Assembly: GCF_014649035.1 (NCBI RefSeq)
Contig: NZ_BMSG01000036.1
Span: 1 to 64,000 of the forward strand
DNA from: Streptomyces sindenensis
Lineage (GTDB): Bacteria; Actinomycetota; Actinomycetes; Streptomycetales; Streptomycetaceae
DNA length: 64,000 nucleotides
Reading direction: 5' to 3'
Part shown: positions 1 through 64,000 of the stretch, in pieces
How the letters are laid out: the number at the start of each line of letters is the position of its first letter
Position numbering within the stretch: position 1 is the stretch's first letter
Translations under genes and position numbers: made by a program
Notes under the pieces: model-generated
Database searches by the model: none
Seen by the model: the letters and a program-made list of their open reading frames with translations, nothing else
Told to the model about the DNA's origin: nothing

Positions 1-75
1 AAGATCACCGCCGTCGACTACAAGCAGCAGTTGATCAGTTACCCAACACTTTCTGAGGCGCGTACCCCAGGCTGA
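1..75 (+). CDS. Possible 3' end of a gene entering from the left
   Basis: The first frame is open from base 1 to a TGA and reads as the last 24 residues of a protein (KITAVDYKQQL...). Its first twelve codons nearly all end in G or C, as expected for coding DNA here, but the bias fades near the end. It would overlap the convergent DUF6518 gene by about 40 bases. Too little is present to name a family, and it could be chance. Confidence 0.3.
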   Translation, partial: KITAVDYKQQLISYPTLSEARTPG

Positions 76-550
76 GCCAGTAGTGGAGGCCTTCACTGCC
101 GAAGAGACCGCCGAGCGCGCCGAGCGCCACATAACGCCGCCAGGGTTGCGCACCGCGCCTCGACCACGCGCCCGCGATGCCGAACAGCGGCCCCGCGACA
201 CACGCCATGGCGAGCCAGAGCAGCGGAAAGGTGAGAGAGCCCATGCCGTCCCGCCCGAACTCGGCGTACCCGTAATAGCCGACGACGAGCCCGATCTCCG
301 CCAGGGCTCCGGCTGCCGCCAGAACGCGATGGTCGTCGGTTCGGTTCGCGAGGGCGACCCCGGCGACGAACGCGAACACCGTCCAGACCGCTCCGGAGTT
401 CGCCAAGTTGTTCCACGCCCCAGGCAGCCAGCCCTGCGACAGGTTTGTCAGGATGCCCCCGACGAGCCCGGCGCCGAGGCACAGAACGGACGCGCCGGGG
501 ACATTCTTCAAGCGCGGACGGGGTGGGGCGATCGCGTGGGTAGCAGCCAT
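35..550 (-). CDS. DUF6518-like integral membrane protein
   Basis: A 171-residue hydrophobic protein with about five predicted membrane helices: 'GASVLCLGAGLVGGI' near residue 25, then segments around 55-70, 80-95, 105-125 and 140-160. Composition and length resemble the DUF6518 family of small actinobacterial membrane proteins, whose function is not known. I chose the ATG that begins MAATHA rather than an in-frame GTG five codons upstream. A TATAGT hexamer lies exactly six bases before this ATG, which is the geometry of a leaderless transcript, and no Shine-Dalgarno sequence is visible. It is a single gene with no operon partner on its strand. Confidence 0.7.
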   Translation of the reverse strand: MAATHAIAPPRPRLKNVPGASVLCLGAGLVGGILTNLSQGWLPGAWNNLANSGAVWTVFAFVAGVALANRTDDHRVLAAAGALAEIGLVVGYYGYAEFGRDGMGSLTFPLLWLAMACVAGPLFGIAGAWSRRGAQPWRRYVALGALGGLFGSEGLHYWLSLGYAPQKVLGN

Positions 551-556
551 GCCCCG

Positions 557-592
557 ACTATACACAGGGTCTATACGCGCGGTTTATACGCG
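557..592 (-). promoter_or_regulatory. Probable leaderless promoter and direct repeats before the DUF6518 gene
   Basis: Reading towards the gene there is TATAGA and then TATAGT, the second ending six bases before the ATG. On the plus strand the octamer TATACGCG occurs twice, 13 bases apart, in the same region. A -10 box this close to the start codon implies transcription starting at or next to the A of ATG. The repeats could be a regulator site. This is inferred from sequence only. Confidence 0.4.
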
Positions 593-639
593 TGGTGCAT
601 AGTCGGACAGCGGCCGGGGCGGATGACGCCAGGGGCCGA

Positions 640-1044
640 TCACGGCCACGTCCGGGTCGACAGCACCAGCAGATAGCCGTCCGGGTCCCGGAGCGTGACG
701 CCCCAGGTGTCCCAGTACGGATTGTGCGCGGGTACCCGGGTGCCGCCGTGCTGTTCGAGCCGCCGCACCAGGGCGTCCGGGACCTCCTCCCCGAGGTAGA
801 CCACCAGCAGGTCCTCGGGCGTCGGGCGCGGTTCGACCGGGGCCGACGGGTCGTGGACGAGTTCCAGGTGCCAGGCGGCGTCGGGCCAGCCGACCATCAG
901 CAGCGAGTGGTGGCCGGGGGTGCCGTCCGCCTCGTGGCGGTACTGGACTCCGAGGCCGAGCCCCGCGACCCAGAAGCGTTCGGCCGCCGCGAGGTCGCGG
1001 GACGGGCGGGCGATGCGCACGTGGGCCGTGGCGTCTGCCGGCAT
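640..1044 (-). CDS. VOC superfamily (glyoxalase/bleomycin-resistance fold) protein
   Basis: A 134-residue protein of the vicinal-oxygen-chelate type. The N-terminal beta-alpha-beta unit (HVRIARPSRDLAAAERFWV) and the C-terminal 'VTLRDPDGYLLVLS' strand pair are the two halves of a single VOC domain; the family usually works as a dimer. The ATG beginning MPADATAH has a strong AGGAGGT ribosome site, so the longer upstream open frame is not coding. The substrate cannot be told from sequence: relatives include glyoxalases, dioxygenases and antibiotic-binding proteins. No obvious operon partner. Confidence 0.8.
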   Translation of the reverse strand: MPADATAHVRIARPSRDLAAAERFWVAGLGLGVQYRHEADGTPGHHSLLMVGWPDAAWHLELVHDPSAPVEPRPTPEDLLVVYLGEEVPDALVRRLEQHGGTRVPAHNPYWDTWGVTLRDPDGYLLVLSTRTWP

Positions 1045-1343
1045 CGGGGGACCTCCTGGTGGGGTGCGGGTCCATCGGTCGTGGAGGACCGCTCGTTCCC
1101 GGACCTTACGGAGCGAGGCGTCGCCTGCGCATCGGCCGGTCGCCCTACGACCCCGGCCGTAGATCGTGGTCGCCGATCGAGCGGCCGCGCGGGCCGACCC
1201 GTCGCCCGGAGGCGCGCGCCGCCCCCGTACGCGCCGGTCCGTCACCTCCCCGCGCGCTCGCCCGATTGCCGCGTCCCCTCGGCCCGGCCCTGTCGTTGTC
1301 GGGATGTGACAGCTGAAGTCTCGCAGAGAAATGTGCCGACCCC
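1045..1343. other. Intergenic region without a convincing gene
   Basis: About 300 bases between two divergent genes. It holds the ribosome site of the VOC gene and, presumably, promoters for both neighbours. Open frames here are arginine/proline-rich translations without ribosome sites or plausible codon bias. I see no RNA gene or repeat. Confidence 0.5.
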
Positions 1344-1640
1344 ATGAACGAAGAAACCATCCTGCTCAGGGACTTCCTCGCCACGATGAACCGCTTGCAG
1401 GCGGATTTCGAACGGCGACTCGACGGCATCGAACGCGACGCTCCGCCGGGGGCGCCATCGCACGGCGACTCCCGCGCGATGGCAGATCCCCGGCAGCCCT
1501 GGAGCAGTCGCGACCTGGGCCGCCCGCTCGGACTGGAGGCCATCTGGGCCGATGCCCGCCGGTCGCCGGTGGCGCGTGCGGACGGCTCCGGAGCACGACC
1601 CCGGATGGAGAAAGCATTCTTCTCCGGCTACCCCGACTGA
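1344..1640 (+). CDS. Small hypothetical protein (98 aa)
   Basis: A 98-residue acidic/basic mixed protein starting MNEETILLRDF, with a probable amphipathic helix over residues 5-30 (LLRDFLATMNRLQADFERRL) and a disordered, Pro/Arg-rich remainder. Codons mostly end in G or C, which supports it being real, but the ribosome site is poor. No signal peptide or membrane segment. I do not recognise a family. It stands alone and is followed by a short tandem repeat. Confidence 0.5.
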   Translation: MNEETILLRDFLATMNRLQADFERRLDGIERDAPPGAPSHGDSRAMADPRQPWSSRDLGRPLGLEAIWADARRSPVARADGSGARPRMEKAFFSGYPD

Positions 1641-1652
1641 CCGGCCGACCCC

Positions 1653-1709
1653 GGCCCTGCTGGGCGACCCCGACCCTGCTGGGCGACCCCGGCTCTACTG
1701 GGCGACCCC
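1653..1709. repeat. Three 19-bp tandem repeats
   Basis: Three head-to-tail copies of GGCCCTGCTGGGCGACCCC, with one and three changes in the second and third copies. They lie just after the stop codon of the small hypothetical gene, before the convergent GNAT gene ends. No coding role seen. Confidence 0.8.
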
Positions 1710-1786
1710 GCCCCGCCGGGCCGCTCCCCGCCGGGATTCCGGAGAAACGTTCCCGCCCTCGCGGGAGCGCCCCTCCCCCCGTCCGG

Positions 1787-2386
1787 TCAGACAGCACGCG
1801 GCTCGCGCCGCATCACCCACAGCACCGGGCCCCCGCCCGGCAGCGCCGCCTCGCCCAGCACCGTGAAGCCGAAGTGCTCGTAGAACGGCAGGTTGTCCGG
1901 CTTGGAGGACTCCAGGTAGACCGGCAGACCCGCCGCATCGGCCTGGGCCAGCCCGGAACGCAGCAGCGCCGCCCCGTGCCCCTGGCCCCGGGCGGCCGGG
2001 TCCGCGCCGACGACCGCCAGATACCAGTGCGGCTCCTTCGGGCCCTGCTCGGCGGCCGCCGCGACCGCGTCCCGGAACAGCGGCGCCCGGTCGCCGAGGA
2101 TCTCCTCCAGCTCCGCGACCGTCTCCGCGTCGGGCACGGTCTTCTCCTGCCCCTCCGGCGCCACCCAGAACGCGGCCGCCGACGCGGTGCGCTCGCACAC
2201 CCCGTGGCGGCCGTACTGCCGGGTGAAAATCGTGGTGAAGTACCGGACCAGGTCGGCCTCGCGCGAGGCCCCGCCGGGGAAGAACCACTCCATCATCGGG
2301 TCGTCGGCGAAGGCGCGGGCCAGGGTGCGGCTGATCTCCGGGGCGTCGTCGAGCGTGGCTGCCTGCGGAGTGTTCGTTATCGACAT
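1787..2386 (-). CDS. GNAT family N-acetyltransferase
   Basis: A 199-residue acetyltransferase-fold protein. The acetyl-CoA pyrophosphate-binding loop is visible as 'DPAARGQGHGAALL' (motif A, R-x-x-G-x-G/A) near residue 135, preceded by the 'HWYLAVVGADP' beta strand and followed by 'YLESSKPDNLPFYEHFGF', the usual motif B. This is the pattern of GNATs annotated as acting on small molecules in Streptomyces. The acceptor substrate cannot be inferred. The start MSITNTPQ was preferred because the residues upstream do not fit the fold; the ribosome site is weak. It is divergent from the Nudix gene, with about 90 bases between them. Confidence 0.8.
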   Translation of the reverse strand: MSITNTPQAATLDDAPEISRTLARAFADDPMMEWFFPGGASREADLVRYFTTIFTRQYGRHGVCERTASAAAFWVAPEGQEKTVPDAETVAELEEILGDRAPLFRDAVAAAAEQGPKEPHWYLAVVGADPAARGQGHGAALLRSGLAQADAAGLPVYLESSKPDNLPFYEHFGFTVLGEAALPGGGPVLWVMRREPRAV

Positions 2387-2477
2387 ACAGGTCATTCTGC
2401 ACGTTGATGATCTTGAGTCGGGAGGGGGGTCCCCGGCCCCGGACACCGTTTCCGGATTCCAGGGATAGCCTCGCGCC

Positions 2478-2951
2478 ATGGATCGGCGACTGGCCGCGTA
2501 CGCGGTGTGCATCAAGAACGGCCGGGTGCTGCTCGCGCTGGCCGTGGGCCCGGACGGCGACCGCACCTGGACCCTCCCGGGCGGCGGGGTCGAGCACGCG
2601 GAGGACCCGTTCGACGCGGTGATCCGGGAGGTCGCCGAGGAGACCGGTCTGGAGGCCGTGGTCGAGCGCCTGCTCGGCGTGGACTCACGGGTGGTCCCGG
2701 CGGGCGAGCGCCGCCGTCCGGGCGAGCCCGAGCTGCAGAACGTCGGCGTCTTCTACGGTGTCCGTGTCACCGGCGGCACGCTCCGTCCCGAGCCGAACGG
2801 CGACACCGCCGGGGCCGTGTGGACTCCGCTGTCCGGGGTCGCCCGCCTGCGCAGGTCGTCCCTGGTGGACATCGGGATCACCCTGGCGCAGAACCTCCCG
2901 CCCACCGGGCACGTGGACGCTGTCCCCGTCGGCGGGCTGGTTCAGCACTGA
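2478..2951 (+). CDS. Nudix hydrolase
   Basis: A 157-residue protein with a complete Nudix box: G(37)-x5-E-x7-REVAEETGL, matching GX5EX7REUXEEXGU exactly. The glutamates bind the Mg2+ that activates water for hydrolysis of a nucleoside diphosphate linked to another moiety. The preceding 'WTLPGGGVE' strand is also typical. Length is that of a minimal single-domain Nudix enzyme such as MutT or ADP-ribose pyrophosphatase types. The substrate is unknown. No strong ribosome site is visible before the ATG. Confidence 0.85.
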   Translation: MDRRLAAYAVCIKNGRVLLALAVGPDGDRTWTLPGGGVEHAEDPFDAVIREVAEETGLEAVVERLLGVDSRVVPAGERRRPGEPELQNVGVFYGVRVTGGTLRPEPNGDTAGAVWTPLSGVARLRRSSLVDIGITLAQNLPPTGHVDAVPVGGLVQH

Positions 2952-3001
2952 GGAGGACCGGGCGACGGTGGCGCGTGCCACGGAATCACCGCCCGGCCGG
3001 A

Positions 3002-3202
3002 TCAGTGGCGGCTGGAGATCCAGGCCCAGATCGCCGCCACCACCACGCCCAGCAGGACCGCGCCCGCCACGACCGCCAGTAGCACCGTCAGCCCGCAGCC
3101 TCCCGCGATACCGGCATGCACCTTCGCCTTGAGCGCCTCGGCCTCGGCGTCCGGGTTCCGCTCGGACTCCTCGCCGCCGTACCAGTCGTATCGCCGCATC
3201 AT
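3002..3202 (-). CDS. Small single-span membrane protein (66 aa)
   Basis: A 66-residue protein with a charged N-terminal half (about residues 1-30, rich in E, R and D) and a C-terminal hydrophobic stretch (about 33-60, 'LLAVVAGAVLLGVVVAAIWAW') ending in SSRH. It should be anchored in the membrane by its C-terminus. The two first codons are both ATG. I do not recognise a family. It lies upstream of nothing on its strand and is separated from the catalase gene by a strong terminator. Confidence 0.6.
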   Translation of the reverse strand: MMRRYDWYGGEESERNPDAEAEALKAKVHAGIAGGCGLTVLLAVVAGAVLLGVVVAAIWAWISSRH

Positions 3203-3292
3203 CGCCCCCGGGGATCGAGGCCAGCCTAGAACCGGCGACCGGCACGGCCTCCTCCGGCCCTCGGTACGCGGGCGACCGAGCAGGCAGACGCC

Positions 3293-3330
3293 ACAGGCCC
3301 CCGCCCGTCGGCCGACGGGCGGGGGCCTGT
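3293..3330 (-). terminator. Perfect 38-base inverted repeat after the catalase gene
   Basis: Two 19-base arms (ACAGGCCCCCGCCCGTCGG and its exact complement) meet without a spacer, about 20 bases past the catalase stop. The GC-only stem without a T run is the usual Streptomyces terminator style and could work in both directions. Confidence 0.75.
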
Positions 3331-3350
3331 CTCGTGGGCCCGGAGTGGCG

Positions 3351-4874
3351 CTACGCCTTGCGCTGCATCGACGAGCGGGCCGGGTTGGCCTGCTCGGCCG
3401 CCTTCGGGTCCTTCTCGCCCGCCTTCGCGCGGACGCCCTCCTCGATGCGCTTGCCGATGGTGCCGTCGATGTTGGACCAGTACTGGAACGCCCGCTGGAG
3501 CACCGGCTCGGTCACCCCGTTCAGCAGGTGGCCGACCACGTTGTCCACCAGCCGGTCCCGTGCCGCGTCGTCCAGGACCTCGCGAACCATCGTGCCGGGC
3601 TGGCCCCAGTCGTCGTCCTCGGCGTGGTCGACGTAGGCCGCCCGGGTGATGTCCCCGTCCGCGTACCAGCTCGGCGGGGTGCCGTAGCGTGCCGTGTCGG
3701 CCGCCGGGCCGCCCTTGGAGTTGGGGGCGTAGACCGGGTCGGTGGTCTTCCGGTACGCCATCGCCCCGTCCTTGGAGTACGTGTGCACCGGCACGACGGG
3801 GGCGTTGACCGGCAGCTGCTGGTAGTTGCCGCCGATGCGGTGGCGGTGCGCGTCCGCGTAGCTGAACAGCCGGGCCAGCAGCATCCGGTCCGGGCTCGGG
3901 CCGATGCCGGGGACGAAGTTGTTCGGCTGGAACGCCGCCTGCTCGATCTCCGCGTGGTTGTCCGTGGGGTTGCGGTCCAGCGTCATCCGGCCGACCTCGA
4001 TCAGCGGGTAGTCGCCGTGCGGCCACACCTTGGTCAGGTCGAACGGGTTGAACCGGTAGTCCTTGGCGTCCTCGTACGGCATGATCTGGACCTTCAGCGT
4101 CCAGCTCGGGAAGTCGCCGTCGCGGATGTGCTCGAAGAGGTCACGCGTGTGGTAGTCCGTGTCCGCCGCCGCCATCTGGTCGGCCTCGTGCTGCGTGAAC
4201 GTCTCGATGCCCTGGTCGGTCTTGAAGTGGTACTTCACCCAGAACCGCTTGCCCTCGGCGTTGATCCACATGTACGTGTGCGAGGTGTAGCCGTTCATGT
4301 GACGCCAGGTGCGCGGGATGCCCCGGTCGCCCATCAGCCAGGTGACCTGGTGGGCCGACTCCGGCGAGAGGGTCCAGAAGTCCCACTGCATGTCGTGGTC
4401 GCGGAGGTTGTTGTCCGCCCGGCGTTTCTGGGACCGGATGAAGTGCTGGAACTTCATCGGGTCCTTCACGAAGAACACGGGGGTGTTGTTGCCCACCATG
4501 TCGTAGTTGCCTTCGCTGGTGTAGAACTTCACCGCGAAGCCGCGCGGGTCCCGCCAGGTGTCCGGGCTGCCCCGCTCGCCGGCGACGGTCGAGAACCTGA
4601 TGACCAGGTCGGTCGTCGTGCCGGGCTGGAAGAGCGCGGCCTTCGTGTACGCGGAGACGTCTGCGGTCACCTCGAACTTGCCGAAGGCGCCGCTGCCCTT
4701 GGCGTGCGGCTGGCGTTCGGGGATGCGTTCGCGGTTGAACTGCGCCATCTGCTCGATCAGGTAGGAGTCCTGGAGCAGGATCGGCCCGCCCGGGCCGACG
4801 GTGAGCGAATGCTCGTCGCTCTCCACCGGGGCACCGGAGTCGGAGGTGGTCGGCTTACGGGTCGTGTCCGTCAT
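3351..4874 (-). CDS. katA: Monofunctional haem catalase
   Basis: A 507-residue small-subunit catalase that dismutates hydrogen peroxide in the cytoplasm. The active-site motif '[18 protein letters not shown]' near residue 45 carries the essential histidine. The distal asparagine region follows, and the proximal haem ligand motif '[14 protein letters not shown]' near residue 330 supplies the tyrosine. Length fits clade 3 enzymes, with no C-terminal flavodoxin domain. The start MTDTTRKP has a GAGGAC ribosome site. The gene is monocistronic, flanked by its terminator and a 138-base upstream gap. The regulator is not adjacent: no Fur-type catR is present. The gene symbol is by family resemblance. 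Confidence 0.95.
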
Positions 4875-5012
4875 GTCCTCGTGTCCTCTGGTCGGTCGTG
4901 CGCGGGCGTCGCGGCCTCGGCTCGGCTCTGCCCGACGGCTACCCTGTCGCGCCTTTGCCAATGTAGGCATATGCGGACGAATCGTCCCGTCGAGCCATCG
5001 CGGCCGCCGGGG

Positions 5013-5279
5013 TCATCGGGACCTGTTCCCCGCGATCAGGCGGTAGAGGACGAGGAGGATCACGGAACCGACGACTGCGGCGATCCACGTCGACAGGCTG
5101 AAGAACCCGTCGATCGAATCGACCCCGAAGATCACCTTGCCGAGCCAGCCGCCGAGCAGGCCGCCCGCGATGCCGAGCAGCATGGTGATCAGGCAGCCTC
5201 CCGGGTCCTTGCCCGGCATCAGCGCCTTGGCGATGGCGCCCGCGAGCAGGCCGATGAGAATCCAGGCGATGATGCCCAC
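5013..5279 (-). CDS. GlsB/YeaQ/YmgE family (transglycosylase-associated) membrane protein
   Basis: An 88-residue protein with three hydrophobic, glycine-rich helices and the family signature 'GLLAGAIAKALMPGKDPGG' between the first two. Members are small inner-membrane proteins induced by general stress; the biochemical role is not established. I chose the GTG that begins VGIIAWILIG because it has a GGGAGA ribosome site and matches the family's usual N-terminus; the longer open frame adds an implausible leader. Proximity to catalase fits a stress theme, but the two are separated by 138 bases. Confidence 0.85.
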   Translation of the reverse strand: MGIIAWILIGLLAGAIAKALMPGKDPGGCLITMLLGIAGGLLGGWLGKVIFGVDSIDGFFSLSTWIAAVVGSVILLVLYRLIAGNRSR

Positions 5280-5467
5280 GAAAGTCTCCCTCTGTGTTTC
5301 CTCTCCCGGCGTCGTCGTTGCCCCGGGCACCCTCCGCGTATCCCACCGAACGGAACTCACACATCCACCGGGCGAAGTCCGTCACCCCCGCGGCCCGTCA
5401 ACCGCCCGCCCCCGTTACGCCGGACGGGGGTGGGCCGTGGAGCCGCCCGCCCGCGCACGGAGCGACG

Positions 5468-6073
5468 TCACGCGGGGGCACCGAGCGGCGGGTGCTCCAG
5501 CACGCGGGGCTGGTACTCGACCATCTGGGTGCGGCCGTCGAAGGTCCGGTGCCCGATCATCTCCAGGGCGACGTCCGGATAGCCGTCGTAGATGCGCTCC
5601 GAGCCCGTGGCCCCGGTGATCACCGGGAACATCACGACGCGGAAGCGGTCGACGAGCCCGGCGCTCAGCAGAGACCGGCACAGCGTGAGGCTGCCGATGG
5701 TGCTGAGGAGCCCCGAGCCGTTCTCCTTCATCGCACGGACCGCCTCGACGGGGTCTTCGCGGACGAGCGTGCTGTTGGCCCACGTCAGCGGGTCCTCCAA
5801 CGAGGAGGAGAACACCACCTTGGGCGCTCGCGTGAGCTGGTCGACGGACGCGTCCTCCTCGGCCCTGAAGTCGTCCTGTCCGCCGGGAACCTCACCGGCG
5901 GCGAAGCCGGACATCAGGCGGTAGGTCTTCGCCCCCATGAGGTAGGTGACCTCGGGCTGCTCACCGAGCCAGGCCAGGTACTCCGGGCCCTCCAGGCCCC
6001 ACCACCCGGGCCAGCCCTCTCCTGACGCACAGCCGTCGAGGGAGGTGATGAAGTCGACGAGAAGCTCCGACAT
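5468..6073 (-). CDS. Dihydrofolate reductase family (RibD C-terminal-like) protein
   Basis: A 201-residue protein of the DHFR/RibD-C fold. The start 'MSELLVDFITSLDGC' is the typical first strand, 'YLMGAKTYRLM' is the G-x-x-T-Y segment that contacts NADPH, and 'GSGLLSTIGSLTLCRSLLSAGLVD' is the second nucleotide-binding loop. Actinobacteria carry many such genes, and most are reductases of unknown substrate rather than true DHFR or RibD. A good AGGAAAGG ribosome site lies before the ATG. It has no operon partner in view. Confidence 0.85.
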   Translation of the reverse strand: MSELLVDFITSLDGCASGEGWPGWWGLEGPEYLAWLGEQPEVTYLMGAKTYRLMSGFAAGEVPGGQDDFRAEEDASVDQLTRAPKVVFSSSLEDPLTWANSTLVREDPVEAVRAMKENGSGLLSTIGSLTLCRSLLSAGLVDRFRVVMFPVITGATGSERIYDGYPDVALEMIGHRTFDGRTQMVEYQPRVLEHPPLGAPA

Positions 6074-6215
6074 GGCGGTGTCCTTTCCTCGGATGACGAC
6101 CCTCGGGCGCCCTGAACTCGCCCTTGGCCGTCATCAACCTCGGGTGTCACGTACGTGGACCGGTCCCGGGCTGCGAACTCATCGGGCCCGTTCGATTCTC
6201 GACGGCGGAGAGCCG

Positions 6216-7184
6216 CTACGCCCGCCGGGCCGCCACCGCCAGCCGGGTGTCCTCGGTGATCAGGTCTCCATTGACCGCGCTCGCCGCCATGAGGCCCGCC
6301 GCGGCGGCACCGATGACCTGCTCGGTGAGGCGGGTGACGTTGCCCGCCGCCCAGACCCCGGGGACCTCGGTCGCACCGGTCGGATCGGTCGGGATGTACG
6401 AGCCGATCACCGCCCCGCCCATCTCCTGCGCCACGGGCTCCAGCCCCAGCGACTCCAGGACCGCCGAGCGGGCGGTGAACCGGGCCTGCACGACCAGGGC
6501 CTCGCGCGGGACGACGCGGCCGGACGCCAGCTTCACACCGGTGAACCGGTCGTCCGCGACCTCCAGGCCCGCCACCTCTCCGTCCACGACCGCGACGCCC
6601 CGAGCGGCCAACTGCTCGTACTCCTCCTCCGTGGGCTCCGGGCCCGTGTGGAGGAAGAGGGTCACGTCGTCGCTCCACTGCCGCCACATCAGCGCCTGGT
6701 GCACGGCGAGCGGGCCGGTGGCGAGCACGCCGATCGGGCGGTCCGCCACCTCGTGGCCGTGGCAGTACGGGCAGTGCAACACCTCGCGGCCCCACCGCTC
6801 GGCAAGACCCGGCACGGGCGGCAGCTCGTCCACGAGCCCGGTCGTCACCAGCAGCCGGCGCGCCTCGACGCTCCGGCCGTCCTCGGTCACCACCCGGAAG
6901 CCCCGCTCTTCCCCGTCCCCGGGCAGCCGCTCGGCCGAGGCCACCCGGCCCTCGACGATCTCCGCCCCGTACCCGGCGGCCTCGCCCCGGCCGATCGCCA
7001 GCAGCTCGCCGGGCGGGGTGGACTCGCGGCCCAGGTAGTTGTGCACGTGCGAGGCGGGAGCGTTACGGGGCTCCCCCGCGTCGATCACCAGGACCGAGCG
7101 CCGGGCCCGCGCCAGGGCCAGGGCCCCGCTCAGGCCGGCGGCCCCGCCGCCCACGATCACCACGTCGTACCGCTGCTGCTCCAT
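6216..7184 (-). CDS. Thioredoxin-reductase-like FAD/NAD(P)-dependent oxidoreductase
   Basis: A 322-residue flavoprotein. Residues 8-16 (VVIVGGGAAG) form the FAD Rossmann loop, a second nucleotide-binding loop (GVLATGP) is near residue 150, and 'TEVPGVWAAGNVT' near residue 285 is the C-terminal FAD motif. The pair CPYCHGHEV near residue 138 sits where thioredoxin reductases carry their redox-active cysteines, so a disulphide role is possible. Many actinobacterial paralogues with CPYCHGHE are annotated only as NAD(P)/FAD oxidoreductases. Strong GAGGAGGAG ribosome site. The partner thioredoxin is not encoded nearby. Confidence 0.85.
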   Translation of the reverse strand: MEQQRYDVVIVGGGAAGLSGALALARARRSVLVIDAGEPRNAPASHVHNYLGRESTPPGELLAIGRGEAAGYGAEIVEGRVASAERLPGDGEERGFRVVTEDGRSVEARRLLVTTGLVDELPPVPGLAERWGREVLHCPYCHGHEVADRPIGVLATGPLAVHQALMWRQWSDDVTLFLHTGPEPTEEEYEQLAARGVAVVDGEVAGLEVADDRFTGVKLASGRVVPREALVVQARFTARSAVLESLGLEPVAQEMGGAVIGSYIPTDPTGATEVPGVWAAGNVTRLTEQVIGAAAAGLMAASAVNGDLITEDTRLAVAARRA

Positions 7185-7279
7185 GTCGCTCCTCCTCCGT
7201 CACGCGGCATGACCACCGCTCGATGACGAGAGTGCGCCCGTACGGCCGAAACGACAAACATCCTTGCCGAAACAGCAAG

Positions 7280-7693
7280 TCATACGATGCTGAACTCGCA
7301 CCACACGATCTTTCCGGGGTTCCGCTCGGCCACGCCCCACTTGTCGGCCAGCGCGGCGACGAGCAGCAGCCCGCGCCCGCCTTCGTCGTCGGCCCCCGGC
7401 AGCCCGTCCACCCGACGCACCTCGCCGTCACCGCTGTCGTGCATCTCGACGCGGATGATGCTCTCGACCCGCTCCAGGTAGATGTGGAGCTTGAAGCCAC
7501 GCCCCGGGGGCACGCCGTGCCGGAGCGCGTTGGTAGCCAGCTCGGTCACGCAGAGCAGCACATCGTCGGCCCGCTGCTCACACTCCCACTCGACCAGAGC
7601 CTTGCGGGCGAACTTGCGTACGACGGGGATCGACCTGCGCTCACGGCAGTAGAAGGCGGCACGGAAGTACGGGAGTTGGGTTGTCTCGTTCAT
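7280..7693 (-). CDS. HATPase_c_2 ATP-binding protein (anti-sigma-factor-like, WhiJ-cluster type)
   Basis: A 137-residue GHKL-fold ATP-binding protein resembling the serine-kinase anti-sigma factors RsbW/SpoIIAB. The N-box is 'VTELATNALRHG' near residue 55 and the G1 region 'MHDSGDGE' follows. 'GGRGLLLVAALADKWGV' is the G2 lid. In Streptomyces this small ATPase, an XRE regulator with DUF5753 and a DUF397 protein form a recurrent triad, as around whiJ; all three are present here. It is divergent from the XRE gene, with a palindrome between them. Start MNETTQL was chosen over an upstream codon that adds a cysteine-rich leader. Confidence 0.8.
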   Translation of the reverse strand: MNETTQLPYFRAAFYCRERRSIPVVRKFARKALVEWECEQRADDVLLCVTELATNALRHGVPPGRGFKLHIYLERVESIIRVEMHDSGDGEVRRVDGLPGADDEGGRGLLLVAALADKWGVAERNPGKIVWCEFSIV

Positions 7694-7740
7694 GCTTCCA
7701 CGCTCACACGGAGTTACTACGCTGCAGCAGAGCCGAGAGA

Positions 7741-7760
7741 CGTACAAAAGCTTTTGTACG
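7741..7760. promoter_or_regulatory. Perfect 20-bp palindrome, probable XRE operator
   Basis: CGTACAAAAGCTTTTGTACG is a perfect inverted repeat lying 47 bases before the XRE start and 48 bases before the divergent ATPase start. Its AT-rich core stands out in this GC-rich DNA. Position suggests autoregulation of both divergent genes by the XRE protein. Confidence 0.6.
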
Positions 7761-7806
7761 GGTTCTGACGGGTTGACAGCGGGACCGGAACGGGGAGAGC
7801 CAGGTC

Positions 7807-8793
7807 ATGCAAACCGGAAAGCAGAGCAGCATCAGGCGAGTTACGTCATGGCAGCTGGTCGGGGCGCAACTGCGCCACCTTCGCAAACTTGCCGGGCTGA
7901 CACAGGCCGCGCTCGCAGAGCAGCTCGGGGTGGGCGAGGACACCATCGCCTCGATCGAGCAGGGACGGCGGGCCCTCCAACTCGACCTGGCCATCCAGCT
8001 CGATGAACTGCTGGAGAGCAAGGGCCTGCTGCGGGTCGCTGTGGAGAGGATCCCGCGAAAGGAGCGCTACCAGGCCCTGGCCAAGGACTTCGTGCAGTAC
8101 GAGCAGGACGCGGTGAGCCTGTTCTCGTACCAGTCGCAGCTCATCCCTGGACTGCTCCAGACCGAGGCGTACGCGCGCTTCATCTTCGGCTGCAACTACC
8201 CACCGCTCGAAGAGGACGAGATCGAGAAGCGGGTGGCGGACCGGCTCGGCCGCCAGAAGATCCTGGAGCGCAAGCCCCGACCCATCCTGCACTTCATCCT
8301 GGAGGAGAGCATCCTGCACGCCCAGATGGGCGACCCCGACGTCATGCGGGAGCAGCTTCTCCACCTGCGGCGCTGCATGGATCTGCCGTTCGTCACCATC
8401 CAGATCATGCCGCGCAGCACTCCTCGGCACGCCGGGCTCGCGGGGCCGCTCGTTCTGCTGGAGACGCCCGACCACGACGGGCTCGTGTACGTCGACGGCC
8501 AGCTGCGCGGAGAGCTGTACGACGAACCCGCCGACGTCAGCGCACTTATGCAGAGGTATGGGATGCTGCGTTCCCAGGCGCTCACCGTCGCGGAGAGCAC
8601 CCGGCTACTGGACGCACTGCTTGACGCACTGCTTGGAGAGACATGTCCCGCGCCGCACACCCCGCCCCCGGTCCTACCGCCCTCCACTGGTTCAAGTCCA
8701 GCTACAGCAACGGTGACGGCGGCAACTGCATCGAAGTCGCCTACCACTGGCGCAAGTCCAGCTACAGCAACGGCGACGGCGGAGACTGCGTAG
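7807..8793 (+). CDS. XRE-family regulator with DUF5753 domain
   Basis: A 328-residue DNA-binding protein. The helix-turn-helix covers about residues 18-70 (LRHLRKLAGLTQAALAEQLG, then 'EDTIASIEQGRR'), followed by the Scr1-type DUF5753 domain from about 95 to 265 ('SYQSQLIPGLLQTEAYAR' and 'VTIQIMPRS' are hallmarks). A GGGGAG ribosome site precedes the ATG. Such regulators work with a DUF397 partner in Streptomyces development. Oddly, the frame stays open for about 50 codons into the following DUF397 gene, giving a Pro/Ala/Thr-rich tail with no family support. The natural protein may simply carry this tail. Confidence 0.9.
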   Translation: MQTGKQSSIRRVTSWQLVGAQLRHLRKLAGLTQAALAEQLGVGEDTIASIEQGRRALQLDLAIQLDELLESKGLLRVAVERIPRKERYQALAKDFVQYEQDAVSLFSYQSQLIPGLLQTEAYARFIFGCNYPPLEEDEIEKRVADRLGRQKILERKPRPILHFILEESILHAQMGDPDVMREQLLHLRRCMDLPFVTIQIMPRSTPRHAGLAGPLVLLETPDHDGLVYVDGQLRGELYDEPADVSALMQRYGMLRSQALTVAESTRLLDALLDALLGETCPAPHTPPPVLPPSTGSSPATATVTAATASKSPTTGASPATATATAETA

Positions 8794-8915
8794 AGGTAGC
8801 CGCCCACCCCGCCGCCGTCCACATCCGCGACTCCAAGGTGACCGACGGTCCCGTCCTCACCGTCGAGCCCGCCACCTGGAGCGCCTTCGTCCACGGCAGC
8901 GGCACGGCCCTCTGA
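8643..8915 (+). CDS. DUF397 protein with duplicated motif
   Basis: A 90-residue DUF397 protein, the usual third member of the ATPase/XRE/DUF397 triad. The family motif W-x-K-S-S-Y-S-x-x-x-G-x-x-C-x-E-V-A occurs twice in tandem: HWFKSSYSNGDGGNCIEVA, then HWRKSSYSNGDGGDCVEVA. It is followed by the conserved end 'VHIRDSKVTDGPVLTVEPATWSAFV'. The start codon lies inside the XRE gene and in another frame, overlapping it by 151 bases, so the two are translationally linked. Family members are thought to act with, or bind to, their XRE partner. Confidence 0.9.
   Translation: MSRAAHPAPGPTALHWFKSSYSNGDGGNCIEVAYHWRKSSYSNGDGGDCVEVAAHPAAVHIRDSKVTDGPVLTVEPATWSAFVHGSGTAL
8685..8804 (+). repeat. 60-bp in-frame tandem duplication inside the DUF397 gene
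   Basis: Two adjoining 60-base copies differ at 11 positions by my count (about 82% identity) and encode the repeated DUF397 motif. The differences include amino acid changes, so this is not a very recent event or an assembly artefact. Confidence 0.85.
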
Positions 8916-8922
8916 GCGCCCT

Positions 8923-8968
8923 ACGGTGAACCGCCCCGGTCGCCGTCGCGGCCGGGGCGGTTCACCGT
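8923..8968. terminator. Bidirectional terminator between convergent genes
   Basis: Perfect 17-base arms (ACGGTGAACCGCCCCGG and complement) around a 12-base loop, placed eight bases after the DUF397 stop and 12 bases before the convergent secreted-protein stop. It can serve both genes. Confidence 0.85.
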
Positions 8969-8980
8969 CCGCCCGCTGCC

Positions 8981-9223
8981 TCAGTAGCGCACCCACAACT
9001 CGTACACGCTCGGATTGCCCGCGAACGGGTTGCAGATGAAGACACGGCTCCAGAGGGCGTTGTCGGCGCCGGCGTTCCCCACCGCCTGACACTCCGCCAG
9101 GCTCGCGTGGTGGCTGCGGAGCCAGAAGCCGGGGCCGGTGGCGGAGGCGGTCGAGGCGGTGCCGAGGAGCATCGCTCCGGCGGTCGCCACGGTCACCGCG
9201 AGAGCGGCCATTCGTCTGCGCAT
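8981..9223 (-). CDS. Small secreted protein (80 aa)
   Basis: An 80-residue protein with a clear Sec signal peptide: MRRRMAALAVTVATAGAMLL followed by GTASTASA, with cleavage probably after residue 28. The mature part of about 50 residues contains two cysteines (in 'AECQAVG' and 'FICNPFAG') that could form one disulphide bond. The GGGAG ribosome site fixes the start. It resembles the many short secreted proteins of Streptomyces whose roles are unknown, so I give no function. Confidence 0.75.
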   Translation of the reverse strand: MRRRMAALAVTVATAGAMLLGTASTASATGPGFWLRSHHASLAECQAVGNAGADNALWSRVFICNPFAGNPSVYELWVRY

Positions 9224-9420
9224 GTCGGTAACTCCCTTTTCAGTCGACGCACATGACTGTGTGTCAGTGAATGAACGAGTCGAGCCGATCCGAACAGCGC
9301 GCGCCGCCAGGAGAAAGCTAGCGAGCCGGGCACGCCCGCACAATAGGTCTGGACCAATAGGTCACCGCATATGCCCCATGGCCGTAAACCTCTGTCGTGC
9401 CGCATATTGCGCTCGGCACG

Positions 9421-10293
9421 TCAGCTTTCGGCCGACCGCTCCACCGGGATCCACAGCTCCGCCTCCGCCCGCTTGCCGTCCTCCGTCAGCCGCACGCGCA
9501 GGATCTCCGGGCCGGGCCGGGAGGCGTACGGGTTCGACGGGAACCACTGCGTGAACACGTCCCGCCAGAGGTACTGGAGGGCCTGCGGGAACTCGCCCTC
9601 GCTCTCGAAGACCGCCCACGTGCCCGCCGGTACGTCCAGGGCGTCCAGGCCCTCCGGAGGCTCGGCCGCGCTCACCACCCCGTGCCAGTAGTCGAGTTCG
9701 GTGCCCTCCGCGCGGCTCGGGTCGAGCTGGTCGCTCACTCCGACGATGCCCGCCGGCTCCTGGTCCGAGAGGGCCGCGATGCGGTCCAGCTCCTCCCTGC
9801 CGATGCCCCGGATGAACTCCGCGATGGCCGGATTCGGTCCCTCGTGGACGAGCGGGACGCGGGCCTTCCTCCCGACCACCCGGAACGCGTTCTTCTCCAC
9901 CAAGCCGTAGCGCATGGCGCTACTCCCTTCGACGACGAGTCGGAAGGTCAGGCGTTGCTGGGACCGCAGAACCGCGCCCGTGCGGCGTGCCTCGCCGGGG
10001 CCGACGCCGTGCACCGCCCGGAAGGCGCGGGCGAAGCCCTCCCCCGTGTCGTAGCCGTACCGCGTCGCCACGTCCAGCAGCGAACGGTCGCGGTCGCCGA
10101 GCACCTCCGCTCCCGCGACCGTCATGCGGCGACGGCGGATGTACTCCGACAGCGGGAGCCCCGCCAGCGCGGAGAACATCCGGCGGAAGTGGTACTCCGA
10201 CGTCATCGCGATCCGGGCGAGGTCCGCCGCCTCGATGCGCTCACCGAGGTGGGCCTCGATGTGCTCCATCGCGTCGTTCAGCCGTTCCAGCAA
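9421..10293 (-). CDS. AraC-family regulator with GyrI-like effector domain
   Basis: A 290-residue protein with the DNA-binding part first: an AraC double helix-turn-helix over residues 5-105 ('AADLARIAMTSEYHFRRMF', 'LLDVATRYGYDTGEGFARAFR'). A GyrI/BmrR-like small-molecule-binding domain follows from about 125 to 285 (starts 'MRYGLVEKNAFRVVG', ends 'EAELWIPV'). This architecture senses drugs or amphipathic ligands in Rob- and SoxS-like regulators. The start is a TTG with AAGGAG seven bases upstream. The target genes are not evident, and no efflux gene is adjacent. Confidence 0.85.
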   Translation of the reverse strand: MLERLNDAMEHIEAHLGERIEAADLARIAMTSEYHFRRMFSALAGLPLSEYIRRRRMTVAGAEVLGDRDRSLLDVATRYGYDTGEGFARAFRAVHGVGPGEARRTGAVLRSQQRLTFRLVVEGSSAMRYGLVEKNAFRVVGRKARVPLVHEGPNPAIAEFIRGIGREELDRIAALSDQEPAGIVGVSDQLDPSRAEGTELDYWHGVVSAAEPPEGLDALDVPAGTWAVFESEGEFPQALQYLWRDVFTQWFPSNPYASRPGPEILRVRLTEDGKRAEAELWIPVERSAES

Positions 10294-10426
10294 CTCCTGG
10301 CTCCTTCCCTTGCCCGTTCACCGTAGGGACGGGCCGTCCTGCCGGACCCGACCGTCCGTGCCCGGTTCGGTCGGACCGGCAGGAGAGCGCGGCGAGCCCC
10401 GGGCTCTCGCCCGGCCCGGGAACGCG

Positions 10427-10456
10427 GACAGGGGCGGCCTTTCGGCCGCCCCTGTC
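10427..10456 (-). terminator. Hairpin terminator after the small secreted protein gene
   Basis: Thirteen-base perfect arms (GACAGGGGCGGCC) with a TTTC loop, about 15 bases past the stop of the minus-strand gene. It isolates that gene from the AraC gene further on. Confidence 0.8.
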
Positions 10457-10470
10457 CCTCTTCAGCCCGT

Positions 10471-10704
10471 TCAGCTGAGCTTGGCGTCTTCCACGGTGCT
10501 GGTGACGGTGCCCGCGGTGGAGGTGGTCGCCCCGGCCGCGCCGTCGACCAGCTTGCCGAGGTCGCCGACGTCGTCCAGCGCGCCCAGGGAGACGGCCGGT
10601 TCGGCCGCGTGCGCGGAGTCCGCGCCTCCCGGGTGCGGGGCGATGGCGGCGATGACCGCTCCGGTGGCGAGGGTGACGGCGGCGAGTACGCTTCGCTTCT
10701 TCAT
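10471..10704 (-). CDS. Small secreted protein (77 aa)
   Basis: A 77-residue protein with a signal peptide (MKKRSVLAAVTLATGAVIAA, then IAPHPGGADSAHA, probable cleavage after AHA near residue 33). The short mature chain is Ala/Gly/Thr/Ser-rich with no cysteine, 'VSLGALDDVGDLGKLVDGAAG' being its most patterned part. No enzymatic motif is present. Similar short exported proteins are common in Streptomyces and have no assigned role. The start is set by the signal peptide; the ribosome site is weak. Confidence 0.6.
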   Translation of the reverse strand: MKKRSVLAAVTLATGAVIAAIAPHPGGADSAHAAEPAVSLGALDDVGDLGKLVDGAAGATTSTAGTVTSTVEDAKLS

Positions 10705-10980
10705 GCCCCGTTCAACGGCCGGAACCCCGCAAAGGGCACGCCCCGATTCCTGGCGGCCTCGCCGTACCGGCTGATCGCGTCCGATTCCGCCTGGGCTCCG
10801 GTCGCCCTGTGCTCGCTGCCGGTCCTGGGGGCGGTGGCCGCCTGGTGCGCGGGCTGGAGGCAGGGGCTCGCTCACGTCACCCGTTGCGCATGTTCTGTGC
10901 ACAACTCCCCCACATATGAATAAGGTTGATCGCGTTCGCATCGCAGATGCGCACATCGGTCAACTGACAAGGGGGGTCAG

Positions 10981-13275
10981 GTGTCCCGACACCTGTACAC
11001 GAACAGCCGCAGCCGGCGTACCGGACGGACCGCAGGAGCGGCCGCCGTGGCGGTGGTCCTGGCGGCCGGGCTCGCCACCGCGCTGCCGGCCACGGCACAC
11101 GCCACCGGGGAGGGGGAGGCGGCCGAGGTCCTGATACCCGCGCCCGACGCCTTCGGCGAGGGGCCGGAGAAGATCCTGGCGACCGGCAGGTACGGCGTGC
11201 TGCACCGCGAGGGCGGCGACTACCTCTGGACGAACTCGTACAACAGACAGACCAGGGTCGTCACCGAGCTGGCGGGCGTGCCGGAGAACCTGCTCGTGGG
11301 GGGCCACGACGAGCACAACCGGGCGATCTACACCCAGCAGCGCGCGGACGGCGGGACGGACATCGTCCGGATCGGCATCGAGGACCCGGCCTTCACCCAC
11401 ACCTCCACCGTGCCCGCCCAGTACCGCAATCTCCGCTTCGCGGCCGGCTGGACGATCGCCACCGTCGACAAGGGCGACGGGACGTACGAGATGCGGGTGC
11501 CCCGCGGCGGGGACCCGTCGGCGGATCCCCTCGTGCGACTGCCCGCCGGAGCGACCACGGACGCCGTGCCCGTGGTGCTCGGCGGGCAGGGCAGCGAGGT
11601 CCTCATCGGCTACCGGCTGGCGGACGGCTCACCGGGCTACGGCATCCTCACCGCGTACGACGGCCGGGTGAAGCCGCTGCCGGTGACCGGTGACGCGAGC
11701 AGCTTTCGCATCACCCAGATGAACGTCAGCTGGTTCTCGCGGAACGGCAGCGGGGGTCAGGGCGTCCGGATCCTCCCGCGCAGCGGCACGGGCACGCCCG
11801 TGGTCGTCCCGCTGGACACCCGGTCCCCGGACAGCGAGGTCACCGCGTTCGTGGTGCGGGACAGCATCGTCTGGCACGAGGGCCTCGGCGGCGCTCTGCG
11901 TCTGACGCCCCACGCCGGCGTGGACACCGAGCGCACGCTCCTGCCCACCGTGGAGTTCGCCCAGCTCCGGGCCGAGGGGTACGGGGGCGTACTGGCCCTG
12001 GGCACGGACGCCGACGGCGGCCGGGCCATCCACTCCTTCAGCCAGGACGGCAGCGGAACCGTCTTCGACCTGGTGATGCGGGAGGTGCCCGGGGTCAAGA
12101 CGGCGGACGGTGAGATCGGGGCGCTGAGCCTCGATCGGGGGCGGCTGCGGTTCGTCAACTCACTGGCCGGGAAGGACACGTTGCACGGCAAGGCGGTCGG
12201 GACCGGCCTCGACCCGGTGGAGGGCGAGCGGCTCGCCGACTTCCCCGGTCTCGCGGCGGGCCGGTTCGCCGACGGTACGGACGAGGGCCTGGCCCGGCTG
12301 GTCACCGACCCGGCCACCGGCAGGGACGCGCTGGTCACCGGCGACGACCCGGAGCAGCCGTCCGAGGGCCTGGTTCTGCCCGGCACGGGCGGCCGGATCC
12401 TCGACACGTCACCGGAGTTCGTGCTGTACGAGGCGGGCGGGCGGCAGTACGTCGTCGACATCGCCCGCGACCTCGTCGTCCGGGACCAGCGGGCACAGGG
12501 CGCGGCACTGTCCGGGGACCGGCTGTACAAGTCGGCGCCGGGCAAGCCCGGCACGGTGAACGTCGTCGACCCGCGCGCCGGGCGGGCGGTCGGGAACCAT
12601 GATCTGGGCGTCGACTGCGTGCCCTCCGAACTCCAGGTCAGCGGCAGCCTCGTGTACTGGAGCTGTGCCTCCCAGGACGCGGCGGGCGTGTACGACACGG
12701 CGACCCACCGCGACTACCCCGCCCCGGTGTCCCGGGTCCTGCTCGGCGACCGGTTCCTGGCCGTGCGCGAGGCGTCCGGGGATCTGCGCCTGACCGCCCT
12801 GCGGGCCGACGGCTCCACCGCCGGCCTGGGCACCGTCACGGGTCTCAAGCCGTCCACGGACGACGACGGGCGCGGCACCACCTGGACCCTGGACCCGGCA
12901 GCGGGCAAGCTCGCCTGGGTCGGGACCGACGACACCATCCACGTCACCGCCCCGCAGCAGGCCGTCTCCCCGCTGGGCGTCACGCACCTCGCCGTTCCCG
13001 CCACCGCGGCGGGTGCGTGGCACGCCGCCTGGTGGCTGTCCAGGCCGGCCGCGTCCTGGAAGGTGACACTGGTGCGCCGCTCGACCGGTGAGACCGTCCG
13101 CACCTGGACGGGCGAGGACACGCGCAGCACGGTACGGGTCGACTGGGACGGTACGTCCGGCTCCGGCGATCCGGTTCCGGAGGGCGGCTACACCTGGCGG
13201 CTGACCGCCGCACCGGCGGACGGATCGGGCGACGACGTCACGGCGTCGGGCACCCTGCGGGTCACGGCGGGCTGA
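10981..13275 (+). CDS. Large secreted protein with C-terminal FlgD Ig-like domain
   Basis: A 764-residue exported protein. Residues 1-40 form a signal peptide ending around 'ATAHATG'. The middle (about 50-650) is built of repeated beta-strand units typical of a beta-propeller-like fold ('DGTYEMRVPRGG', 'GGQYVVDIARDLVV'). The last 85 residues form a FlgD-type Ig domain, with 'TWTGEDTRSTVRVDWDG' and 'VPEGGYTWRLTAAP' as the telltale strands. Such proteins are extracellular in Streptomyces; no catalytic motif is visible, so a binding or structural role is likely. The start is a GTG with an AAGGGGGG ribosome site. It is monocistronic, with a hairpin after the stop. Confidence 0.8.
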   Translation: MSRHLYTNSRSRRTGRTAGAAAVAVVLAAGLATALPATAHATGEGEAAEVLIPAPDAFGEGPEKILATGRYGVLHREGGDYLWTNSYNRQTRVVTELAGVPENLLVGGHDEHNRAIYTQQRADGGTDIVRIGIEDPAFTHTSTVPAQYRNLRFAAGWTIATVDKGDGTYEMRVPRGGDPSADPLVRLPAGATTDAVPVVLGGQGSEVLIGYRLADGSPGYGILTAYDGRVKPLPVTGDASSFRITQMNVSWFSRNGSGGQGVRILPRSGTGTPVVVPLDTRSPDSEVTAFVVRDSIVWHEGLGGALRLTPHAGVDTERTLLPTVEFAQLRAEGYGGVLALGTDADGGRAIHSFSQDGSGTVFDLVMREVPGVKTADGEIGALSLDRGRLRFVNSLAGKDTLHGKAVGTGLDPVEGERLADFPGLAAGRFADGTDEGLARLVTDPATGRDALVTGDDPEQPSEGLVLPGTGGRILDTSPEFVLYEAGGRQYVVDIARDLVVRDQRAQGAALSGDRLYKSAPGKPGTVNVVDPRAGRAVGNHDLGVDCVPSELQVSGSLVYWSCASQDAAGVYDTATHRDYPAPVSRVLLGDRFLAVREASGDLRLTALRADGSTAGLGTVTGLKPSTDDDGRGTTWTLDPAAGKLAWVGTDDTIHVTAPQQAVSPLGVTHLAVPATAAGAWHAAWWLSRPAASWKVTLVRRSTGETVRTWTGEDTRSTVRVDWDGTSGSGDPVPEGGYTWRLTAAPADGSGDDVTASGTLRVTAG

Positions 13276-13285
13276 GCGGGTAAGG

Positions 13286-13314
13286 CCCGGGGGCGGCTGT
13301 CCGCCGCCCCCGGG
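13286..13314 (+). terminator. Hairpin terminator after the FlgD-Ig gene
   Basis: Eleven-base arms CCCGGGGGCGG and its complement with a seven-base loop, ten bases after the stop. Confidence 0.75.
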
Positions 13315-13397
13315 GCCCCGTGAGCCCCGGACCCCGGGCCCCGGCTGAGGGGATCGACCGGAACCCGGGGCGCTGAGGGAAGACCGTGGCACCGGGG

Positions 13398-13505
13398 CGG
13401 CTGCAAAGACCCCTGGGGCCAGGGCGGCTGCAAAGGTTCCTGGCGCCGCGGCGGCTGCAAAGGTTCCTGGCGCCGGGGCGGCTGCAACGGTCCCTGGGGC
13501 GGGGG
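13398..13505. repeat. Four 27-bp tandem repeats
   Basis: Four head-to-tail copies of a 27-base unit starting CGGCTGCAAAGGTTCCTGG. The second and third are nearly identical; the first and fourth are more diverged. The array fills most of the gap between two convergent genes. The unit is nine codons long, so frames stay open through it, but no ribosome site suggests translation. Confidence 0.85.
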
Positions 13506-13523
13506 CCCGGGCCTCCGAGGGTC

Positions 13524-14903
13524 TCAGAACCCTCCGCCGTCGAAGCCGCCCCCGAAGCCTCCGCCGTCGCCGAAGCCGCCTCCACCGAAGCCGGAGGAGT
13601 CGAAGTCGGAGCCGGAGAAGTCGCCACCGCCCCAGTCGCCGCCCGCGCCGCCGTCGCCGAAGTCACCGCCGCCGTACTCGGAGGCGTACGCCGGGGTGGC
13701 GAGCATCGAGCCGAGCATGGTGCCGACGAGGAGGCCGGGGAGCAGGCCGCCGCCGAAGTAGCCGCCCGCCCAGGGGCCGTACGCCGGGCCCGCCTCCCAG
13801 TACGGGCGGCGGTTGCCGTCACCGACGTCGACCGTCCGGCTCATGGGGTCCTCGCCCCGGCTGAGGCGGACCTCGTCCGCGCCGCAGACCGGGACCTCGC
13901 GGGCCGCGCCGCCGGACGGGGTCCAGAGCACGTCGGTGACCGAGGGACCGTGGCGCGGGTCGAAGAAGCACGGCGGGCGGCGGGCGGGGATCGCCCTGCC
14001 GGTGCGGCGGGCCTCCAGGACCGCGAGGGAGTGGCGGCCGTCCTCCAGGGACTGGGTGACCCCGCGCACGTCCGAGGGGTGCGTGGCCCGGTCCATCCTG
14101 GTCTTGGCGCTCTCGTAGGAGTCCAGGGCCCGTTCGTAGTCGGCGCGCATGGTGTCGTCCGCGCCCTTCTCGGCCGGGTGGAAGTCCAGGCGTTCCAGGG
14201 TTTCGCCGTACGCGGTGATGTCCTCGTCGACGACCACCCGGAGCTTTTCGAGCGCGATGCGCTCCTCTTCCTCCTTGCGGCGCTTGTTGCGGCGGGAGAT
14301 CGCGTACGCGCCGGCGCCGCCCGCCGCGACGAGTGCGCCGAGCGTGATCAGGCCGCCGACCGGGGTCCCGGGCCCGTCCGCCGCACCTCCGCCGCCGGAC
14401 CAGGAGGCGGGGGCGGTGCCCCGGGCCTGTTCGACGGCGCGGTCGACGAAGGCGTTGAGCTGGGCGTCGGCGTTGCCGGCGGTGGTGGGGTTCTCCACGG
14501 CGGCGGTGAGGTTCTCGACCGCCCGGACCGGCATGACCTGCGGGTCCGCGCCCGCGTCGAAGCCGTCGCCGAGGCGGATGGCGTAGACGCCGGTGATGCC
14601 GGTGTCGCTGCGCAGGGTCCGGAGGAGGCCTTCCTCGGGGAAGGCGGGGGTATCGGGGAGGACGGCGACGAAGACCGGCTTGCCGGCGTTCGTGATCTTG
14701 TTCTCCAGGGCCTTCTCGTCAGCGACGGAGAGCTGATCACGGGCGCCCGGGTCCACGTACACCGGGTCGTCGCGCAGGGCCTGGGCGGCGTCCTGGACGG
14801 TGGCGGCCGGGGCCGCCGACGCGGGAGAGGTCAGGGCGAGAGCCGCCGCTGCGAAGATGAGCAGCAGGCCCGCCAGCAGCGCGGGGAAGAGCCTTTTCCT
14901 CAT
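13524..14903 (-). CDS. Membrane protein with TPM-like exported N-terminal region and Gly/Asp/Phe tail
   Basis: A 459-residue protein. A signal sequence (MRKRLFPALLAGLLLIFAAA...) leads an exported region of about residues 32-170 with TPM-like features ('DPVYVDPGARDQLSVADEKAL', 'FVAVLPDTP'). A membrane helix spans about 185-205 ('LGALVAAGGAGAYAI') and is followed at once by a basic, highly charged cytoplasmic stretch (SRRNKRRKEEEERIALEKL), probably a helix to about 330. The last 70 residues are almost only G, D, F and S. Streptomyces have a conserved family of this layout with unknown function. The role is not inferable; the tail could be an assembly or phase-separating segment. Confidence 0.75.
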   Translation of the reverse strand: MRKRLFPALLAGLLLIFAAAALALTSPASAAPAATVQDAAQALRDDPVYVDPGARDQLSVADEKALENKITNAGKPVFVAVLPDTPAFPEEGLLRTLRSDTGITGVYAIRLGDGFDAGADPQVMPVRAVENLTAAVENPTTAGNADAQLNAFVDRAVEQARGTAPASWSGGGGAADGPGTPVGGLITLGALVAAGGAGAYAISRRNKRRKEEEERIALEKLRVVVDEDITAYGETLERLDFHPAEKGADDTMRADYERALDSYESAKTRMDRATHPSDVRGVTQSLEDGRHSLAVLEARRTGRAIPARRPPCFFDPRHGPSVTDVLWTPSGGAAREVPVCGADEVRLSRGEDPMSRTVDVGDGNRRPYWEAGPAYGPWAGGYFGGGLLPGLLVGTMLGSMLATPAYASEYGGGDFGDGGAGGDWGGGDFSGSDFDSSGFGGGGFGDGGGFGGGFDGGGF

Positions 14904-14960
14904 ACTTCACGCTACTCCAGGCGGGCGACGAACGCCGTCGCCCGCCCGGAGAGCGGGTGC

Positions 14961-17900
14961 CTACGCGGCCCGGTAGGCCGTGCGCAGCTTGGCCACCGCG
15001 CCCGTCAGATCGCCCTTGAGCAGCAGGTGGTCCGCCTCCGCGAAGGGCCCCGCGACCGCCTGGCCGAACGTCCCGCCGATCTTCTGCTGGACCAGCAGCC
15101 GGGCCTGGTCCACGATCGCCTTGCCCGCCGGGGTCTTCCCCAGCTTCGCCTTCTCGGCGACCTGGGCGGCCACGGCGAGGGCCGTGAGGGTCAGCTCACC
15201 GCCGGCCGGGGGCTTCTTCAGGGTGGTCAGGCCCCAGCCGTACGGGAACTGCGGGTCGTATGTCCGGTCCCCCACGTTGATCGGGAGCTGGGCCTGTGAC
15301 TTCGGCCAGGTCACCGGGAGCTGCCCGGTGAAGGCGCGCTTGCCGTAGAGCACGTCGGCCACCCCGTCGCCCTCGGAGCCGGGCAGCCAGGAGGCCACCA
15401 GGGCGTTGATCTTCCCGAGCTGGTCGCCGATGAGCTGCGGGCGGCCCGAGACGATGAGGACCGCGCACTTCATCGCCGCGCAGACCTTGTCGACCGCCGC
15501 CTTGTCGGCCGCCGTCAGCTCCAGGTCGTGGCCGTTGCCGACGTCCCCGATGCCTTCGGCGTACGGGGTCTCGCCGACGACCACCACACCGACGTCGTAG
15601 CCGTCCGTGGCGGCCGAGGCGTCGCGGGAGTACGTGACGGAGTCGGGGTCCTCCGCCGCCTTCCTCATCCCCTCCAGGATGGTCGTGCCCGGGGTGATGC
15701 TGCCGGAGGAGCCCTGCCAGCTGATCGTCCAGCCGCCGGCCTGGTTGCCGATGTCGTCGGCGTTGGACCCGGCGACGTACACCTTCTGGTTCGGTTCGAG
15801 AGGCAGGACCGCCCCGTCGTTCTTCAGCAGTACCTGGGACTTCGCGACCGCCTCCCGGGCCACCGCGCGGTGTTCGGTCGAGCCGACCTTGCCGAGGTGA
15901 GTGGTGTCCGCGTACGGCTTCTCGAAGAGGCCCAGGCGGAACTTCTGGGTGAGGATGCGGGCGACCGCGTCATCGATACGGGCCTCGCTGATCCGGCCCG
16001 CCGTCACCTCGTCCTTGAGCGTCTTGGTGAAGTCCTGGTACGCCGTCGGGACCATGATCATGTCGAGTCCGGCGTTGACGGAGGTACGGACGTCGCTCGG
16101 GTAGTCGCCGGGGATCTGGTCGATGGCCTGCCAGTCGCTGATGACGAAGCCCTCGAAGCCCATCCGGTCCTTGAGGACGCCGTTGATCATCTCGGCGTTG
16201 GCGTGCATCTTCACCGGGCCCTGACCGTCGCCCAGGATGTCGAGGGAGGAGTACGAGGGCATGATCGTGCCGACGCCCCGCTTCACCGACTCCTCGAACG
16301 GCGACAGGTGCACCGCCTCCAGCTCCTGGCGGGTGACCTTGGTGATGCCCTGGTCGGTCGTGTACGAGCCGGTGGTGGAGGAGCCGAATTCGGTGCCGCC
16401 GTCGCCGACGAAGTGCTTGGCGCTGCCGAGCACCTTGTCGTTGCGGTGCAGGTCTCTGCCGGACGGGCTGCCCTGCATGCCCTGGATGACCGTCTCCATG
16501 GCCTCGACGAGGGCCGGGTCCTCGCCGAATGCCTCGTACGACCGGCCCCAGCGCTCGTCGCGGGTGACGCAGACGCAGGGGGCGAAGTCCCACGGGACGC
16601 CGGTGGCGCGGACTTCCTTCGCGGTGATCGCACCCGTCTTCTCGGCGCTCCTCGGGTCGCGGCCCGCGCCGATGCCGATGTTGTGCGGCATGATCGTCGC
16701 GCCGACGACGTTGTTGTGGCCGTGCACCGCGTCCACGCCGTAGATCAGCGGGATCTGGAAGCGGGTGGCCTGGGCGCGCAGCTGGTAGGCGTCGACCATC
16801 TTGGCCCAGGCGGCCGCCGTGTTCGGGGTGGGGACCGAGCCGCCGCCGGAGAGCAGCGAGCCGAGGTCGTAGGCGGCGATGTCACCGGGGGCGCGGAGCG
16901 CGTTGCGCTCGGCCTGGGTCATCTGGCCGGCCTTCTCGGCGAGCGAGAGGCGTCCCAGCAGGTCGGCGACCCGCTGCTTCACCGGCAGCTTGGCGTTCTG
17001 GTAGGGGAGTCCGTGGGCGTCGATGACGACCTGCGGGTTCTCCCGGGGGGCCTTCGCGCCGGTGACGGTCAGCTCCAGCGGGATCGTCTTCGCCTCGGCG
17101 GGCTTCGACGCCTTCGCCGTGCGGACGGTGACCTTGTGGGTGGTGCCGGACGCGGTGCCCGCCGGGAAGGTGTGGCTGCCGGTGACCGGGGTGTAGTCCT
17201 TGCCGGCCTCCGCCGTGCCGCCCTTGGTGGTGTACGCGACGGTGACCGGCTCCTCGGTGGGGACGGAGCCGGTGGTGGCGACGGAGAGCGTCAGCTCGGC
17301 GGTCGCGCCGTTCCTCACCGGGCGTACGGCCGTGTCGGTGACCACGCTCGCGGTGAGTGCCGGCTCCGCCTTGCCGTACAGCTCGACCGCGTCCAGCGCG
17401 AATTCGCCGGGCGCTCCACCGGGGAGGGTGAGGGCGTAGCCCCACATCTCGTTCAGGCCGAGGACCTGGTCGATGCCGCCGACGGGCTGGTAGTCGGCCC
17501 GGTAGACGAAGTCCGCGAAGGGGATCTCGACGAGGTGCCAGCCCTCCCAGTCGTCGGTGAAGGAGGTCGTCCACAGTTCGGACGCGCCGCCGTTGGCGCC
17601 GCCGTCCTTGATCTCGAAGTTGACGCGCTTGCCCGAACCGGGCGGCAGGGGTGCGGTGTTCTGGCCGTACCACCAGAAGCGGATGCCCTTGTGGGCGGTC
17701 CAGTTCTGCGGCGGGGTGTCCACGGCGAACTCATGGCTGAACCCGCCGTAGGCGCTGATGTCGTAGGAGCCTTCGAGGACCTGCTCGCCCTCGGGGGCGT
17801 CCGCGCGTTCGGCCAGTTCGAGCTGCGGGTGGTCGTCCGCGTCGCCGCCCCAGGTGAAGATGGCGTCGGCGGGCGGGGTGTTGCCGAGCGGCACCTCGCC

Positions 17901-18062
17901 CTCGAAGCGGTCGATGAGGACGGGGGCGGGTTCGTCGGCCGCGGCCGCGGGGCCGGTGGCCGATCCGGCGAGCAGGGTGGCCAGGACGGCCGCGGCGGCG
18001 AAGGCGGCCGTCGCGGGTCTGCTTCTGCCCTTGCGGGGGCGGGTGTGCGGAATGCGGGGCAT
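14961..18062 (-). CDS. Secreted multidomain GH3 beta-glucosidase / exo-beta-glucanase
   Basis: A 1033-residue exported glycoside hydrolase. A signal peptide ends near residue 42 (PAAAADE). Residues 45-235 look like a CBM11/CIA30-type jelly-roll, 236-335 like a Calx-beta module ('GGTAEAGKDYTPVTGSHTF'), and 355-715 form the GH3 barrel. 'GFVISDWQAID' supplies the nucleophile Asp643, and 'RDERWGRSYEAFGEDP' is the substrate-pocket motif. Residues 730-935 are the GH3 C-domain, with a helical tail. It should remove glucose from the ends of beta-glucan oligomers outside the cell. It is the last gene of the beta-glucoside locus, and a CebR-like box overlaps its ribosome-binding region. Confidence 0.92.
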   Translation of the reverse strand: MPRIPHTRPRKGRSRPATAAFAAAAVLATLLAGSATGPAAAADEPAPVLIDRFEGEVPLGNTPPADAIFTWGGDADDHPQLELAERADAPEGEQVLEGSYDISAYGGFSHEFAVDTPPQNWTAHKGIRFWWYGQNTAPLPPGSGKRVNFEIKDGGANGGASELWTTSFTDDWEGWHLVEIPFADFVYRADYQPVGGIDQVLGLNEMWGYALTLPGGAPGEFALDAVELYGKAEPALTASVVTDTAVRPVRNGATAELTLSVATTGSVPTEEPVTVAYTTKGGTAEAGKDYTPVTGSHTFPAGTASGTTHKVTVRTAKASKPAEAKTIPLELTVTGAKAPRENPQVVIDAHGLPYQNAKLPVKQRVADLLGRLSLAEKAGQMTQAERNALRAPGDIAAYDLGSLLSGGGSVPTPNTAAAWAKMVDAYQLRAQATRFQIPLIYGVDAVHGHNNVVGATIMPHNIGIGAGRDPRSAEKTGAITAKEVRATGVPWDFAPCVCVTRDERWGRSYEAFGEDPALVEAMETVIQGMQGSPSGRDLHRNDKVLGSAKHFVGDGGTEFGSSTTGSYTTDQGITKVTRQELEAVHLSPFEESVKRGVGTIMPSYSSLDILGDGQGPVKMHANAEMINGVLKDRMGFEGFVISDWQAIDQIPGDYPSDVRTSVNAGLDMIMVPTAYQDFTKTLKDEVTAGRISEARIDDAVARILTQKFRLGLFEKPYADTTHLGKVGSTEHRAVAREAVAKSQVLLKNDGAVLPLEPNQKVYVAGSNADDIGNQAGGWTISWQGSSGSITPGTTILEGMRKAAEDPDSVTYSRDASAATDGYDVGVVVVGETPYAEGIGDVGNGHDLELTAADKAAVDKVCAAMKCAVLIVSGRPQLIGDQLGKINALVASWLPGSEGDGVADVLYGKRAFTGQLPVTWPKSQAQLPINVGDRTYDPQFPYGWGLTTLKKPPAGGELTLTALAVAAQVAEKAKLGKTPAGKAIVDQARLLVQQKIGGTFGQAVAGPFAEADHLLLKGDLTGAVAKLRTAYRAA

Positions 18063-18065
18063 CTG

Positions 18066-18079
18066 TGGGAGCGCTCTCT
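18066..18079 (-). promoter_or_regulatory. CebR-like operator before the GH3 gene
   Basis: TGGGAGCGCTCTCT matches the Streptomyces CebR consensus TGGGAGCGCTCCCA at 12 of 14 positions, with an intact left half and core. It starts four bases upstream of the GH3 start codon, so a bound repressor would cover the ribosome site and early transcript. The match to the consensus is from memory of cellulose-utilisation regulons. Confidence 0.5.
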
Positions 18080-18129
18080 TTCCGGTGTCGGGGGTGCCGG
18101 GCGTTGTTACGGATCAGAGGGGCGGGGTG

Positions 18130-19545
<1,416 letters not shown>

Positions 19546-19577
19546 CGGTCTCCGTACGTGGCAGGGGAGGGGCCGGG

Positions 19578-20560
<983 letters not shown>

Positions 20561-20564
<4 letters not shown>

Positions 20565-21565
20565 GGGCGCGGCTCCTTGCTGCTGTGCTCGCGGGGTCCG
20601 TCGCCGGTGGACTTCCGGGCGACCGGGGTGAAGCCGACGCGCATCCTCACCTTCCGGGAGGAGCCGGTGGCGGTGCGCAGGCGGGGGTTGACGAACTCGT
20701 CGATGCCGAAGTTGATGAGGGCGAGCGCGGTGCCCAGCAGGGCGATGCACAGGCCGGCCGGGACGAACCACCACCAGGCTCCCTGGGCGAGGGCCTGGTT
20801 GGACTGGGCCCAGAAGAGGACGGTGCCCCAGTTCCAGTGGGAGATGTCGGCGACGCCGATGAAGGCGAGGGTGATCTCGGTGAGGACGGCGAAGATGACC
20901 GTGCCGACGAAGCCGGAGGCGATGACGGCGGTGAGGTTCGGCAGGATCTCGAAGAGGATGATGCGCGGGGTCGACTCGCCCGTGGCGCGGGCGGCCTCCA
21001 CGTAGTCGCGGCGGCGCAGCGACAGGGTCTGGGCGCGCAGGATCCGCGATCCCCAGGCCCAGGAGGTCAGGGCGATGGCGACGGCGATGACGAGGTCGCC
21101 GGTGTCGGGGACGAAGCTGGCGACGATGATGATCAGCGGGAGTCCGGGCAGCACCAGGAAGATGTTGGAGAGCGCGGAGAGGATCTCGTCGACCGCTCCG
21201 CCGAGGAATCCGGCGCTGACCCCGATCAGGACGGACAGCGCGGTGGCGATGGCGGCGGCGAGCAGTCCGACGACGAGGACGCCCCGGGTGCCGACGAGGA
21301 TCTGCGAGAAGACGTCCTGCCCGGTGTGCGTGGTGCCGAACCAGTGGTCGGCGGAGGGCGGTTGGAGGAGCTGGTCGCTCATGGCGTCGGGGTCGTAGGG
21401 GGCGAGCCAGGGCCCGGCGATGGCCAGCAGGACGAAGAACGCCAGGATGATCAGGCCGGTGCGGGTCTTCCCGCCGCGCAGGAACCGGAGCCGGGCCCGG
21501 CGGGTGGGGGCCGTGGGCGGGGGCGCGTCGTCGAGGGCGGCGACGTCGGTGGCGGTGATGGACAT
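20561..21565 (-). CDS. Peptide-type ABC transporter permease (DppC-like)
   Basis: A 334-residue permease with the DppC layout: an N-terminal cytoplasmic segment, one helix (about 35-55, 'GLIILAFFVLLAIAGPWLAP'), a periplasmic loop containing 'HWFGTTHTGQDVFSQI', then five helices. The EAA-loop for ATPase docking is 'YVEAARATGESTPRIILFEILPN'. It lies between the DppB-like permease, 61 bases upstream, and the DppD-like ATPase, which it overlaps. The family normally imports di- or oligopeptides, nickel or, in some lineages, oligosaccharides. Confidence 0.9.
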
Positions 21566-21626
21566 GGGGCCTCAGGCCTTCCGGATACGGGGGCGGGCGG
21601 CGCGGACGCGGGTGGTGGGCACGGGG

Positions 21627-22607
21627 CTACGCCTCCTTCCGGGTACGGGGGTCGAGGGCGGCGTAGACGAGGTCGGCGAGCAGGTTCGCGGCGAGGACGG
21701 AGAGCGTGATGATGAGGAAGACGCCCTGCATCAGCGGGTAGTCCTTGGCGCCGACCGCCTGGAGCAGCTGGAAGCCGATGCCCGGGTAGGTGAAGACCAT
21801 CTCGACGAGCAGGGTGCCGCCGACGATGAAGCCGAGGGAGAGGGCGAAGCCGGAGATGTTGGGGAGGACCGCGTTGCGGGCGGCGTAGCCGAACATCACG
21901 CGCCGCTCGGAGAGCCCCTTGGCCTGGGCGACCATCACGTAGTCCTCGGAGGAGACGGTGACCATCATGTTCCGCATGCCGAGGATCCAGCCGGCGACCG
22001 CGCTGAGGACGATCGTCACGCCGGGCAGCACCGCGTGGTAGAGGGCGCTGGAGACGAACGGCCAGTCGAAGGCCGGGACGAGCGCGTTGTCGTAGCCGCC
22101 GGAGTTGGGGAACAGCGCCCACTTCTCGGCGAACACGGCGATGGCGACGAGACCCAGCCAGAAGTAGGGGATGGAGGAGATGAAGGTGGTGACGGGCAGC
22201 AGCCCGTCCAGCCACGAGCCGCGCTTCCAGCCGCTGTAGACGCCGATGCCGGTGCCGAGGACGAAGCTGATGAGCGTGGTGGTGCCGACCAGGGCCAGCG
22301 TCCAGGGCAGGGACTGGCCGATGACCTCGCTGACCGGGGTGGGGAAGAAGGTGAAGGAGAGGCCGAGGTCGCCGTCGAGGAGGTGGGCCCAGTAGTCGGT
22401 GTACTGCTGCCACATCGACTGCTGCTCGTCGAGGCCGAAGAGGGCCTTGAGCGAGTCGATGGCCTTGGTGTCGAGCTGCCCCTGGTAGCGGCTGAGGAGG
22501 GCCTGTACGGGATCGCCCGGCATGAGCCGGGGGATGAGGAAGTTGATGGTGATCGCGGCCCACGCGGTGACGGCGTAGAACGCGAGGCGCTGGAGGAGGT
22601 ACTTCAC
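21627..22607 (-). CDS. Peptide-type ABC transporter permease (DppB-like)
   Basis: A 326-residue permease with six predicted helices: the first at 8-28 ('[20 protein letters not shown]') and the rest from about 105 on. The DppB-type start [10 protein letters not shown] and the docking loop '[23 protein letters not shown]' are diagnostic. The GTG start has AGGAGG upstream and overlaps the stop of the preceding ATPase gene (GTGA), so the two are coupled. It forms a heterodimer with the DppC-like protein. Confidence 0.9.
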
Positions 22608-23716
22608 CGGGTGGCCTCCTTCGCAACCGTGCGGACCGCCACCGGTTCCGTGCCGTTCGCGGCCGCCCCCTCGTACAGCCAGCAGGCGGCCCACTGGCCC
22701 TGTGGCAGGTCGAAGCGCGGTGGCAGTTCGGTGCGGCAGCGCTCCATCGCCTGCGGGCAGCGGGGGTGGAAGCGGCAGCCGGCGGGCGGGGTGATCAGGG
22801 AGGGCGGTTCGCCGGTGCCGGTCTCCTCCTGTTCCTCGTCGGCGGCGATCCGGTCCGGGTCGGGCGCGGAGGCGATCAGCAGCTGGGTGTAGGGGTGGGC
22901 GGGGTGCTGGGTGACGCGTTCGCTGTCGCCGCCCTCGACGATCCGGCCCGCGTACATGACGAGGGTGGTGTCGGCGAAGTAGCGGGCCGAGGCGATGTCG
23001 TGGGTGATGTAGAGGATCGCGAGGTGGAGGCGTTCCTTGAGGTCGCGCAGGAGGTTGAGGACGCCGAGCCGGATCGACACGTCGAGCATCGAGACGGGTT
23101 CGTCGGCGAGGAGGACCTGCGGGTCGGCGCCGAGCGCCCGGGCGATGGCGACGCGCTGGCGCTGCCCGCCCGACAGTTCGTGCGGGAACTTGTCCAGGAA
23201 CTGCTGCGGCGGGGTCAGCTGGACCCTGCCCAGCAGGGCGGCCAGGTTCTCCTCCAGCTCCGCCTTCCCGTTGCCCGCCCGGCCGTGGATCTTCAGGGCG
23301 CGGGTCAGGTGGTAGCGCACGGTGTGCACCGGGTTCAGCGAGGCGAAGGGGTCCTGGAAGATCAGCTGGACCCGGCGGACGTAACGGCGGAAGGACCGGC
23401 CACGACCGGCGGCCACCGGCTGGCCGCCGAGCCGTATCTCACCCGAGGTGAGCGGATAGAGCTGGGCGAGCAGGCGGGCGACGGTGGACTTGCCCGAGCC
23501 GGACTCCCCCACCAGAGCCGTGACGGTGCCGCGTCTCAGCCGGAGCGAGACGTCGTCGACGGCGTGGACGCTGCGGCGCTCGCGGGCGAACAGGTCGCGT
23601 GCGGTGCGGCGCAGGGGAAAGTGCTTGGTGACTCCGCGCGCTTCCAGCACCACGTCGGTGCCGGTGGGCGCGGGCTCGGAGCCGGTCCGCGCGTGCTCGG
23701 GCTGATCGCTGGTCAT
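22604..23716 (-). CDS. Peptide-type ABC transporter ATP-binding protein (DppF-like)
   Basis: A 370-residue ATPase with Walker A 'GESGSGKST' near residue 74, the Q-loop '[12 protein letters not shown]', the signature 'LSGGQRQRV', Walker B '[12 protein letters not shown]' and the H-loop 'YITHDIASA'. The C-terminal oligopeptide-type extension with paired cysteines ('[15 protein letters not shown]') is present. It is placed directly after the binding-protein gene (42 bases) and before the permeases. The order binding protein-DppF-DppB-DppC-DppD differs from the commoner binding protein-B-C-D-F arrangement. Confidence 0.9.
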
Positions 23717-23758
23717 GGCCGGTTTCCCGTCTTCTTCCCGTCCGGTCTTTCCCCGTGC

Positions 23759-25435
23759 CTACTTGGTGGAGGGCTTGAGGTTGAGCACGATCTCCAGCGC
23801 GGTCCGCTGGGTGTGCTGCGGCGGGGCGTAGGGGTCCGCCTCGGTGGGCCAGCCGATCCAGTTCTTCGTGGAGTACTCGGCCCCGATGGGCGCGGCGGCC
23901 GTCGGGATCATGGGGGCCTGCTCGACGAAGATCTTCTGGAGGGTGTTGAGGGCCTTGGTCCGGGCGGCGTCGGTGGTGGCGCCCGCGTACTCCTTGAGCG
24001 CGGCCGTCGCCTCGGCGTTCTTGAAGCGGCCGAAGTTGCCCGCCTGGGAGCTCTTGCCGATGGGCTGGACGATCGCCCCGTCCATGATGTTCTGGTACAT
24101 GTCGTAGGGCGTGGCGCCGCTGTTGGTCCAGTGCAGGGTGGCGTCGAAGTTGCCGTTGGCCACGTCGGTGCCCCAGGCCTCGGCGGTCTGGGTCTTGACC
24201 TTGGCCTCGATGCCGAGTTCCTTGATGTTGTCCTTGATGATCGCGAGTCCGGTGATGTAGTCGTTCCATCCGGCCGGGTCGGTGAGGGTGAGGGTGACCG
24301 GCTTGCCGCCGGGGTCCTTGAGCACGCCACCGCTGAGCTTGAATCCGGCCTCGGCGAGCAGCTTCTTGGCGCCGGCGACATCGGGCTTGGTGGTGGCGTT
24401 CTCGAACTCGGGGGCGAGGAAGGGCTCACCGGCGGGGAGCGGGATGCCGGTGGGGTTGGTGATCTCCGGGTAGAGCGTGGCCTGGGCCTGGACGTGGATG
24501 GCCTTGCGGTCGACGACCATCGCCATGGCCCGGCGCAGGGCCGGGTTGTCGAAGGGCTTGCGGGTGGTGTTGAACCACAGTCCGTGGACGCCGAGGCCGG
24601 AGGGGAACCAGAGGTGGTGGTTCTTGGGGTCCTTGTCGAGGAACAGCTGCTTGTGGTTCGGCATGAAGACGAAGGACCACTCCATCTTGCCGGTGGCCAG
24701 CGCTGTGGTGGCGGCGCTGTTGTCGTTGTAGGCGGTGTAGCGCAGCTCCTTGACCTTGGTCTCGCCGTTCCAGTAGGTCGGCGTGGCGGTCAGGGTGGTG
24801 GTCTGCGGGGTGAACGTCTTGAGCTTGTACGGTCCGGAGCCGACCGGGTTGCGGTTGGGCCAGGTCTCCGGGTTGTCGACCTTTTCCCAGATGTGCTTGG
24901 GCACGATGAAGGTCTGGATGATCTTGTTCTGGTTGACGAACTGGCTCTCCTTGAACGTCAGCACGACCTGCTTGCCCTTGACTGCGACCCCGTCGAAGGG
25001 GACGCCGTCGCCGTTGAGCGCCGGGTGCTTCTTCAGCAGGTTGAAGGTGAACTCGACGTCGGCGGCGGTCAGGGGCTTGCCGTCGGCCCACTCGGCCCGC
25101 TCGTCCAAAGTGAAGGTGACCTTGGTGAAGTTGTCCTCCCAGGTCCACTCGGTGGCGAGCCAGGGGTCGGCCTTCTCGGTGGGCCGGATCATGTTCGTCA
25201 TCGCCAGCGGCTCGTAGATCATGTGGCGGTAGCCGAGGACCGCTCCGGCCGAGGTCGTCAGGAACGGGTTGCTGTTGTTCGTCTGCGGCCCGTCCGGTTT
25301 GCCGAGGGTCAGTACACCGGCGGCCCCGCCGCCCTTGTTGGCACCCGAGTTGGCGTTCGAGCAACCGGCGGCGAGCGCCACCACGACGGTGGCTGCGGCG
25401 ACCGCTCTGAGGGTGGTGCGACGGCGTACGGACAT
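23759..25435 (-). CDS. Lipoprotein substrate-binding protein of the peptide/oligosaccharide ABC family (SBP family 5)
   Basis: A 558-residue extracytoplasmic lipoprotein. The signal ends in the lipobox 'LAAGC' with Cys25 as the lipidated residue, followed by a Ser/Asn/Gly linker. The chain has the SBP_bac_5 features: 'MIYEPLAMTNM', 'WADGKPLTAADVEFTFNLLKK' and 'NPALRRAMAMVVDRK'. The family binds peptides, nickel or, in a subgroup, cello-oligosaccharides and other glycans. Encoded between a LacI regulator and GH1/GH3 enzymes, a beta-glucan oligomer is the best guess for its ligand. The start MSVRRRTT was chosen for its signal peptide; the track upstream has no ribosome site. Confidence 0.9.
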   Translation of the reverse strand: MSVRRRTTLRAVAAATVVVALAAGCSNANSGANKGGGAAGVLTLGKPDGPQTNNSNPFLTTSAGAVLGYRHMIYEPLAMTNMIRPTEKADPWLATEWTWEDNFTKVTFTLDERAEWADGKPLTAADVEFTFNLLKKHPALNGDGVPFDGVAVKGKQVVLTFKESQFVNQNKIIQTFIVPKHIWEKVDNPETWPNRNPVGSGPYKLKTFTPQTTTLTATPTYWNGETKVKELRYTAYNDNSAATTALATGKMEWSFVFMPNHKQLFLDKDPKNHHLWFPSGLGVHGLWFNTTRKPFDNPALRRAMAMVVDRKAIHVQAQATLYPEITNPTGIPLPAGEPFLAPEFENATTKPDVAGAKKLLAEAGFKLSGGVLKDPGGKPVTLTLTDPAGWNDYITGLAIIKDNIKELGIEAKVKTQTAEAWGTDVANGNFDATLHWTNSGATPYDMYQNIMDGAIVQPIGKSSQAGNFGRFKNAEATAALKEYAGATTDAARTKALNTLQKIFVEQAPMIPTAAAPIGAEYSTKNWIGWPTEADPYAPPQHTQRTALEIVLNLKPSTK

Positions 25436-25521
25436 GGCGACTCCAGGAAGGGGCTGCCGGGTCTGGGAGATCCCGGCGGGCGGAAAGTGCGAGGCGGGGC
25501 GCGGCCGGGCGGCCGGGTCCG

Positions 25522-26496
25522 TCACGGCGCCGAGTGGCGCACGACCAGTTCGGTGGGCAGCACGGCCGGTCCGTCGGGTACGGGCGTGCCGGCGAGGTGG
25601 GAGAGCAGCATCCGGGCCGCCGTCTCGCCCATGCGTCGGGTGGGCTGGCGCACGGTGGTCAGCGGCGGTTCGGTGTGTTCGGCCATCGGGATGTCGTCGA
25701 AGCCGACGACGGCGATGTCGTCCGGGACCCGGCGCCCGGCGGCCCGCAGGGCGCGGAGCACGCCCGCGGCGCTGATGTCGTTGTGCGCGAAGACCGAGTC
25801 GAACGTGACGTCCCGCGCGAGGAGTTCCTCGACGGCGAGCCGGCCGCCGCGTTCGGTGAAGTCCCCTTCGACGACCAGATCGGTGGGCAGGACGGAGCGG
25901 AATCCGTTGAGCCGGTCCCGTACGCAGCCGAAGTGCTGGGGGCCGGTCAGGACCAGGGGCCGGGTGCGTCCGGCGGCGTGCAGGTGGCGGGCCGCGGACG
26001 CGCCTCCCTCGTGGTTGGTGGTCACGACGGAGGGGAACTCGGGGTGGTGGCCGCGGTCGTCGATGAGCACGATCGGCAGGCCGTCGCGGTGCAGTTCGGT
26101 GAGGTGGCCGAGGGTGTTCTCGGGTTCCACGACGACGAGCCCGTCGAAGGCGCGCGCGGACACCTGGCTGGTGAAGCGCTGGACGGACTCGGCCCCGCGG
26201 TTGCAGGTGAACAGCAGCAGCCCGTGGTCGGCCGCCTCGACGGTGTCGACGACGCCCTGGAGCAGTTCGCCCATCCACGGCCAGGTCAGCGAGGGCACGA
26301 GCATCCCGACCGTACGGCTGGAGCCGCGGGCGAGACCGACGGCACCGGAGCTGGGTACGTAGCCGAGCTGTGCGATCACTTCACGAACACGGGCGGCCGT
26401 GGTCCGGTCCACCTCGCCCTTGGTGTTGATGACCCGGGACACGGTGGTCTTGCTGACGCCGGCCTCACGGGCGACATCGGCGATGGTGACGCGCAT
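25522..26496 (-). CDS. LacI-family transcriptional regulator
   Basis: A 324-residue repressor. Residues 1-50 carry the LacI helix-turn-helix and hinge ('VTIADVAREAGVSKTTVSRV' then 'VIAQLGYVPS'), with the periplasmic-binding-protein-like sensor domain from 60 to 324. Typical segments are 'LARGSSRTVGMLVPSLTWP' and 'VFAHNDISAAGVLRALRAAG'. The ATG start has GGAGG upstream; a longer open frame exists only because a palindrome upstream is translated as PVPEPVPE. It leads the beta-glucoside locus in the same direction, 86 bases before the binding-protein gene, so it is probably the local repressor. The ligand is likely a beta-glucoside. Confidence 0.92.
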   Translation of the reverse strand: MRVTIADVAREAGVSKTTVSRVINTKGEVDRTTAARVREVIAQLGYVPSSGAVGLARGSSRTVGMLVPSLTWPWMGELLQGVVDTVEAADHGLLLFTCNRGAESVQRFTSQVSARAFDGLVVVEPENTLGHLTELHRDGLPIVLIDDRGHHPEFPSVVTTNHEGGASAARHLHAAGRTRPLVLTGPQHFGCVRDRLNGFRSVLPTDLVVEGDFTERGGRLAVEELLARDVTFDSVFAHNDISAAGVLRALRAAGRRVPDDIAVVGFDDIPMAEHTEPPLTTVRQPTRRMGETAARMLLSHLAGTPVPDGPAVLPTELVVRHSAP

Positions 26497-26879
26497 CCGG
26501 TCCTCCAGGGGGCCAGGCGGGGCGGAAGAGGGCAGGCGGGGGCAGGGCGCGGGCAGGCTTGGGGAGAGATGCTCCGGTACCGGTTCCGGAACCGGTACCG
26601 GCGTTGCGGCGTGAGTTAACCGCGCCGACACAGGGCCGTCAATACTTCACGTCGAGATCGGTCCGGACCCATGGAGCAGCCGAGCGGTGACATGCCATGC
26701 GTTCACCTCTTGAACGATCAACCCCCACATGGAAGCCTTGAAGCGGTAAGCCCCCGACACCTCGGCTTCTCCCAACGGGCTCACCCATCGTTCCGCTCAG
26801 TGCATGTAATGACGGGGCCCATCCACGGTCGACTCGCTACGCTGAACGGGTTCTCTAGGATCATTGAGGGGCGGGACCC
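26497..26879. other. Intergenic region between the LacI and AIPR genes
   Basis: About 380 bases of mixed composition. The LacI side is very GC-rich and contains a 28-base palindrome. From about 26,640 towards the AIPR gene the DNA is visibly less GC-rich and matches the composition of that gene. One open frame of 89 codons runs through it, but it lacks a ribosome site, runs into the AIPR gene in another frame and is probably not coding. No att site, tRNA or inverted-repeat border was found. Confidence 0.5.
26574..26601. promoter_or_regulatory. 28-bp perfect palindrome upstream of the LacI gene
   Basis: The 14-base half CCGGTACCGGTTCC is followed immediately by its exact complement. It lies 77 bases before the LacI start codon, where a promoter or operator is expected, and is itself made of smaller CCGGTACCGG palindromes. 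It is likely an operator for the LacI protein or another dimeric regulator. It is not CebR-like. Confidence 0.5.
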
Positions 26880-28571
26880 ATGCGTGCGCTGCGCGTCCGA
26901 CACATCCAGGATTCTCTTTCGCGGGACTTCGAGAACCTGATCGACCTATCGGACTATGAAGGAAGGCCTGCCGAGCAGCGCCAATCCGCCTTCTTCAGTC
27001 GCGCCCTCGCCGCCCGGGCCGTCCAACGCTACACCGGCGCCACGCCGGTCGAGGCGGCGAAAAGCGTGGTGGACGGATTCGGTGACAATGGCATCGATGC
27101 GATTGCAATTGATGAGGAAAATCGACGTATCGTCCTGGTTCAGTCGAAGCTCGACAACTCAGGCAACGCCGGTCTTTCCCAAGCAGATGCCCTCAAGATC
27201 AGAAACGGATGTGGAGATCTCTTCAACATGCGTTTTCATCGCTTCTCTGAAACTCTTCGAGAGCGACAGGAAGCAATTTCTGCCGCACTCAGTGATGCGG
27301 CTGTGACCTTCATCGTTGTCGTCGCCACCACTGGCCGCAGCACACTGCCCAATGAGGCTCAAATCGTCTTCGACGACTTTCTCGAAGAAGTGAATGAGAA
27401 CGACCCAGTGGTCTCGCTCGAAGTGCTGGGACTCAAGGAATTTCATTCAATGGTCGTCGAAGGGACTGCAGGTCCGAGTATCGACATCACGGTACCCATC
27501 GAACAATGGGGAACAGTAGATCTTCCGTTCCAGGCGTACTACGGATTGGTCCAGGCATCCGAGATCGCCTCTTGGTACGAGCACCACGGGGACCGACTGT
27601 TCTCGCAGAACCTCCGCAAGTCCCTCGGAAACACCGACGTGAACGAAGGCCTGACAGCCACTCTCTTGAATCAGGGGCAGCACTTCTGGTATTTTAACAA
27701 CGGAATCACCGCTCTGTGTCAATCCGTCAAGAAGACCCCTCGGGGCGGGGCCACTCACGCTTATGGAGACTTCGTGGTCGACGGTGTGAGTGTAGTAAAT
27801 GGCGCACAGACGGTGGCAAGCATCCATCGGGCTGCAAAAAAGAGCGAGGCCGCGCTCGCCGATGCTCGGGTGTGGGTTCGCTTCATCTCTCTGGAGGGGT
27901 GCCCTCCAGATTTCGCCATCGACGTAACCCGGGCGACCAACACGCAGAACAGTGTCGAGAATCGGGACTTCGTCGCATTGGATCCACAGCAGGAACGCCT
28001 ACGCCGTGACATGCTCCTGTCCCTGCACAAGCAGTACTCGGTGAAACGGGGTGAGAGCGCCCCCGCAGAGGCTGACGGATGCACAGTGGAGGATGCCATC
28101 GTTGCGCTCGCTTGTGCGCTCGACAACCCCTACTACACAGTCATGTCGAAAAGCTCCGTGGGTAGGCTCTCCGAAAACACGGAGAGAGCGCCCTATGTAA
28201 ACCTCTTCAACGGGGGAACGACTGCGCACCGAGTGTGGCGTTGCGTTCAGGTAATGCGCGCAGTCGAATCAGACCTGCAGGAGCGCCGCCCATTTCTCTA
28301 TGACCGCGAGTTCGCCATCGCTACGCACGGAAACCGGATCATCCTGCAGCTGGTTTTCAGTCAGCTCAACCTCTCTAAAGTCAGCGACCCGCAGTACAAC
28401 TGGGACGGCGAACTCGCCAGAATTCACAGCGTAACGGGTAAGGTGCTCGATGCCCTGATCGCGGCTATCGAGGATAGTTACCCAAGCAACTATCTCGCGC
28501 CTCTTTTCAAGAACACGACCAAGTGTCGAGACCTCGTCGGTCAAGTCCAGCAGAAGCTCTCTGCCAGCTGA
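26880..28571 (+). CDS. AIPR-family protein with N-terminal PD-(D/E)XK-like segment (putative phage defence)
   Basis: A 563-residue protein of the AIPR family, named from abortive-infection phage-resistance proteins. The AIPR core is seen as 'QHFWYFNNGITALC' (about residue 262), 'VSVVNGAQTVASI' (about 302) and 'ATNTQNSVENRDFVALDPQQ' (about 355). The N-terminal region has 'DNGIDAIAID...ILVQSK' near residues 70-92, which matches the D-x(n)-(D/E/Q)-x-K pattern of Mrr-like nucleases, with Q replacing E. Base composition is clearly lower in G+C than both neighbours: one 60-base line counts to about half G+C. This suggests transfer into the chromosome. It stands alone, with a GAGGGG ribosome site and a strong terminator. 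Confidence 0.8.
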   Translation: MRALRVRHIQDSLSRDFENLIDLSDYEGRPAEQRQSAFFSRALAARAVQRYTGATPVEAAKSVVDGFGDNGIDAIAIDEENRRIVLVQSKLDNSGNAGLSQADALKIRNGCGDLFNMRFHRFSETLRERQEAISAALSDAAVTFIVVVATTGRSTLPNEAQIVFDDFLEEVNENDPVVSLEVLGLKEFHSMVVEGTAGPSIDITVPIEQWGTVDLPFQAYYGLVQASEIASWYEHHGDRLFSQNLRKSLGNTDVNEGLTATLLNQGQHFWYFNNGITALCQSVKKTPRGGATHAYGDFVVDGVSVVNGAQTVASIHRAAKKSEAALADARVWVRFISLEGCPPDFAIDVTRATNTQNSVENRDFVALDPQQERLRRDMLLSLHKQYSVKRGESAPAEADGCTVEDAIVALACALDNPYYTVMSKSSVGRLSENTERAPYVNLFNGGTTAHRVWRCVQVMRAVESDLQERRPFLYDREFAIATHGNRIILQLVFSQLNLSKVSDPQYNWDGELARIHSVTGKVLDALIAAIEDSYPSNYLAPLFKNTTKCRDLVGQVQQKLSAS

Positions 28572-28577
28572 AAGGCT

Positions 28578-28616
28578 GGGTGGGTGGTGTCGCGCCGGGC
28601 GCGACACCACCCACCC
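28578..28616. terminator. 39-base near-perfect inverted repeat between AIPR and cimA
   Basis: Two 19-base arms (GGGTGGGTGGTGTCGCGCC and its exact complement) surround one base. It sits six bases after each of the two convergent stop codons and should terminate both genes. Confidence 0.85.
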
Positions 28617-28622
28617 GGCGGG

Positions 28623-30230
28623 CTACTCCGTGGGCTCCACGCCCGCGCGCAGCAGTCCGTAGGTGTACGCGTCCTCCAGGGCCTGCCAGGAGGCGGCGAT
28701 GACGTTCTCGGCCACCCCCACGGTCGCCCAGTCGCCGGTGCCGTCGCCCGTGGTGATGAGGACGCGGGTGGTGGACTCGGTGCCGGTGCGGCCCTCCAGG
28801 ATGCGGACCTTGTAGTCGATCAGCTCCAGCTTGGCGAGCTGCGGGTAGATCCGCTCCAGGGCGACGCGCAGCGCCCGGTCCAGGGCGTTGACCGGGCCGT
28901 TCCCCTCGGCGGTGGCGACGATGCGCTCGCCCTTGGCCCAGAGCTTGACCGTGGCCTCGTTGGCGTGGGTGCCGTCGGGGCGGTCCTCGGCGATCGCCCG
29001 CCAGGACTCGGTACGGAAGTAGCGGCGGGCCCGGCCCTCGACCTCGCCGCGCAGGAGGAGTTCGAAGGAGGCGTCGGCGGCCTCGTAGGTGTAGCCCTGG
29101 AGTTCGCGCTCCTTGACCCGGTCCACGACCCGGCCGACCAGGGCGCGGTCGTCGCCGAGGTCGATGCCGAGCTCCTTGCCCTTCAGCTCGATGGAGGCGC
29201 GGCCCGCCATGTCGGAGACCAGCATCCGCATGGTGTTGCCGACCAGCTCCGGGTCGATGTGCTGGTAGAGGTCCGGGTCGACCTTGATCGCGGAGGCGTG
29301 CAGCCCGGCCTTGTGGGCGAAGGCCGAGACACCCACGTACGGCTGGTGGGTGGAGGGGGTGAGGTTGACGACCTCGGCGATGGCGTGGGAGATCCGGGTC
29401 ATCTCGGCGAGCGCGCCCTCGGGCAGCACCTTCATGCCGTACTTGAGTTCCAGGGCGGCGACGACGGGGAAGAGGTTGGCGTTGCCGACCCGTTCGCCGT
29501 AGCCGTTGGCCGTGCACTGGACGTGGGTGGCGCCCGCGTCGACGGCGGCCAGGGTGTTGGCGACGGCGCAGCCGGTGTCGTCCTGGGCGTGGATGCCGAG
29601 CCGGGCGCCGGTGTCGGCGATGACGGTGGAGACGACGGCCTGGACCTGGGCGGGGAGCATGCCGCCGTTGGTGTCGCAGAGGATGACGACCTCGGCGCCC
29701 GCCTCGTGGGCGGTACGGACCACGGACTTGGCGTACTCGGCGTTGGCCCGGTAGCCGTCGAAGAAGTGCTCGCAGTCCACGAAGACCCGGCGGCCCTGTT
29801 CGCGCAGGTGGGAGACGGTGTCGCGGACCATCTCCAGGTTCTCCTCCAGGGTGGTGCGCAGGGCCAGTTCCACATGGCGGTCGTGGGACTTGGCCACCAG
29901 GGTGATCACCGGGGCGCCGGAGTTCAGGAGCGCTTTGACCTGGGGGTCGTCGGCCGCGTTGCCCCCGGCTCTGCGGGTCGCGCCGAACGCCACGAGCTGG
30001 GCGTTCTCGAAGGTGATCTCCTTCTGGGCGCGGGCGAAGAACTCCGTGTCGCGGGGGTTGGCCCCCGGCCAGCCGCCCTCGATGTAACCCACACCGAAGG
30101 TGTCCAGATGACGGGCGATGGTCAGCTTGTCGGCGACCGTCAGGTTGATGCCCTCACGCTGAGCACCGTCGCGCAGTGTGGTGTCGAAGACATGGAAACT
30201 GTCGTCGGTGGCGTTGGCCTTGGTGGTCAT
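28623..30230 (-). CDS. cimA: (R)-citramalate synthase / 2-isopropylmalate-synthase-like enzyme
   Basis: A 535-residue enzyme condensing acetyl-CoA with an alpha-keto acid. The N-terminal HMGL-like barrel begins with 'FDTTLRDGAQREG' near residue 14, whose Asp and Arg bind metal and substrate. The metal motif 'GIHAQDDTGCAVAN' is near 215, and the C-terminal LeuA-allosteric domain lies from about 390. Length and the GAQREG variant fit the direct-branch citramalate synthases (pyruvate to citramalate, for isoleucine), the usual actinobacterial annotation. The start MTTKANATD has CAGGAG upstream. A long leader (about 220 bases) carries a short Ile-containing open frame and a terminator, implying attenuation. 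Confidence 0.9.
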   Translation of the reverse strand: MTTKANATDDSFHVFDTTLRDGAQREGINLTVADKLTIARHLDTFGVGYIEGGWPGANPRDTEFFARAQKEITFENAQLVAFGATRRAGGNAADDPQVKALLNSGAPVITLVAKSHDRHVELALRTTLEENLEMVRDTVSHLREQGRRVFVDCEHFFDGYRANAEYAKSVVRTAHEAGAEVVILCDTNGGMLPAQVQAVVSTVIADTGARLGIHAQDDTGCAVANTLAAVDAGATHVQCTANGYGERVGNANLFPVVAALELKYGMKVLPEGALAEMTRISHAIAEVVNLTPSTHQPYVGVSAFAHKAGLHASAIKVDPDLYQHIDPELVGNTMRMLVSDMAGRASIELKGKELGIDLGDDRALVGRVVDRVKERELQGYTYEAADASFELLLRGEVEGRARRYFRTESWRAIAEDRPDGTHANEATVKLWAKGERIVATAEGNGPVNALDRALRVALERIYPQLAKLELIDYKVRILEGRTGTESTTRVLITTGDGTGDWATVGVAENVIAASWQALEDAYTYGLLRAGVEPTE

Positions 30231-30333
30231 GCTGATCTGGCTCCTGTCGGATGAGTGGATCCGGACGATCGAGTTCCACTTGCCCCCATCATCCCGCTTG
30301 CCTCGTTCCGACCCGGATGCGGGCCGGAAAACG

Positions 30334-30359
30334 AAAAAACCCCTCGCGGGTGCGAGAGG
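30334..30359 (-). terminator. Intrinsic terminator in the cimA leader (attenuator)
   Basis: In transcript sense: CCTCTCGC-ACCC-GCGAGGGG-TTTTTT, an eight-pair stem with one G-U pair, a four-base loop and six Ts. It lies about 100 bases before the cimA start and 55 bases after the leader stop. A T-tailed terminator upstream of the gene it precedes, rare in Streptomyces, is best explained as attenuation. Confidence 0.75.
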
Positions 30360-30414
30360 TCTGCGCGCGGGTCTGGGGCACGGTGGCCGTGCCGTACGGG
30401 GTGGTACGGAACGG

Positions 30415-30450
30415 TCACTGCGGACCGGCGCGCCTGCTGCCAATAATCAT
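30415..30450 (-). CDS. Candidate cimA leader peptide MIIGSRRAGPQ
   Basis: An 11-residue open frame, too short for gene finders, upstream of cimA and of the leader terminator. Its second and third codons are both ATT, a rare isoleucine codon in high-GC Streptomyces, and isoleucine is the end product of the citramalate pathway. Stalling there when isoleucyl-tRNA is scarce could favour an antiterminator. No ribosome site is visible, so the transcript would have to be leaderless or the start weak. This is inference from position and codon content; I do not know of a description of this peptide. Confidence 0.45.
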   Translation of the reverse strand: MIIGSRRAGPQ

Positions 30451-30538
30451 GACGAACGAGGACACGGCAGCAGTCTGGCACAGCGCGGGCCGCCTGACGG
30501 CGGTGTCTCAGGATGCGGTCGTGACACCGGTCGCATCC

Positions 30539-31153
30539 TCAGGTGGCGCCCGGTGACAGCGTCTCGTCCAGGAACTCCGCCGCCTGGGCGAGCACCTGCG
30601 CACGGCCCGTCCCCGGGATGCCCACCGTGACGTGGATGCTGAACCCGTCCAGGAGCGCCCGCAGCCGGGCGGCGAACCGGTCGGCGTCCACCGGGCGGAA
30701 CTCGCCGCGCGAGACCCCCTCGGCGAGCAGCGCCACCAGGTCGCGGTGCCACGCCCCTTCGATGGCGGCCTGCCGCGCCCTGGCGTCGTCGTCGGCGTTC
30801 TGCGAGCGGCCCCAGACCTCCAGCCAGAGCGTCCAGTGGGGGTCGCGGTGCCCGGCCGGGAGGTAGAGGCCGATGTACGCGTCCAGCCGTTCGCGGGCGC
30901 TCCCCGGCCGGGCGAGCAGGGCGCGACGCTCGGCCCCGAGGCGGTCCTCGCTCCACTCCAGGGTCCGCAGGAGCAGTTCGTCCTTGGTGCGGAAGTAGTA
31001 GAGCAGGTGCCCGCTGCTCATCCCCACGTCCCTCCCGAGCCCGGCCATGGTCAGCCCGTCGAGTCCGCGCTCGGCGATGGTGGCCATGGCGGCGGCGAGG
31101 ACGTCCTCGCGGGGCGGGGCGGCGTGGTGGGTGCGACGGGGGGCGGGGGGCAT
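30539..31153 (-). CDS. TetR/AcrR-family transcriptional regulator
   Basis: A 204-residue repressor. The helix-turn-helix covers about residues 15-60 ('VLAAAMATIAERGLDGLTMA' then 'VGMSSGHLLYYFRTKDELL'), with a C-terminal ligand-binding and dimerisation region from 70 to 204. The start MPPAPRRTHH lacks a clear ribosome site. It is 48 bases downstream of the agmatine deiminase gene in the same direction, so the two probably form an operon, and a TTAGAG-N5-CTCTAA operator lies before that gene. The ligand may therefore be agmatine or a related polyamine. Confidence 0.85.
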   Translation of the reverse strand: MPPAPRRTHHAAPPREDVLAAAMATIAERGLDGLTMAGLGRDVGMSSGHLLYYFRTKDELLLRTLEWSEDRLGAERRALLARPGSARERLDAYIGLYLPAGHRDPHWTLWLEVWGRSQNADDDARARQAAIEGAWHRDLVALLAEGVSRGEFRPVDADRFAARLRALLDGFSIHVTVGIPGTGRAQVLAQAAEFLDETLSPGAT

Positions 31154-31165
31154 GAGGGCTCGGAC

Positions 31166-31228
31166 CTTCGGCTGCTGGGTTCAGCTCTTCGGCTGCTGGG
31201 CTCAGATCTTCGGCTGCTGCTGGGTGAT
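31166..31228. repeat. 21-bp tandem repeat overlapping the agmatine deiminase stop
   Basis: Three copies of CTTCGGCTGCTGGG(T/C)TCAG(C/A)T. The first two lie between the genes and the third encodes the last codons of the deiminase on the opposite strand. Slippage seems to have copied the gene's end into the spacer. Confidence 0.7.
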
Positions 31229-32233
31229 GCAGTGGATGCCTCCACCGCCGGCGAAGATCGTACGGGCGTCGACGAGGGTCACCGTACGGTCCGGGAACAG
31301 GCCCCGGAAGACCGCGGCGGCTTGCTCGTCGCGCGGGTCGTCGAAGGCGCAGAGGACCACGCCGTCGTTGCAGAGGTAGTGGTTGATGTAGGAGTAGTCG
31401 ACCCACTCGCCGTCCTCGTCGCGCAGCACGGTGGGCGCGGGCACCTCGACGACCTCCAGGGCGCGGCCCCTGGCGTCGGTGGCGGCGCGCAGGACGGCCA
31501 GCAGCTCCCGGGTGACCGCGTGGTCGGGGTGGGCGGGGTCGGGCTGGACGTGGGCGAGGACGGTGCCGGGGCGGGCGAAGGCGGCGACGATGTCGACATG
31601 GCCGAGCGTGCCGTACGTCCCGTAGTCGCCGGTCAGCCCCCGGGGCAGCCAGATCGCCTTCTCGGTGCCGAGGCGGGCGTGGATCTCGGCCTCGAGCTGC
31701 TCCTTGCTCCAGCCGGGGTTGCGCTCCTTGCCGAGCTGGACGGTCTCGGTGAGCAGGACGGTGCCTTCGCCGTCGACGTGGATCGCCCCGCCCTCGTTGA
31801 CGAGCGGGGAGCTGTGGGCGGGGGTCCCGGTCAGCTCGGCGACGGCCCGGGCGATGTGCTGGTCGCTCTCCCAGCGGGCCCAGCCCTGGGCGCCCCAGCC
31901 GTTGAACGTCCAGTCGACGGCGGCGAGGGTGCGGCCGTCGGTGACGAAGGTGGGGCCGATGTCCCGCATCCAGGCGTCGTCGAGCGGCCGTACGACCAGC
32001 TCGACGTCGGGCCCGAGCAGCGCCGCCGCCCCCTCCTCCTGCCCCGGCCCGACGACCATCGTGACCGGCTCGAAGCGGCGCACGGCCCGGGCGACGGCGG
32101 CCCAGGCGCGGCGGGCCTCGGCCAGCTCGGCGTCGGAGGCGAAGGTGGGGTTGGGCCCCGGCCACGCCATCCAGGTGCGCTCGTGCGGGGCCCACTCGGG
32201 AGGCATGCGGAAGGGGGCGGGGGCGGTCGGCAT
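31202..32233 (-). CDS. aguA: Agmatine deiminase family protein
   Basis: A 343-residue enzyme of the peptidyl-arginine/agmatine deiminase family, which hydrolyses agmatine to N-carbamoylputrescine and ammonia. The C-terminal catalytic cysteine is in 'AGGGGIHCITQQQP'. The N-terminal substrate-binding stretch is 'PPEWAPHERTWMAWP', 'DDAWMRDIGPTFV' contributes active-site acidic residues, and the catalytic His is in 'LTGDYGTYGTLGHVD'. Cytoplasmic. The GGAG ribosome site and ATG are clear. It is the first gene of a likely aguA-tetR operon with a palindromic operator upstream. The next enzyme (N-carbamoylputrescine amidase) is not in view. Confidence 0.9.
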   Translation of the reverse strand: MPTAPAPFRMPPEWAPHERTWMAWPGPNPTFASDAELAEARRAWAAVARAVRRFEPVTMVVGPGQEEGAAALLGPDVELVVRPLDDAWMRDIGPTFVTDGRTLAAVDWTFNGWGAQGWARWESDQHIARAVAELTGTPAHSSPLVNEGGAIHVDGEGTVLLTETVQLGKERNPGWSKEQLEAEIHARLGTEKAIWLPRGLTGDYGTYGTLGHVDIVAAFARPGTVLAHVQPDPAHPDHAVTRELLAVLRAATDARGRALEVVEVPAPTVLRDEDGEWVDYSYINHYLCNDGVVLCAFDDPRDEQAAAVFRGLFPDRTVTLVDARTIFAGGGGIHCITQQQPKI

Positions 32234-32254
32234 GGATACTCCTGGAACGAGGAT

Positions 32255-32271
32255 TTAGAGCGCAACTCTAA
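32255..32271 (-). promoter_or_regulatory. Palindromic operator before aguA
   Basis: TTAGAG-CGCAA-CTCTAA is a perfect six-base inverted repeat with a five-base spacer, about 20 bases upstream of the aguA start. It is AT-rich against its surroundings. It is the natural target for the co-transcribed TetR protein. Confidence 0.6.
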
Positions 32272-32340
32272 CTGTATTCCATGCGGTCCGGAAGTCTCGC
32301 CGATCCCTGGTTCGAGCAGCGCTCAATATGCCGGGGACGG

Positions 32341-32378
32341 AAAAGGCCGCACCGGCAGCGGAGCCGGTGCGGCCTTTT
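32341..32378 (-). terminator. Terminator after ilvE
   Basis: Perfect 16-base arms (AAAAGGCCGCACCGGC and complement) with a six-base loop. Read from ilvE, the right arm ends in TTTT, typical of an intrinsic terminator, 17 bases past the stop. Confidence 0.9.
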
Positions 32379-32394
32379 GGGCCGGGGGAACCCC

Positions 32395-33498
32395 TCAGCC
32401 GAGCGGGTGCATCCAGCCGTGGGTGTCCTCGACGACACCGCGCTGGATGTCGAGGAGGCGCTCCCGCAGCTTCATGGTGACCTCGCCGGGCTCACCGCCG
32501 CTCTGGGTCCACTCGCCGCCCTCGGACTTCACCAGGCCGACGGGGGTGATGACGGCGGCGGTGCCGCAGGCGAAGACCTCCAGGAGGGTGCCGTTCGCGG
32601 TGTCGTCGCGCCACTGGTCGATGGAGATCCGGCCCTCCTCGGAGCCGTAACCGAGGTCGCGGGCGACCTTGAGGAGGGAGTCACGGGTGACACCGGCGAG
32701 CAGCGAGCCGGTGAGGGACGGGGTGACGATCTTCTTCGAGCCGTCCTCCTGGGCGTACACGAAGTACAGGTTCATGCCGCCGAGCTCCTCGACCCACTTG
32801 TGCTCGACCGCGTCGAGGTAGGCGACCTGGGCGCAGCCGTGCGCGGCGGCCTCGGCCTGGGCGAGGAGGGAGGCGGCGTAGTTCCCGCCGGTCTTGGCGT
32901 CGCCCATACCGCCGGGGACGGCGCGGACGCGGTTCTCGGAGAGCCAGATGGAGACCGGCTTGACGCCGCCGGGGAAGTAGGCGCCGGCGGGCGAGGCGAT
33001 GACCAGGAAGAGGTACTCGTTGGCCGGCTTCACGCCGAGGCCGACCTCGGTGGCGATCATGAACGGGCGCAGGTAGAGGGACTCCTCGCCGCCGTGGGCC
33101 GGGACCCACGCCTTGTCCTGCTGAACCAGCGCGTCGCACGCCGCGATGAACGTCTCGACGGGCAGCTCGGGCATGGCGAGCCGGGCGGCCGAGCGCTGGA
33201 AGCGGCGGGCGTTGGCGTCGGGGCGGAAGGAGGCGACCGTGCCGTCGGGCTGGCGGTAGGCCTTGAGCCCCTCGAAGATCTCCTGCGCGTAGTGCAGGGT
33301 CATGTTGGCCGGGTCCAGCGACAGCGGGCCGTAGGGGACCAGCTGGGCGTCGTGCCAGCCGCGGCCTTCGGTCCAGCGGATCGTCACCATGTGATCGGTG
33401 AAGTGCCGGCCGAATCCGGGGCTGGCCAGGATCGCCGCGCGCTCCGCGTCGGACAGCGGGTTCGAGGAGGGCTTGAGCTCGATCGTGGGCGTCGTCAT
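32395..33498 (-). CDS. ilvE: Branched-chain amino acid aminotransferase
   Basis: A 367-residue fold-type IV PLP enzyme exchanging the amino group between glutamate and the keto acids of Leu, Ile and Val. The class IV signature includes '[16 protein letters not shown]', where the lysine of EHKW forms the Schiff base. '[17 protein letters not shown]' and '[17 protein letters not shown]' are typical of the long actinobacterial subtype. No signal peptide. It is monocistronic with its own terminator. The upstream 250 bases carry no gene; a GATAAT hexamer about 120 bases upstream of the start may be its -10 box. Confidence 0.95.
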
Positions 33499-33753
33499 GA
33501 GTGCGTGTCCTTCACCGGTCTTGTGTGTGATGGACCGCGCTCACGCCACCTCGGCCCGACGCTTTTTGGTCAGGTCCTAGGACGTCCGAGCTTCACCGCG
33601 AGCCACGGCCCCGCGTTCGATTATCACTTGCGGGGGGCTGTGCACGAAATGGTGTGAATGCGGTCCAGAGGTCGATGGTGGCACCCGGGGGCCGCACAGG
33701 TGAAGCCGCCGGGCGCTGATGCGACCCGGCGGCTTCGAAGTGGAGTCGTCGGG

Positions 33754-34797
33754 TCAGCTCGCTACGCGTACCGCGAGGGCGTCGCCGATCTCGTCGGTCG
33801 TACGCGCAGTGCCCCCGTCGCGCTCCGCGAGATCGGCGGAGACGGCGTCCTCGATGCGCGTGGCCTCGGTGTCGTAGCCGAGGTGACGCAGCAGGAGGGC
33901 GACGGAGAGGATCGTGGCGGTCGGGTCGGCCTTGCCCTGCCCGGCGATGTCGGGGGCGGAGCCGTGGACCGGCTCGAACATCGACGGGAAAGCGCCCGTC
34001 GGGTTGATGTTGCCGGAGGCGGCCAGGCCGATTCCGCCGGTGACGGCGGCGGCGAGGTCGGTGAGGATGTCGCCGAAGAGGTTGTCGGTGACGATGACGT
34101 CGAAGCGCTCCGGCTGGGTGACGAAGAAGATCGTCGCGGCGTCGACGTGCAGGTAGTCGGTGCTGACCTGCGGGTATTCGGCGGCGACCCGGTCGAAGGT
34201 GTTCTTCCACAGGTGGCCGGCGTAGACGAGGACGTTGTTCTTGTGGACCAGCGTCAGCTTCTTGCGGGGCCGGGCGGCCGCACGCTCGAAGGCGTCCCGG
34301 ACCACGCGCTCGACGCCGTACGCCGTGTTGACGCTGACCTCGGTGGCGACCTCGGCGGGGGTGCCGGTGCGCAGCGAGCCGCCGTTGCCGGTGTACGGGC
34401 CCTCGGTGCCCTCGCGGACGACGACGAAGTCGATGTCGGGGCGGCCGGCGAGCGGGGTCGCGGTGTTCGGGAAGAGCTTGGAGGGGCGCAGGTTGATGAA
34501 GTGGTCGAAGGCGAAACGCAGCTTCAGCAGCAGCCCGCGCTCCAGGACGCCCGACGGCACGGACGGGTCGCCGATCGCGCCGAGCAGGATGGCGTCGTGG
34601 TTCTTGAGGGCTTCCAGCTCCGCGTCCGGGAGGGTGTCGCCGGTGCGGTGCCAGCGCTGGGCGCCGAGGTCGTACTCCTTGGTCTCCAGCTTCACATCCT
34701 GCGGGAGGACAGCGTTGAGGACCTTGAGGCCCTGGGCCACGACTTCCTGGCCGATTCCGTCACCGGGGATCACTGCGAGATCGATGCTGCGAGACAT
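33754..34797 (-). CDS. leuB: 3-Isopropylmalate dehydrogenase
   Basis: A 347-residue NAD-dependent oxidative decarboxylase, the third step of leucine synthesis. The signature '[19 protein letters not shown]' near residue 230 holds the Mg2+-binding aspartates. '[11 protein letters not shown]' at residue 10 is the standard N-terminus, and '[15 protein letters not shown]'-like '[15 protein letters not shown]' near residue 285 binds NAD. The protein is longer at the start than the E. coli enzyme by little and is complete. It lies between ilvE and a small conserved gene, all on the minus strand but probably with separate promoters. Confidence 0.95.
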
Positions 34798-34924
34798 GCC
34801 GGGAGCCTAACGGTGCGTCCCACCCCATGACATCCGACGTCCACCATTCGGACGGACGCACGAGTGTTCGGGGTGGGGTGGGTGGTACGGCGGAAGGGGC
34901 GGACGCGGCTGCGGGGACAGCGGC

Positions 34925-35053
34925 TCAGTGGCCGGTCTCGCCGCCGTTGTCGCGGCGGTCCAGGGCGCGCTGGAGGGCGGCGGCGGCGTTGCGGCGCTCG
35001 GCCTCGGCCTGGCGGGAGGTGTGGCGGACGCGGCGGACAGTGGTCTCGGCCAT
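34925..35053 (-). CDS. Conserved 42-residue Streptomyces protein of unknown function
   Basis: A short gene missed by length cut-offs: MAETTVRRVRHTSRQAEAER followed by RNAAAALQRALDRRDNGGETGH. It is basic, has no cysteine or membrane segment and is probably helical in residues 12-33. An AAGGAG ribosome site stands ten bases before the ATG, and codons end almost wholly in G or C. I have the impression that very similar short proteins precede leuB in other Streptomyces, but this could not be checked here. No function can be given. Confidence 0.75.
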   Translation of the reverse strand: MAETTVRRVRHTSRQAEAERRNAAAALQRALDRRDNGGETGH

Positions 35054-35402
35054 GATGGATCGACTCCTTGAGATTCCTGAGATCGCGTGGCACCGGCGCG
35101 GGCGGCACAGCGCCGCGCGGTGGCGGGAAAACGGGATCGGATTTCGAGGCGCCGGAAGGGGCGGGGAGCGTACGCGGCAGGGGTTACCTGCTCCGGGCGT
35201 GCGCCACCATCCGCCGGTCGCTCGATCGAGCGATGCGTTCGGCTTCTACCAAGTTAGGACAGTCGGGCCGTCCTGTCTCCACAGTTAGTCGGACTTCCTA
35301 CTATCTGAGACGGCCTCTTGGATCGGTGCAGGTCACAGCCGTGGGAGCAGTCCGTCCGCGCGCGGCCCGGCGGCCCGGAGCGGCCAGGAGCGGCCCGTCG
35401 GC
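35054..35402. other. Intergenic region with palindromes
   Basis: About 350 bases with no convincing gene. It holds the ribosome site of the 42-residue gene and a 16-base perfect palindrome. Further upstream is an AT-richer block (about 35,250-35,310) with the imperfect inverted repeat AGGAC-AGTCGGGCC-GTCCT followed by a TACTAT hexamer. This block looks like a promoter/operator area, probably for the 42-residue gene. Confidence 0.5.
35218..35233. promoter_or_regulatory. 16-bp perfect palindrome
   Basis: TCGCTCGATCGAGCGA is a perfect inverted repeat about 165 bases upstream of the 42-residue gene. Its role is unknown; it could be a dimeric-regulator site. Confidence 0.35.
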
Positions 35403-35951
35403 TCAGAGGAGGTCGCCGTTCCGCCAGTCGAAGGCCAACGGGCGGGCGGGCCCGGGGAGGGGGTGTCCGGCCGCCGGGCGGACGTAGGTGCTGCCCTCCT
35501 CCTCCGGGAGCGGGAGGGGGCCGTCCGGGCCGAGGGCGGCGAGCCGGCCCGGCCAGATCCGCCAGCCGCGCGCGGTGTACAGGGCCGCGCCCGCCTCGGA
35601 GGCGGAGAGGGCCCCGAAGTCGTGGGCCGCGTCGATGACGTGCTCCAGGGCGGCCATGACCCGGTGGCCGAGGCCGCCCCGTCGGTGGCCGGCGCGGACG
35701 GCGACGCCTTCGACGTAGCCGACCCGGTAGGAGCGGTCCGCGTGCAGGACCCGGCGCTGGACGACGGAGCCGTGGGCGAGCAGGAGGCCGTCCGCGTCCC
35801 GGATCAGGGCGTGGACGCCGCCGAGGGCGTGGTCCCAGTCCTCGGCGTCGAAGTCGCCGTCGAAGGCGACGTCGAGCAGGTCACGGATCTCCGCGCGCTC
35901 GGCGGCGGTCAGTTCGAAGGTGGGGGCGGTGCGCACGACGGGCTCGGTCAT
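35403..35951 (-). CDS. AAC(2')-like aminoglycoside N-acetyltransferase
   Basis: A 182-residue GNAT protein with strong resemblance, along its whole length, to mycobacterial aminoglycoside 2'-N-acetyltransferases. 'GDFDAEDWDHALGGVHALI' corresponds to their GDF-x-x-x-DW-x-H-x-LGG-x-HALI stretch, 'VGYVEGVAVRAGHR' to the acetyl-CoA strand, 'DFGALSASEAGAALYTARGW' to the next helix, and the C-terminus has FDWRNGD. Family enzymes acetylate the 2'-amino group of gentamicin- and tobramycin-type drugs. Whether this one confers resistance or acts on a cell metabolite is unknown. The ATG beginning MTEPVV was chosen; a 12-codon extension lacks support. Confidence 0.75.
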   Translation of the reverse strand: MTEPVVRTAPTFELTAAERAEIRDLLDVAFDGDFDAEDWDHALGGVHALIRDADGLLLAHGSVVQRRVLHADRSYRVGYVEGVAVRAGHRRGGLGHRVMAALEHVIDAAHDFGALSASEAGAALYTARGWRIWPGRLAALGPDGPLPLPEEEGSTYVRPAAGHPLPGPARPLAFDWRNGDLL

Positions 35952-36084
35952 GGGCCCATCCTCGCGCGCGGGCGGCGCGAACCGCACATGGGTTGGCGGA
36001 CCGCACCCGGATGACCCGCCCGGACCGGGGGCACGACGGTCCGGGCGGGCATCGGTCGCCCGCGGTACGGGAGCGGGTCGCGGG

Positions 36085-36139
36085 TCAGTGCACCGTCACG
36101 CCGTACGGGGCGCGGCTCAGTACACCGTCACGCCGTACG
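36085..36139. repeat. Duplicated 3' end of the protease gene
   Basis: Two 23-base copies (TCAGTRCACCGTCACGCCGTACG, one mismatch) 32 bases apart. The inner copy encodes the last residues and stop of the protease (YGVTVY*); the outer copy repeats them beyond the stop. Confidence 0.8.
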
Positions 36140-37178
36140 CCGAGAGCGCCTCGGTGACCGGCTGGTGGATGGCCGAGCCCGCGGTGCCCGAGCAGCCGGA
36201 GCTGCCGGAGTGGATGCCGAGGGCGACGGATCCGGCGAAGTGCGCGCCGCCGCTGTCGCCGCCGGCCGAGCAGGCGGTGGTGCGGACCATGTTGTAGACG
36301 GGCCCGTCGCCGTAGTTGACGGTGACGTTGACGGCGGTGACCGTGCCGGAGGTCAGCTTGGTCGTGGAGCCGCTCTTCTGGATCGCCTGGCCGACGACGG
36401 CGTTGGCGGCGGAGGTGATGTCGCGGCTGGAGCCGTTGTAGAGGTCGACGGTTCCGGCGGGCGAGGAGCCGTTGGTGTAGCGGACGATGCCGTAGTCGTT
36501 GGTCGGGAAGCTGCTGCCCTCGCGGACGCCGATGACCGAACCACCCGAGCTGGCGGACCAGTTGGCGGAGATGTTGGTGCAGTGTCCGGCGGTCACGAAG
36601 TAACGGGCCCCGCCCTTGGTGACGTTGAAGGCGGCCGAGCAGCGGCTGCCGCCGCCGTAGATCGCACCGCCGCCCAGCACCTCGCGGCGGAACTCCCCGG
36701 GGACGCGCTTGATCTCGACCGCGCCGCCGAGCCGTTCGGCGACGGCTTCGAGGCGGGCCATGTCCCGGGCGGAGACGGAGGAGTCGGCCTCGACGGCGAC
36801 CCGGTTGGTGCGCGGGTCAATGCCCCAGGAGGTGCCGGTGATCTTGGCCTCGGCCTCCAGGGTCTCCATGGCGGCGTCGAGCTGGGCGGCGCTGCGGGCC
36901 ACCCGGCGGACGGTGGCCCCGGCGGCTCGGGCCCGCTCCTCGGCCCGGTCGGTGGTGACGGTCACGACCAGCTTCCCGGTCTTCGCGTCGAGGTAGGTTC
37001 CGGCGGTGGCGGCACCGAGGGAGCGTTCCACCTCGGCGTCGAGGGCGTACGCGGACGGGGCGGGGATCGCCGAGGGGGCGGCGGTGTCGGCGGCGGTGGA
37101 CGGGGCGGCTCCGAGGCCGAGGGCGCCGGCGACGAGCAGCAGGGAAACGCCGAGGCGCGCGCGGGAGTTGCGTCTCAT
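36117..37178 (-). CDS. Secreted S1 serine protease (streptogrisin / alpha-lytic type)
   Basis: A 353-residue prepro-protease. A signal peptide ends near residue 30 (PSTAADTA). An alpha-lytic-type propeptide that guides folding covers about 40-165, and the mature chymotrypsin-like domain starts near 170 at 'AIYGGGSRC'. The catalytic triad is visible: His in 'FVTAGHC', Asp in 'TNDYGIVRY', Ser in 'CSAGGDSGGAHF'. Four cysteines would pair as in streptogrisins. It should be secreted and self-processed. Residues around the S1 pocket suggest a broad, chymotrypsin-like preference (streptogrisin B/D-like). The end of the gene is partly duplicated downstream. Confidence 0.93.
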   Translation of the reverse strand: MRRNSRARLGVSLLLVAGALGLGAAPSTAADTAAPSAIPAPSAYALDAEVERSLGAATAGTYLDAKTGKLVVTVTTDRAEERARAAGATVRRVARSAAQLDAAMETLEAEAKITGTSWGIDPRTNRVAVEADSSVSARDMARLEAVAERLGGAVEIKRVPGEFRREVLGGGAIYGGGSRCSAAFNVTKGGARYFVTAGHCTNISANWSASSGGSVIGVREGSSFPTNDYGIVRYTNGSSPAGTVDLYNGSSRDITSAANAVVGQAIQKSGSTTKLTSGTVTAVNVTVNYGDGPVYNMVRTTACSAGGDSGGAHFAGSVALGIHSGSSGCSGTAGSAIHQPVTEALSAYGVTVY

Positions 37179-37296
37179 GGGGGGAACTCCTTCTGAGGTG
37201 ACGTGTGGGGACGTACCGAGAAGGAATTTGACATGCCCATTACCTAAACCACAAGACCGCGTGCCCCGGGGGCCGTTGGACGGACAGACCGCACCG

Positions 37297-37373
37297 GTCG
37301 CCCGTCACTGGTCGCCAGTCACCCGTCACCGGTCACTGATCGCCAGTCACCCGTCACTGATCACCGGTCACCG
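37297..37373. repeat. Short GTCAC-rich repeat array
   Basis: An array of variants of CCCGTCACTGGTCGCCAGTCA, with copies of 21, 28 and 21 bases, in the upstream gap of the divergent protease and nitroreductase genes. It has no coding role. Confidence 0.6.
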
Positions 37374-37451
37374 GACGCTGACCGGGACCGGCTCCGGGTC
37401 TGTCCGAAGTGCGGCTTCCGCCCGGCCGACCCCGCCGCGCACACTGCGGCC

Positions 37452-38162
37452 ATGTCCGACACCACGCCCGCACCCGCGCGGTGGTCGCCCACCCATGGCG
37501 CCCCGTACCGCCCCACGCCCTACCGCCCCGAGCGGATCGCCCCCGAGGAGTCCCTCGCCCGTTCCGCCCGGCTGCGGGAACGCATGGACGGACGCAGGAC
37601 CGTCCGCGCCTTCTCCTCCGACCCCGTCCCCGAGCAAGTGGTGCGCGACGCCATCGCCTGCGCGGCCACAGCCCCCTCCGGCGCACACCAGCAGCCCTGG
37701 ACCTTCGTCCTGGTCAAGGACCCGGAGGTCCGCCGCCGGATCCGGGAGGCCGCCGAGCACGAGGAGCAGGTGAGCTACGACGGGCGGCTCGGCGAGGAGT
37801 GGCTGGCCGCGCTGCGCCCGCTGGGCACGGACGCGGTCAAGGCCCATATGACGGACGCGCCCGCCCTGATCGTGGTGTTCCAGCAGCGCTACTGGCTGGG
37901 CGAGGACGGCACCAGGCGCAAGCACTACTACGTGGACGAGTCCGTCGGCATCGCGGTGGGCATGCTGCTCACCGCCCTGCATCTGTCCGGTCTCGCCGCG
38001 CTGATCCACACGCCCAGCCCGATGCGCTTCCTCGGCGAGGTCCTGGGCCGGCCCGAGAACGAGAAGGCGTTCGCCGTGATCCCCGTCGGCTATCCCGCCG
38101 ACGACTGCGAGGTCCCCGACCTGGTGCGCAAGTCACCGGATCAGGTGCTCGTGGAGATCTGA
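37452..38162 (+). CDS. Nitroreductase-family FMN oxidoreductase
   Basis: A 236-residue flavoprotein of the nitroreductase fold. 'RRTVRAFSSDPVPEQVVRDA' is the conserved N-terminal FMN-phosphate segment and 'TAPSGAHQQPWTFVLVKDP' the second. 'DESVGIAVGMLLTALHLSGL' and 'PVGYPADDCEVPD' complete the FMN site. The motif SGAHQQPW resembles iodotyrosine-dehalogenase-like members, but halogen chemistry cannot be assigned from this alone. Cytoplasmic, with no partner gene. It is convergent with pruA, with a repeat array and a terminator between. Confidence 0.88.
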   Translation: MSDTTPAPARWSPTHGAPYRPTPYRPERIAPEESLARSARLRERMDGRRTVRAFSSDPVPEQVVRDAIACAATAPSGAHQQPWTFVLVKDPEVRRRIREAAEHEEQVSYDGRLGEEWLAALRPLGTDAVKAHMTDAPALIVVFQQRYWLGEDGTRRKHYYVDESVGIAVGMLLTALHLSGLAALIHTPSPMRFLGEVLGRPENEKAFAVIPVGYPADDCEVPDLVRKSPDQVLVEI

Positions 38163-38176
38163 GGAACCTCACCCGG

Positions 38177-38270
38177 CCCCGTGAACGGTACGCGTACAGC
38201 CCCGTGAAAGGCACACGTGCAGCAGCCCCGTGAACGGCGCACACGCGGCCCCGTGCACGGCGCACATGGA
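38177..38270. repeat. Four imperfect 22-26 bp tandem repeats
   Basis: Four copies of GCCCCGTGAACGGCRCACRYG with small length changes lie right after the nitroreductase stop. They carry no gene. Confidence 0.8.
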
Positions 38271-38272
38271 AA

Positions 38273-38312
38273 CCGCCCCCCGGCCGGCAGGGGGGCCGGT
38301 CGGGGGGCGGTG
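38273..38312. terminator. Hairpin between nitroreductase and pruA
   Basis: Arms ACCGCCCCCCG and complement enclose a second, smaller GC inverted repeat. It is placed to end the nitroreductase transcript, and also the convergent pruA transcript from the other side. Confidence 0.65.
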
Positions 38313-38377
38313 CTCTGAGGGGGTCCTGGGGAAGACCCCGGGTCCGGGGCGCCGCGCCGCGGCGCCCCGGGAGGGCG

Positions 38378-40009
38378 TCAGCCCTGGTGGGGGTAGGTGT
38401 AGTCGGTCGGCGGGACCAGCGTCTCCTTGATGGCCCGGGTCAGGGTCCAGCGCTGGAGGTTCTGCGGGGCGCCCGCCTTGTCGTTGGTGCCGGAGGCACG
38501 GCCGCCGCCGAAGGGCTGCTGGCCGACGACGGCGCCGGTCGACTTGTCGTTGATGTAGAAGTTGCCCGCGGCGTAGCGGAGCTTGTCCATCGTGTACGCG
38601 GCGGCCGCGCGGTCGCCCGCGATGACCGAGCCGGTCAGCGCGTAGTCGGAGACCGACTCCATCTGCTCCAGCATGGCGTCGTAGGCCTCGTCCTCGTAGA
38701 CGTGGATCGCGAGGATCGGACCGAAGTACTCGGTCGTGAAGACCTCGTTCTCGGGGTCGGTGCAGACGATGACGGTCGGGCGGACGAAGTAGCCCACCGA
38801 GTCGTCGTAGGTGCCGCCCGCGATGACCGTGCAGGTCGGGTCGGACTTGGCGCGGTCGATCGCGGCCTTGTTCTTGGCGAACGAGCGGTCGTCGATGACG
38901 GCCCCGATGAAGTTCGTCAGGTCGGTGACGTCACCCATCTTGATGGAGTCGACCTCGGCCGCGAACTCCTCCTTGAAGCCGGAGTTCCAGATCGAGGCGG
39001 GGACGTACGCCCGCGAGGACGCGGAGCACTTCTGGCCCTGGAACTCGAAGGAGCCGCGGGTCAGCGCGGTCTTCAGGACGGCGCGGTCGGCGCTGGGGTG
39101 CGCGACGACGAAGTCCTTGCCGCCGGTCTCGCCGACGAGCCGCGGGTAGGTGCGGTAGTTGGCGATGTTGTTGCCGACCGTCTTCCACAGGTGCTGGAAG
39201 GTGGGCGTCGAGCCGGTGAAGTGGATACCGGCCAGGTCGCGGTGGTTCAGCGCCACCTCGGAGACGGCCTTGCCGTCACCGGTGACCAGGTTGATGACGC
39301 CCTTGGGCAGCCCGGCCTCCTCCAGCAGCTGCATCAGCAGCACGGCGGCGTGGGTCTGCGTCGGGGACGGCTTCCACACGACGACGTTGCCCATGAGGGC
39401 GGGGGCGGTGGGCAGGTTGCCCGCGATGGCCGTGAAGTTGAACGGCGTGATCGCGTAGACGAAGCCCTCCAGCGGACGGTGGTCCATGCGGTTCCACACG
39501 CCCGGGGAGTTGGCCGGGGGCTGCTCGGCGAGGATCTGGCGCGCGTAGTGCACGTTGAAGCGCCAGAAGTCGATGAGCTCGCAGGGGGTGTCGATCTCGG
39601 CCTGCTGGGCGGTCTTGGACTGGCCGAGCATGGTGGAGGCGGCCAGCGTCTCGCGCCAGGGGCCCGAGAGCAGCTCGGCGGCGCGCAGGATGATCGCGGC
39701 GCGGTCGTCGAAGGACATCGCGCGCCAGGCCGGAGCGGCGGCGAGGGCCGCGTCGATGGCGTCCCGGGCGTCCTGCTCGGTGGCCCCGGCGAAGGTGCCG
39801 ATGACGGCCTTGTGGTTGTGCGGCTGCACGACGTTGACCCGCTCGCCGCCGCCCATCCGCTTCTCGCCGCCGATGGTCATCGGCAGGTCGATCGGGTTGT
39901 GGCTGAGCTCCTTGAGCTTCGCCTCCAGGCGGGCGCGCTCCGGGGAGCCGGGCGCGTAGGAGTGGACCGGCTCGTTGACCGGCGCGGGGACCTGGGTGAC
40001 GGCGTCCAT
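38378..40009 (-). CDS. pruA: L-glutamate gamma-semialdehyde (1-pyrroline-5-carboxylate) dehydrogenase
   Basis: A 543-residue NAD-dependent aldehyde dehydrogenase converting glutamate semialdehyde to glutamate, the second step of proline breakdown. The catalytic Cys is in 'EFQGQKCSASSRAYVP', the general-base Glu in 'VGETGGKDFVV' and the NAD-binding lysine in 'VWKPSPTQTH'. The start MDAVTQVPAPV has AAGGAG upstream. It follows putA by 53 bases in the same direction, forming the catabolic operon under control of the divergent PucR protein. Confidence 0.95.
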   Translation of the reverse strand: MDAVTQVPAPVNEPVHSYAPGSPERARLEAKLKELSHNPIDLPMTIGGEKRMGGGERVNVVQPHNHKAVIGTFAGATEQDARDAIDAALAAAPAWRAMSFDDRAAIILRAAELLSGPWRETLAASTMLGQSKTAQQAEIDTPCELIDFWRFNVHYARQILAEQPPANSPGVWNRMDHRPLEGFVYAITPFNFTAIAGNLPTAPALMGNVVVWKPSPTQTHAAVLLMQLLEEAGLPKGVINLVTGDGKAVSEVALNHRDLAGIHFTGSTPTFQHLWKTVGNNIANYRTYPRLVGETGGKDFVVAHPSADRAVLKTALTRGSFEFQGQKCSASSRAYVPASIWNSGFKEEFAAEVDSIKMGDVTDLTNFIGAVIDDRSFAKNKAAIDRAKSDPTCTVIAGGTYDDSVGYFVRPTVIVCTDPENEVFTTEYFGPILAIHVYEDEAYDAMLEQMESVSDYALTGSVIAGDRAAAAYTMDKLRYAAGNFYINDKSTGAVVGQQPFGGGRASGTNDKAGAPQNLQRWTLTRAIKETLVPPTDYTYPHQG

Positions 40010-40062
40010 GAGTGCCTTGTCTCCTTGATGTCGGCGGGGGTGTGGGTCAGCCCGGGGGCCGC

Positions 40063-40989
40063 TCAGCCCTTGGTGAGGATCGAGCGGCCGAAGAACAGCA
40101 GGTTGGCCGGCTTCTCCGCGAGGCGGCGCATGAAGTATCCGTACCAGTCGGTGCCGTACGCCGTGTAGACGCGCATCCGGTGGCCCTCGGCCGCCAGCCG
40201 GACGTGCTCGTCGCTGCGGATGCCGTACAGCATCTGGAACTCGTACTCGTCCAGTTTGCGCCCGGCCTGGCGACCGAGCTCCTGGGCGATGGCGATGAGA
40301 CGGGGATCGTGCGACCCGATCATCGGGTAGCCCTCGCCCTCCATCAGGATCCGGGTGATGCGGACGTACGCCTTGTCGATCTCGGCCTTGTCCTGGTACG
40401 CGACGGAGGCGGGCTCCTTGTAGGCGCCCTTCACGATGCGTACGCGGCTGCCCGCGGCGGCGAGGCGGCGGGCGTCGTCCTCGGTGCGGAAGAGGTAGGA
40501 CTGGATGACGCAGCCGGTCTGCGGGAAGTCCTTCCGCAGCTCCTCGTGGATGGCGAACATCGAGTCGAGGGTGGTGTGGTCCTCGGCGTCCAGGGTGACC
40601 GTGGTGCCGATGGCGGCGGCCGCCTCGACGACCGGGCGGACATTGGCGAGGGCCAGCTCGTGACCGTTCTCCAGCGCCTGACCGAACATGGAGAGCTTCA
40701 CGGACATCTCGGCTCGGGGGCCCAGGTCGAGGGCCTTCAGGCGCTCGATGAGCTCCAGGTAGGCGTCGCGGGCGGCCTCGGCCTGCGCGGGGGTGGTGAT
40801 GTCCTCGCCGACGACGTCGAGCGTGACTTCCAGGCCCTTGTCCGCGGCGTCCTCGACGATCGGGACGACCTGGTCCACGGTCTCGCCGGCGATGAAGCGG
40901 TCGACGACCTGCTTGGTGCCGGGCGCGGCCGAGACGAACCGGCGCATCTTGTCGCTGCGCGATGCGGCGAGAATCACGGGACCCAGCAC
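40063..40989 (-). CDS. putA: Proline dehydrogenase
   Basis: A 308-residue monofunctional FAD-dependent proline dehydrogenase (PutA/PRODH barrel, without the aldehyde-dehydrogenase half), the usual actinobacterial split form. Typical segments are 'VSVKLSMFG'-like 'EMSVKLSMFG', 'TLDAEDHTTLDSMF' and 'GSRVRIVKGAYKEP'. The C-terminal helix 'GYFMRRLAEKPANL' carries the substrate-binding arginine pair. The GTG start has GGAGGTG upstream; a longer frame has no ribosome site. First gene of the putA-pruA operon, divergent from the PucR regulator. Confidence 0.95.
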   Translation of the reverse strand: MLGPVILAASRSDKMRRFVSAAPGTKQVVDRFIAGETVDQVVPIVEDAADKGLEVTLDVVGEDITTPAQAEAARDAYLELIERLKALDLGPRAEMSVKLSMFGQALENGHELALANVRPVVEAAAAIGTTVTLDAEDHTTLDSMFAIHEELRKDFPQTGCVIQSYLFRTEDDARRLAAAGSRVRIVKGAYKEPASVAYQDKAEIDKAYVRITRILMEGEGYPMIGSHDPRLIAIAQELGRQAGRKLDEYEFQMLYGIRSDEHVRLAAEGHRMRVYTAYGTDWYGYFMRRLAEKPANLLFFGRSILTKG

Positions 40990-41178
40990 GGGGCACCTCC
41001 ACGAATGACGGACGAGGGGCCGTAGTGGTACGAAACGAACGAACCGGTACGGCACGGATAACCACTGTGAAATCTAGGTACCCCGCGCAAGCTGTGCCAT
41101 CGACACCTGTCACGCATCCGTGGCCGTCATCTCAGACATCTGTATGAGGAAGGCCGCGCGGAGGTGCAGAATGGCGGA

Positions 41179-42327
41179 GTGACAGGCGATTACCAGGAAC
41201 TGGTCGACGAGATCTCGTCCCTCCTCGACGCCCCGGCCACCCTGGAGAACCGTGACTTCGGCCTGGTCGCCTTCGGAGCCCATGACAGCGACGACGACAC
41301 GGCCATGGACCCGGTGCGCACCCGCTCGATCCTGACCCGCCGCTCCACGCCCGCCGTCCGCGCCTGGTTCGAGGGATTCGGCATCACCCGGGCCACCGGG
41401 CCCGTCCGGATCCCCGCCGCGCCCAAGGCCGGGGTGTTCCGGGACCGGATCTGCCTTCCGGTACGCCATCGGGGTGTCGTCCTCGGTTACGTCTGGCTGC
41501 TCGACGCGGACCCGGGCCCGACCGAGGAGCAGCTCGCCGCCGCGATGGAGGTGGCCGCCCGGATCGGGGCGCTGCTCTTCGACGAGGAGCGGGCGGGCGC
41601 GGACCTCTCGCGGGAGTTCGGCGCGGTGCTCACGGCGGGCCCCGGCCGGCAGCACGACACGGCCGTCGCCGCGCTGGGCGAGGCCCTGGGCCGGGACGCG
41701 GAGGGGCTGCACACGGTGGTGTGCGTGACGCCGTGGGCCGACGACACGCCGTCGGTACGGGGCGTGGCGTCGGCTGCCGCGCTGGCGACGGTCGCCGCAC
41801 CGGGGGCCGCCGGTCCCCTGTCGCTGGCCGCGCTCGTCCGGCTGCGTTCGCCGGACCGCCTGGACCCGGCCCTGAGCGCCGCGGACCGGCTGCGCACCGG
41901 CGCGGACCCGGCCGTCACCGGGGGGATCGCCACGCCGCGCCGGGGCCTGGACACGCTGACGGTCTCCTGGCGCGAGGCGACGGCGGCGGCCCGCGCGGCC
42001 CGGGCCGAGCCCCGTCTCGGCCCGGTCGCCCGCTGGTCGGCGATCGGCGCGTACCGCCTGCTGACCGCGCTCCCGGGCACCGGCACGGACCCCGGGGACC
42101 CGGCCGTCGCCTCGCTGCTGACCCCGTCGCACCGGGAGCTGGCACACACGGCGGAGGTCTTCCTGGACTGCGCGGGCCAGGCTGGCCGGACGGCCGCCGC
42201 CCTGGGCATCCACCGCCAGACGCTGTACTACCGGCTCTCCCGGATCCAGCAGATCACCGGCCTCGACCTGAACGACGGGGAGGACCGGCTGCTGCTGCAC
42301 ATGGCGGTGAAGCGGGCGCGGCTCTAG
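41179..42327 (+). CDS. PucR/CdaR-type regulator, probably of proline catabolism
   Basis: A 382-residue regulator. The central region (about 20-150) is GAF-like, and the C-terminal helix-turn-helix of the PucR family is '[26 protein letters not shown]' near residues 330-355. PucR-type proteins activate purine, sugar-acid or proline catabolism, and in Bacillus one controls the proline operon. Here it is divergent from putA-pruA, with 190 bases between, so proline is the likely inducer. I chose the GTG that reads VTGDYQEL; a GTG five codons earlier overlaps the GGAGG ribosome site. Confidence 0.85.
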
Positions 42328-42348
42328 GTGTATTGATCACGAGCGTTG

Positions 42349-43851
42349 TTAACGCCGGCCGGGGCGCAGGGCGTCCCGTCGCGGACGCGTCAGGAGCGCG
42401 TAGCACCCGGACGCGACGAGCATGCCCGCCGGAAGGGACAGGTCCACGCCGCCCAGCGCCGCCGCGACCGGCCCGGTGTAGACGGTGTCCACGCACAGCG
42501 CCGCGGCGGCGACACCCGCCGTGAGGGCGAGGGCTCCCGGCAGGTGGACCCCGCCCGTGTACCAGAACCGGCTGCCGCGGCTCTCGTCCGTCAGCGCGGG
42601 GCCGTCGTAGCGGTTGCGGCGCAGCAGGATGTCGGTGGCGTAGAGGGCGGTGCTGGGGCCGAGCAGGACGACGGTGAGCTGGAGGACGTCGCTCATGGTG
42701 TCGAGCAGGTCGGAGACCAGCAGGGCGTACAGGGTCAGGGAGACCGCCGCGGCCCCGTCCACGAGCACGCTGTACGAGCGTCGGATCCGCAGGCCCACGG
42801 CCTGGAGGGCGAGGCCCGCGCTGTAGGCGGTCAGGGCGTTGATGGCGATCGTGCCGAGGACCAGGGCCAGCAGGAAGGCGGAGGTGAACCAGCCGGGCAG
42901 GATCGATTCGAGCCCGGTCTGCGGGTCGCTCATGTCCACCGCCGTGGCCGCCAGCGCGCCGAGCGAGCAGACGACGACGCTGGGCACGAAGCCGCCGAGC
43001 GCGGTCCAGCCGACGACCGCCCGCTTCGATGTCGTACGGGGGAGATAGCGGGAGAAGTCGGCGCTGGTGGTGTAAGACAGCGGGCCCGAGGCGATGAGCG
43101 CGAGACCGGCGGCGAGCGTGGCCCACAGGGCCGTCCCGCCCAGGGGTTCGGCGGGCCGGTAGGAGAGATCGGCGTGGCCGAAGACGCTGAGGGCGACGAC
43201 CGCGAAGGCGAGGGCCAGGACGAGCGTGATCGGCAGGTAGAGCTTCATGATCGCGGCGTGCCCCCAGACGCTGATGACCAGCGTCAGTGCGGCGATCACC
43301 ACCACGACGGCGGCCGTCACCCCGTCGCCGGGGGCGATGCCCGCGCGCTCGACGAGCGCGGTGGCGGCGCTCGCGGCGGCGGCCAGGTTGAGGGCGAAGT
43401 AGCAGACGGAGATCGCCCAGCCGACGACCGCGTTGTTGACCCGGTTGCCGCGCACACCGTAGATCGCCCGGGTGATCACCTCGCTCGGGGTGCCCGAGGC
43501 CGGTCCGGAGAGCGCGAGCACCCCCGTGAGCAGCCAGAACAGATTACCGGCCACGATCACCGCGAGCGCCTGCGCCAGGGTCAGACCGATCAGGACGAGC
43601 ACTCCGCCGGCCAGCAGGCTCAGGTAGTTGACGTTGGCGGCCGCCCAGACGGCGAACAGTTCGCGCGGTCGTCCGCGCCGGTCGGCGTCGGGGATGTGGT
43701 CGATGCCGTGGGCCTCGATGCGGGCCGCCGCACGCTCGGGGGCGGAAGGGGCTTCCACCGGGCGAGGGGCTCCCGTCGCCGGAGCGGCTTCCGCCGGGGC
43801 GTACGCGGGGTCGTGCCGACCCGGTACCGGGTCGGGAATCGTGGACGCCAT
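42349..43851 (-). CDS. NCS1-type purine/cytosine permease family transporter
   Basis: A 500-residue membrane transporter with 12 predicted helices. After a proline-rich cytoplasmic N-terminus comes 'HGIDHIPDADRRGRPRELF', a typical NCS1 entry, and 'NYLSLLAGGVLVLIGL' starts the first helix. 'RAIYGVRGNRVNN' and 'TTSADFSRYLPRTTSK' are family motifs. Members import nucleobases, hydantoins or allantoin with protons or sodium. It is divergent from a TetR regulator across a 69-base gap with an inverted repeat, and the next gene on the other side is an amidohydrolase. A ureide or hydantoin-like substrate is possible. Confidence 0.88.
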   Translation of the reverse strand: MASTIPDPVPGRHDPAYAPAEAAPATGAPRPVEAPSAPERAAARIEAHGIDHIPDADRRGRPRELFAVWAAANVNYLSLLAGGVLVLIGLTLAQALAVIVAGNLFWLLTGVLALSGPASGTPSEVITRAIYGVRGNRVNNAVVGWAISVCYFALNLAAAASAATALVERAGIAPGDGVTAAVVVVIAALTLVISVWGHAAIMKLYLPITLVLALAFAVVALSVFGHADLSYRPAEPLGGTALWATLAAGLALIASGPLSYTTSADFSRYLPRTTSKRAVVGWTALGGFVPSVVVCSLGALAATAVDMSDPQTGLESILPGWFTSAFLLALVLGTIAINALTAYSAGLALQAVGLRIRRSYSVLVDGAAAVSLTLYALLVSDLLDTMSDVLQLTVVLLGPSTALYATDILLRRNRYDGPALTDESRGSRFWYTGGVHLPGALALTAGVAAAALCVDTVYTGPVAAALGGVDLSLPAGMLVASGCYALLTRPRRDALRPGRR

Positions 43852-43884
43852 GGGCCCTCCGAGTGCTGGTTCGTACCCGCCTGC

Positions 43885-43906
43885 TTGCTTATTGGTCGCA
43901 CACTCA
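43885..43906. promoter_or_regulatory. Probable TetR operator
   Basis: TTATTG-N10-CAATAA is a perfect six-base inverted repeat centred in the divergent gap between the NCS1 permease and the TetR gene. It is AT-rich against its surroundings and 14 bases before the TetR start. Confidence 0.55.
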
Positions 43907-43920
43907 ATAACGTTCACGGC

Positions 43921-44556
43921 ATGTCGTCAAGCGTTCAGCGCCCCCGTGTTCGGAAAAGCCCTGCCGCCCGGCGAGCGGAGATCGTCGACACGGCCGCCGC
44001 CGTCGCCCTCGCCGAGGGGCTGGAGTGCGTGACCCTGCGCCGGATCGGCGACGACCTCGGCGTCCGGCCGGGGCTGATCAGCCACTACTTTCCGTCCGCC
44101 GAGGAGCTGGTGGCCGAGGCGTTCGGCACCGCGGCGAGCGGTGAGCTGGACGCACTGCTGCCCGAGGGCCCGCCGGGCATCTCCCCGGTGCGGCGGCTGG
44201 CGGGCTTCCTCGGCCGAACGACGGGCGAGGAGTACGACGCGATCAGCCGGCTCTGGATCAACGCCCGCCACCTCAGCCGCTACCGGCCCGCCCTGCGGGA
44301 CCGGGTGGCCGAACAGGAGGCCGCCTGGCGCGGACGCCTGGAGAGCCTGATCCGGGAGGGCGTGGAGCGCGGCGAGTTCCGCACCCCGGACCCGTCGGTG
44401 ACGACCGTTCAGATCCTGGTCGTGCTGGACGGGCTCGGCGCCCACGCCAACACCGACACGAGCGGGCGGCCCGCCGCAGTGGCCCGGATGGCACACATCA
44501 CGGCGGAGCGTGAACTGGGCCTGGCCGAGGGCGCGTTGAGCGGTCCGAGCGCCTGA
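43921..44556 (+). CDS. TetR-family regulator
   Basis: A 211-residue repressor with the helix-turn-helix at about residues 20-62 ('IVDTAAAVALAEGLECVTLR', 'DLGVRPGLISHYFPSAEELV') and a C-terminal effector domain. The BetI-like pattern 'GLISHYFPSAEELVAEAF' is common among regulators of choline, polyamine and transport genes. No ribosome site is visible before the ATG, so the message may be leaderless or start slightly later. It should control itself and the divergent permease through the inverted repeat between them, and perhaps the downstream amidohydrolase. Confidence 0.85.
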   Translation: MSSSVQRPRVRKSPAARRAEIVDTAAAVALAEGLECVTLRRIGDDLGVRPGLISHYFPSAEELVAEAFGTAASGELDALLPEGPPGISPVRRLAGFLGRTTGEEYDAISRLWINARHLSRYRPALRDRVAEQEAAWRGRLESLIREGVERGEFRTPDPSVTTVQILVVLDGLGAHANTDTSGRPAAVARMAHITAERELGLAEGALSGPSA

Positions 44557-44589
44557 GCGCCCGCACCTGGCCGCCTGCGCCCGACCGTC

Positions 44590-44631
44590 TTTCGCCCTTC
44601 GCCTTTCGCCCTTCGCCTTTCGCCCTTCGCC
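44590..44631. repeat. Three perfect 14-bp tandem repeats
   Basis: TTTCGCCCTTCGCC repeated three times exactly, just after the TetR stop. Pyrimidine-rich, with no coding evidence. Confidence 0.85.
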
Positions 44632-44664
44632 GACCGCCTTCCGCCTCCCGCCTCCCGCCGACCT

Positions 44665-44704
44665 GCCTGGCTGCCTAGCTGCCTGGCTGCCTGGCTGCCT
44701 AGCT
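44665..44704. repeat. Five 8-bp tandem repeats
   Basis: Five copies of GCCTRGCT, with A or G alternating at one position, immediately upstream of the amidohydrolase gene. Such a short-unit array could vary in length by slippage. Confidence 0.85.
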
Positions 44705-44749
44705 GCCTGCCGTCCTACCCACCTGCCTCCCGAGCACCCTGGAGCCACC

Positions 44750-46372
44750 GTGCGTACCTCTCTCGTCCTCCTCTCCGCCCGACTCCTCGACCCGGTCACG
44801 GGCCGGGTCCTGCCGGAGACCGCGCTGGCCGTGTCCGGCGGACGGACGTCCGCGCTGGGCGGCGACCGGGAGATCCGGGCGCTGGCCGATGCCTCGACCA
44901 CGGTGATCGACCTCAAGGGCGCGGTGGTCACCCCGGGCCTGGTCGACGGGCATCTCCACCCGGTCTCGGGGGCCGAGCTGACGCACGGACTCGACCTGTC
45001 CGGCTGTACGGACCTGGCGGGGGTGCGCGCAGCGCTCGCGGGCGAAGTGCGGCGGCTGGCCCCGGGCGCCTGGCTGCATGCCTGGGGCCTGGACCCGAAC
45101 GTCTTCGGCGACGCGCCGGTGGAGTCCGCCGCCCTCTCCCCCGTGCTCGACGGCGTACCGGCCCTGCTCCAGCTCTTCGACGCCCACTCGATGCTGGCCA
45201 GCCCGCGCGCGCTGGAGCTGGCGGGGGTGGCCGGCCCCCGGACGTTCGACCAGGCCGCCGAGGTGGTCTGCGACGTGGCGGGGCGGCCGACCGGGCTGCT
45301 GCTGGAGGACGCCGCCTGCGAACTCGTCGAGCGGGCCGCGCCCCGGCCCACCCGTGAGGAGAGCCGCGACCGGCTGGCCGCCGCCCTGCGCTCGATGGCC
45401 GCCGCCGGGCTCACCGGCGGCCATGCCATGGACGCGAACGGGGACAGCCTCGCCCTGTACGCCGAACTGGACGCGGCGGGCGATCTGCCGCTGCGGCTGC
45501 GGGTCGCGCCCTGGTGCCAGCCCGGTGCGGACGCGGACGCGGTACGGGAGCTGATCGGGCAGCAGGGTACGGGCGGGACCCTGTGGCGGACGGCGGGCGT
45601 CAAGCTGTTCATGGACGGCACGATCGACAACGGCACCGCCTGGCTGGAGCGCCCCGACTGCCACGGCGAGTCCACCCACGCCTTCTGGCCCGACCCCGAG
45701 GTCTACACCCGGGTCGTCGGGGAGCTGCACCGCGCCAGGGTACCCACCGCCACCCACGCGATCGGGGACGCCGCCGTACGCCACGCCCTGGACTCGGTCG
45801 CGCAGGCCCGGACCGCCGGAGGCCCTGCCGTACGCCACCGGATCGAGCACATCGAGACGGTGCCCGACGACACCGTGGCCCGGTTCGCGGAGCTGGGCGT
45901 GGTCGCCTCCATGCAGCCCACGCACTGCTGCGACTTCACCCGGGCCGACCACACCGACAACTGGTCGCGGCGGCTCGGCGAGGAGCGTGCCTCCCGGGCC
46001 TGGCGTTGCCGCGACCTGTGGGACGCGGGCGCGCGGGTGGTCCTCGGCTCCGACTGGCCGATCGCGCCCTTCCCGCCGCTGGGCGTCATGGCGGGCGCCC
46101 GCCACCGCCGCCCCGGCCGCGACCTCACCCAGCCGCCGCACGGCCCCGGCCAGGCTCTCACCGCCCTCGAAGCGCTCCAGGGCATGACGGTCAACGCCGC
46201 CTGGGCGGCGGGCGACGAGCACGAGGCCGGCCGGCTCGCCGTGGGCAGCCGCGCCGACTTCACGGTCTTCGCGGACAGCCCCCTGACCACCCCTGCCGTC
46301 GAGCTGCCGGGCCTGCCGGTGCTGCTCACGGTCGTCGACGGCCGCACCACCCACCGCGACGCGGCGCTCTGA
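44750..46372 (+). CDS. Metal-dependent amidohydrolase (YtcJ-like)
   Basis: A 540-residue amidohydrolase of the YtcJ/LAF3 subgroup. The first metal ligands are in 'PGLVDGHLHPV' (HxH) near residue 70. The barrel's histidines follow in 'THAIGDAAVRHAL' and 'RIEHIETV', and the final Asp in 'VLGSDWPIAPF'. The C-terminal strand 'GRLAVGSRADFTVF' is typical. The start is a GTG in the clipped repeat-rich leader with a weak ribosome site. The substrate is unknown: members cleave amides, esters or cyclic ureides. Nearness to an NCS1 permease hints at a cyclic nitrogen compound. Confidence 0.85.
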   Translation: MRTSLVLLSARLLDPVTGRVLPETALAVSGGRTSALGGDREIRALADASTTVIDLKGAVVTPGLVDGHLHPVSGAELTHGLDLSGCTDLAGVRAALAGEVRRLAPGAWLHAWGLDPNVFGDAPVESAALSPVLDGVPALLQLFDAHSMLASPRALELAGVAGPRTFDQAAEVVCDVAGRPTGLLLEDAACELVERAAPRPTREESRDRLAAALRSMAAAGLTGGHAMDANGDSLALYAELDAAGDLPLRLRVAPWCQPGADADAVRELIGQQGTGGTLWRTAGVKLFMDGTIDNGTAWLERPDCHGESTHAFWPDPEVYTRVVGELHRARVPTATHAIGDAAVRHALDSVAQARTAGGPAVRHRIEHIETVPDDTVARFAELGVVASMQPTHCCDFTRADHTDNWSRRLGEERASRAWRCRDLWDAGARVVLGSDWPIAPFPPLGVMAGARHRRPGRDLTQPPHGPGQALTALEALQGMTVNAAWAAGDEHEAGRLAVGSRADFTVFADSPLTTPAVELPGLPVLLTVVDGRTTHRDAAL

Positions 46373-46401
46373 GCGCTCCTCACGCGCCGGTGCCGCGGGC
46401 G

Positions 46402-47184
46402 CTACTTGCCGAAGCGGCGTTCCCGGCCGGCGTACGAGCGCAGCGCACGCAGGAAGTCCACGTGCCGGAACGCCGGCCAGTAGCAGTCCACCCAGTGCAT
46501 CTCGGCGTACGCGGACTGCCAGAGCAGGAAGCCGGACAGGCGCTGCTCCCCGGAGGTGCGGATGATGAAGTCGGTGTGGTCGGCCACGGGTGAGTAGAGG
46601 TGGCGGGAGATGTCGTCGATCCCGAACCGGGCGACCAGTTCGGCGGGGTCGCCGCCGGCCGCGATGTGCTCCTCGAAGGCGCTCTTCACGGCGTCGACGA
46701 TCTCGCGCCGGCCGCCGTAGCCGACCGCCACGTCCACCTTGAGGCCGCCGCGCCCGGCCGTGGCGGCGGTGGCCTCCTTGAGCACCCGGGCGCTGGTGCC
46801 GGGCAGCATGTCGAGGGAGCCGATCGCCCGGACCTCCCAGTCCCGGCCCTCCGCCGTGATGTCCCGGACGGTCTCCTCGATGACCTCGATCAGCGGGCCG
46901 AGCTCCTCGGCGGGGCGGCCCAGGTTGTCGTCGGAGAGCATGAAGAGGGTCACGTGCTCGATCCCGGCGGCCGCGCACCAGCCGAGGAACGTGGTCACCT
47001 TGGCACCGCCCGCGCGGTAGCCCTCCCGGACGTCCGTGTGCCCGGCCTCGCGGGCCCAGCGCCGGTTGCCGTCGACCATGATTCCGACGTGCTGGGGGCG
47101 CGGCAGGCCCACCAGGGTGGCGGCGAGCCGACGCTCGTACACCGCTTCGACGGGCCTTCGGAGGAACAGGGGGAGCAGCTTCAT
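46402..47184 (-). CDS. uppS: Z-isoprenyl diphosphate synthase (UPP synthase family)
   Basis: A 260-residue cis-prenyltransferase. The diphosphate-binding Asp is in 'IMVDGNRRWAREAG' near residue 38, and the conserved C-terminal region is 'RTSGEQRLSGFLLWQSAYAE', giving Mg2+ and isopentenyl-binding residues. It makes a polyprenyl carrier lipid or a shorter Z-prenyl chain. Streptomyces have two or three paralogues, and this one, without the extra N-terminal extension, may be the short-chain type, as in Mycobacterium Rv1086. GGAGAGGG precedes the ATG. A five-copy 13-base repeat lies directly upstream. Confidence 0.88.
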   Translation of the reverse strand: MKLLPLFLRRPVEAVYERRLAATLVGLPRPQHVGIMVDGNRRWAREAGHTDVREGYRAGGAKVTTFLGWCAAAGIEHVTLFMLSDDNLGRPAEELGPLIEVIEETVRDITAEGRDWEVRAIGSLDMLPGTSARVLKEATAATAGRGGLKVDVAVGYGGRREIVDAVKSAFEEHIAAGGDPAELVARFGIDDISRHLYSPVADHTDFIIRTSGEQRLSGFLLWQSAYAEMHWVDCYWPAFRHVDFLRALRSYAGRERRFGK

Positions 47185-47194
47185 GAACCCTCTC

Positions 47195-47259
47195 CGGCAC
47201 GGGACAGCGGCACGGGACAGCGGCACGGGACAGCGGCACGGGACAGCGGCACGGGACAG
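47195..47259. repeat. Five perfect 13-bp tandem repeats
   Basis: CGGCACGGGACAG repeated five times exactly, starting ten bases upstream of the uppS start and touching its ribosome site. Read on the gene strand it is CTGTCCCGTGCCG. Copy-number change could alter the transcript leader or promoter spacing. Confidence 0.9.
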
Positions 47260-47413
47260 CGGATGTCGACGGACCCTATCAGCGGCTCGGGAAGTGGCGT
47301 CGGTCCGTCCCGGACCGGGGCTTCCGGAGGCCGGACCGGCTCGGTGCGGGCACAATCGAAGTGCTGCATCGAAGTGCTGCTCCGAATGCCCCCTGCGCGA
47401 AAAGGGGTACCAC

Positions 47414-49222
47414 GTGGACCACCCTCCCGGCCGGCCGGGCACACCGCTCCGTGCCGCACTCGACCGGCTGCCCGTTCCACGGATCCTGCGGCGCGCCGTG
47501 GGCGCGGCCACGGCGATGAGCGGCACCCGCCGCCTGGAATGGCTCAACGCGGCGGGCGCCCACATCGGTACCACGCTCGACCTGGACCGGACCGCCCAGG
47601 AGCTCGCGGACTACGCCGTACCGGAACTGGCCGACGCGGCCGCGGTCGACCTGCTGGAATCGATCCTGCGCGGAGGCGAGGGGGAACGGAGCGGATCGGC
47701 CGACGCGCCCCTGACCCGGGCCATGGCCGTGGCCCACATCGACGAGCTCAGGAACCTGGAACCGGACCCGGTGGGGGAGCTGACCACCGCCCACCCCTCC
47801 AAGGTGGCCCATCGGTGCCTGACCACGCGCCGACCGGCCCTGGTGCGACGCATCGCACCGGAACAGTACGAGTACATCGCCCCCACCTCGCACGCCGCCC
47901 TCGTCCTGCGCCGCGCGGGAGTGCACAGCTATCTGGCGCTGCCCCTCGTCTCCCGGGGTGTCCTGCTGGGACTCGTCGACTTCCTCCGGTCCGGGGACCG
48001 GCCACCGTTCTCGCACGCCGACGTGGCTCTCGCGTGCGAGCTGGCGGCGAAGGCCGCGGTGTTCGTGGACAACGCCCGCCTGTACGGGCGTGAGCGCGCG
48101 GCCGTCGTCGAGCTGCAACGCGCCCTGCTCCCCCGCGCCGCTCCCTCCACGCCGGGCCTGCGGGTCATGTCGAGCTACCGCCCCGCCGTCGACCCCGGCG
48201 GTGTGGGCGGCGACTGGTTCGACGTGGTGGCCCTGCCGAGCGGACGCAGCGCCCTCGTCGTGGGTGACGTGATGGGCCACGGGCTGGCGGCCGCGGCGAC
48301 CATGGGCCGGCTGCGCTCCGTCGCCCGTACGCTCCTGGGACTCGACATCTCACCGGAACGCGTACTGGCCCGGCTCGACCTGGCCGCCCGCGACCTGGAG
48401 GAGGACCAGGTCGCCACCTGCCTGTGCGCCGTCTACGACCACGCCGAGCGGACGTACCGGATGGCCAGCGCGGGCCACCTGCCGCCTTTGATGATCGACG
48501 CCGCCGGCCGGGCCGCCTTCCTGGACGTGCCCCCGGGCGCCCCCCTGGGCTCGGGGGTCATCCCCTACGACGAGGTGACGGCGAAGGTGCCGGAGGGCAG
48601 CCGCATCGTGATGTACACCGACGGGCTGATCAAGAACCGGCACGAGGACGTCGATGTTCCGCTGGAACGCCTGCGCGCGTCGGTCGACGGCCCGCCGGCC
48701 GCCCTGGCGGACACCTGCGAGGCGATCTGGACCGGGACCGACAGCTGCGGTGGCGGGCGATTCGACGACGCCGTCATGCTCATGGCGGAGACCCTGGCGC
48801 AGCCCGACGCGGAAGTGGTCGTCTGGTCGCTCCCGGACGACGGGTCGGCCGCCGGGGCGGCGCGCCGTCTGGTCCGCGCCCAGCTGGAACGCTGGTCGCT
48901 CTCCGAGCTGATGGACGTCACCGAACTGGTCGTGAGCGAACTCGTCGGCAACGCCCTCCGCTACGGCGGCGGGCCGAGCGGGCTGCGCCTGCTGCGCCAC
49001 GACCGGCTGTGCGTCGAGGTCTCGGACATCGGGCCGGATCTGCCCCAGATCCAGCACGCCCCCCTCAGCGCCGAGGGCGGCCGGGGGCTCCAGCTGATCA
49101 ACATGCTCTGCCGCCGGTGGGGCTCCTGCCGGACGCCCGAGGGAAAGGTCGTCTGGGCCGAGCAGGACCTGCCCGCTACGACGGCGAACTCCCGTCGCTC
49201 GCCGCCACAGCCCGGTCGCTGA
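47414..49222 (+). CDS. GAF-SpoIIE phosphatase with C-terminal ATPase domain
   Basis: A 602-residue signalling protein. Residues about 40-210 form a GAF sensor domain ('YLALPLVSRGVLLGLVDF' near its end). Residues about 225-420 are a PP2C-like SpoIIE phosphatase ('GVGGDWFDVVALPSGR', 'VGDVMGHGLAAAATMGRL', 'DDAVMLMAE', with metal-binding aspartates). The last 140 residues are an RsbW-like HATPase ('VSELVGNALRYGGG', 'GRGLQLINMLCRRWG'). Streptomyces have many of these, which dephosphorylate STAS anti-anti-sigma proteins and may bind anti-sigma factors. The partner STAS gene is not adjacent. The GTG start has AAGGGG upstream. It overlaps the convergent toxin-cluster gene by 47 bases. Confidence 0.88.
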   Translation: MDHPPGRPGTPLRAALDRLPVPRILRRAVGAATAMSGTRRLEWLNAAGAHIGTTLDLDRTAQELADYAVPELADAAAVDLLESILRGGEGERSGSADAPLTRAMAVAHIDELRNLEPDPVGELTTAHPSKVAHRCLTTRRPALVRRIAPEQYEYIAPTSHAALVLRRAGVHSYLALPLVSRGVLLGLVDFLRSGDRPPFSHADVALACELAAKAAVFVDNARLYGRERAAVVELQRALLPRAAPSTPGLRVMSSYRPAVDPGGVGGDWFDVVALPSGRSALVVGDVMGHGLAAAATMGRLRSVARTLLGLDISPERVLARLDLAARDLEEDQVATCLCAVYDHAERTYRMASAGHLPPLMIDAAGRAAFLDVPPGAPLGSGVIPYDEVTAKVPEGSRIVMYTDGLIKNRHEDVDVPLERLRASVDGPPAALADTCEAIWTGTDSCGGGRFDDAVMLMAETLAQPDAEVVVWSLPDDGSAAGAARRLVRAQLERWSLSELMDVTELVVSELVGNALRYGGGPSGLRLLRHDRLCVEVSDIGPDLPQIQHAPLSAEGGRGLQLINMLCRRWGSCRTPEGKVVWAEQDLPATTANSRRSPPQPGR

Positions 49223-49703
49223 CCAGAGCCGCCAGCACCAGCGGCTGGTCACCGTCGCTCCGTCCGAGCGTCAGGGCGATCCGACGGCCGGTGGTGCCCA
49301 CCGGGCCCCACACCACCAGGTCCCCGTACAGGTCCTGCCGGAACAGGGCCTCGACCAGCGGGTCCACCGCCGAGCCGCCCTGCCACCGCAGCAGCGGCCC
49401 ATGCAGGGGGACCTCGGTGTGCGGGCCCCAGCGGTGGCCCAACTCCTCCGCCAGGGACCTCAGACGGGCCTCCGCCGCCTCCTCCGCGTCGCTCCACTCG
49501 GGGGCGTACACACCGGTCATCGGGTCGCCCTCCCAGAGCGGCACGACACGGAAGCCGGGCCCCTGGGTGGCGGTCCACTCGCCGGTCGCCGGGTCGCCCA
49601 GCGCCTCCGTGGGGCCGGTGGGCGGCAGGGGGGCGGTGAGGAGTTCCCCGACCTCGGTCAGCGCCCGGCCGAGATCGAAGGGCTGTCCCGCCCGGGAGGT
49701 CAC
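49176..49703 (-). CDS. Unassigned protein of the toxin/immunity cluster (175 aa)
   Basis: A 175-residue soluble protein with a long acidic middle (WSDAEEAAEARLRSLAEELG) and a C-terminal strand-rich part ('LYGDLVVWGPVGTTGRRIAL'). It is encoded directly after an Imm52-like gene, overlapping its end by four bases (ATGA), so both are translated together. The C-terminal gene end overlaps the SpoIIE gene. I do not recognise a family. The position downstream of toxin and immunity genes suggests a second immunity protein, an immunity partner or an unrelated accessory gene. Confidence 0.65.
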   Translation of the reverse strand: MTSRAGQPFDLGRALTEVGELLTAPLPPTGPTEALGDPATGEWTATQGPGFRVVPLWEGDPMTGVYAPEWSDAEEAAEARLRSLAEELGHRWGPHTEVPLHGPLLRWQGGSAVDPLVEALFRQDLYGDLVVWGPVGTTGRRIALTLGRSDGDQPLVLAALVSDRAVAASDGSSPS

Positions 49704-50398
49704 AGCACCGCCCGGTCCATCGGGCGGGGCAGCGGCGCCAGGGCCCCCGCCTCGCGGAGCCGCTCGTACACCCGCACCACGGTCGCACTGTCACCCGGGG
49801 CCGCGATGCTCAGCAACTCCCCGCCGCCGGGCAGCGGTTCACGGACGGTCTCCAGGTCGTCGGGGACGAGGGCGGCGCGGGCCGGCGAGAGGTATCCGGT
49901 GCGTCCGACGACGGGGGCGCCGACGGAGTAGCCGGCGTCGTCCTCCAGCGCGTCCAGCACGTCGTCGTCGCTCACGTCGCCGAAGTCCGGCTCCCACACC
50001 CGGGCGACGAGGGAGAGCAGCGCCTCCTCGGGCACCACTGCCTCGTCCGGGGCGTGCAGGATGATCGCGAGCGACTGGAGCAGGAACTCCGGCGCACCGC
50101 CGGCCAGTCCGCTGACCTCGGCCTGCCAGCCGGCCGCGCCGGTCCCGACGAGCCGCAGCCCGGTCCCGGTGCGGTCCGACCAGTCGGTCGCGCTCTGGGC
50201 GGTACGGAGCGCGCCGAGCAGGGCGTCCCGGTCGGCGGTGAAGGCGGTGGCGGGCCCGCTGCCGTGGACCTGGCTCCAGACGTCGGCCGCCTGCGGGACC
50301 AGCTCGGCGATCCCGTCGAGGGTCCGCAGCCATCGGTCGGCCACCGCCTCGACCGGCTCCGGCCGGGGACCCCAGAAGCCCCGCACTACACGTCGCAT
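49700..50398 (-). CDS. Imm52-like immunity protein
   Basis: A 232-residue protein resembling Imm52: 'MRRVVRGFWGPRPEPVEAVADRW' at the start, with 'WGPRPE' typical of this family, and helices and strands to 'GDSATVVRVYERLREAG'. Imm52 proteins neutralise Tox-REase-5 nucleases and are encoded beside them, and the gene directly upstream encodes exactly such a domain. It is preceded by a good GGAGGAGAG ribosome site and starts 117 bases after the toxin stop. The family assignment is from memory of polymorphic toxin systems, so moderate. Confidence 0.7.
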   Translation of the reverse strand: MRRVVRGFWGPRPEPVEAVADRWLRTLDGIAELVPQAADVWSQVHGSGPATAFTADRDALLGALRTAQSATDWSDRTGTGLRLVGTGAAGWQAEVSGLAGGAPEFLLQSLAIILHAPDEAVVPEEALLSLVARVWEPDFGDVSDDDVLDALEDDAGYSVGAPVVGRTGYLSPARAALVPDDLETVREPLPGGGELLSIAAPGDSATVVRVYERLREAGALAPLPRPMDRAVL

Positions 50399-50515
50399 GC
50401 TCGTCTCTCCTCCGTCGGCCTGCCCGCTGCACGTGGCTCCCCCGGCCGGCCCGGCGGCCGGGGATCACCACGCGTTGCAGGCTACTCGGCCCGAAGCCCC
50501 CGGGCCGGGTAGGAA

Positions 50516-53056
50516 CTACTCGTCGAAAGCTCCCGGCTTTCTGGTGCTGTCGCCCGGGTGGGGCTTGGTGTGCACCACCTTGATCGGCAGCCCCTCGTCA
50601 CGGAACGCCTTGCGGGCGGCCTTGGCCACGTCCGGGTCGGAGAAGTGCCACTCCACGCTCCGGCCGCCGGCCGCCTCGACCTGGGCGCGGGCCTCGGTGA
50701 CGAACTTGTCCTTCCCGGACGGGGTCAGGGAGCCCCTGTCCGACTGGGACAGATAGCTGCCGTACCCGTTCTTGGCCTCCAGGAACGTCTGGCGGGAGGA
50801 GTCCCAACCGTCGTACTCCACCGCCGGTTTGCCCTCGCGCGGGTGCGGGACGACGTACTCCTGGCCGCGGTTGGTGCCGGTCACCTGCTCCTGGTAGCGG
50901 AGCCAGGACTCGTTCTTCCAGTTCGGCGCGGGGTTGCGGTCCCGGCTGGCCCAGTAGCCGTCGCCCCCGTCGGCGTCGCCGAACGTGCGGTCCTTGAGAT
51001 CGTCGGCCCAGGACGGCGGGTTGTAGTTGCGCGGGTCGGAGGTGTCGTTGCGCTGCGGCTCCGGGTACTTCTTCTTGTCCGCCTCCGCCCGGCGCGCCCG
51101 GTCCGGCTCCTCCAGCCGCTTCTGGTCCAGGTGCGCCTGGCGTTCCGCCGCCCGCGCCTCGTCGGCCGCCTTCTTGGCCGCCTCGTCGCAGCCGCCCTCG
51201 GCGAGGACGATCCGGCCCGGGGAACCGCCCGCGAGCACGCCGGTGCCCGCGCCCGGCACACCGCCGGACCCACCGCCACCGCCACTTCCGCCGCCGCCTC
51301 CGTACGGCACCCTGGGCGGACCGCCGGCGATGACGCAGCCGGTGCGGCGCGCCGCGTCCTCGGCGCTGTCCGCCGCCTCGTCGGCCTCCTTCGCCGCCTG
51401 GCGTACGCCGTCGAGGTCGCCCGCGTCCGCGGCCTGGCGGGCCCGGCGGGCAGCGGCGCTCGCATCGCCCGCCGCGTCCGCGATCTCGGAGGCCACGTTG
51501 CCGACCTTGCCGAGCTTGCCGGCCTTGCCGACCACCTTCGCCACGTTGTAGCCGGGGATGAACAGCGAGCCGACGTTCCAGATGACATCGGTGACGGCCC
51601 GGGTCTTCTCGCCGTTGTTCCAGCGCTCGCGGACCTCGTCCCCGACGAAGATGTCGTCCCCGACCGTGATCACCGTGTTGACGGAGGCCCCGCCCCAGTC
51701 CAGGAGCGCGCCCAGGTAGTCGCCGTCGGCCCACTTGTCGCCCGCGCCCTCGGAGTCGGTGACCCACTGGTCGCCGAGCTGCTTGCCGTAGTCGACCAGG
51801 CCCGACCAGGTCTCCGGCTTGAACAGGTCGACGATGCCGGTGATGTCGCCCCAGATCCCGTCGACCACCAGCCCCTTGAAGACCTGGGTCGTACGGTCCC
51901 AGGCGCAGCCGAAGAAGCCCCAGCCGCCGCAGTCCTCCTGCTCCTCGGCCTGCTCGCCGCCCTCGCCCTCACCGTCGCCGTCGTCGGACGCCTGTACGTC
52001 GTAGGCGGCCTCGGGCTCCTCGTGGTCCTCCGAGTAGGTGTCCTCGCCGGTGCCGGGGCGGCCGTCGTCGGGGCCTCCGGTGCCACCGGAGGAGTCGGCG
52101 CCGCCGGTGCCCCGGGTGCCTTCGGAACCGCCGGAGCCCTGCGTGCCGCCCGTACCCTCCGGGCCTCCGGCGCCCCCTGTCCCGCCGGAGCCGCCCGTGC
52201 CGCCGGAACCCTCCGTCCCGCCCGTACCGCCCGTCGCGTCGCCGCCGGTCGAGCCGCCCGTGGTGGTACCACCCGTGAGGGTCGAACCACCGTCGGATCC
52301 GCCTCCGTCAGCGCCCCCGTCAGCGCCCCCGTCGGCCCCGCCGTCCGCGCTCCCCGACGTACCGCCGTCCGCGCCGCCGCCCGGGTCGTCTCCCGCGACG
52401 GTGTCGCTGCCACCGGGCGACACCGGGCACGAACTGCCCGTCAGCGAGCAGATCGCGGACTGGAGCCCCTCCGTGATCCGGCCGCCGAGGCCACCCACCG
52501 TCAGCGCCCCGATCAGCGCGACGACGATCAGGACCAGGCCCAGGTACTCCAGCGCGGACTGCCCGCGGTCCCGGCGCCAGGTGATCATGTGCGGGAGCGA
52601 GAACTTCGGCGGCTCCCCGCGCTCCCGGGGCGGCAGCAGGAACCACGCGCGGCTCTGCGGGCGGCGCAGCAGCACCAGGATCACGACGGGCAGCACCAGC
52701 TGGGTGAACCCGTCCGGCGACCCGTCCGACACATTGCCGAGGCCACCGATGATCAGCCAGATCTGGACGGCGACGGTCCCCCACAGCACGCGTCGGCCGC
52801 CCGTACGCAGATGCCGGGCCAGCAGGGCGCAGAGCACCCCGGGGGCGGACGCGTACAGCAGGATGCCGAACACCTGGGCGCCCATGGCGTCGGCGGCGAG
52901 CGCCGAGCCGGAGAGGCCGACCGCGCCGAGGACCGTCGCGCCGAGCAGGACCAGGAGCAGCACCCGGACCAGGGCGAGCGGGCCGGGGAGGTCACGCCGG
53001 GGGGCGGCGGCCGGAGCCGGGCCTCCCGCTACGGGTATGCCACCGACAGCAGACAT
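50516..53056 (-). CDS. Polymorphic toxin with Flp-pilin-like segment and C-terminal Tox-REase-5 domain
   Basis: An 846-residue protein. Residues 25-133 contain four predicted membrane helices. At 164-190 a class III prepilin-like segment, R-GQSALEY plus a hydrophobic helix, has G165/Q166 as the processing site and Glu170 at +5 followed by Tyr, as in Flp pilins. Residues 213-340 are a Gly/Thr/Ser/Asp-rich linker; 340-620 include 'CGGWGFFGC' and helical stretches; 580-605 are poly-Gly/Ser. The end (about 690-830) matches Tox-REase-5: 'WLRYQEQVTG', 'VEYDGWDSSRQTFLEAKNGY' with Asp749, Glu760 and Lys762 as a PD-(D/E)XK site, then 'RSVEWHFSDPDVA'. The immunity gene follows. Confidence 0.85.
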   Translation of the reverse strand: MSAVGGIPVAGGPAPAAAPRRDLPGPLALVRVLLLVLLGATVLGAVGLSGSALAADAMGAQVFGILLYASAPGVLCALLARHLRTGGRRVLWGTVAVQIWLIIGGLGNVSDGSPDGFTQLVLPVVILVLLRRPQSRAWFLLPPRERGEPPKFSLPHMITWRRDRGQSALEYLGLVLIVVALIGALTVGGLGGRITEGLQSAICSLTGSSCPVSPGGSDTVAGDDPGGGADGGTSGSADGGADGGADGGADGGGSDGGSTLTGGTTTGGSTGGDATGGTGGTEGSGGTGGSGGTGGAGGPEGTGGTQGSGGSEGTRGTGGADSSGGTGGPDDGRPGTGEDTYSEDHEEPEAAYDVQASDDGDGEGEGGEQAEEQEDCGGWGFFGCAWDRTTQVFKGLVVDGIWGDITGIVDLFKPETWSGLVDYGKQLGDQWVTDSEGAGDKWADGDYLGALLDWGGASVNTVITVGDDIFVGDEVRERWNNGEKTRAVTDVIWNVGSLFIPGYNVAKVVGKAGKLGKVGNVASEIADAAGDASAAARRARQAADAGDLDGVRQAAKEADEAADSAEDAARRTGCVIAGGPPRVPYGGGGGSGGGGGSGGVPGAGTGVLAGGSPGRIVLAEGGCDEAAKKAADEARAAERQAHLDQKRLEEPDRARRAEADKKKYPEPQRNDTSDPRNYNPPSWADDLKDRTFGDADGGDGYWASRDRNPAPNWKNESWLRYQEQVTGTNRGQEYVVPHPREGKPAVEYDGWDSSRQTFLEAKNGYGSYLSQSDRGSLTPSGKDKFVTEARAQVEAAGGRSVEWHFSDPDVAKAARKAFRDEGLPIKVVHTKPHPGDSTRKPGAFDE

Positions 53057-53199
53057 ACGTGATCCGACCCCCGGCGCCCATAAGTGACATGACAACCGGT
53101 CACCCTAGGGTCGGGGGGCCTCGCGCGTCGTGGGCCCCAGGACCCAACCCCGGGCCCATAGGGGTGCATGGGCCGGCCGGCCGGCCGGAGGAGAAACAA

Positions 53200-53233
53200 C
53201 TGCCGGGCACCCCGGTGGAGGGGCGCCCGGCAG
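53200..53233 (-). terminator. Terminator after serA
   Basis: Nine-base arms CTGCCGGGC / GCCCGGCAG with a 16-base loop, about 20 bases past the serA stop. The sequence after the hairpin on this strand is GTTGTTTCTCC, moderately T-rich. Confidence 0.7.
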
Positions 53234-53252
53234 CCGGGGTCGTACAGGTGGG

Positions 53253-54845
53253 TCAGTCGGTGAGGTTCACCGAGCGGGCCGAGGACGCGCCGATCTCCTC
53301 GGCGATCTCGGTGAGCACCGGCTGCGGGACCGTCTCGTCGACGGTGAGGACGACGAGCGCCTCGCCGCCCTCGGCGGCCCGCGAGACCTGCATGCCCGCG
53401 ATGTTCAGCCCGGCCTCGCCGAGGATCTTGCCGACCGTGCCGACCACGCCGGGACGGTCCTGGTAGCGCAGGACGACCATGTGGTCGGCGAGCGCCAGGT
53501 CCACGTCGTGCTCGCCGATGGCCACGATCTTCTGGAGGTGCTTCGGGCCGGCCAGCGTGCCGGAGACCGCGACCTCCTCGCCGCCGCCGAGCGTGCCGCG
53601 CACGGTGACCACATTGCGGTGGTCGGGCGACTCGGAGCTGGTGGTGAGGCGGACCTCGACACCACGCTCCTGCGCGAACAGCGGGGCGTTGACGTAGGAG
53701 ACGGTCTCGTCGACGACGTCCTCGAAGACGCCCTTGAGCGCGGAGAGCTCCAGCACCTTCACATCGTGCTGGGTGATCTCGCCGTACACCTCGACGTCGA
53801 GGCGGGCCGCGACCTCGCCCGCGAGCGCGGTGAAGATCCGGCCGAGCTTCTCGGCGAGCGGCAGACCGGGGCGTACGTCCTCGGCGATGACGCCGCCCTG
53901 GACGTTGACCGCGTCCGGGACCAGCTCACCGGCGAGGGCGAGGCGGACGGACTTGGCGACGGCGATACCCGCCTTCTCCTGGGCCTCGTCGGTGGAGGCG
54001 CCGAGGTGCGGGGTGCAGACGACCTGGTCGAACTGGAACAGCGGGGAGTCCGTGCAGGGCTCCTTCGCGTACACATCGAGGCCGGCGCCGGCGACGCGGC
54101 CCTCCTTGAGGGCGGAGTACAGCGCCTCCTCGTCGACGATCCCGCCGCGCGCGGCGTTGACGATGCGGACCGACGGCTTCACCTTGTGCAGCGCCTCGTC
54201 GCCGATGAGACCGAGGGTCTCGGGGGTCTTCGGCAGGTGCACGGTGATGAAGTCGGCGACCTCCAGCAGCTCGTCCAGGCTGAGGAGCTTGACGCCCATC
54301 TGCGCGGCGCGGGCCGGCTGCACGTAGGGGTCGTAGGCGACGATCTTCATGCCGAAGGCCGACATGCGCTGGGCCACCAGGACGCCGATGCGGCCGAGGC
54401 CGACGACGCCGAGGACCTTCTCGCTGAGCTCGACCCCGGTGTACTTGGAGCGCTTCCACTCGCCGTTCTTCAGCGCGGTGTTGGCCTGCGGGATGTTGCG
54501 CGCGGTGGCCACCAGCAGACCGCAGGCCAGCTCGGCGGCGGTGACGATGTTGGAGGTCGGGGCGTTGACGACCATCACGCCGGCCTTGGTGGCGGCGGAG
54601 ACGTCCACGTTGTCCAGACCGACGCCCGCGCGGGCCACGACCCGGAGCTTCCTGGCGGCGTCGAGGGCCTCGGCGTCGACCTTGGTGGCGGAGCGCACCA
54701 GGATCGCGTCGACGTCGGCGATCGCGGGGAGCAGCTCGGCGCGGTCCGCGCCGTTGCAGTGCCGGATCTCGAAATCCGGACCCAGGGCGTCGACCGTGGC
54801 GGGCGACAGCTCTTCAGCGATGAGTACGACAGGTTTCGAGCTCAC
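53253..54845 (-). CDS. serA: Phosphoglycerate dehydrogenase
   Basis: A 530-residue NAD-dependent enzyme opening serine synthesis. 'VVGLGRIGVLVAQRM' near residue 150 is the NAD loop, and 'NAARGGIVDE' holds the catalytic Arg. 'TPHLGASTDEA' holds the catalytic His. After the catalytic domains come an intervening domain (about 320-450) and a C-terminal ACT domain (about 455-530, 'VLRYQDRPGVVGTVGKIL') that senses serine: the long mycobacterial type. The GTG start reads V-SSKPVVL, with GAGGAC upstream. It follows ilvC in gene order but has its own 3' terminator and a 263-base gap. Confidence 0.95.
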   Translation of the reverse strand: MSSKPVVLIAEELSPATVDALGPDFEIRHCNGADRAELLPAIADVDAILVRSATKVDAEALDAARKLRVVARAGVGLDNVDVSAATKAGVMVVNAPTSNIVTAAELACGLLVATARNIPQANTALKNGEWKRSKYTGVELSEKVLGVVGLGRIGVLVAQRMSAFGMKIVAYDPYVQPARAAQMGVKLLSLDELLEVADFITVHLPKTPETLGLIGDEALHKVKPSVRIVNAARGGIVDEEALYSALKEGRVAGAGLDVYAKEPCTDSPLFQFDQVVCTPHLGASTDEAQEKAGIAVAKSVRLALAGELVPDAVNVQGGVIAEDVRPGLPLAEKLGRIFTALAGEVAARLDVEVYGEITQHDVKVLELSALKGVFEDVVDETVSYVNAPLFAQERGVEVRLTTSSESPDHRNVVTVRGTLGGGEEVAVSGTLAGPKHLQKIVAIGEHDVDLALADHMVVLRYQDRPGVVGTVGKILGEAGLNIAGMQVSRAAEGGEALVVLTVDETVPQPVLTEIAEEIGASSARSVNLTD

Positions 54846-55064
54846 GTGAGTCCTCACAAGTCCAGTGCGGACGGCCGTCCCGACGGCCGCAGGCGGTGGA
54901 GGGGCTAGCCGCGTGGTAGACGCACGACACTGTGGGCCCTGACGCGTGTATGTGTTGAGAAGTGTAGTCATGCGACGGGCCGGTTACCGCGCCCCCGTGG
55001 AAGGATCACCCGCACGAGGGTGGACGTGGTGTACAGCCGTACGGAACGCCCCCGGGGTACTGCG

Positions 55065-55099
55065 GAGCGGGGCGGGTCCGCCATGGTCCCGCCCCGCTC
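55065..55099 (-). terminator. Terminator after ilvC
   Basis: Twelve-base perfect arms (GAGCGGGGCGGG and complement) with an 11-base loop, ten bases past the ilvC stop. Confidence 0.8.
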
Positions 55100-55108
55100 C
55101 CCCGAGGC

Positions 55109-58652
<3,544 letters not shown>

Positions 58653-58716
58653 TCTCTTCTCGAAGCTGAGGGTTTTCGCGGGTGTTTTGCAGCGTTTTGA
58701 GAGGTGTCAGTGCAAC

Positions 58717-58750
58717 AAAAAACCCCTCGTGCCGTGAGGCAAGCGAGGGG
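58717..58750 (-). terminator. Attenuator terminator in the ilvB leader
   Basis: In transcript sense: CCCCTCG, a 14-base loop that can pair internally (TTGCC/GGCA), CGAGGGG, then TTTTTTG. It lies between the leader peptide stop and ilvB, the expected place for a branched-chain amino acid attenuator. Confidence 0.85.
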
Positions 58751-58795
58751 AGCGCGCCGGGTGCGGTCCGCAGAGTGTCGTGGAGTGACTCTGCT

Positions 58796-58837
58796 TCAGC
58801 CGACGCGCTTTCCAAGTACGAGAATTCGGGTGCGCAT
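58796..58837 (-). CDS. ilvB leader peptide MRTRILVLGKRVG
   Basis: A 13-residue open frame with consecutive Ile-Leu-Val-Leu codons (ATT, CTC, GTA, CTT), three of them rare in Streptomyces, and a GAGAGAGGG ribosome site. It is followed by the attenuator terminator and ilvB. The sequence is the known type of actinobacterial ilvB leader. Stalling when charged branched-chain tRNAs run low should prevent termination. A second ATG five bases earlier is out of frame and gives no comparable peptide. A TTGACA hexamer lies upstream, at the 3' end of the neighbouring GGDEF gene. Confidence 0.85.
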   Translation of the reverse strand: MRTRILVLGKRVG

Positions 58838-58870
58838 GGCATTGACCCTCTCTCCGGCACGCATGACGTG

Positions 58871-61800
58871 TCAAGTGGGTGGGACAGGCGTCTCAGTATG
58901 TGATCCGGTGAGCAGGGGGATCGAGCCGCCCGCCATCACCGGCCGGGGGCTCGGGATGCCCGGTACCGGGAACTCCCCGCGGACCAGGGCGCGGCGCAGC
59001 CGGTACTCGTCGAGCGGGCCGGAGAAGGCCATTCCCTGGCCGTGGGTGCATCCCATGGCGCGCAGGGCGAGGACCTGCTCGGGGACGTCCACGCCGTCGG
59101 CGACGGACTGGAGGCCGAGGTCGCAGGCGATCCGGAGAAGGCCGCTGGTGATCTTGTGCAGCCTGGCCGATTCGACCACCCCCTCCACCAGATTCCGGTC
59201 GAGCTTCAGTACGTCGATGGGGAGCCGGCGCAGCGCGTTGATCGCCGCGAATCCGCTGCCGAAGCCGTCGAGCGCGATCCGTACGCCGAGTCGGCGCAGC
59301 GCCACGAGGCGCTGCTCCAGGGCGTCGAAGGAGACGCGCGGGTCGCTGTCGGCGACCTCGATCATCAGGGCGCCGGAGGGCAGCCCGTGCCGGGTCAGCA
59401 GCGCCTCGATGGAGCCGGGCGGCGGGGCGGCGTCCAGCAGCCGGGCGGCGGAGAGCCGTACGGAGACGGCGACGGGGTGCCCGGCCCTGGCGCGGTCGGC
59501 GGCCTGGGCCACGGCCTCCTCCAGGAGCCAGCGGCCGAGCTCGGCGGTGCGGTCGTCGTCGCCGGAGACCCGCAGGAATTCGGCGGGGGTGAACAGGATG
59601 CCCTGGGCGGAGCGCCAGCGGGCCTGGGCGGCGACGGCGGCGACGGAGCCGCTGGCGAGGTGGACGACGGGCTGGTGGAGCAGGGCGAACTCGCCGTCGC
59701 GCAGGGCGGTGCGCAGCCGGGTGGCCAGCTCCGAGCGGCGTACGACGTCGGCCTGCATCTGCGGGGCGTACAGCTCGACCCGGTCCTTGCCGCCGGCCTT
59801 GGCGCGGTACATCGCGAGGTCGGCGTTGCGCATGAGGTCCGTGGGGGTGATGGCGGGCTCGGCGAAGGCCACCCCGATGGACGCGGCCACCCGGACCTCG
59901 CTGGCGCCGATCCGGTAGGGCTGGGAGAGGGTGAGGCGGAGCCGGTCGGCGATCTCGTGGACCTGGTACTCGCGGGCACCCTGGTCGCGGGTGCCGTCGC
60001 CCATGATGAGCGCGGCGAATTCGTCGCCGCCGAGCCGGGCCGCCGTGTCACCGGCCCGCACGGATTCCTGGAGGCGGCGGCCGGCCTGGATGAGCAGTTC
60101 GTCGCCCGCCTGGTGGCCGATGGTGTCGTTGACCTGCTTGAAGCCGTCGAGGTCGATGAAGAGGACGGCGGTGCCGAGGTCACCGGCCCGGCGGCCGCCG
60201 AGCGCCTGGCGGACCCGGGCGGTGAACAGGGCCCGGTTGGGCAGGTCGGTGAGCGGGTCGTGCTCGGCGTTGTGCTGCAACTGGGCCTGCAGCCTGACCC
60301 GTTCCGTGACGTCCCGGCTGTTGAGGAGGAGGCCGCCCTGGTGGCGGTTGACGGTGGACTCGACGTTGAGCCAGTCGCCGGTGCCGGAGCGGAAGCGGCA
60401 CTCGATGCGGGTGGTGGGCTCCTCGTGGGGCGGGGCGGCGAGGAAGCGCCGCACCTCGTGGACGACTCGGCCGAGGTCCTCGGGGTGGATGATCGAGGAC
60501 AGCTCGGCGCCGACCAGATCTTCCGCTTCGCGCCCGTAGACCCCGGCGGCGGCGGGACTGACGTAGCGCAGGGTGCCGTTGGGCGCGGCGATCATGATGA
60601 CGTCGCTGGAGCCCTGCACCAGGGAGCGGAAGTGGTTCTCCTTCTGGGCCAGCTCCTGGGTGAGGGAGATGTTGTCCAGCAGCATGATGCCCTGCCGGAC
60701 GACCAGTGCCAGGACGACGGTGCAGGCGGTGAAGATGACGACCCGGTCCACCCGGCGGCCGTCGACCACGTTGTACAGGATGCCCAGGGTGCAGACGGCG
60801 GCGGCGAGATACGGGGTGAGGGCGGCGAGGGAGCCGGCGATCGGGCGGCTGGCGATGGCGCGCGGGGGGCCCGGCCGGGCGGGGCGGCGCGCGCCGCGCC
60901 GGGCGCCCCAGGGGGCGTACGCGAGGAGCAGCGACCCGGCGAACCAGCCGGCGTCGAGCAGTTGGCCCGAGTGGTAGGTGGAGCGCAGCAGCGGTGAGGT
61001 GAACACCGCGTCGCTCAGCACGGTGAGCGCCAGGGCGGCGATGGCGGTGTTGACCGCGGAGCGGTTGACTCCGGCCCGCCGGAAGTGCAGGGCGAGGACC
61101 ATCGAGACGAGCACGATGTCGAGCAGCGGATAGGCCAGCGACAGGGCCGCGGGCGCGACGCTGGTGTCCTGGACGCCCGCCATGTGCGCGGTGTGCGCGA
61201 GGGCGAGGCTCCAGGCGAGCGTCAGCAGGGAGCCGCCGATCAGCCAGGCGTCCAGGGCGAGGCAGACCCAGCCGGCCCGGGTGACGGGCCGTTTGGCGAG
61301 GACGAGCAGCCCGATGATGGCGGGCGGCGCGAAGCAGAGGAAGAACACGTCGGCGAGGGAGGGCGTGGGCACGGGGACGCCGAGGATCACCTCGTACCAC
61401 CCCCAGACGGCGTTTCCGCAGGCCGCCATCAGGGAGGAGAGCGAGAACAGCAGCCAGGCGGGCCGCAGCCGGCCCGCGCCGGTCCGCGCGTACAGGAAGC
61501 ACGAGACCGCGGCGACCAGCGCGGCTGCGGCGAGTCCGAAGTCGCCCATGAAGAGCGCGACTTGCAGTGACCCCCAGCCGAAGGCGGCGCCCACCGAATA
61601 TCCGGCGCAGACGAGACCGAGCAGGATCCGGGACCGCATCCCGGTGGACCCGGACTCGGACCGCGGGGCGAGCAGGGCCCCCAGCGCGCTCACCGGAGGG
61701 CTCCCCGCCCCGGGCCCGCCGGGCAGGCGCTCCCCGGCGCCTGGCTCCGCGTGGAGCCTCTCCTGTGCCGCTCGCTCCGAGGCGGCCCCGGCCGCTCCCC

Positions 61801-61912
61801 GGTCACCGCTCCGTGGCATGGATCCGGCCATCGACGGGTGGTGCGCCCGCTGGGCGCGGACGGCCGCGACCGTCCGCTCGTCCGCGTCGGATCGTCTCTC
61901 CATGGCCAGCAC
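58871..61912 (-). CDS. Membrane PAS-GGDEF protein with degenerate EAL domain
   Basis: A 1013-residue c-di-GMP signalling protein. After a Pro/Gly-rich cytoplasmic N-terminus come about ten membrane helices (about 95-412). A PAS domain follows at 425-540 ('LVQGSSDVIMIAAPNGTLRY'), then GGDEF at 545-715 with an intact 'RLGGDEFAAL' near 627, and EAL at about 730-980. The EAL is damaged: the motif normally EALxRW reads AAQARW, the NxS motif reads RLS, DDFGTG reads DGFGSG, and EGVE reads DGVD. It should therefore synthesise but not cleave c-di-GMP. Start: a GTG with GAGGGGG upstream, or the ATG three codons later. Neighbour of ilvB, no operon partner. Confidence 0.9.
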   Translation of the reverse strand: MLAMERRSDADERTVAAVRAQRAHHPSMAGSMPRSGDRGAAGAASERAAQERLHAEPGAGERLPGGPGAGSPPVSALGALLAPRSESGSTGMRSRILLGLVCAGYSVGAAFGWGSLQVALFMGDFGLAAAALVAAVSCFLYARTGAGRLRPAWLLFSLSSLMAACGNAVWGWYEVILGVPVPTPSLADVFFLCFAPPAIIGLLVLAKRPVTRAGWVCLALDAWLIGGSLLTLAWSLALAHTAHMAGVQDTSVAPAALSLAYPLLDIVLVSMVLALHFRRAGVNRSAVNTAIAALALTVLSDAVFTSPLLRSTYHSGQLLDAGWFAGSLLLAYAPWGARRGARRPARPGPPRAIASRPIAGSLAALTPYLAAAVCTLGILYNVVDGRRVDRVVIFTACTVVLALVVRQGIMLLDNISLTQELAQKENHFRSLVQGSSDVIMIAAPNGTLRYVSPAAAGVYGREAEDLVGAELSSIIHPEDLGRVVHEVRRFLAAPPHEEPTTRIECRFRSGTGDWLNVESTVNRHQGGLLLNSRDVTERVRLQAQLQHNAEHDPLTDLPNRALFTARVRQALGGRRAGDLGTAVLFIDLDGFKQVNDTIGHQAGDELLIQAGRRLQESVRAGDTAARLGGDEFAALIMGDGTRDQGAREYQVHEIADRLRLTLSQPYRIGASEVRVAASIGVAFAEPAITPTDLMRNADLAMYRAKAGGKDRVELYAPQMQADVVRRSELATRLRTALRDGEFALLHQPVVHLASGSVAAVAAQARWRSAQGILFTPAEFLRVSGDDDRTAELGRWLLEEAVAQAADRARAGHPVAVSVRLSAARLLDAAPPPGSIEALLTRHGLPSGALMIEVADSDPRVSFDALEQRLVALRRLGVRIALDGFGSGFAAINALRRLPIDVLKLDRNLVEGVVESARLHKITSGLLRIACDLGLQSVADGVDVPEQVLALRAMGCTHGQGMAFSGPLDEYRLRRALVRGEFPVPGIPSPRPVMAGGSIPLLTGSHTETPVPPT

Positions 61913-62072
61913 ATCGCCCGTCGCCCCCTCGCGTTCCGGTGCTCCCCCCGCGCCGTCCCTTGCACGGCGCAGCCCCCCGGGTCGGACGATACACCAGATC
62001 CGTCACTCAGGGCCATAGCTTCTCTACGCTCCGTGACGAAATGCGAGGTGAGCGGCACTGCGTGCATCCGGA

Positions 62073-62100
62073 CCGCCCCGCAGCGTGGCTGCCGGGGCGG
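62073..62100 (-). terminator. Hairpin at the stop of the 2-hydroxyacid dehydrogenase gene
   Basis: CCGCCCCG pairs with CGGGGCGG, enclosing a second stem CAGC/GCTG with a GTG loop. It starts three bases past the stop. Confidence 0.65.
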
Positions 62101-62102
62101 GG

Positions 62103-63050
62103 TCAGCCGGTGGTCGCGACCACGTTGTGCAACGGCTCTCCGGCGGCGAACCGGGTGAGCTGTGCGGCCAGCAGCCGCTTGGCGCGGGGTTCGAACGCCG
62201 AGGTGCTGCCGCCCACATGAGGTGTGATCAAGACATTCGGAGCATGCCAGAGAGGATGGCCCTGGGGCAGCGGTTCGGGGTCGGTCACGTCGAGGGCGGC
62301 CCGCAGCCGTCCGGATTCCAGTTCGGTCAACAGGGCCTTGGTGTCGACGACTCCGCCGCGCGCGACATTGACGAGGAGGGCACCGTCGGGCATCGCGGCG
62401 AGGAAGTCGGTGCCCACCAGCCCCTGCGTGGACGGGTTCAGCGGGGTGGAGAGGATCACGATGTCGGCCTCGGGCAGCAGGGCGGGCAGATCGTCGAGCG
62501 TGTGTACGGGGCCGCGTGAGGTGGTCCGCGCGGAGCGCGCGACGCGCGCCACCCGCGCGCACTCGAAGGGGGCGAGCCGGTCCTCGATGGCCGAGCCGAT
62601 GGAGCCGTACCCCACGATGAGCACGGACTTGTCGGCGAGCGCCGGGTAGAAGCCGGACCGCCACTCCTCCTTGTCCTGGCCGTGGACGAACCCGGGAATC
62701 CCGCGCAGGGAGGCCAGGATGAGCCCGAGGGTGAGCTCGGCGGTGGACGCCTCGTGGACCCCCTTGGCGTTGCAGAGCCGCACCCCGGCGGGCAGCAGGG
62801 GGAGGCCGGGCTCGACGTGGTCGATGCCGGCGGAGAGCGTCTGCACCACCTGGACCGAGGTCATCGAGGCGAGCGGGCGCTGCGCGACCTCGGGGCCCTG
62901 CATGTAGGGAACGACGTAATAGGCGCAGTCGGCCGGATCGGCGGGGAAGTCCGGGCCGCCGTTCCAGAAGAGGTAGTTGGGCCCTTCCGGGAGCCCGTCG
63001 ATCTCCTCGGCCGGGAAGGGCAGCCATACGTCAGCAGTCGTCGCAGTCAT
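62103..63050 (-). CDS. D-isomer-specific 2-hydroxyacid dehydrogenase family protein
   Basis: A 315-residue NAD(P)-dependent enzyme. 'LIVGYGSIGSAIEDRL' near residue 145 is the nucleotide loop, 'NVARGGVVDTKAL' holds the catalytic Arg, and 'DPEPLPQGHPLW' and 'TPHVGGSTSAF' supply the Glu and His. Family substrates include D-lactate, glyoxylate, hydroxypyruvate and phosphoglycerate; without an ACT domain it is not a SerA type. The ATG starting MTATTADV lacks a ribosome site. It is divergent from the aldo/keto reductase gene. Confidence 0.88.
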   Translation of the reverse strand: MTATTADVWLPFPAEEIDGLPEGPNYLFWNGGPDFPADPADCAYYVVPYMQGPEVAQRPLASMTSVQVVQTLSAGIDHVEPGLPLLPAGVRLCNAKGVHEASTAELTLGLILASLRGIPGFVHGQDKEEWRSGFYPALADKSVLIVGYGSIGSAIEDRLAPFECARVARVARSARTTSRGPVHTLDDLPALLPEADIVILSTPLNPSTQGLVGTDFLAAMPDGALLVNVARGGVVDTKALLTELESGRLRAALDVTDPEPLPQGHPLWHAPNVLITPHVGGSTSAFEPRAKRLLAAQLTRFAAGEPLHNVVATTG

Positions 63051-63179
63051 GGTCGGGAGGCTATGCGACGGGTGTGCGAGCACTCCAGGGCGGCTGCGCG
63101 AAGACCCGGGGACGCCAGAGGTTACTTTTGGGTGCGGTACGGCCCCGTGCCGACGGGAGAGCATGGAGGGTTCGGGGAG

Positions 63180-64000
63180 TTGGAGTGCAGGACTATCGGG
63201 GCGGCGGGGCTTGCCGTGGGTGCGGTCGGGCTCGGCTGTATGCCGATGAGCTGGGGTTACAGCGCGTCGCAGCAGCTCGGCGACCGCTCGGTGCGGACGG
63301 TGCACGCGGCACTGGACGCGGGCGTCCGGCTGCTCGACACCGCGGACATGTACGGCCCGTTCACCAATGAGCTGCTGGTGGGGCGGGCGCTGAAGGGACG
63401 CCGCGACGAGGCGTTCGTCTCCACCAAGTGCGGGCTGCTGGTGGGCGATCAGCACATCGTCGCGAACGGCCGCCCCGGGTACGTCCGGCGGGCCTGCGAC
63501 GCCTCGCTGCGACGGCTCCAGACCGATGTGATCGACCTGTACCAGCTGCACCGGGCCGACCCCGAGGTGCCGGTGGAGGAGACCTGGGGCGCGATGGCGG
63601 AGCTGGTCACCGTGGGCAAGGTGCGCTCGCTGGGGCTGTGCGCAGTGGGGGCGCGGGCCCCGCGCCGGTCGGGCGAGGGCCCGTTTGAGGGAACGATCCG
63701 GCAGTTGGAGCGGATCCAGCAGGTCTTCCCGGTCAGCGCCGTCGAGGCGGAGCTGTCGGTGTGGTCGCGGGAGGCGCTGGCGGAGCTGCTGCCGTGGTGC
63801 GTGGCGCGCGGGGTCGGGCTGCTGGCCGCGATGCCGCTGGGCAGCGGCTATCTGACCGGGACGCTGAAGCCGGGGCAGGGGTTCGAGCCGGAGGACCTGC
63901 GGGCCAGGCACCCGCGGTTCACGGCCGAGGTGATGGCGGCGAACCAGCCGGTGGTGGCCGGTCTGCGGCGGGTGGCGGAGCGCCGGGGGGCGACCGTGGC
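63180..64000 (+). CDS. Aldo/keto reductase, truncated at the window end
   Basis: The frame beginning at a TTG reads MECRTIGAAGLAVGAVGLGC and stays open to the window edge (273 codons). The start has GGAGGG nine bases upstream. The AKR catalytic tetrad is visible: Asp and Tyr in 'LDTADMYGPFTNE', Lys in 'VSTKCG', His in 'YQLHRADP'. It continues 'LGSGYLTGTLKPGQ' near the end, as in YakC-like NADPH-dependent reductases. The C-terminal part lies outside. Substrate unknown. Confidence 0.85.
   Translation, partial: MECRTIGAAGLAVGAVGLGCMPMSWGYSASQQLGDRSVRTVHAALDAGVRLLDTADMYGPFTNELLVGRALKGRRDEAFVSTKCGLLVGDQHIVANGRPGYVRRACDASLRRLQTDVIDLYQLHRADPEVPVEETWGAMAELVTVGKVRSLGLCAVGARAPRRSGEGPFEGTIRQLERIQQVFPVSAVEAELSVWSREALAELLPWCVARGVGLLAAMPLGSGYLTGTLKPGQGFEPEDLRARHPRFTAEVMAANQPVVAGLRRVAERRGATV

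What the first reader, a model, noticed from the sequence alone, without database searches (positions are those of the whole stretch)
50516..53056. Toxin with an internal Flp-pilin-like signal and a C-terminal nuclease
Seen: four membrane helices, then GQSALEY plus a hydrophobic helix (Glu +5, Tyr +6 as in Flp pilins), a long Gly/Thr/Asp linker and a Tox-REase-5-like domain with Asp749/Glu760/Lys762. Known: Tad/Flp pilins are cleaved before such a motif and assembled outside, and Tox-REase-5 domains are polymorphic nuclease toxins. Inferred: the protein may use a Tad-like or prepilin-peptidase route to expose or release a nuclease. I do not know of a description of a toxin of this layout. A signal 165 residues in is atypical for a pilin.
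Basis: partly seen in the sequence, partly recalled or inferred. Interest (0 to 1): 0.85.

Follow-up and report, generated by a model that had tools for sequence, protein, structure and literature searches.

The report
Nuclease toxin built onto pilin
A soil Streptomyces encodes a predicted DNA-cutting toxin fused to a complete hair-protein (pilin) subunit, and relatives carry different toxins on the same kind of carrier, often beside the genes that build those hairs, which suggests that these bacteria use pili to deliver toxins.

Summary
ORF 50516-53056(-) (846 aa) has four membrane helices, an Flp-type motif (G165|QSALEY), a long linker and a Tox-REase-5 domain (Pfam E=6e-18; D749/E760/K762 invariant in 39 rows; fold like the DNase effector TseT, Z about 13). 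The next gene is Imm52, the listed partner of Tox-REase-5. Residues 154-209 are homologous to Tad pilins up to the pilin's end (hhalign 98.7%, E=3e-16). Of 39 homologues found with the part upstream of the motif only, 38 keep the pilin module; the other looks like a broken remnant. The carrier bears different tips (nuclease, ADP-ribosyltransferase, alpha/beta hydrolase, unnamed ones). A sister class has the module near the N-terminus, usually PT-HINT, and other tips; two tips occur on both. In 12 of 121 genomes such a gene lies between the Tad pilin gene and the A24 prepilin peptidase; 20 of 21 Tox-REase-5 domains in these genomes are on such carriers. The window copy itself is not near the Tad locus. 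Best explanation: polymorphic toxins trafficked as modular Tad pilins (A24 cleavage at G165|Q166, then Tad-driven export or display). Cleavage, export and killing are inferred, not shown. Ten literature searches gave no description.

The parts
50516..53056 (-). Toxin gene, 846 aa: 4-helix leader, Flp pilin module, linker, pretoxin region, Tox-REase-5 domain
   Evidence: 77 related loci in named Streptomyces records, the best 80 matches being kept by the tool
52664..52978 (-). Residues 27-131: four membrane helices (leader)
   Evidence: AlphaFold helices 25-54, 60-82, 88-110, 115-130; K+R concentrated in the N-terminus and in loops 2-3 and 4-Flp
52562..52663 (-). Residues 132-165: loop predicted cytoplasmic, ending RRDRG; predicted prepilin-peptidase cleavage after G165
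   Evidence: G165 invariant in 62 rows; mean 9.3 K+R in residues 132-166 over 62 rows
52430..52561 (-). Residues 166-209: mature Flp pilin module (Glu+5, Tyr+6; helices 168-187 and 190-206; C203)
51929..52429 (-). Residues 210-376: Gly/Thr/Asp/Ser-rich linker
   Evidence: sequence
51017..51928 (-). Residues 377-680: mostly helical pretoxin region, low model confidence; its start is shared with a paralogue that has another C-terminus
   Evidence: (46% identity over residues 16-457 with the C6 paralogue)
50636..50905 (-). Tox-REase-5 nuclease domain, residues 718-807; D749, E760, K762
49700..50398 (-). Immunity gene, Imm52 family
   Evidence: PF15579 E=1.4e-5, 25.3 bits against a cut-off of 25; a homologue next to the toxin in 44 of 76 frames
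49176..49703 (-). 175-aa protein of unknown family overlapping the end of the immunity gene; possible second immunity or accessory protein
   Evidence: no Pfam or NCBIfam family over a cut-off; homologue nearby in 33 of 76 loci

Best explanation
The gene encodes a polymorphic antibacterial nuclease that is trafficked as a modular Tad (type IVc) pilin. Steps: (1) the four-helix leader inserts so that the RRDRG|QSALEY motif faces the cytoplasm [supported by charge pattern and model]; (2) the A24 prepilin peptidase cuts after G165, freeing a pilin whose N-terminal helix carries Glu+5 and whose outer part is linker plus nuclease [inferred from invariant residues and homology]; (3) the Tad motor inserts this subunit into, or at the tip of, the Flp pilus, or uses it pseudopilin-like to push the toxin out [inferred from operon placement of relatives]; (4) on contact with a competitor, probably another actinomycete, the nuclease enters and cuts DNA, while kin are protected by Imm52 [toxin and immunity families shown; entry, substrate and target inferred]. 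The toxin tip is exchangeable [shown by comparison].
For: Homology to Tad-operon pilins to the pilin's end. 38 of 39 homologues chosen without the motif retain the module. In 12 genomes the toxin gene lies between the Tad pilin gene and A24; best order in L060: Tad genes, Flp pilin, lipoprotein-like gene, OmpA, toxin, Imm52, unknown gene, A24. Class A frames within 30 kb of A24: 13 of 40, 0.29 expected; other carrier frames 25 of 30, 0.22 expected. 20 of 21 Tox-REase-5 domains in 121 genomes are on these carriers. Tips vary on near-identical carriers (L072). Two tips occur on both carrier classes, and in these pairs essentially only the pilin segment and the tip align: L180 with L079, tip 84% over 116 aa, pilin segment 45% over 44 aa; L055 or L168 with L080, tip 57-58%. 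Tips include ADP-ribosyltransferase, deaminase, Ntox21, Tox-REase-5, Abhydrolase_8 and, outside the genus, Colicin_D. Own genome: Tad locus plus one A24 gene.
Against: No experiment on cleavage, export or killing. The motif is internal in class A; I recall no proven case of A24 cleavage behind four membrane helices. The window copy and its close orthologues lie away from the Tad locus (over 500 kb in the six relatives where both are on one contig; another contig in the window's genome and in G056). Of 40 class A places, 27 did not score as near A24, 9 of these because no A24 lies on their contig. Tad machinery is near-universal in the genus (RcpC and A24 each in 119 of 121 genomes), so co-occurrence proves nothing; linked genomes are not independent. 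Library profiles do not name the pilin part of the window protein. In Myxococcus, deleting the Tad prepilin peptidase KilA alone did not stop killing (PMC8460266, passages).
Confidence: 0.6

Rival explanations
1. The pilin module is processed by the A24 peptidase but serves only to release or anchor the toxin at the membrane or wall; no pilus is involved and the toxin acts after shedding or by HINT-type release.
For: A processed pilin helix alone could leave the toxin outside; 10 of 11 class B proteins scanned carry PT-HINT, and HINT domains are described as releasing peptidases (PMC3482391, passages). The window copy is not in the Tad locus.
Against: Glu+5, described as part of the motif that serves pilus assembly (PMC3244431, passages), is invariant; toxin genes lie beside the Tad operon in 12 genomes; homology covers the pilin to its end, not only the signal.
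Confidence: 0.22
2. The segment is only a fifth membrane helix that resembles a pilin; the protein is exported by membrane insertion or another route, and the motif has another role.
For: The helix is rich in Val, Ile, Leu and Ala; no library profile names it in the window protein; the position is atypical.
Against: Invariant G165, Q166, E170, Y171, G173 in 62 rows, the least variable stretch of the N-terminal part; profile-profile E=3.1e-16 to Tad-operon pilins; linkage to Tad and A24.
Confidence: 0.1
3. It is a PrsW-type membrane-peptidase toxin, a delivery system described for Tox-REase-5.
For: Zhang et al. 2012 couple REase-5 with PrsW (passages); both have N-terminal membrane helices.
Against: No PrsW match among Pfam families at E<=10 (HMMER filters can drop weak ones); four helices where most PrsW proteins have eight (passages).
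Confidence: 0.02
4. The genes near the Tad locus mark a recombination hot spot and the association is not functional.
For: Accessory genes can collect at island ends; polymorphic toxins move often (general knowledge).
Against: The toxins themselves carry the pilin module, and copies far from the locus carry it too.
Confidence: 0.06

Closest known systems
TseT-TsiT, type VI effector-immunity pair of Pseudomonas aeruginosa (Tox-REase-5)
   Same: Nuclease fold (Foldseek 9oz0_B E=2.0e-5, 7dym_A E=3.6e-4; Z 13.2 and 12.9, 130 and 129 residues, rmsd 2.9 and 2.7); TseT is listed as a DNase with Tox-REase-5 (PMC9990079, passages)
   Different: Delivered by T6SS in a Gram-negative; here a pilin-type carrier in an actinomycete. 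Sequence searches with the Imm52 protein and profile found no TsiT chain
Polymorphic toxin systems of Zhang et al. 2012 (PMC3482391)
   Same: Constant carrier, variable C-terminal toxin, adjacent immunity gene; Tox-REase-5 with Imm52 is in their table (passages)
   Different: The delivery systems named in the passages seen (T2SS, T5SS, T6SS, T7SS, PVC, TcdB/TcaC, PrsW, MuF) include no pilin route; 'pilin' does not occur in the text searched, of which the end is not held
Modular type IV pilins such as PilB of Streptococcus sanguinis (PMC8179133)
   Same: Functional module grafted on a pilin for display on the filament; 264 architectures reported (passages)
   Different: N-terminal IPR012902 pilins with mainly adhesive modules, two with peptidase modules; 'nuclease' is absent from that text and no toxin-immunity pair appears in the passages seen; here a Tad/Flp module, toxins with immunity genes, and in class A an internal signal
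Kil system of Myxococcus xanthus, Tad-like killing pilus (PMC8460266, PMC12075869)
   Same: Tad machinery tied to contact-dependent killing; interchangeable tips; prepilin peptidase linked to maturation of three tips (passages)
   Different: The passages seen name no toxin; tips are minor pilins, one with an extra domain without characterised homologue, not known toxin domains with immunity genes
Umbrella toxins of Streptomyces (PMC11062931)
   Same: Polymorphic toxins acting between streptomycetes (passages)
   Different: TAT-exported ALF-repeat particles with lectins; 'pilin' and 'Tad' do not occur in the text

Membership tests
Polymorphic toxin | Conserved N-terminal carrier with unrelated C-terminal toxin domains | tested here: met
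   Class A tails fall in several unrelated clusters; near-identical class B carriers with different tails
Polymorphic toxin | Recognised toxin domain at the C-terminus | tested here: met
   PF15648 E=6.2e-18
Polymorphic toxin | Immunity gene directly downstream | tested here: met
   Imm52 just over the cut-off; homologue next to the toxin in 44 of 76 frames
Tox-REase-5 nuclease (TseT-like) | PD-(D/E)xK catalytic residues and fold | tested here: met
   D749, E760, K762 invariant in 39 rows; fold match to TseT
Tox-REase-5 nuclease (TseT-like) | Nuclease activity neutralised by the immunity protein | not testable with these tools
   needs an assay
Flp/Tad pilin | G|xxxxEY with hydrophobic helix (Glu+5, Tyr+6) | tested here: met
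Flp/Tad pilin | Homology to pilins encoded in tad operons | tested here: met
   hhalign 98.7%, E=3.1e-16 against 16 small pilins
Flp/Tad pilin | Match to Pfam Flp_Fap PF04964 | tested here: inconclusive
   No match at E<=10 for the window protein or the genome, but the Tad-operon pilin of the same genome also has none; sub-threshold hit in one homologue
Flp/Tad pilin | Short N-terminal leader and small size | tested here: not met
   Leader is 165 aa with four membrane helices and the protein is 846 aa; so it is not filed as an Flp pilin. In 11 of 12 class B frames the Gly is at residue 32-82 counted from the first possible start
Flp/Tad pilin | Cleavage by an A24 peptidase and assembly into pili | not testable with these tools
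   A24 peptidase and Tad genes are present; processing not observed
PrsW-dependent toxin | PrsW peptidase domain | tested here: not met
   No PrsW family listed at E<=10
Modular pilin (PilB type) | N-terminal IPR012902 motif with an extra module | not tested
   InterPro is not available here

The most novel reading that the evidence does not exclude
Tad pili of actinomycetes are a toxin-delivery machine: polymorphic toxins fused to a complete Flp pilin are cut by the prepilin peptidase, loaded into or onto the pilus and carried to competitors, with interchangeable toxin tips and matching immunity genes. This would be a pilus-based delivery route absent from the list of polymorphic-toxin systems that I saw, and would give Tad-mediated killing directly identified toxins.
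Probability: 0.5. Interest if true: 0.93.

Novelty: new variant of a known kind. Interest (0 to 1): 0.85.

Why it matters
[quoted passage not shown] Here the toxin domain and the pilin are one protein, with an immunity gene, in soil streptomycetes such as S. griseus and S. globisporus (records). That makes the question testable with simple deletions. It also adds a likely trafficking mode for polymorphic toxins and would explain a set of large proteins beside actinobacterial Tad operons whose carrier part got no Pfam family in the scans made here.

Tried and rejected
Library profiles for the pilin part: Pfam and NCBIfam gave nothing for it in the window protein, nor did Pfam for the own pilin; a weak NCBIfam hit (Mbov_0395 pilin-like, E=0.0016, below cut-off) was seen for the own pilin. 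Not used as a test because the positive control fails.

Co-occurrence as evidence: A24 in 119 of 121 and RcpC in 119 of 121 genomes, and the Flp profile in 108 of 121, so presence cannot discriminate; I used linkage instead.

PrsW and other secretion domains: none listed at E<=10. Plasmids: no tblastn match in 72,556 records. PADLOC gave candidate models PDC-M17A for the toxin domain and PDC-M17B for the immunity protein; shared domains do not show phage defence. PDB sequence searches: C-terminal profile, best E=0.012 to ribosomal protein S20; immunity protein, E=0.0009 to a designed TIM barrel over 48 residues; its profile, E=0.0008 to a lysozyme over 23 residues; I take all three as chance. 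VIA-align rows to helical proteins for the pretoxin region (Z up to 10.9) are in the range that the tool warns about.

Label error of mine: the marker called TadG is a lipoprotein-like gene (no Pfam family); the real TadE/G-like gene (PF13400 E=2.1e-7) was not a marker. The count of two or more markers (30 of 76) includes it, so a few rows rest on that gene plus OmpA alone (L168, L172, L174). In one search, 76 of 77 loci gave a frame; some are truncated or another frame (L174, L183, L186, L215).

Rows dropped: frames G116:C60:30116 (455 aa) and G105:C1:3234723 (463 aa) left out as unclear; G029:C1:715385 counted as a small pilin. The hit list was cut at about E=3e-16, so weaker hits are not counted. 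Of the 40 class A places 9 lie on contigs without an A24 gene; the 40 include the window gene and two short frames (G070, G068). Expected numbers assume uniform placement.

Alignment A1 was chosen with a motif pattern, so its invariant columns are partly circular; the independent test is. Of the 10 weaker matches to the 4-helix part (E above 1e-10), 2 have the module (G089 and a fragment in G068); three of the rest seen are Pro/Gly-rich 4-helix proteins. An earlier count said 1 of 10; that is wrong.

Papers: passages only were seen of PMC3482391, PMC8460266, PMC10433427, PMC10191384, PMC8179133, PMC12075869, PMC9990079, PMC13392607, PMC11062931, PMC3244431, PMC6393860 and PMC12288465; other papers only as search listings.
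Full report
What is in the window. The frame 50516-53056 on the minus strand encodes 846 aa. The window is part of a 7.56-Mb genome, contig C36; the nearest named relatives of the gene found are in Streptomyces globisporus, S. parvus and S. rubiginosohelvolus, 96-97% identical over residues 1-215. Residues 27-131 hold four helices, residue 165 is the Gly of GQSALEY, residues 168-187 and 190-206 are helical, residues 210-376 are a Gly/Thr/Asp/Ser linker, and residues 718-807 match Tox-REase-5 (E=6.2e-18).

The toxin half. D749, E760 and K762 are invariant in 17 and in 39 rows. The AlphaFold model of residues 370-846 is weak in the middle (mean pLDDT 61) and good over about the last 140 residues. 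Foldseek's only two matches at E<=0.001 are the P. aeruginosa PA3907-PA3908 complex and TseT-TsiT (2.0e-5 and 3.6e-4); the second aligner gives Z 13.2 and 12.9 over 130 and 129 residues, rmsd 2.9 and 2.7. TseT is reported as a DNase with Tox-REase-5 (PMC9990079, passages). The next gene, 49700-50398, is Imm52 (25.3 bits, cut-off 25); Imm52 is the partner listed for Tox-REase-5 by Zhang et al. (PMC3482391, passages). A third gene, 49176-49703, has no family but a homologue nearby in 33 of 76 loci. TseT homologues of Burkholderia gladioli also lie next to two immunity proteins (PMC9990079, passages), so a second immunity protein is a reasonable guess.

The pilin half. Searched with residues 1-215, 53 of 121 Streptomyces genomes have a match, many of them small pilins; with residues 1-155, which leave out the motif, 32 of 121 genomes and 49 places. 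Of the 39 places at E<=1e-10, 38 have the pilin profile directly downstream; of the other 10, 2 have it. The one exception among the 39, in G026, looks like a broken remnant in a Tad locus (its neighbours there are an OmpA-like and a lipoprotein-like frame). In 62 rows D163, G165, Q166, E170, Y171, G173 and C203 are among the invariant columns; the lowest-entropy windows of residues 1-215 lie at the motif. [quoted passage not shown] class B against the same pilins gives 98.8%, E=1.1e-16. So the toxin contains a whole mature pilin and not only a signal. Charges fit a cytoplasmic motif: mean K+R is 2.5 in the N-terminus, 0.0 in loop 1-2, 2.2 in loop 2-3, 0.1 in loop 3-4 and 9.3 in the loop before the motif.

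Other carriers. The first fetched loci hold 61 distinct large frames with the segment. Class A (as here) has helices before it. Class B (12 frames, alignment A8) has the Gly at residue 32-82 from the first possible start (131 in one frame) of proteins of 499-645 aa; 10 of the 11 scanned have PT-HINT. A third group of 16 (class C) has a conserved C-terminus; 11 of the 16 have three or four helices upstream, and most have GATAxEY. Tips with Pfam names: Tox-REase-5, ADPrib_exo_Tox and Abhydrolase_8 on class A; Ntox21 and XOO_2897-deam on class B; L071 has two helices, PT-HINT and Tox-REase-5. L045, L055 and L069 have no toxin family, and class C L005 has none. Three neighbouring class B genes in G098 have carriers 79% identical over 427 aa and 98% over 251 aa and different tails. 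A class A tail (L055) is 57% identical over 143 aa to a class B tail (L080); L168 likewise 58% over 147 aa. Class A L180 and L206 share 84% and 83% over 116 aa with the tail of class B L079, and apart from the tail only the pilin segment aligns. Hence the two carriers are interchangeable, as expected if both feed one route.

Position in genomes. The own genome has RcpC, TadZ-like ATPase, two TadE, TadA, TadB, TadC, a TadE/G-like protein, sensor kinase, response regulator, Flp pilin, an OmpA-family protein and, about 20 kb away on the same contig, an A24 peptidase. In 11 of the fetched class A loci (L046, L050, L053, L054, L055, L060, L063, L064, L065, L067, L071) the class A gene follows the Tad genes on the same strand, 0.2 to about 9 kb after the OmpA frame. 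In L060 the order is Tad genes, pilin, lipoprotein-like gene, OmpA, toxin, Imm52, unknown gene, A24 peptidase. In 12 genomes the class A gene lies between the pilin gene and A24 (positions; checked). Class A frames lie within 30 kb of A24 in 13 of 40 cases (0.29 expected) and other carrier frames in 25 of 30 (0.22 expected). In the named loci, 30 of 76 frames have two or more Tad-locus markers within about 9 kb (see the label error told under Tried and rejected). In 121 genomes Tox-REase-5 occurs at 21 places: 19 in one open frame with the pilin module, one (G005) in a gene split by a frame break, and one (G095) on another carrier. Against: the window copy is not near the Tad locus, and linkage counts are not independent of descent.

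Wider distribution. In 296 genomes drawn from the class, 35 have a profile hit at E<=1e-8, 11 of them outside the genus. I fetched 11 further stretches, eight from outside the genus. In seven of these eight the segment stands in front of PT-HINT (four frames, one with Colicin_D), Peptidase_C2 (two) or a GDSL lipase (one); the eighth (L134) has no family.

Mechanism. Shown by computation: toxin fold and family, immunity family, whole pilin module, conserved motif, exchangeable tips, linkage to Tad and A24. Inferred: cleavage after G165, Tad-driven export or display, entry into a target cell, DNA as the substrate, kin protection.

Novelty. Ten searches of the open-access library, of which I saw the listings, gave no paper on toxins with a Tad pilin part. 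The nearest are modular pilins (PMC8179133), the Kil pilus (PMC8460266, PMC12075869) and umbrella toxins (PMC11062931), all seen as passages. Zhang et al. speak of at least eight delivery systems, and 'pilin' is absent from the text searched, which lacks the last part. Subscription papers and preprints were not searchable, so absence from print is not proven.

Noticed in passing
L005 up to 12102, and L046, L051, L053, L065, L071, L073-L077, L079, L083, L084, L087, L088: Class C: 16 large proteins with a pilin segment and a conserved, not variable, C-terminus (many end YLPYSYCA), often next to Tad loci; no Pfam family for the one scanned from this genome (L005). Possibly a tip or adhesin.
   Followed up: partly
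L007 8092-10647 (own genome, C6): Paralogue of the window gene with Abhydrolase_8 at the C-terminus; a frame resembling the end of the same hydrolase lies just upstream in L002.
   Followed up: partly
window 49176-49703: Unknown 175-aa protein overlapping the immunity gene and often conserved beside Tox-REase-5 copies; may be a second immunity protein.
   Followed up: partly
L039 (G005), L033 (G026), L183: Broken or shortened relatives: a toxin gene split by a frame break, an apparent remnant in a Tad locus, and a carrier running straight into a short toxin end.
   Followed up: partly
L128, L129, L130, L131, L132, L133, L138: Flp-type segments near the N-terminus of toxin-like or enzyme-like proteins outside Streptomyces (PT-HINT, Colicin_D, calpain-like protease, GDSL lipase); in L128 a small pilin-like frame is about 8 kb away.
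   Followed up: partly
window 47195-47262: Tandem array of a 13-nt unit (CGGCACGGGACAG), exact over about five units.
   Followed up: partly
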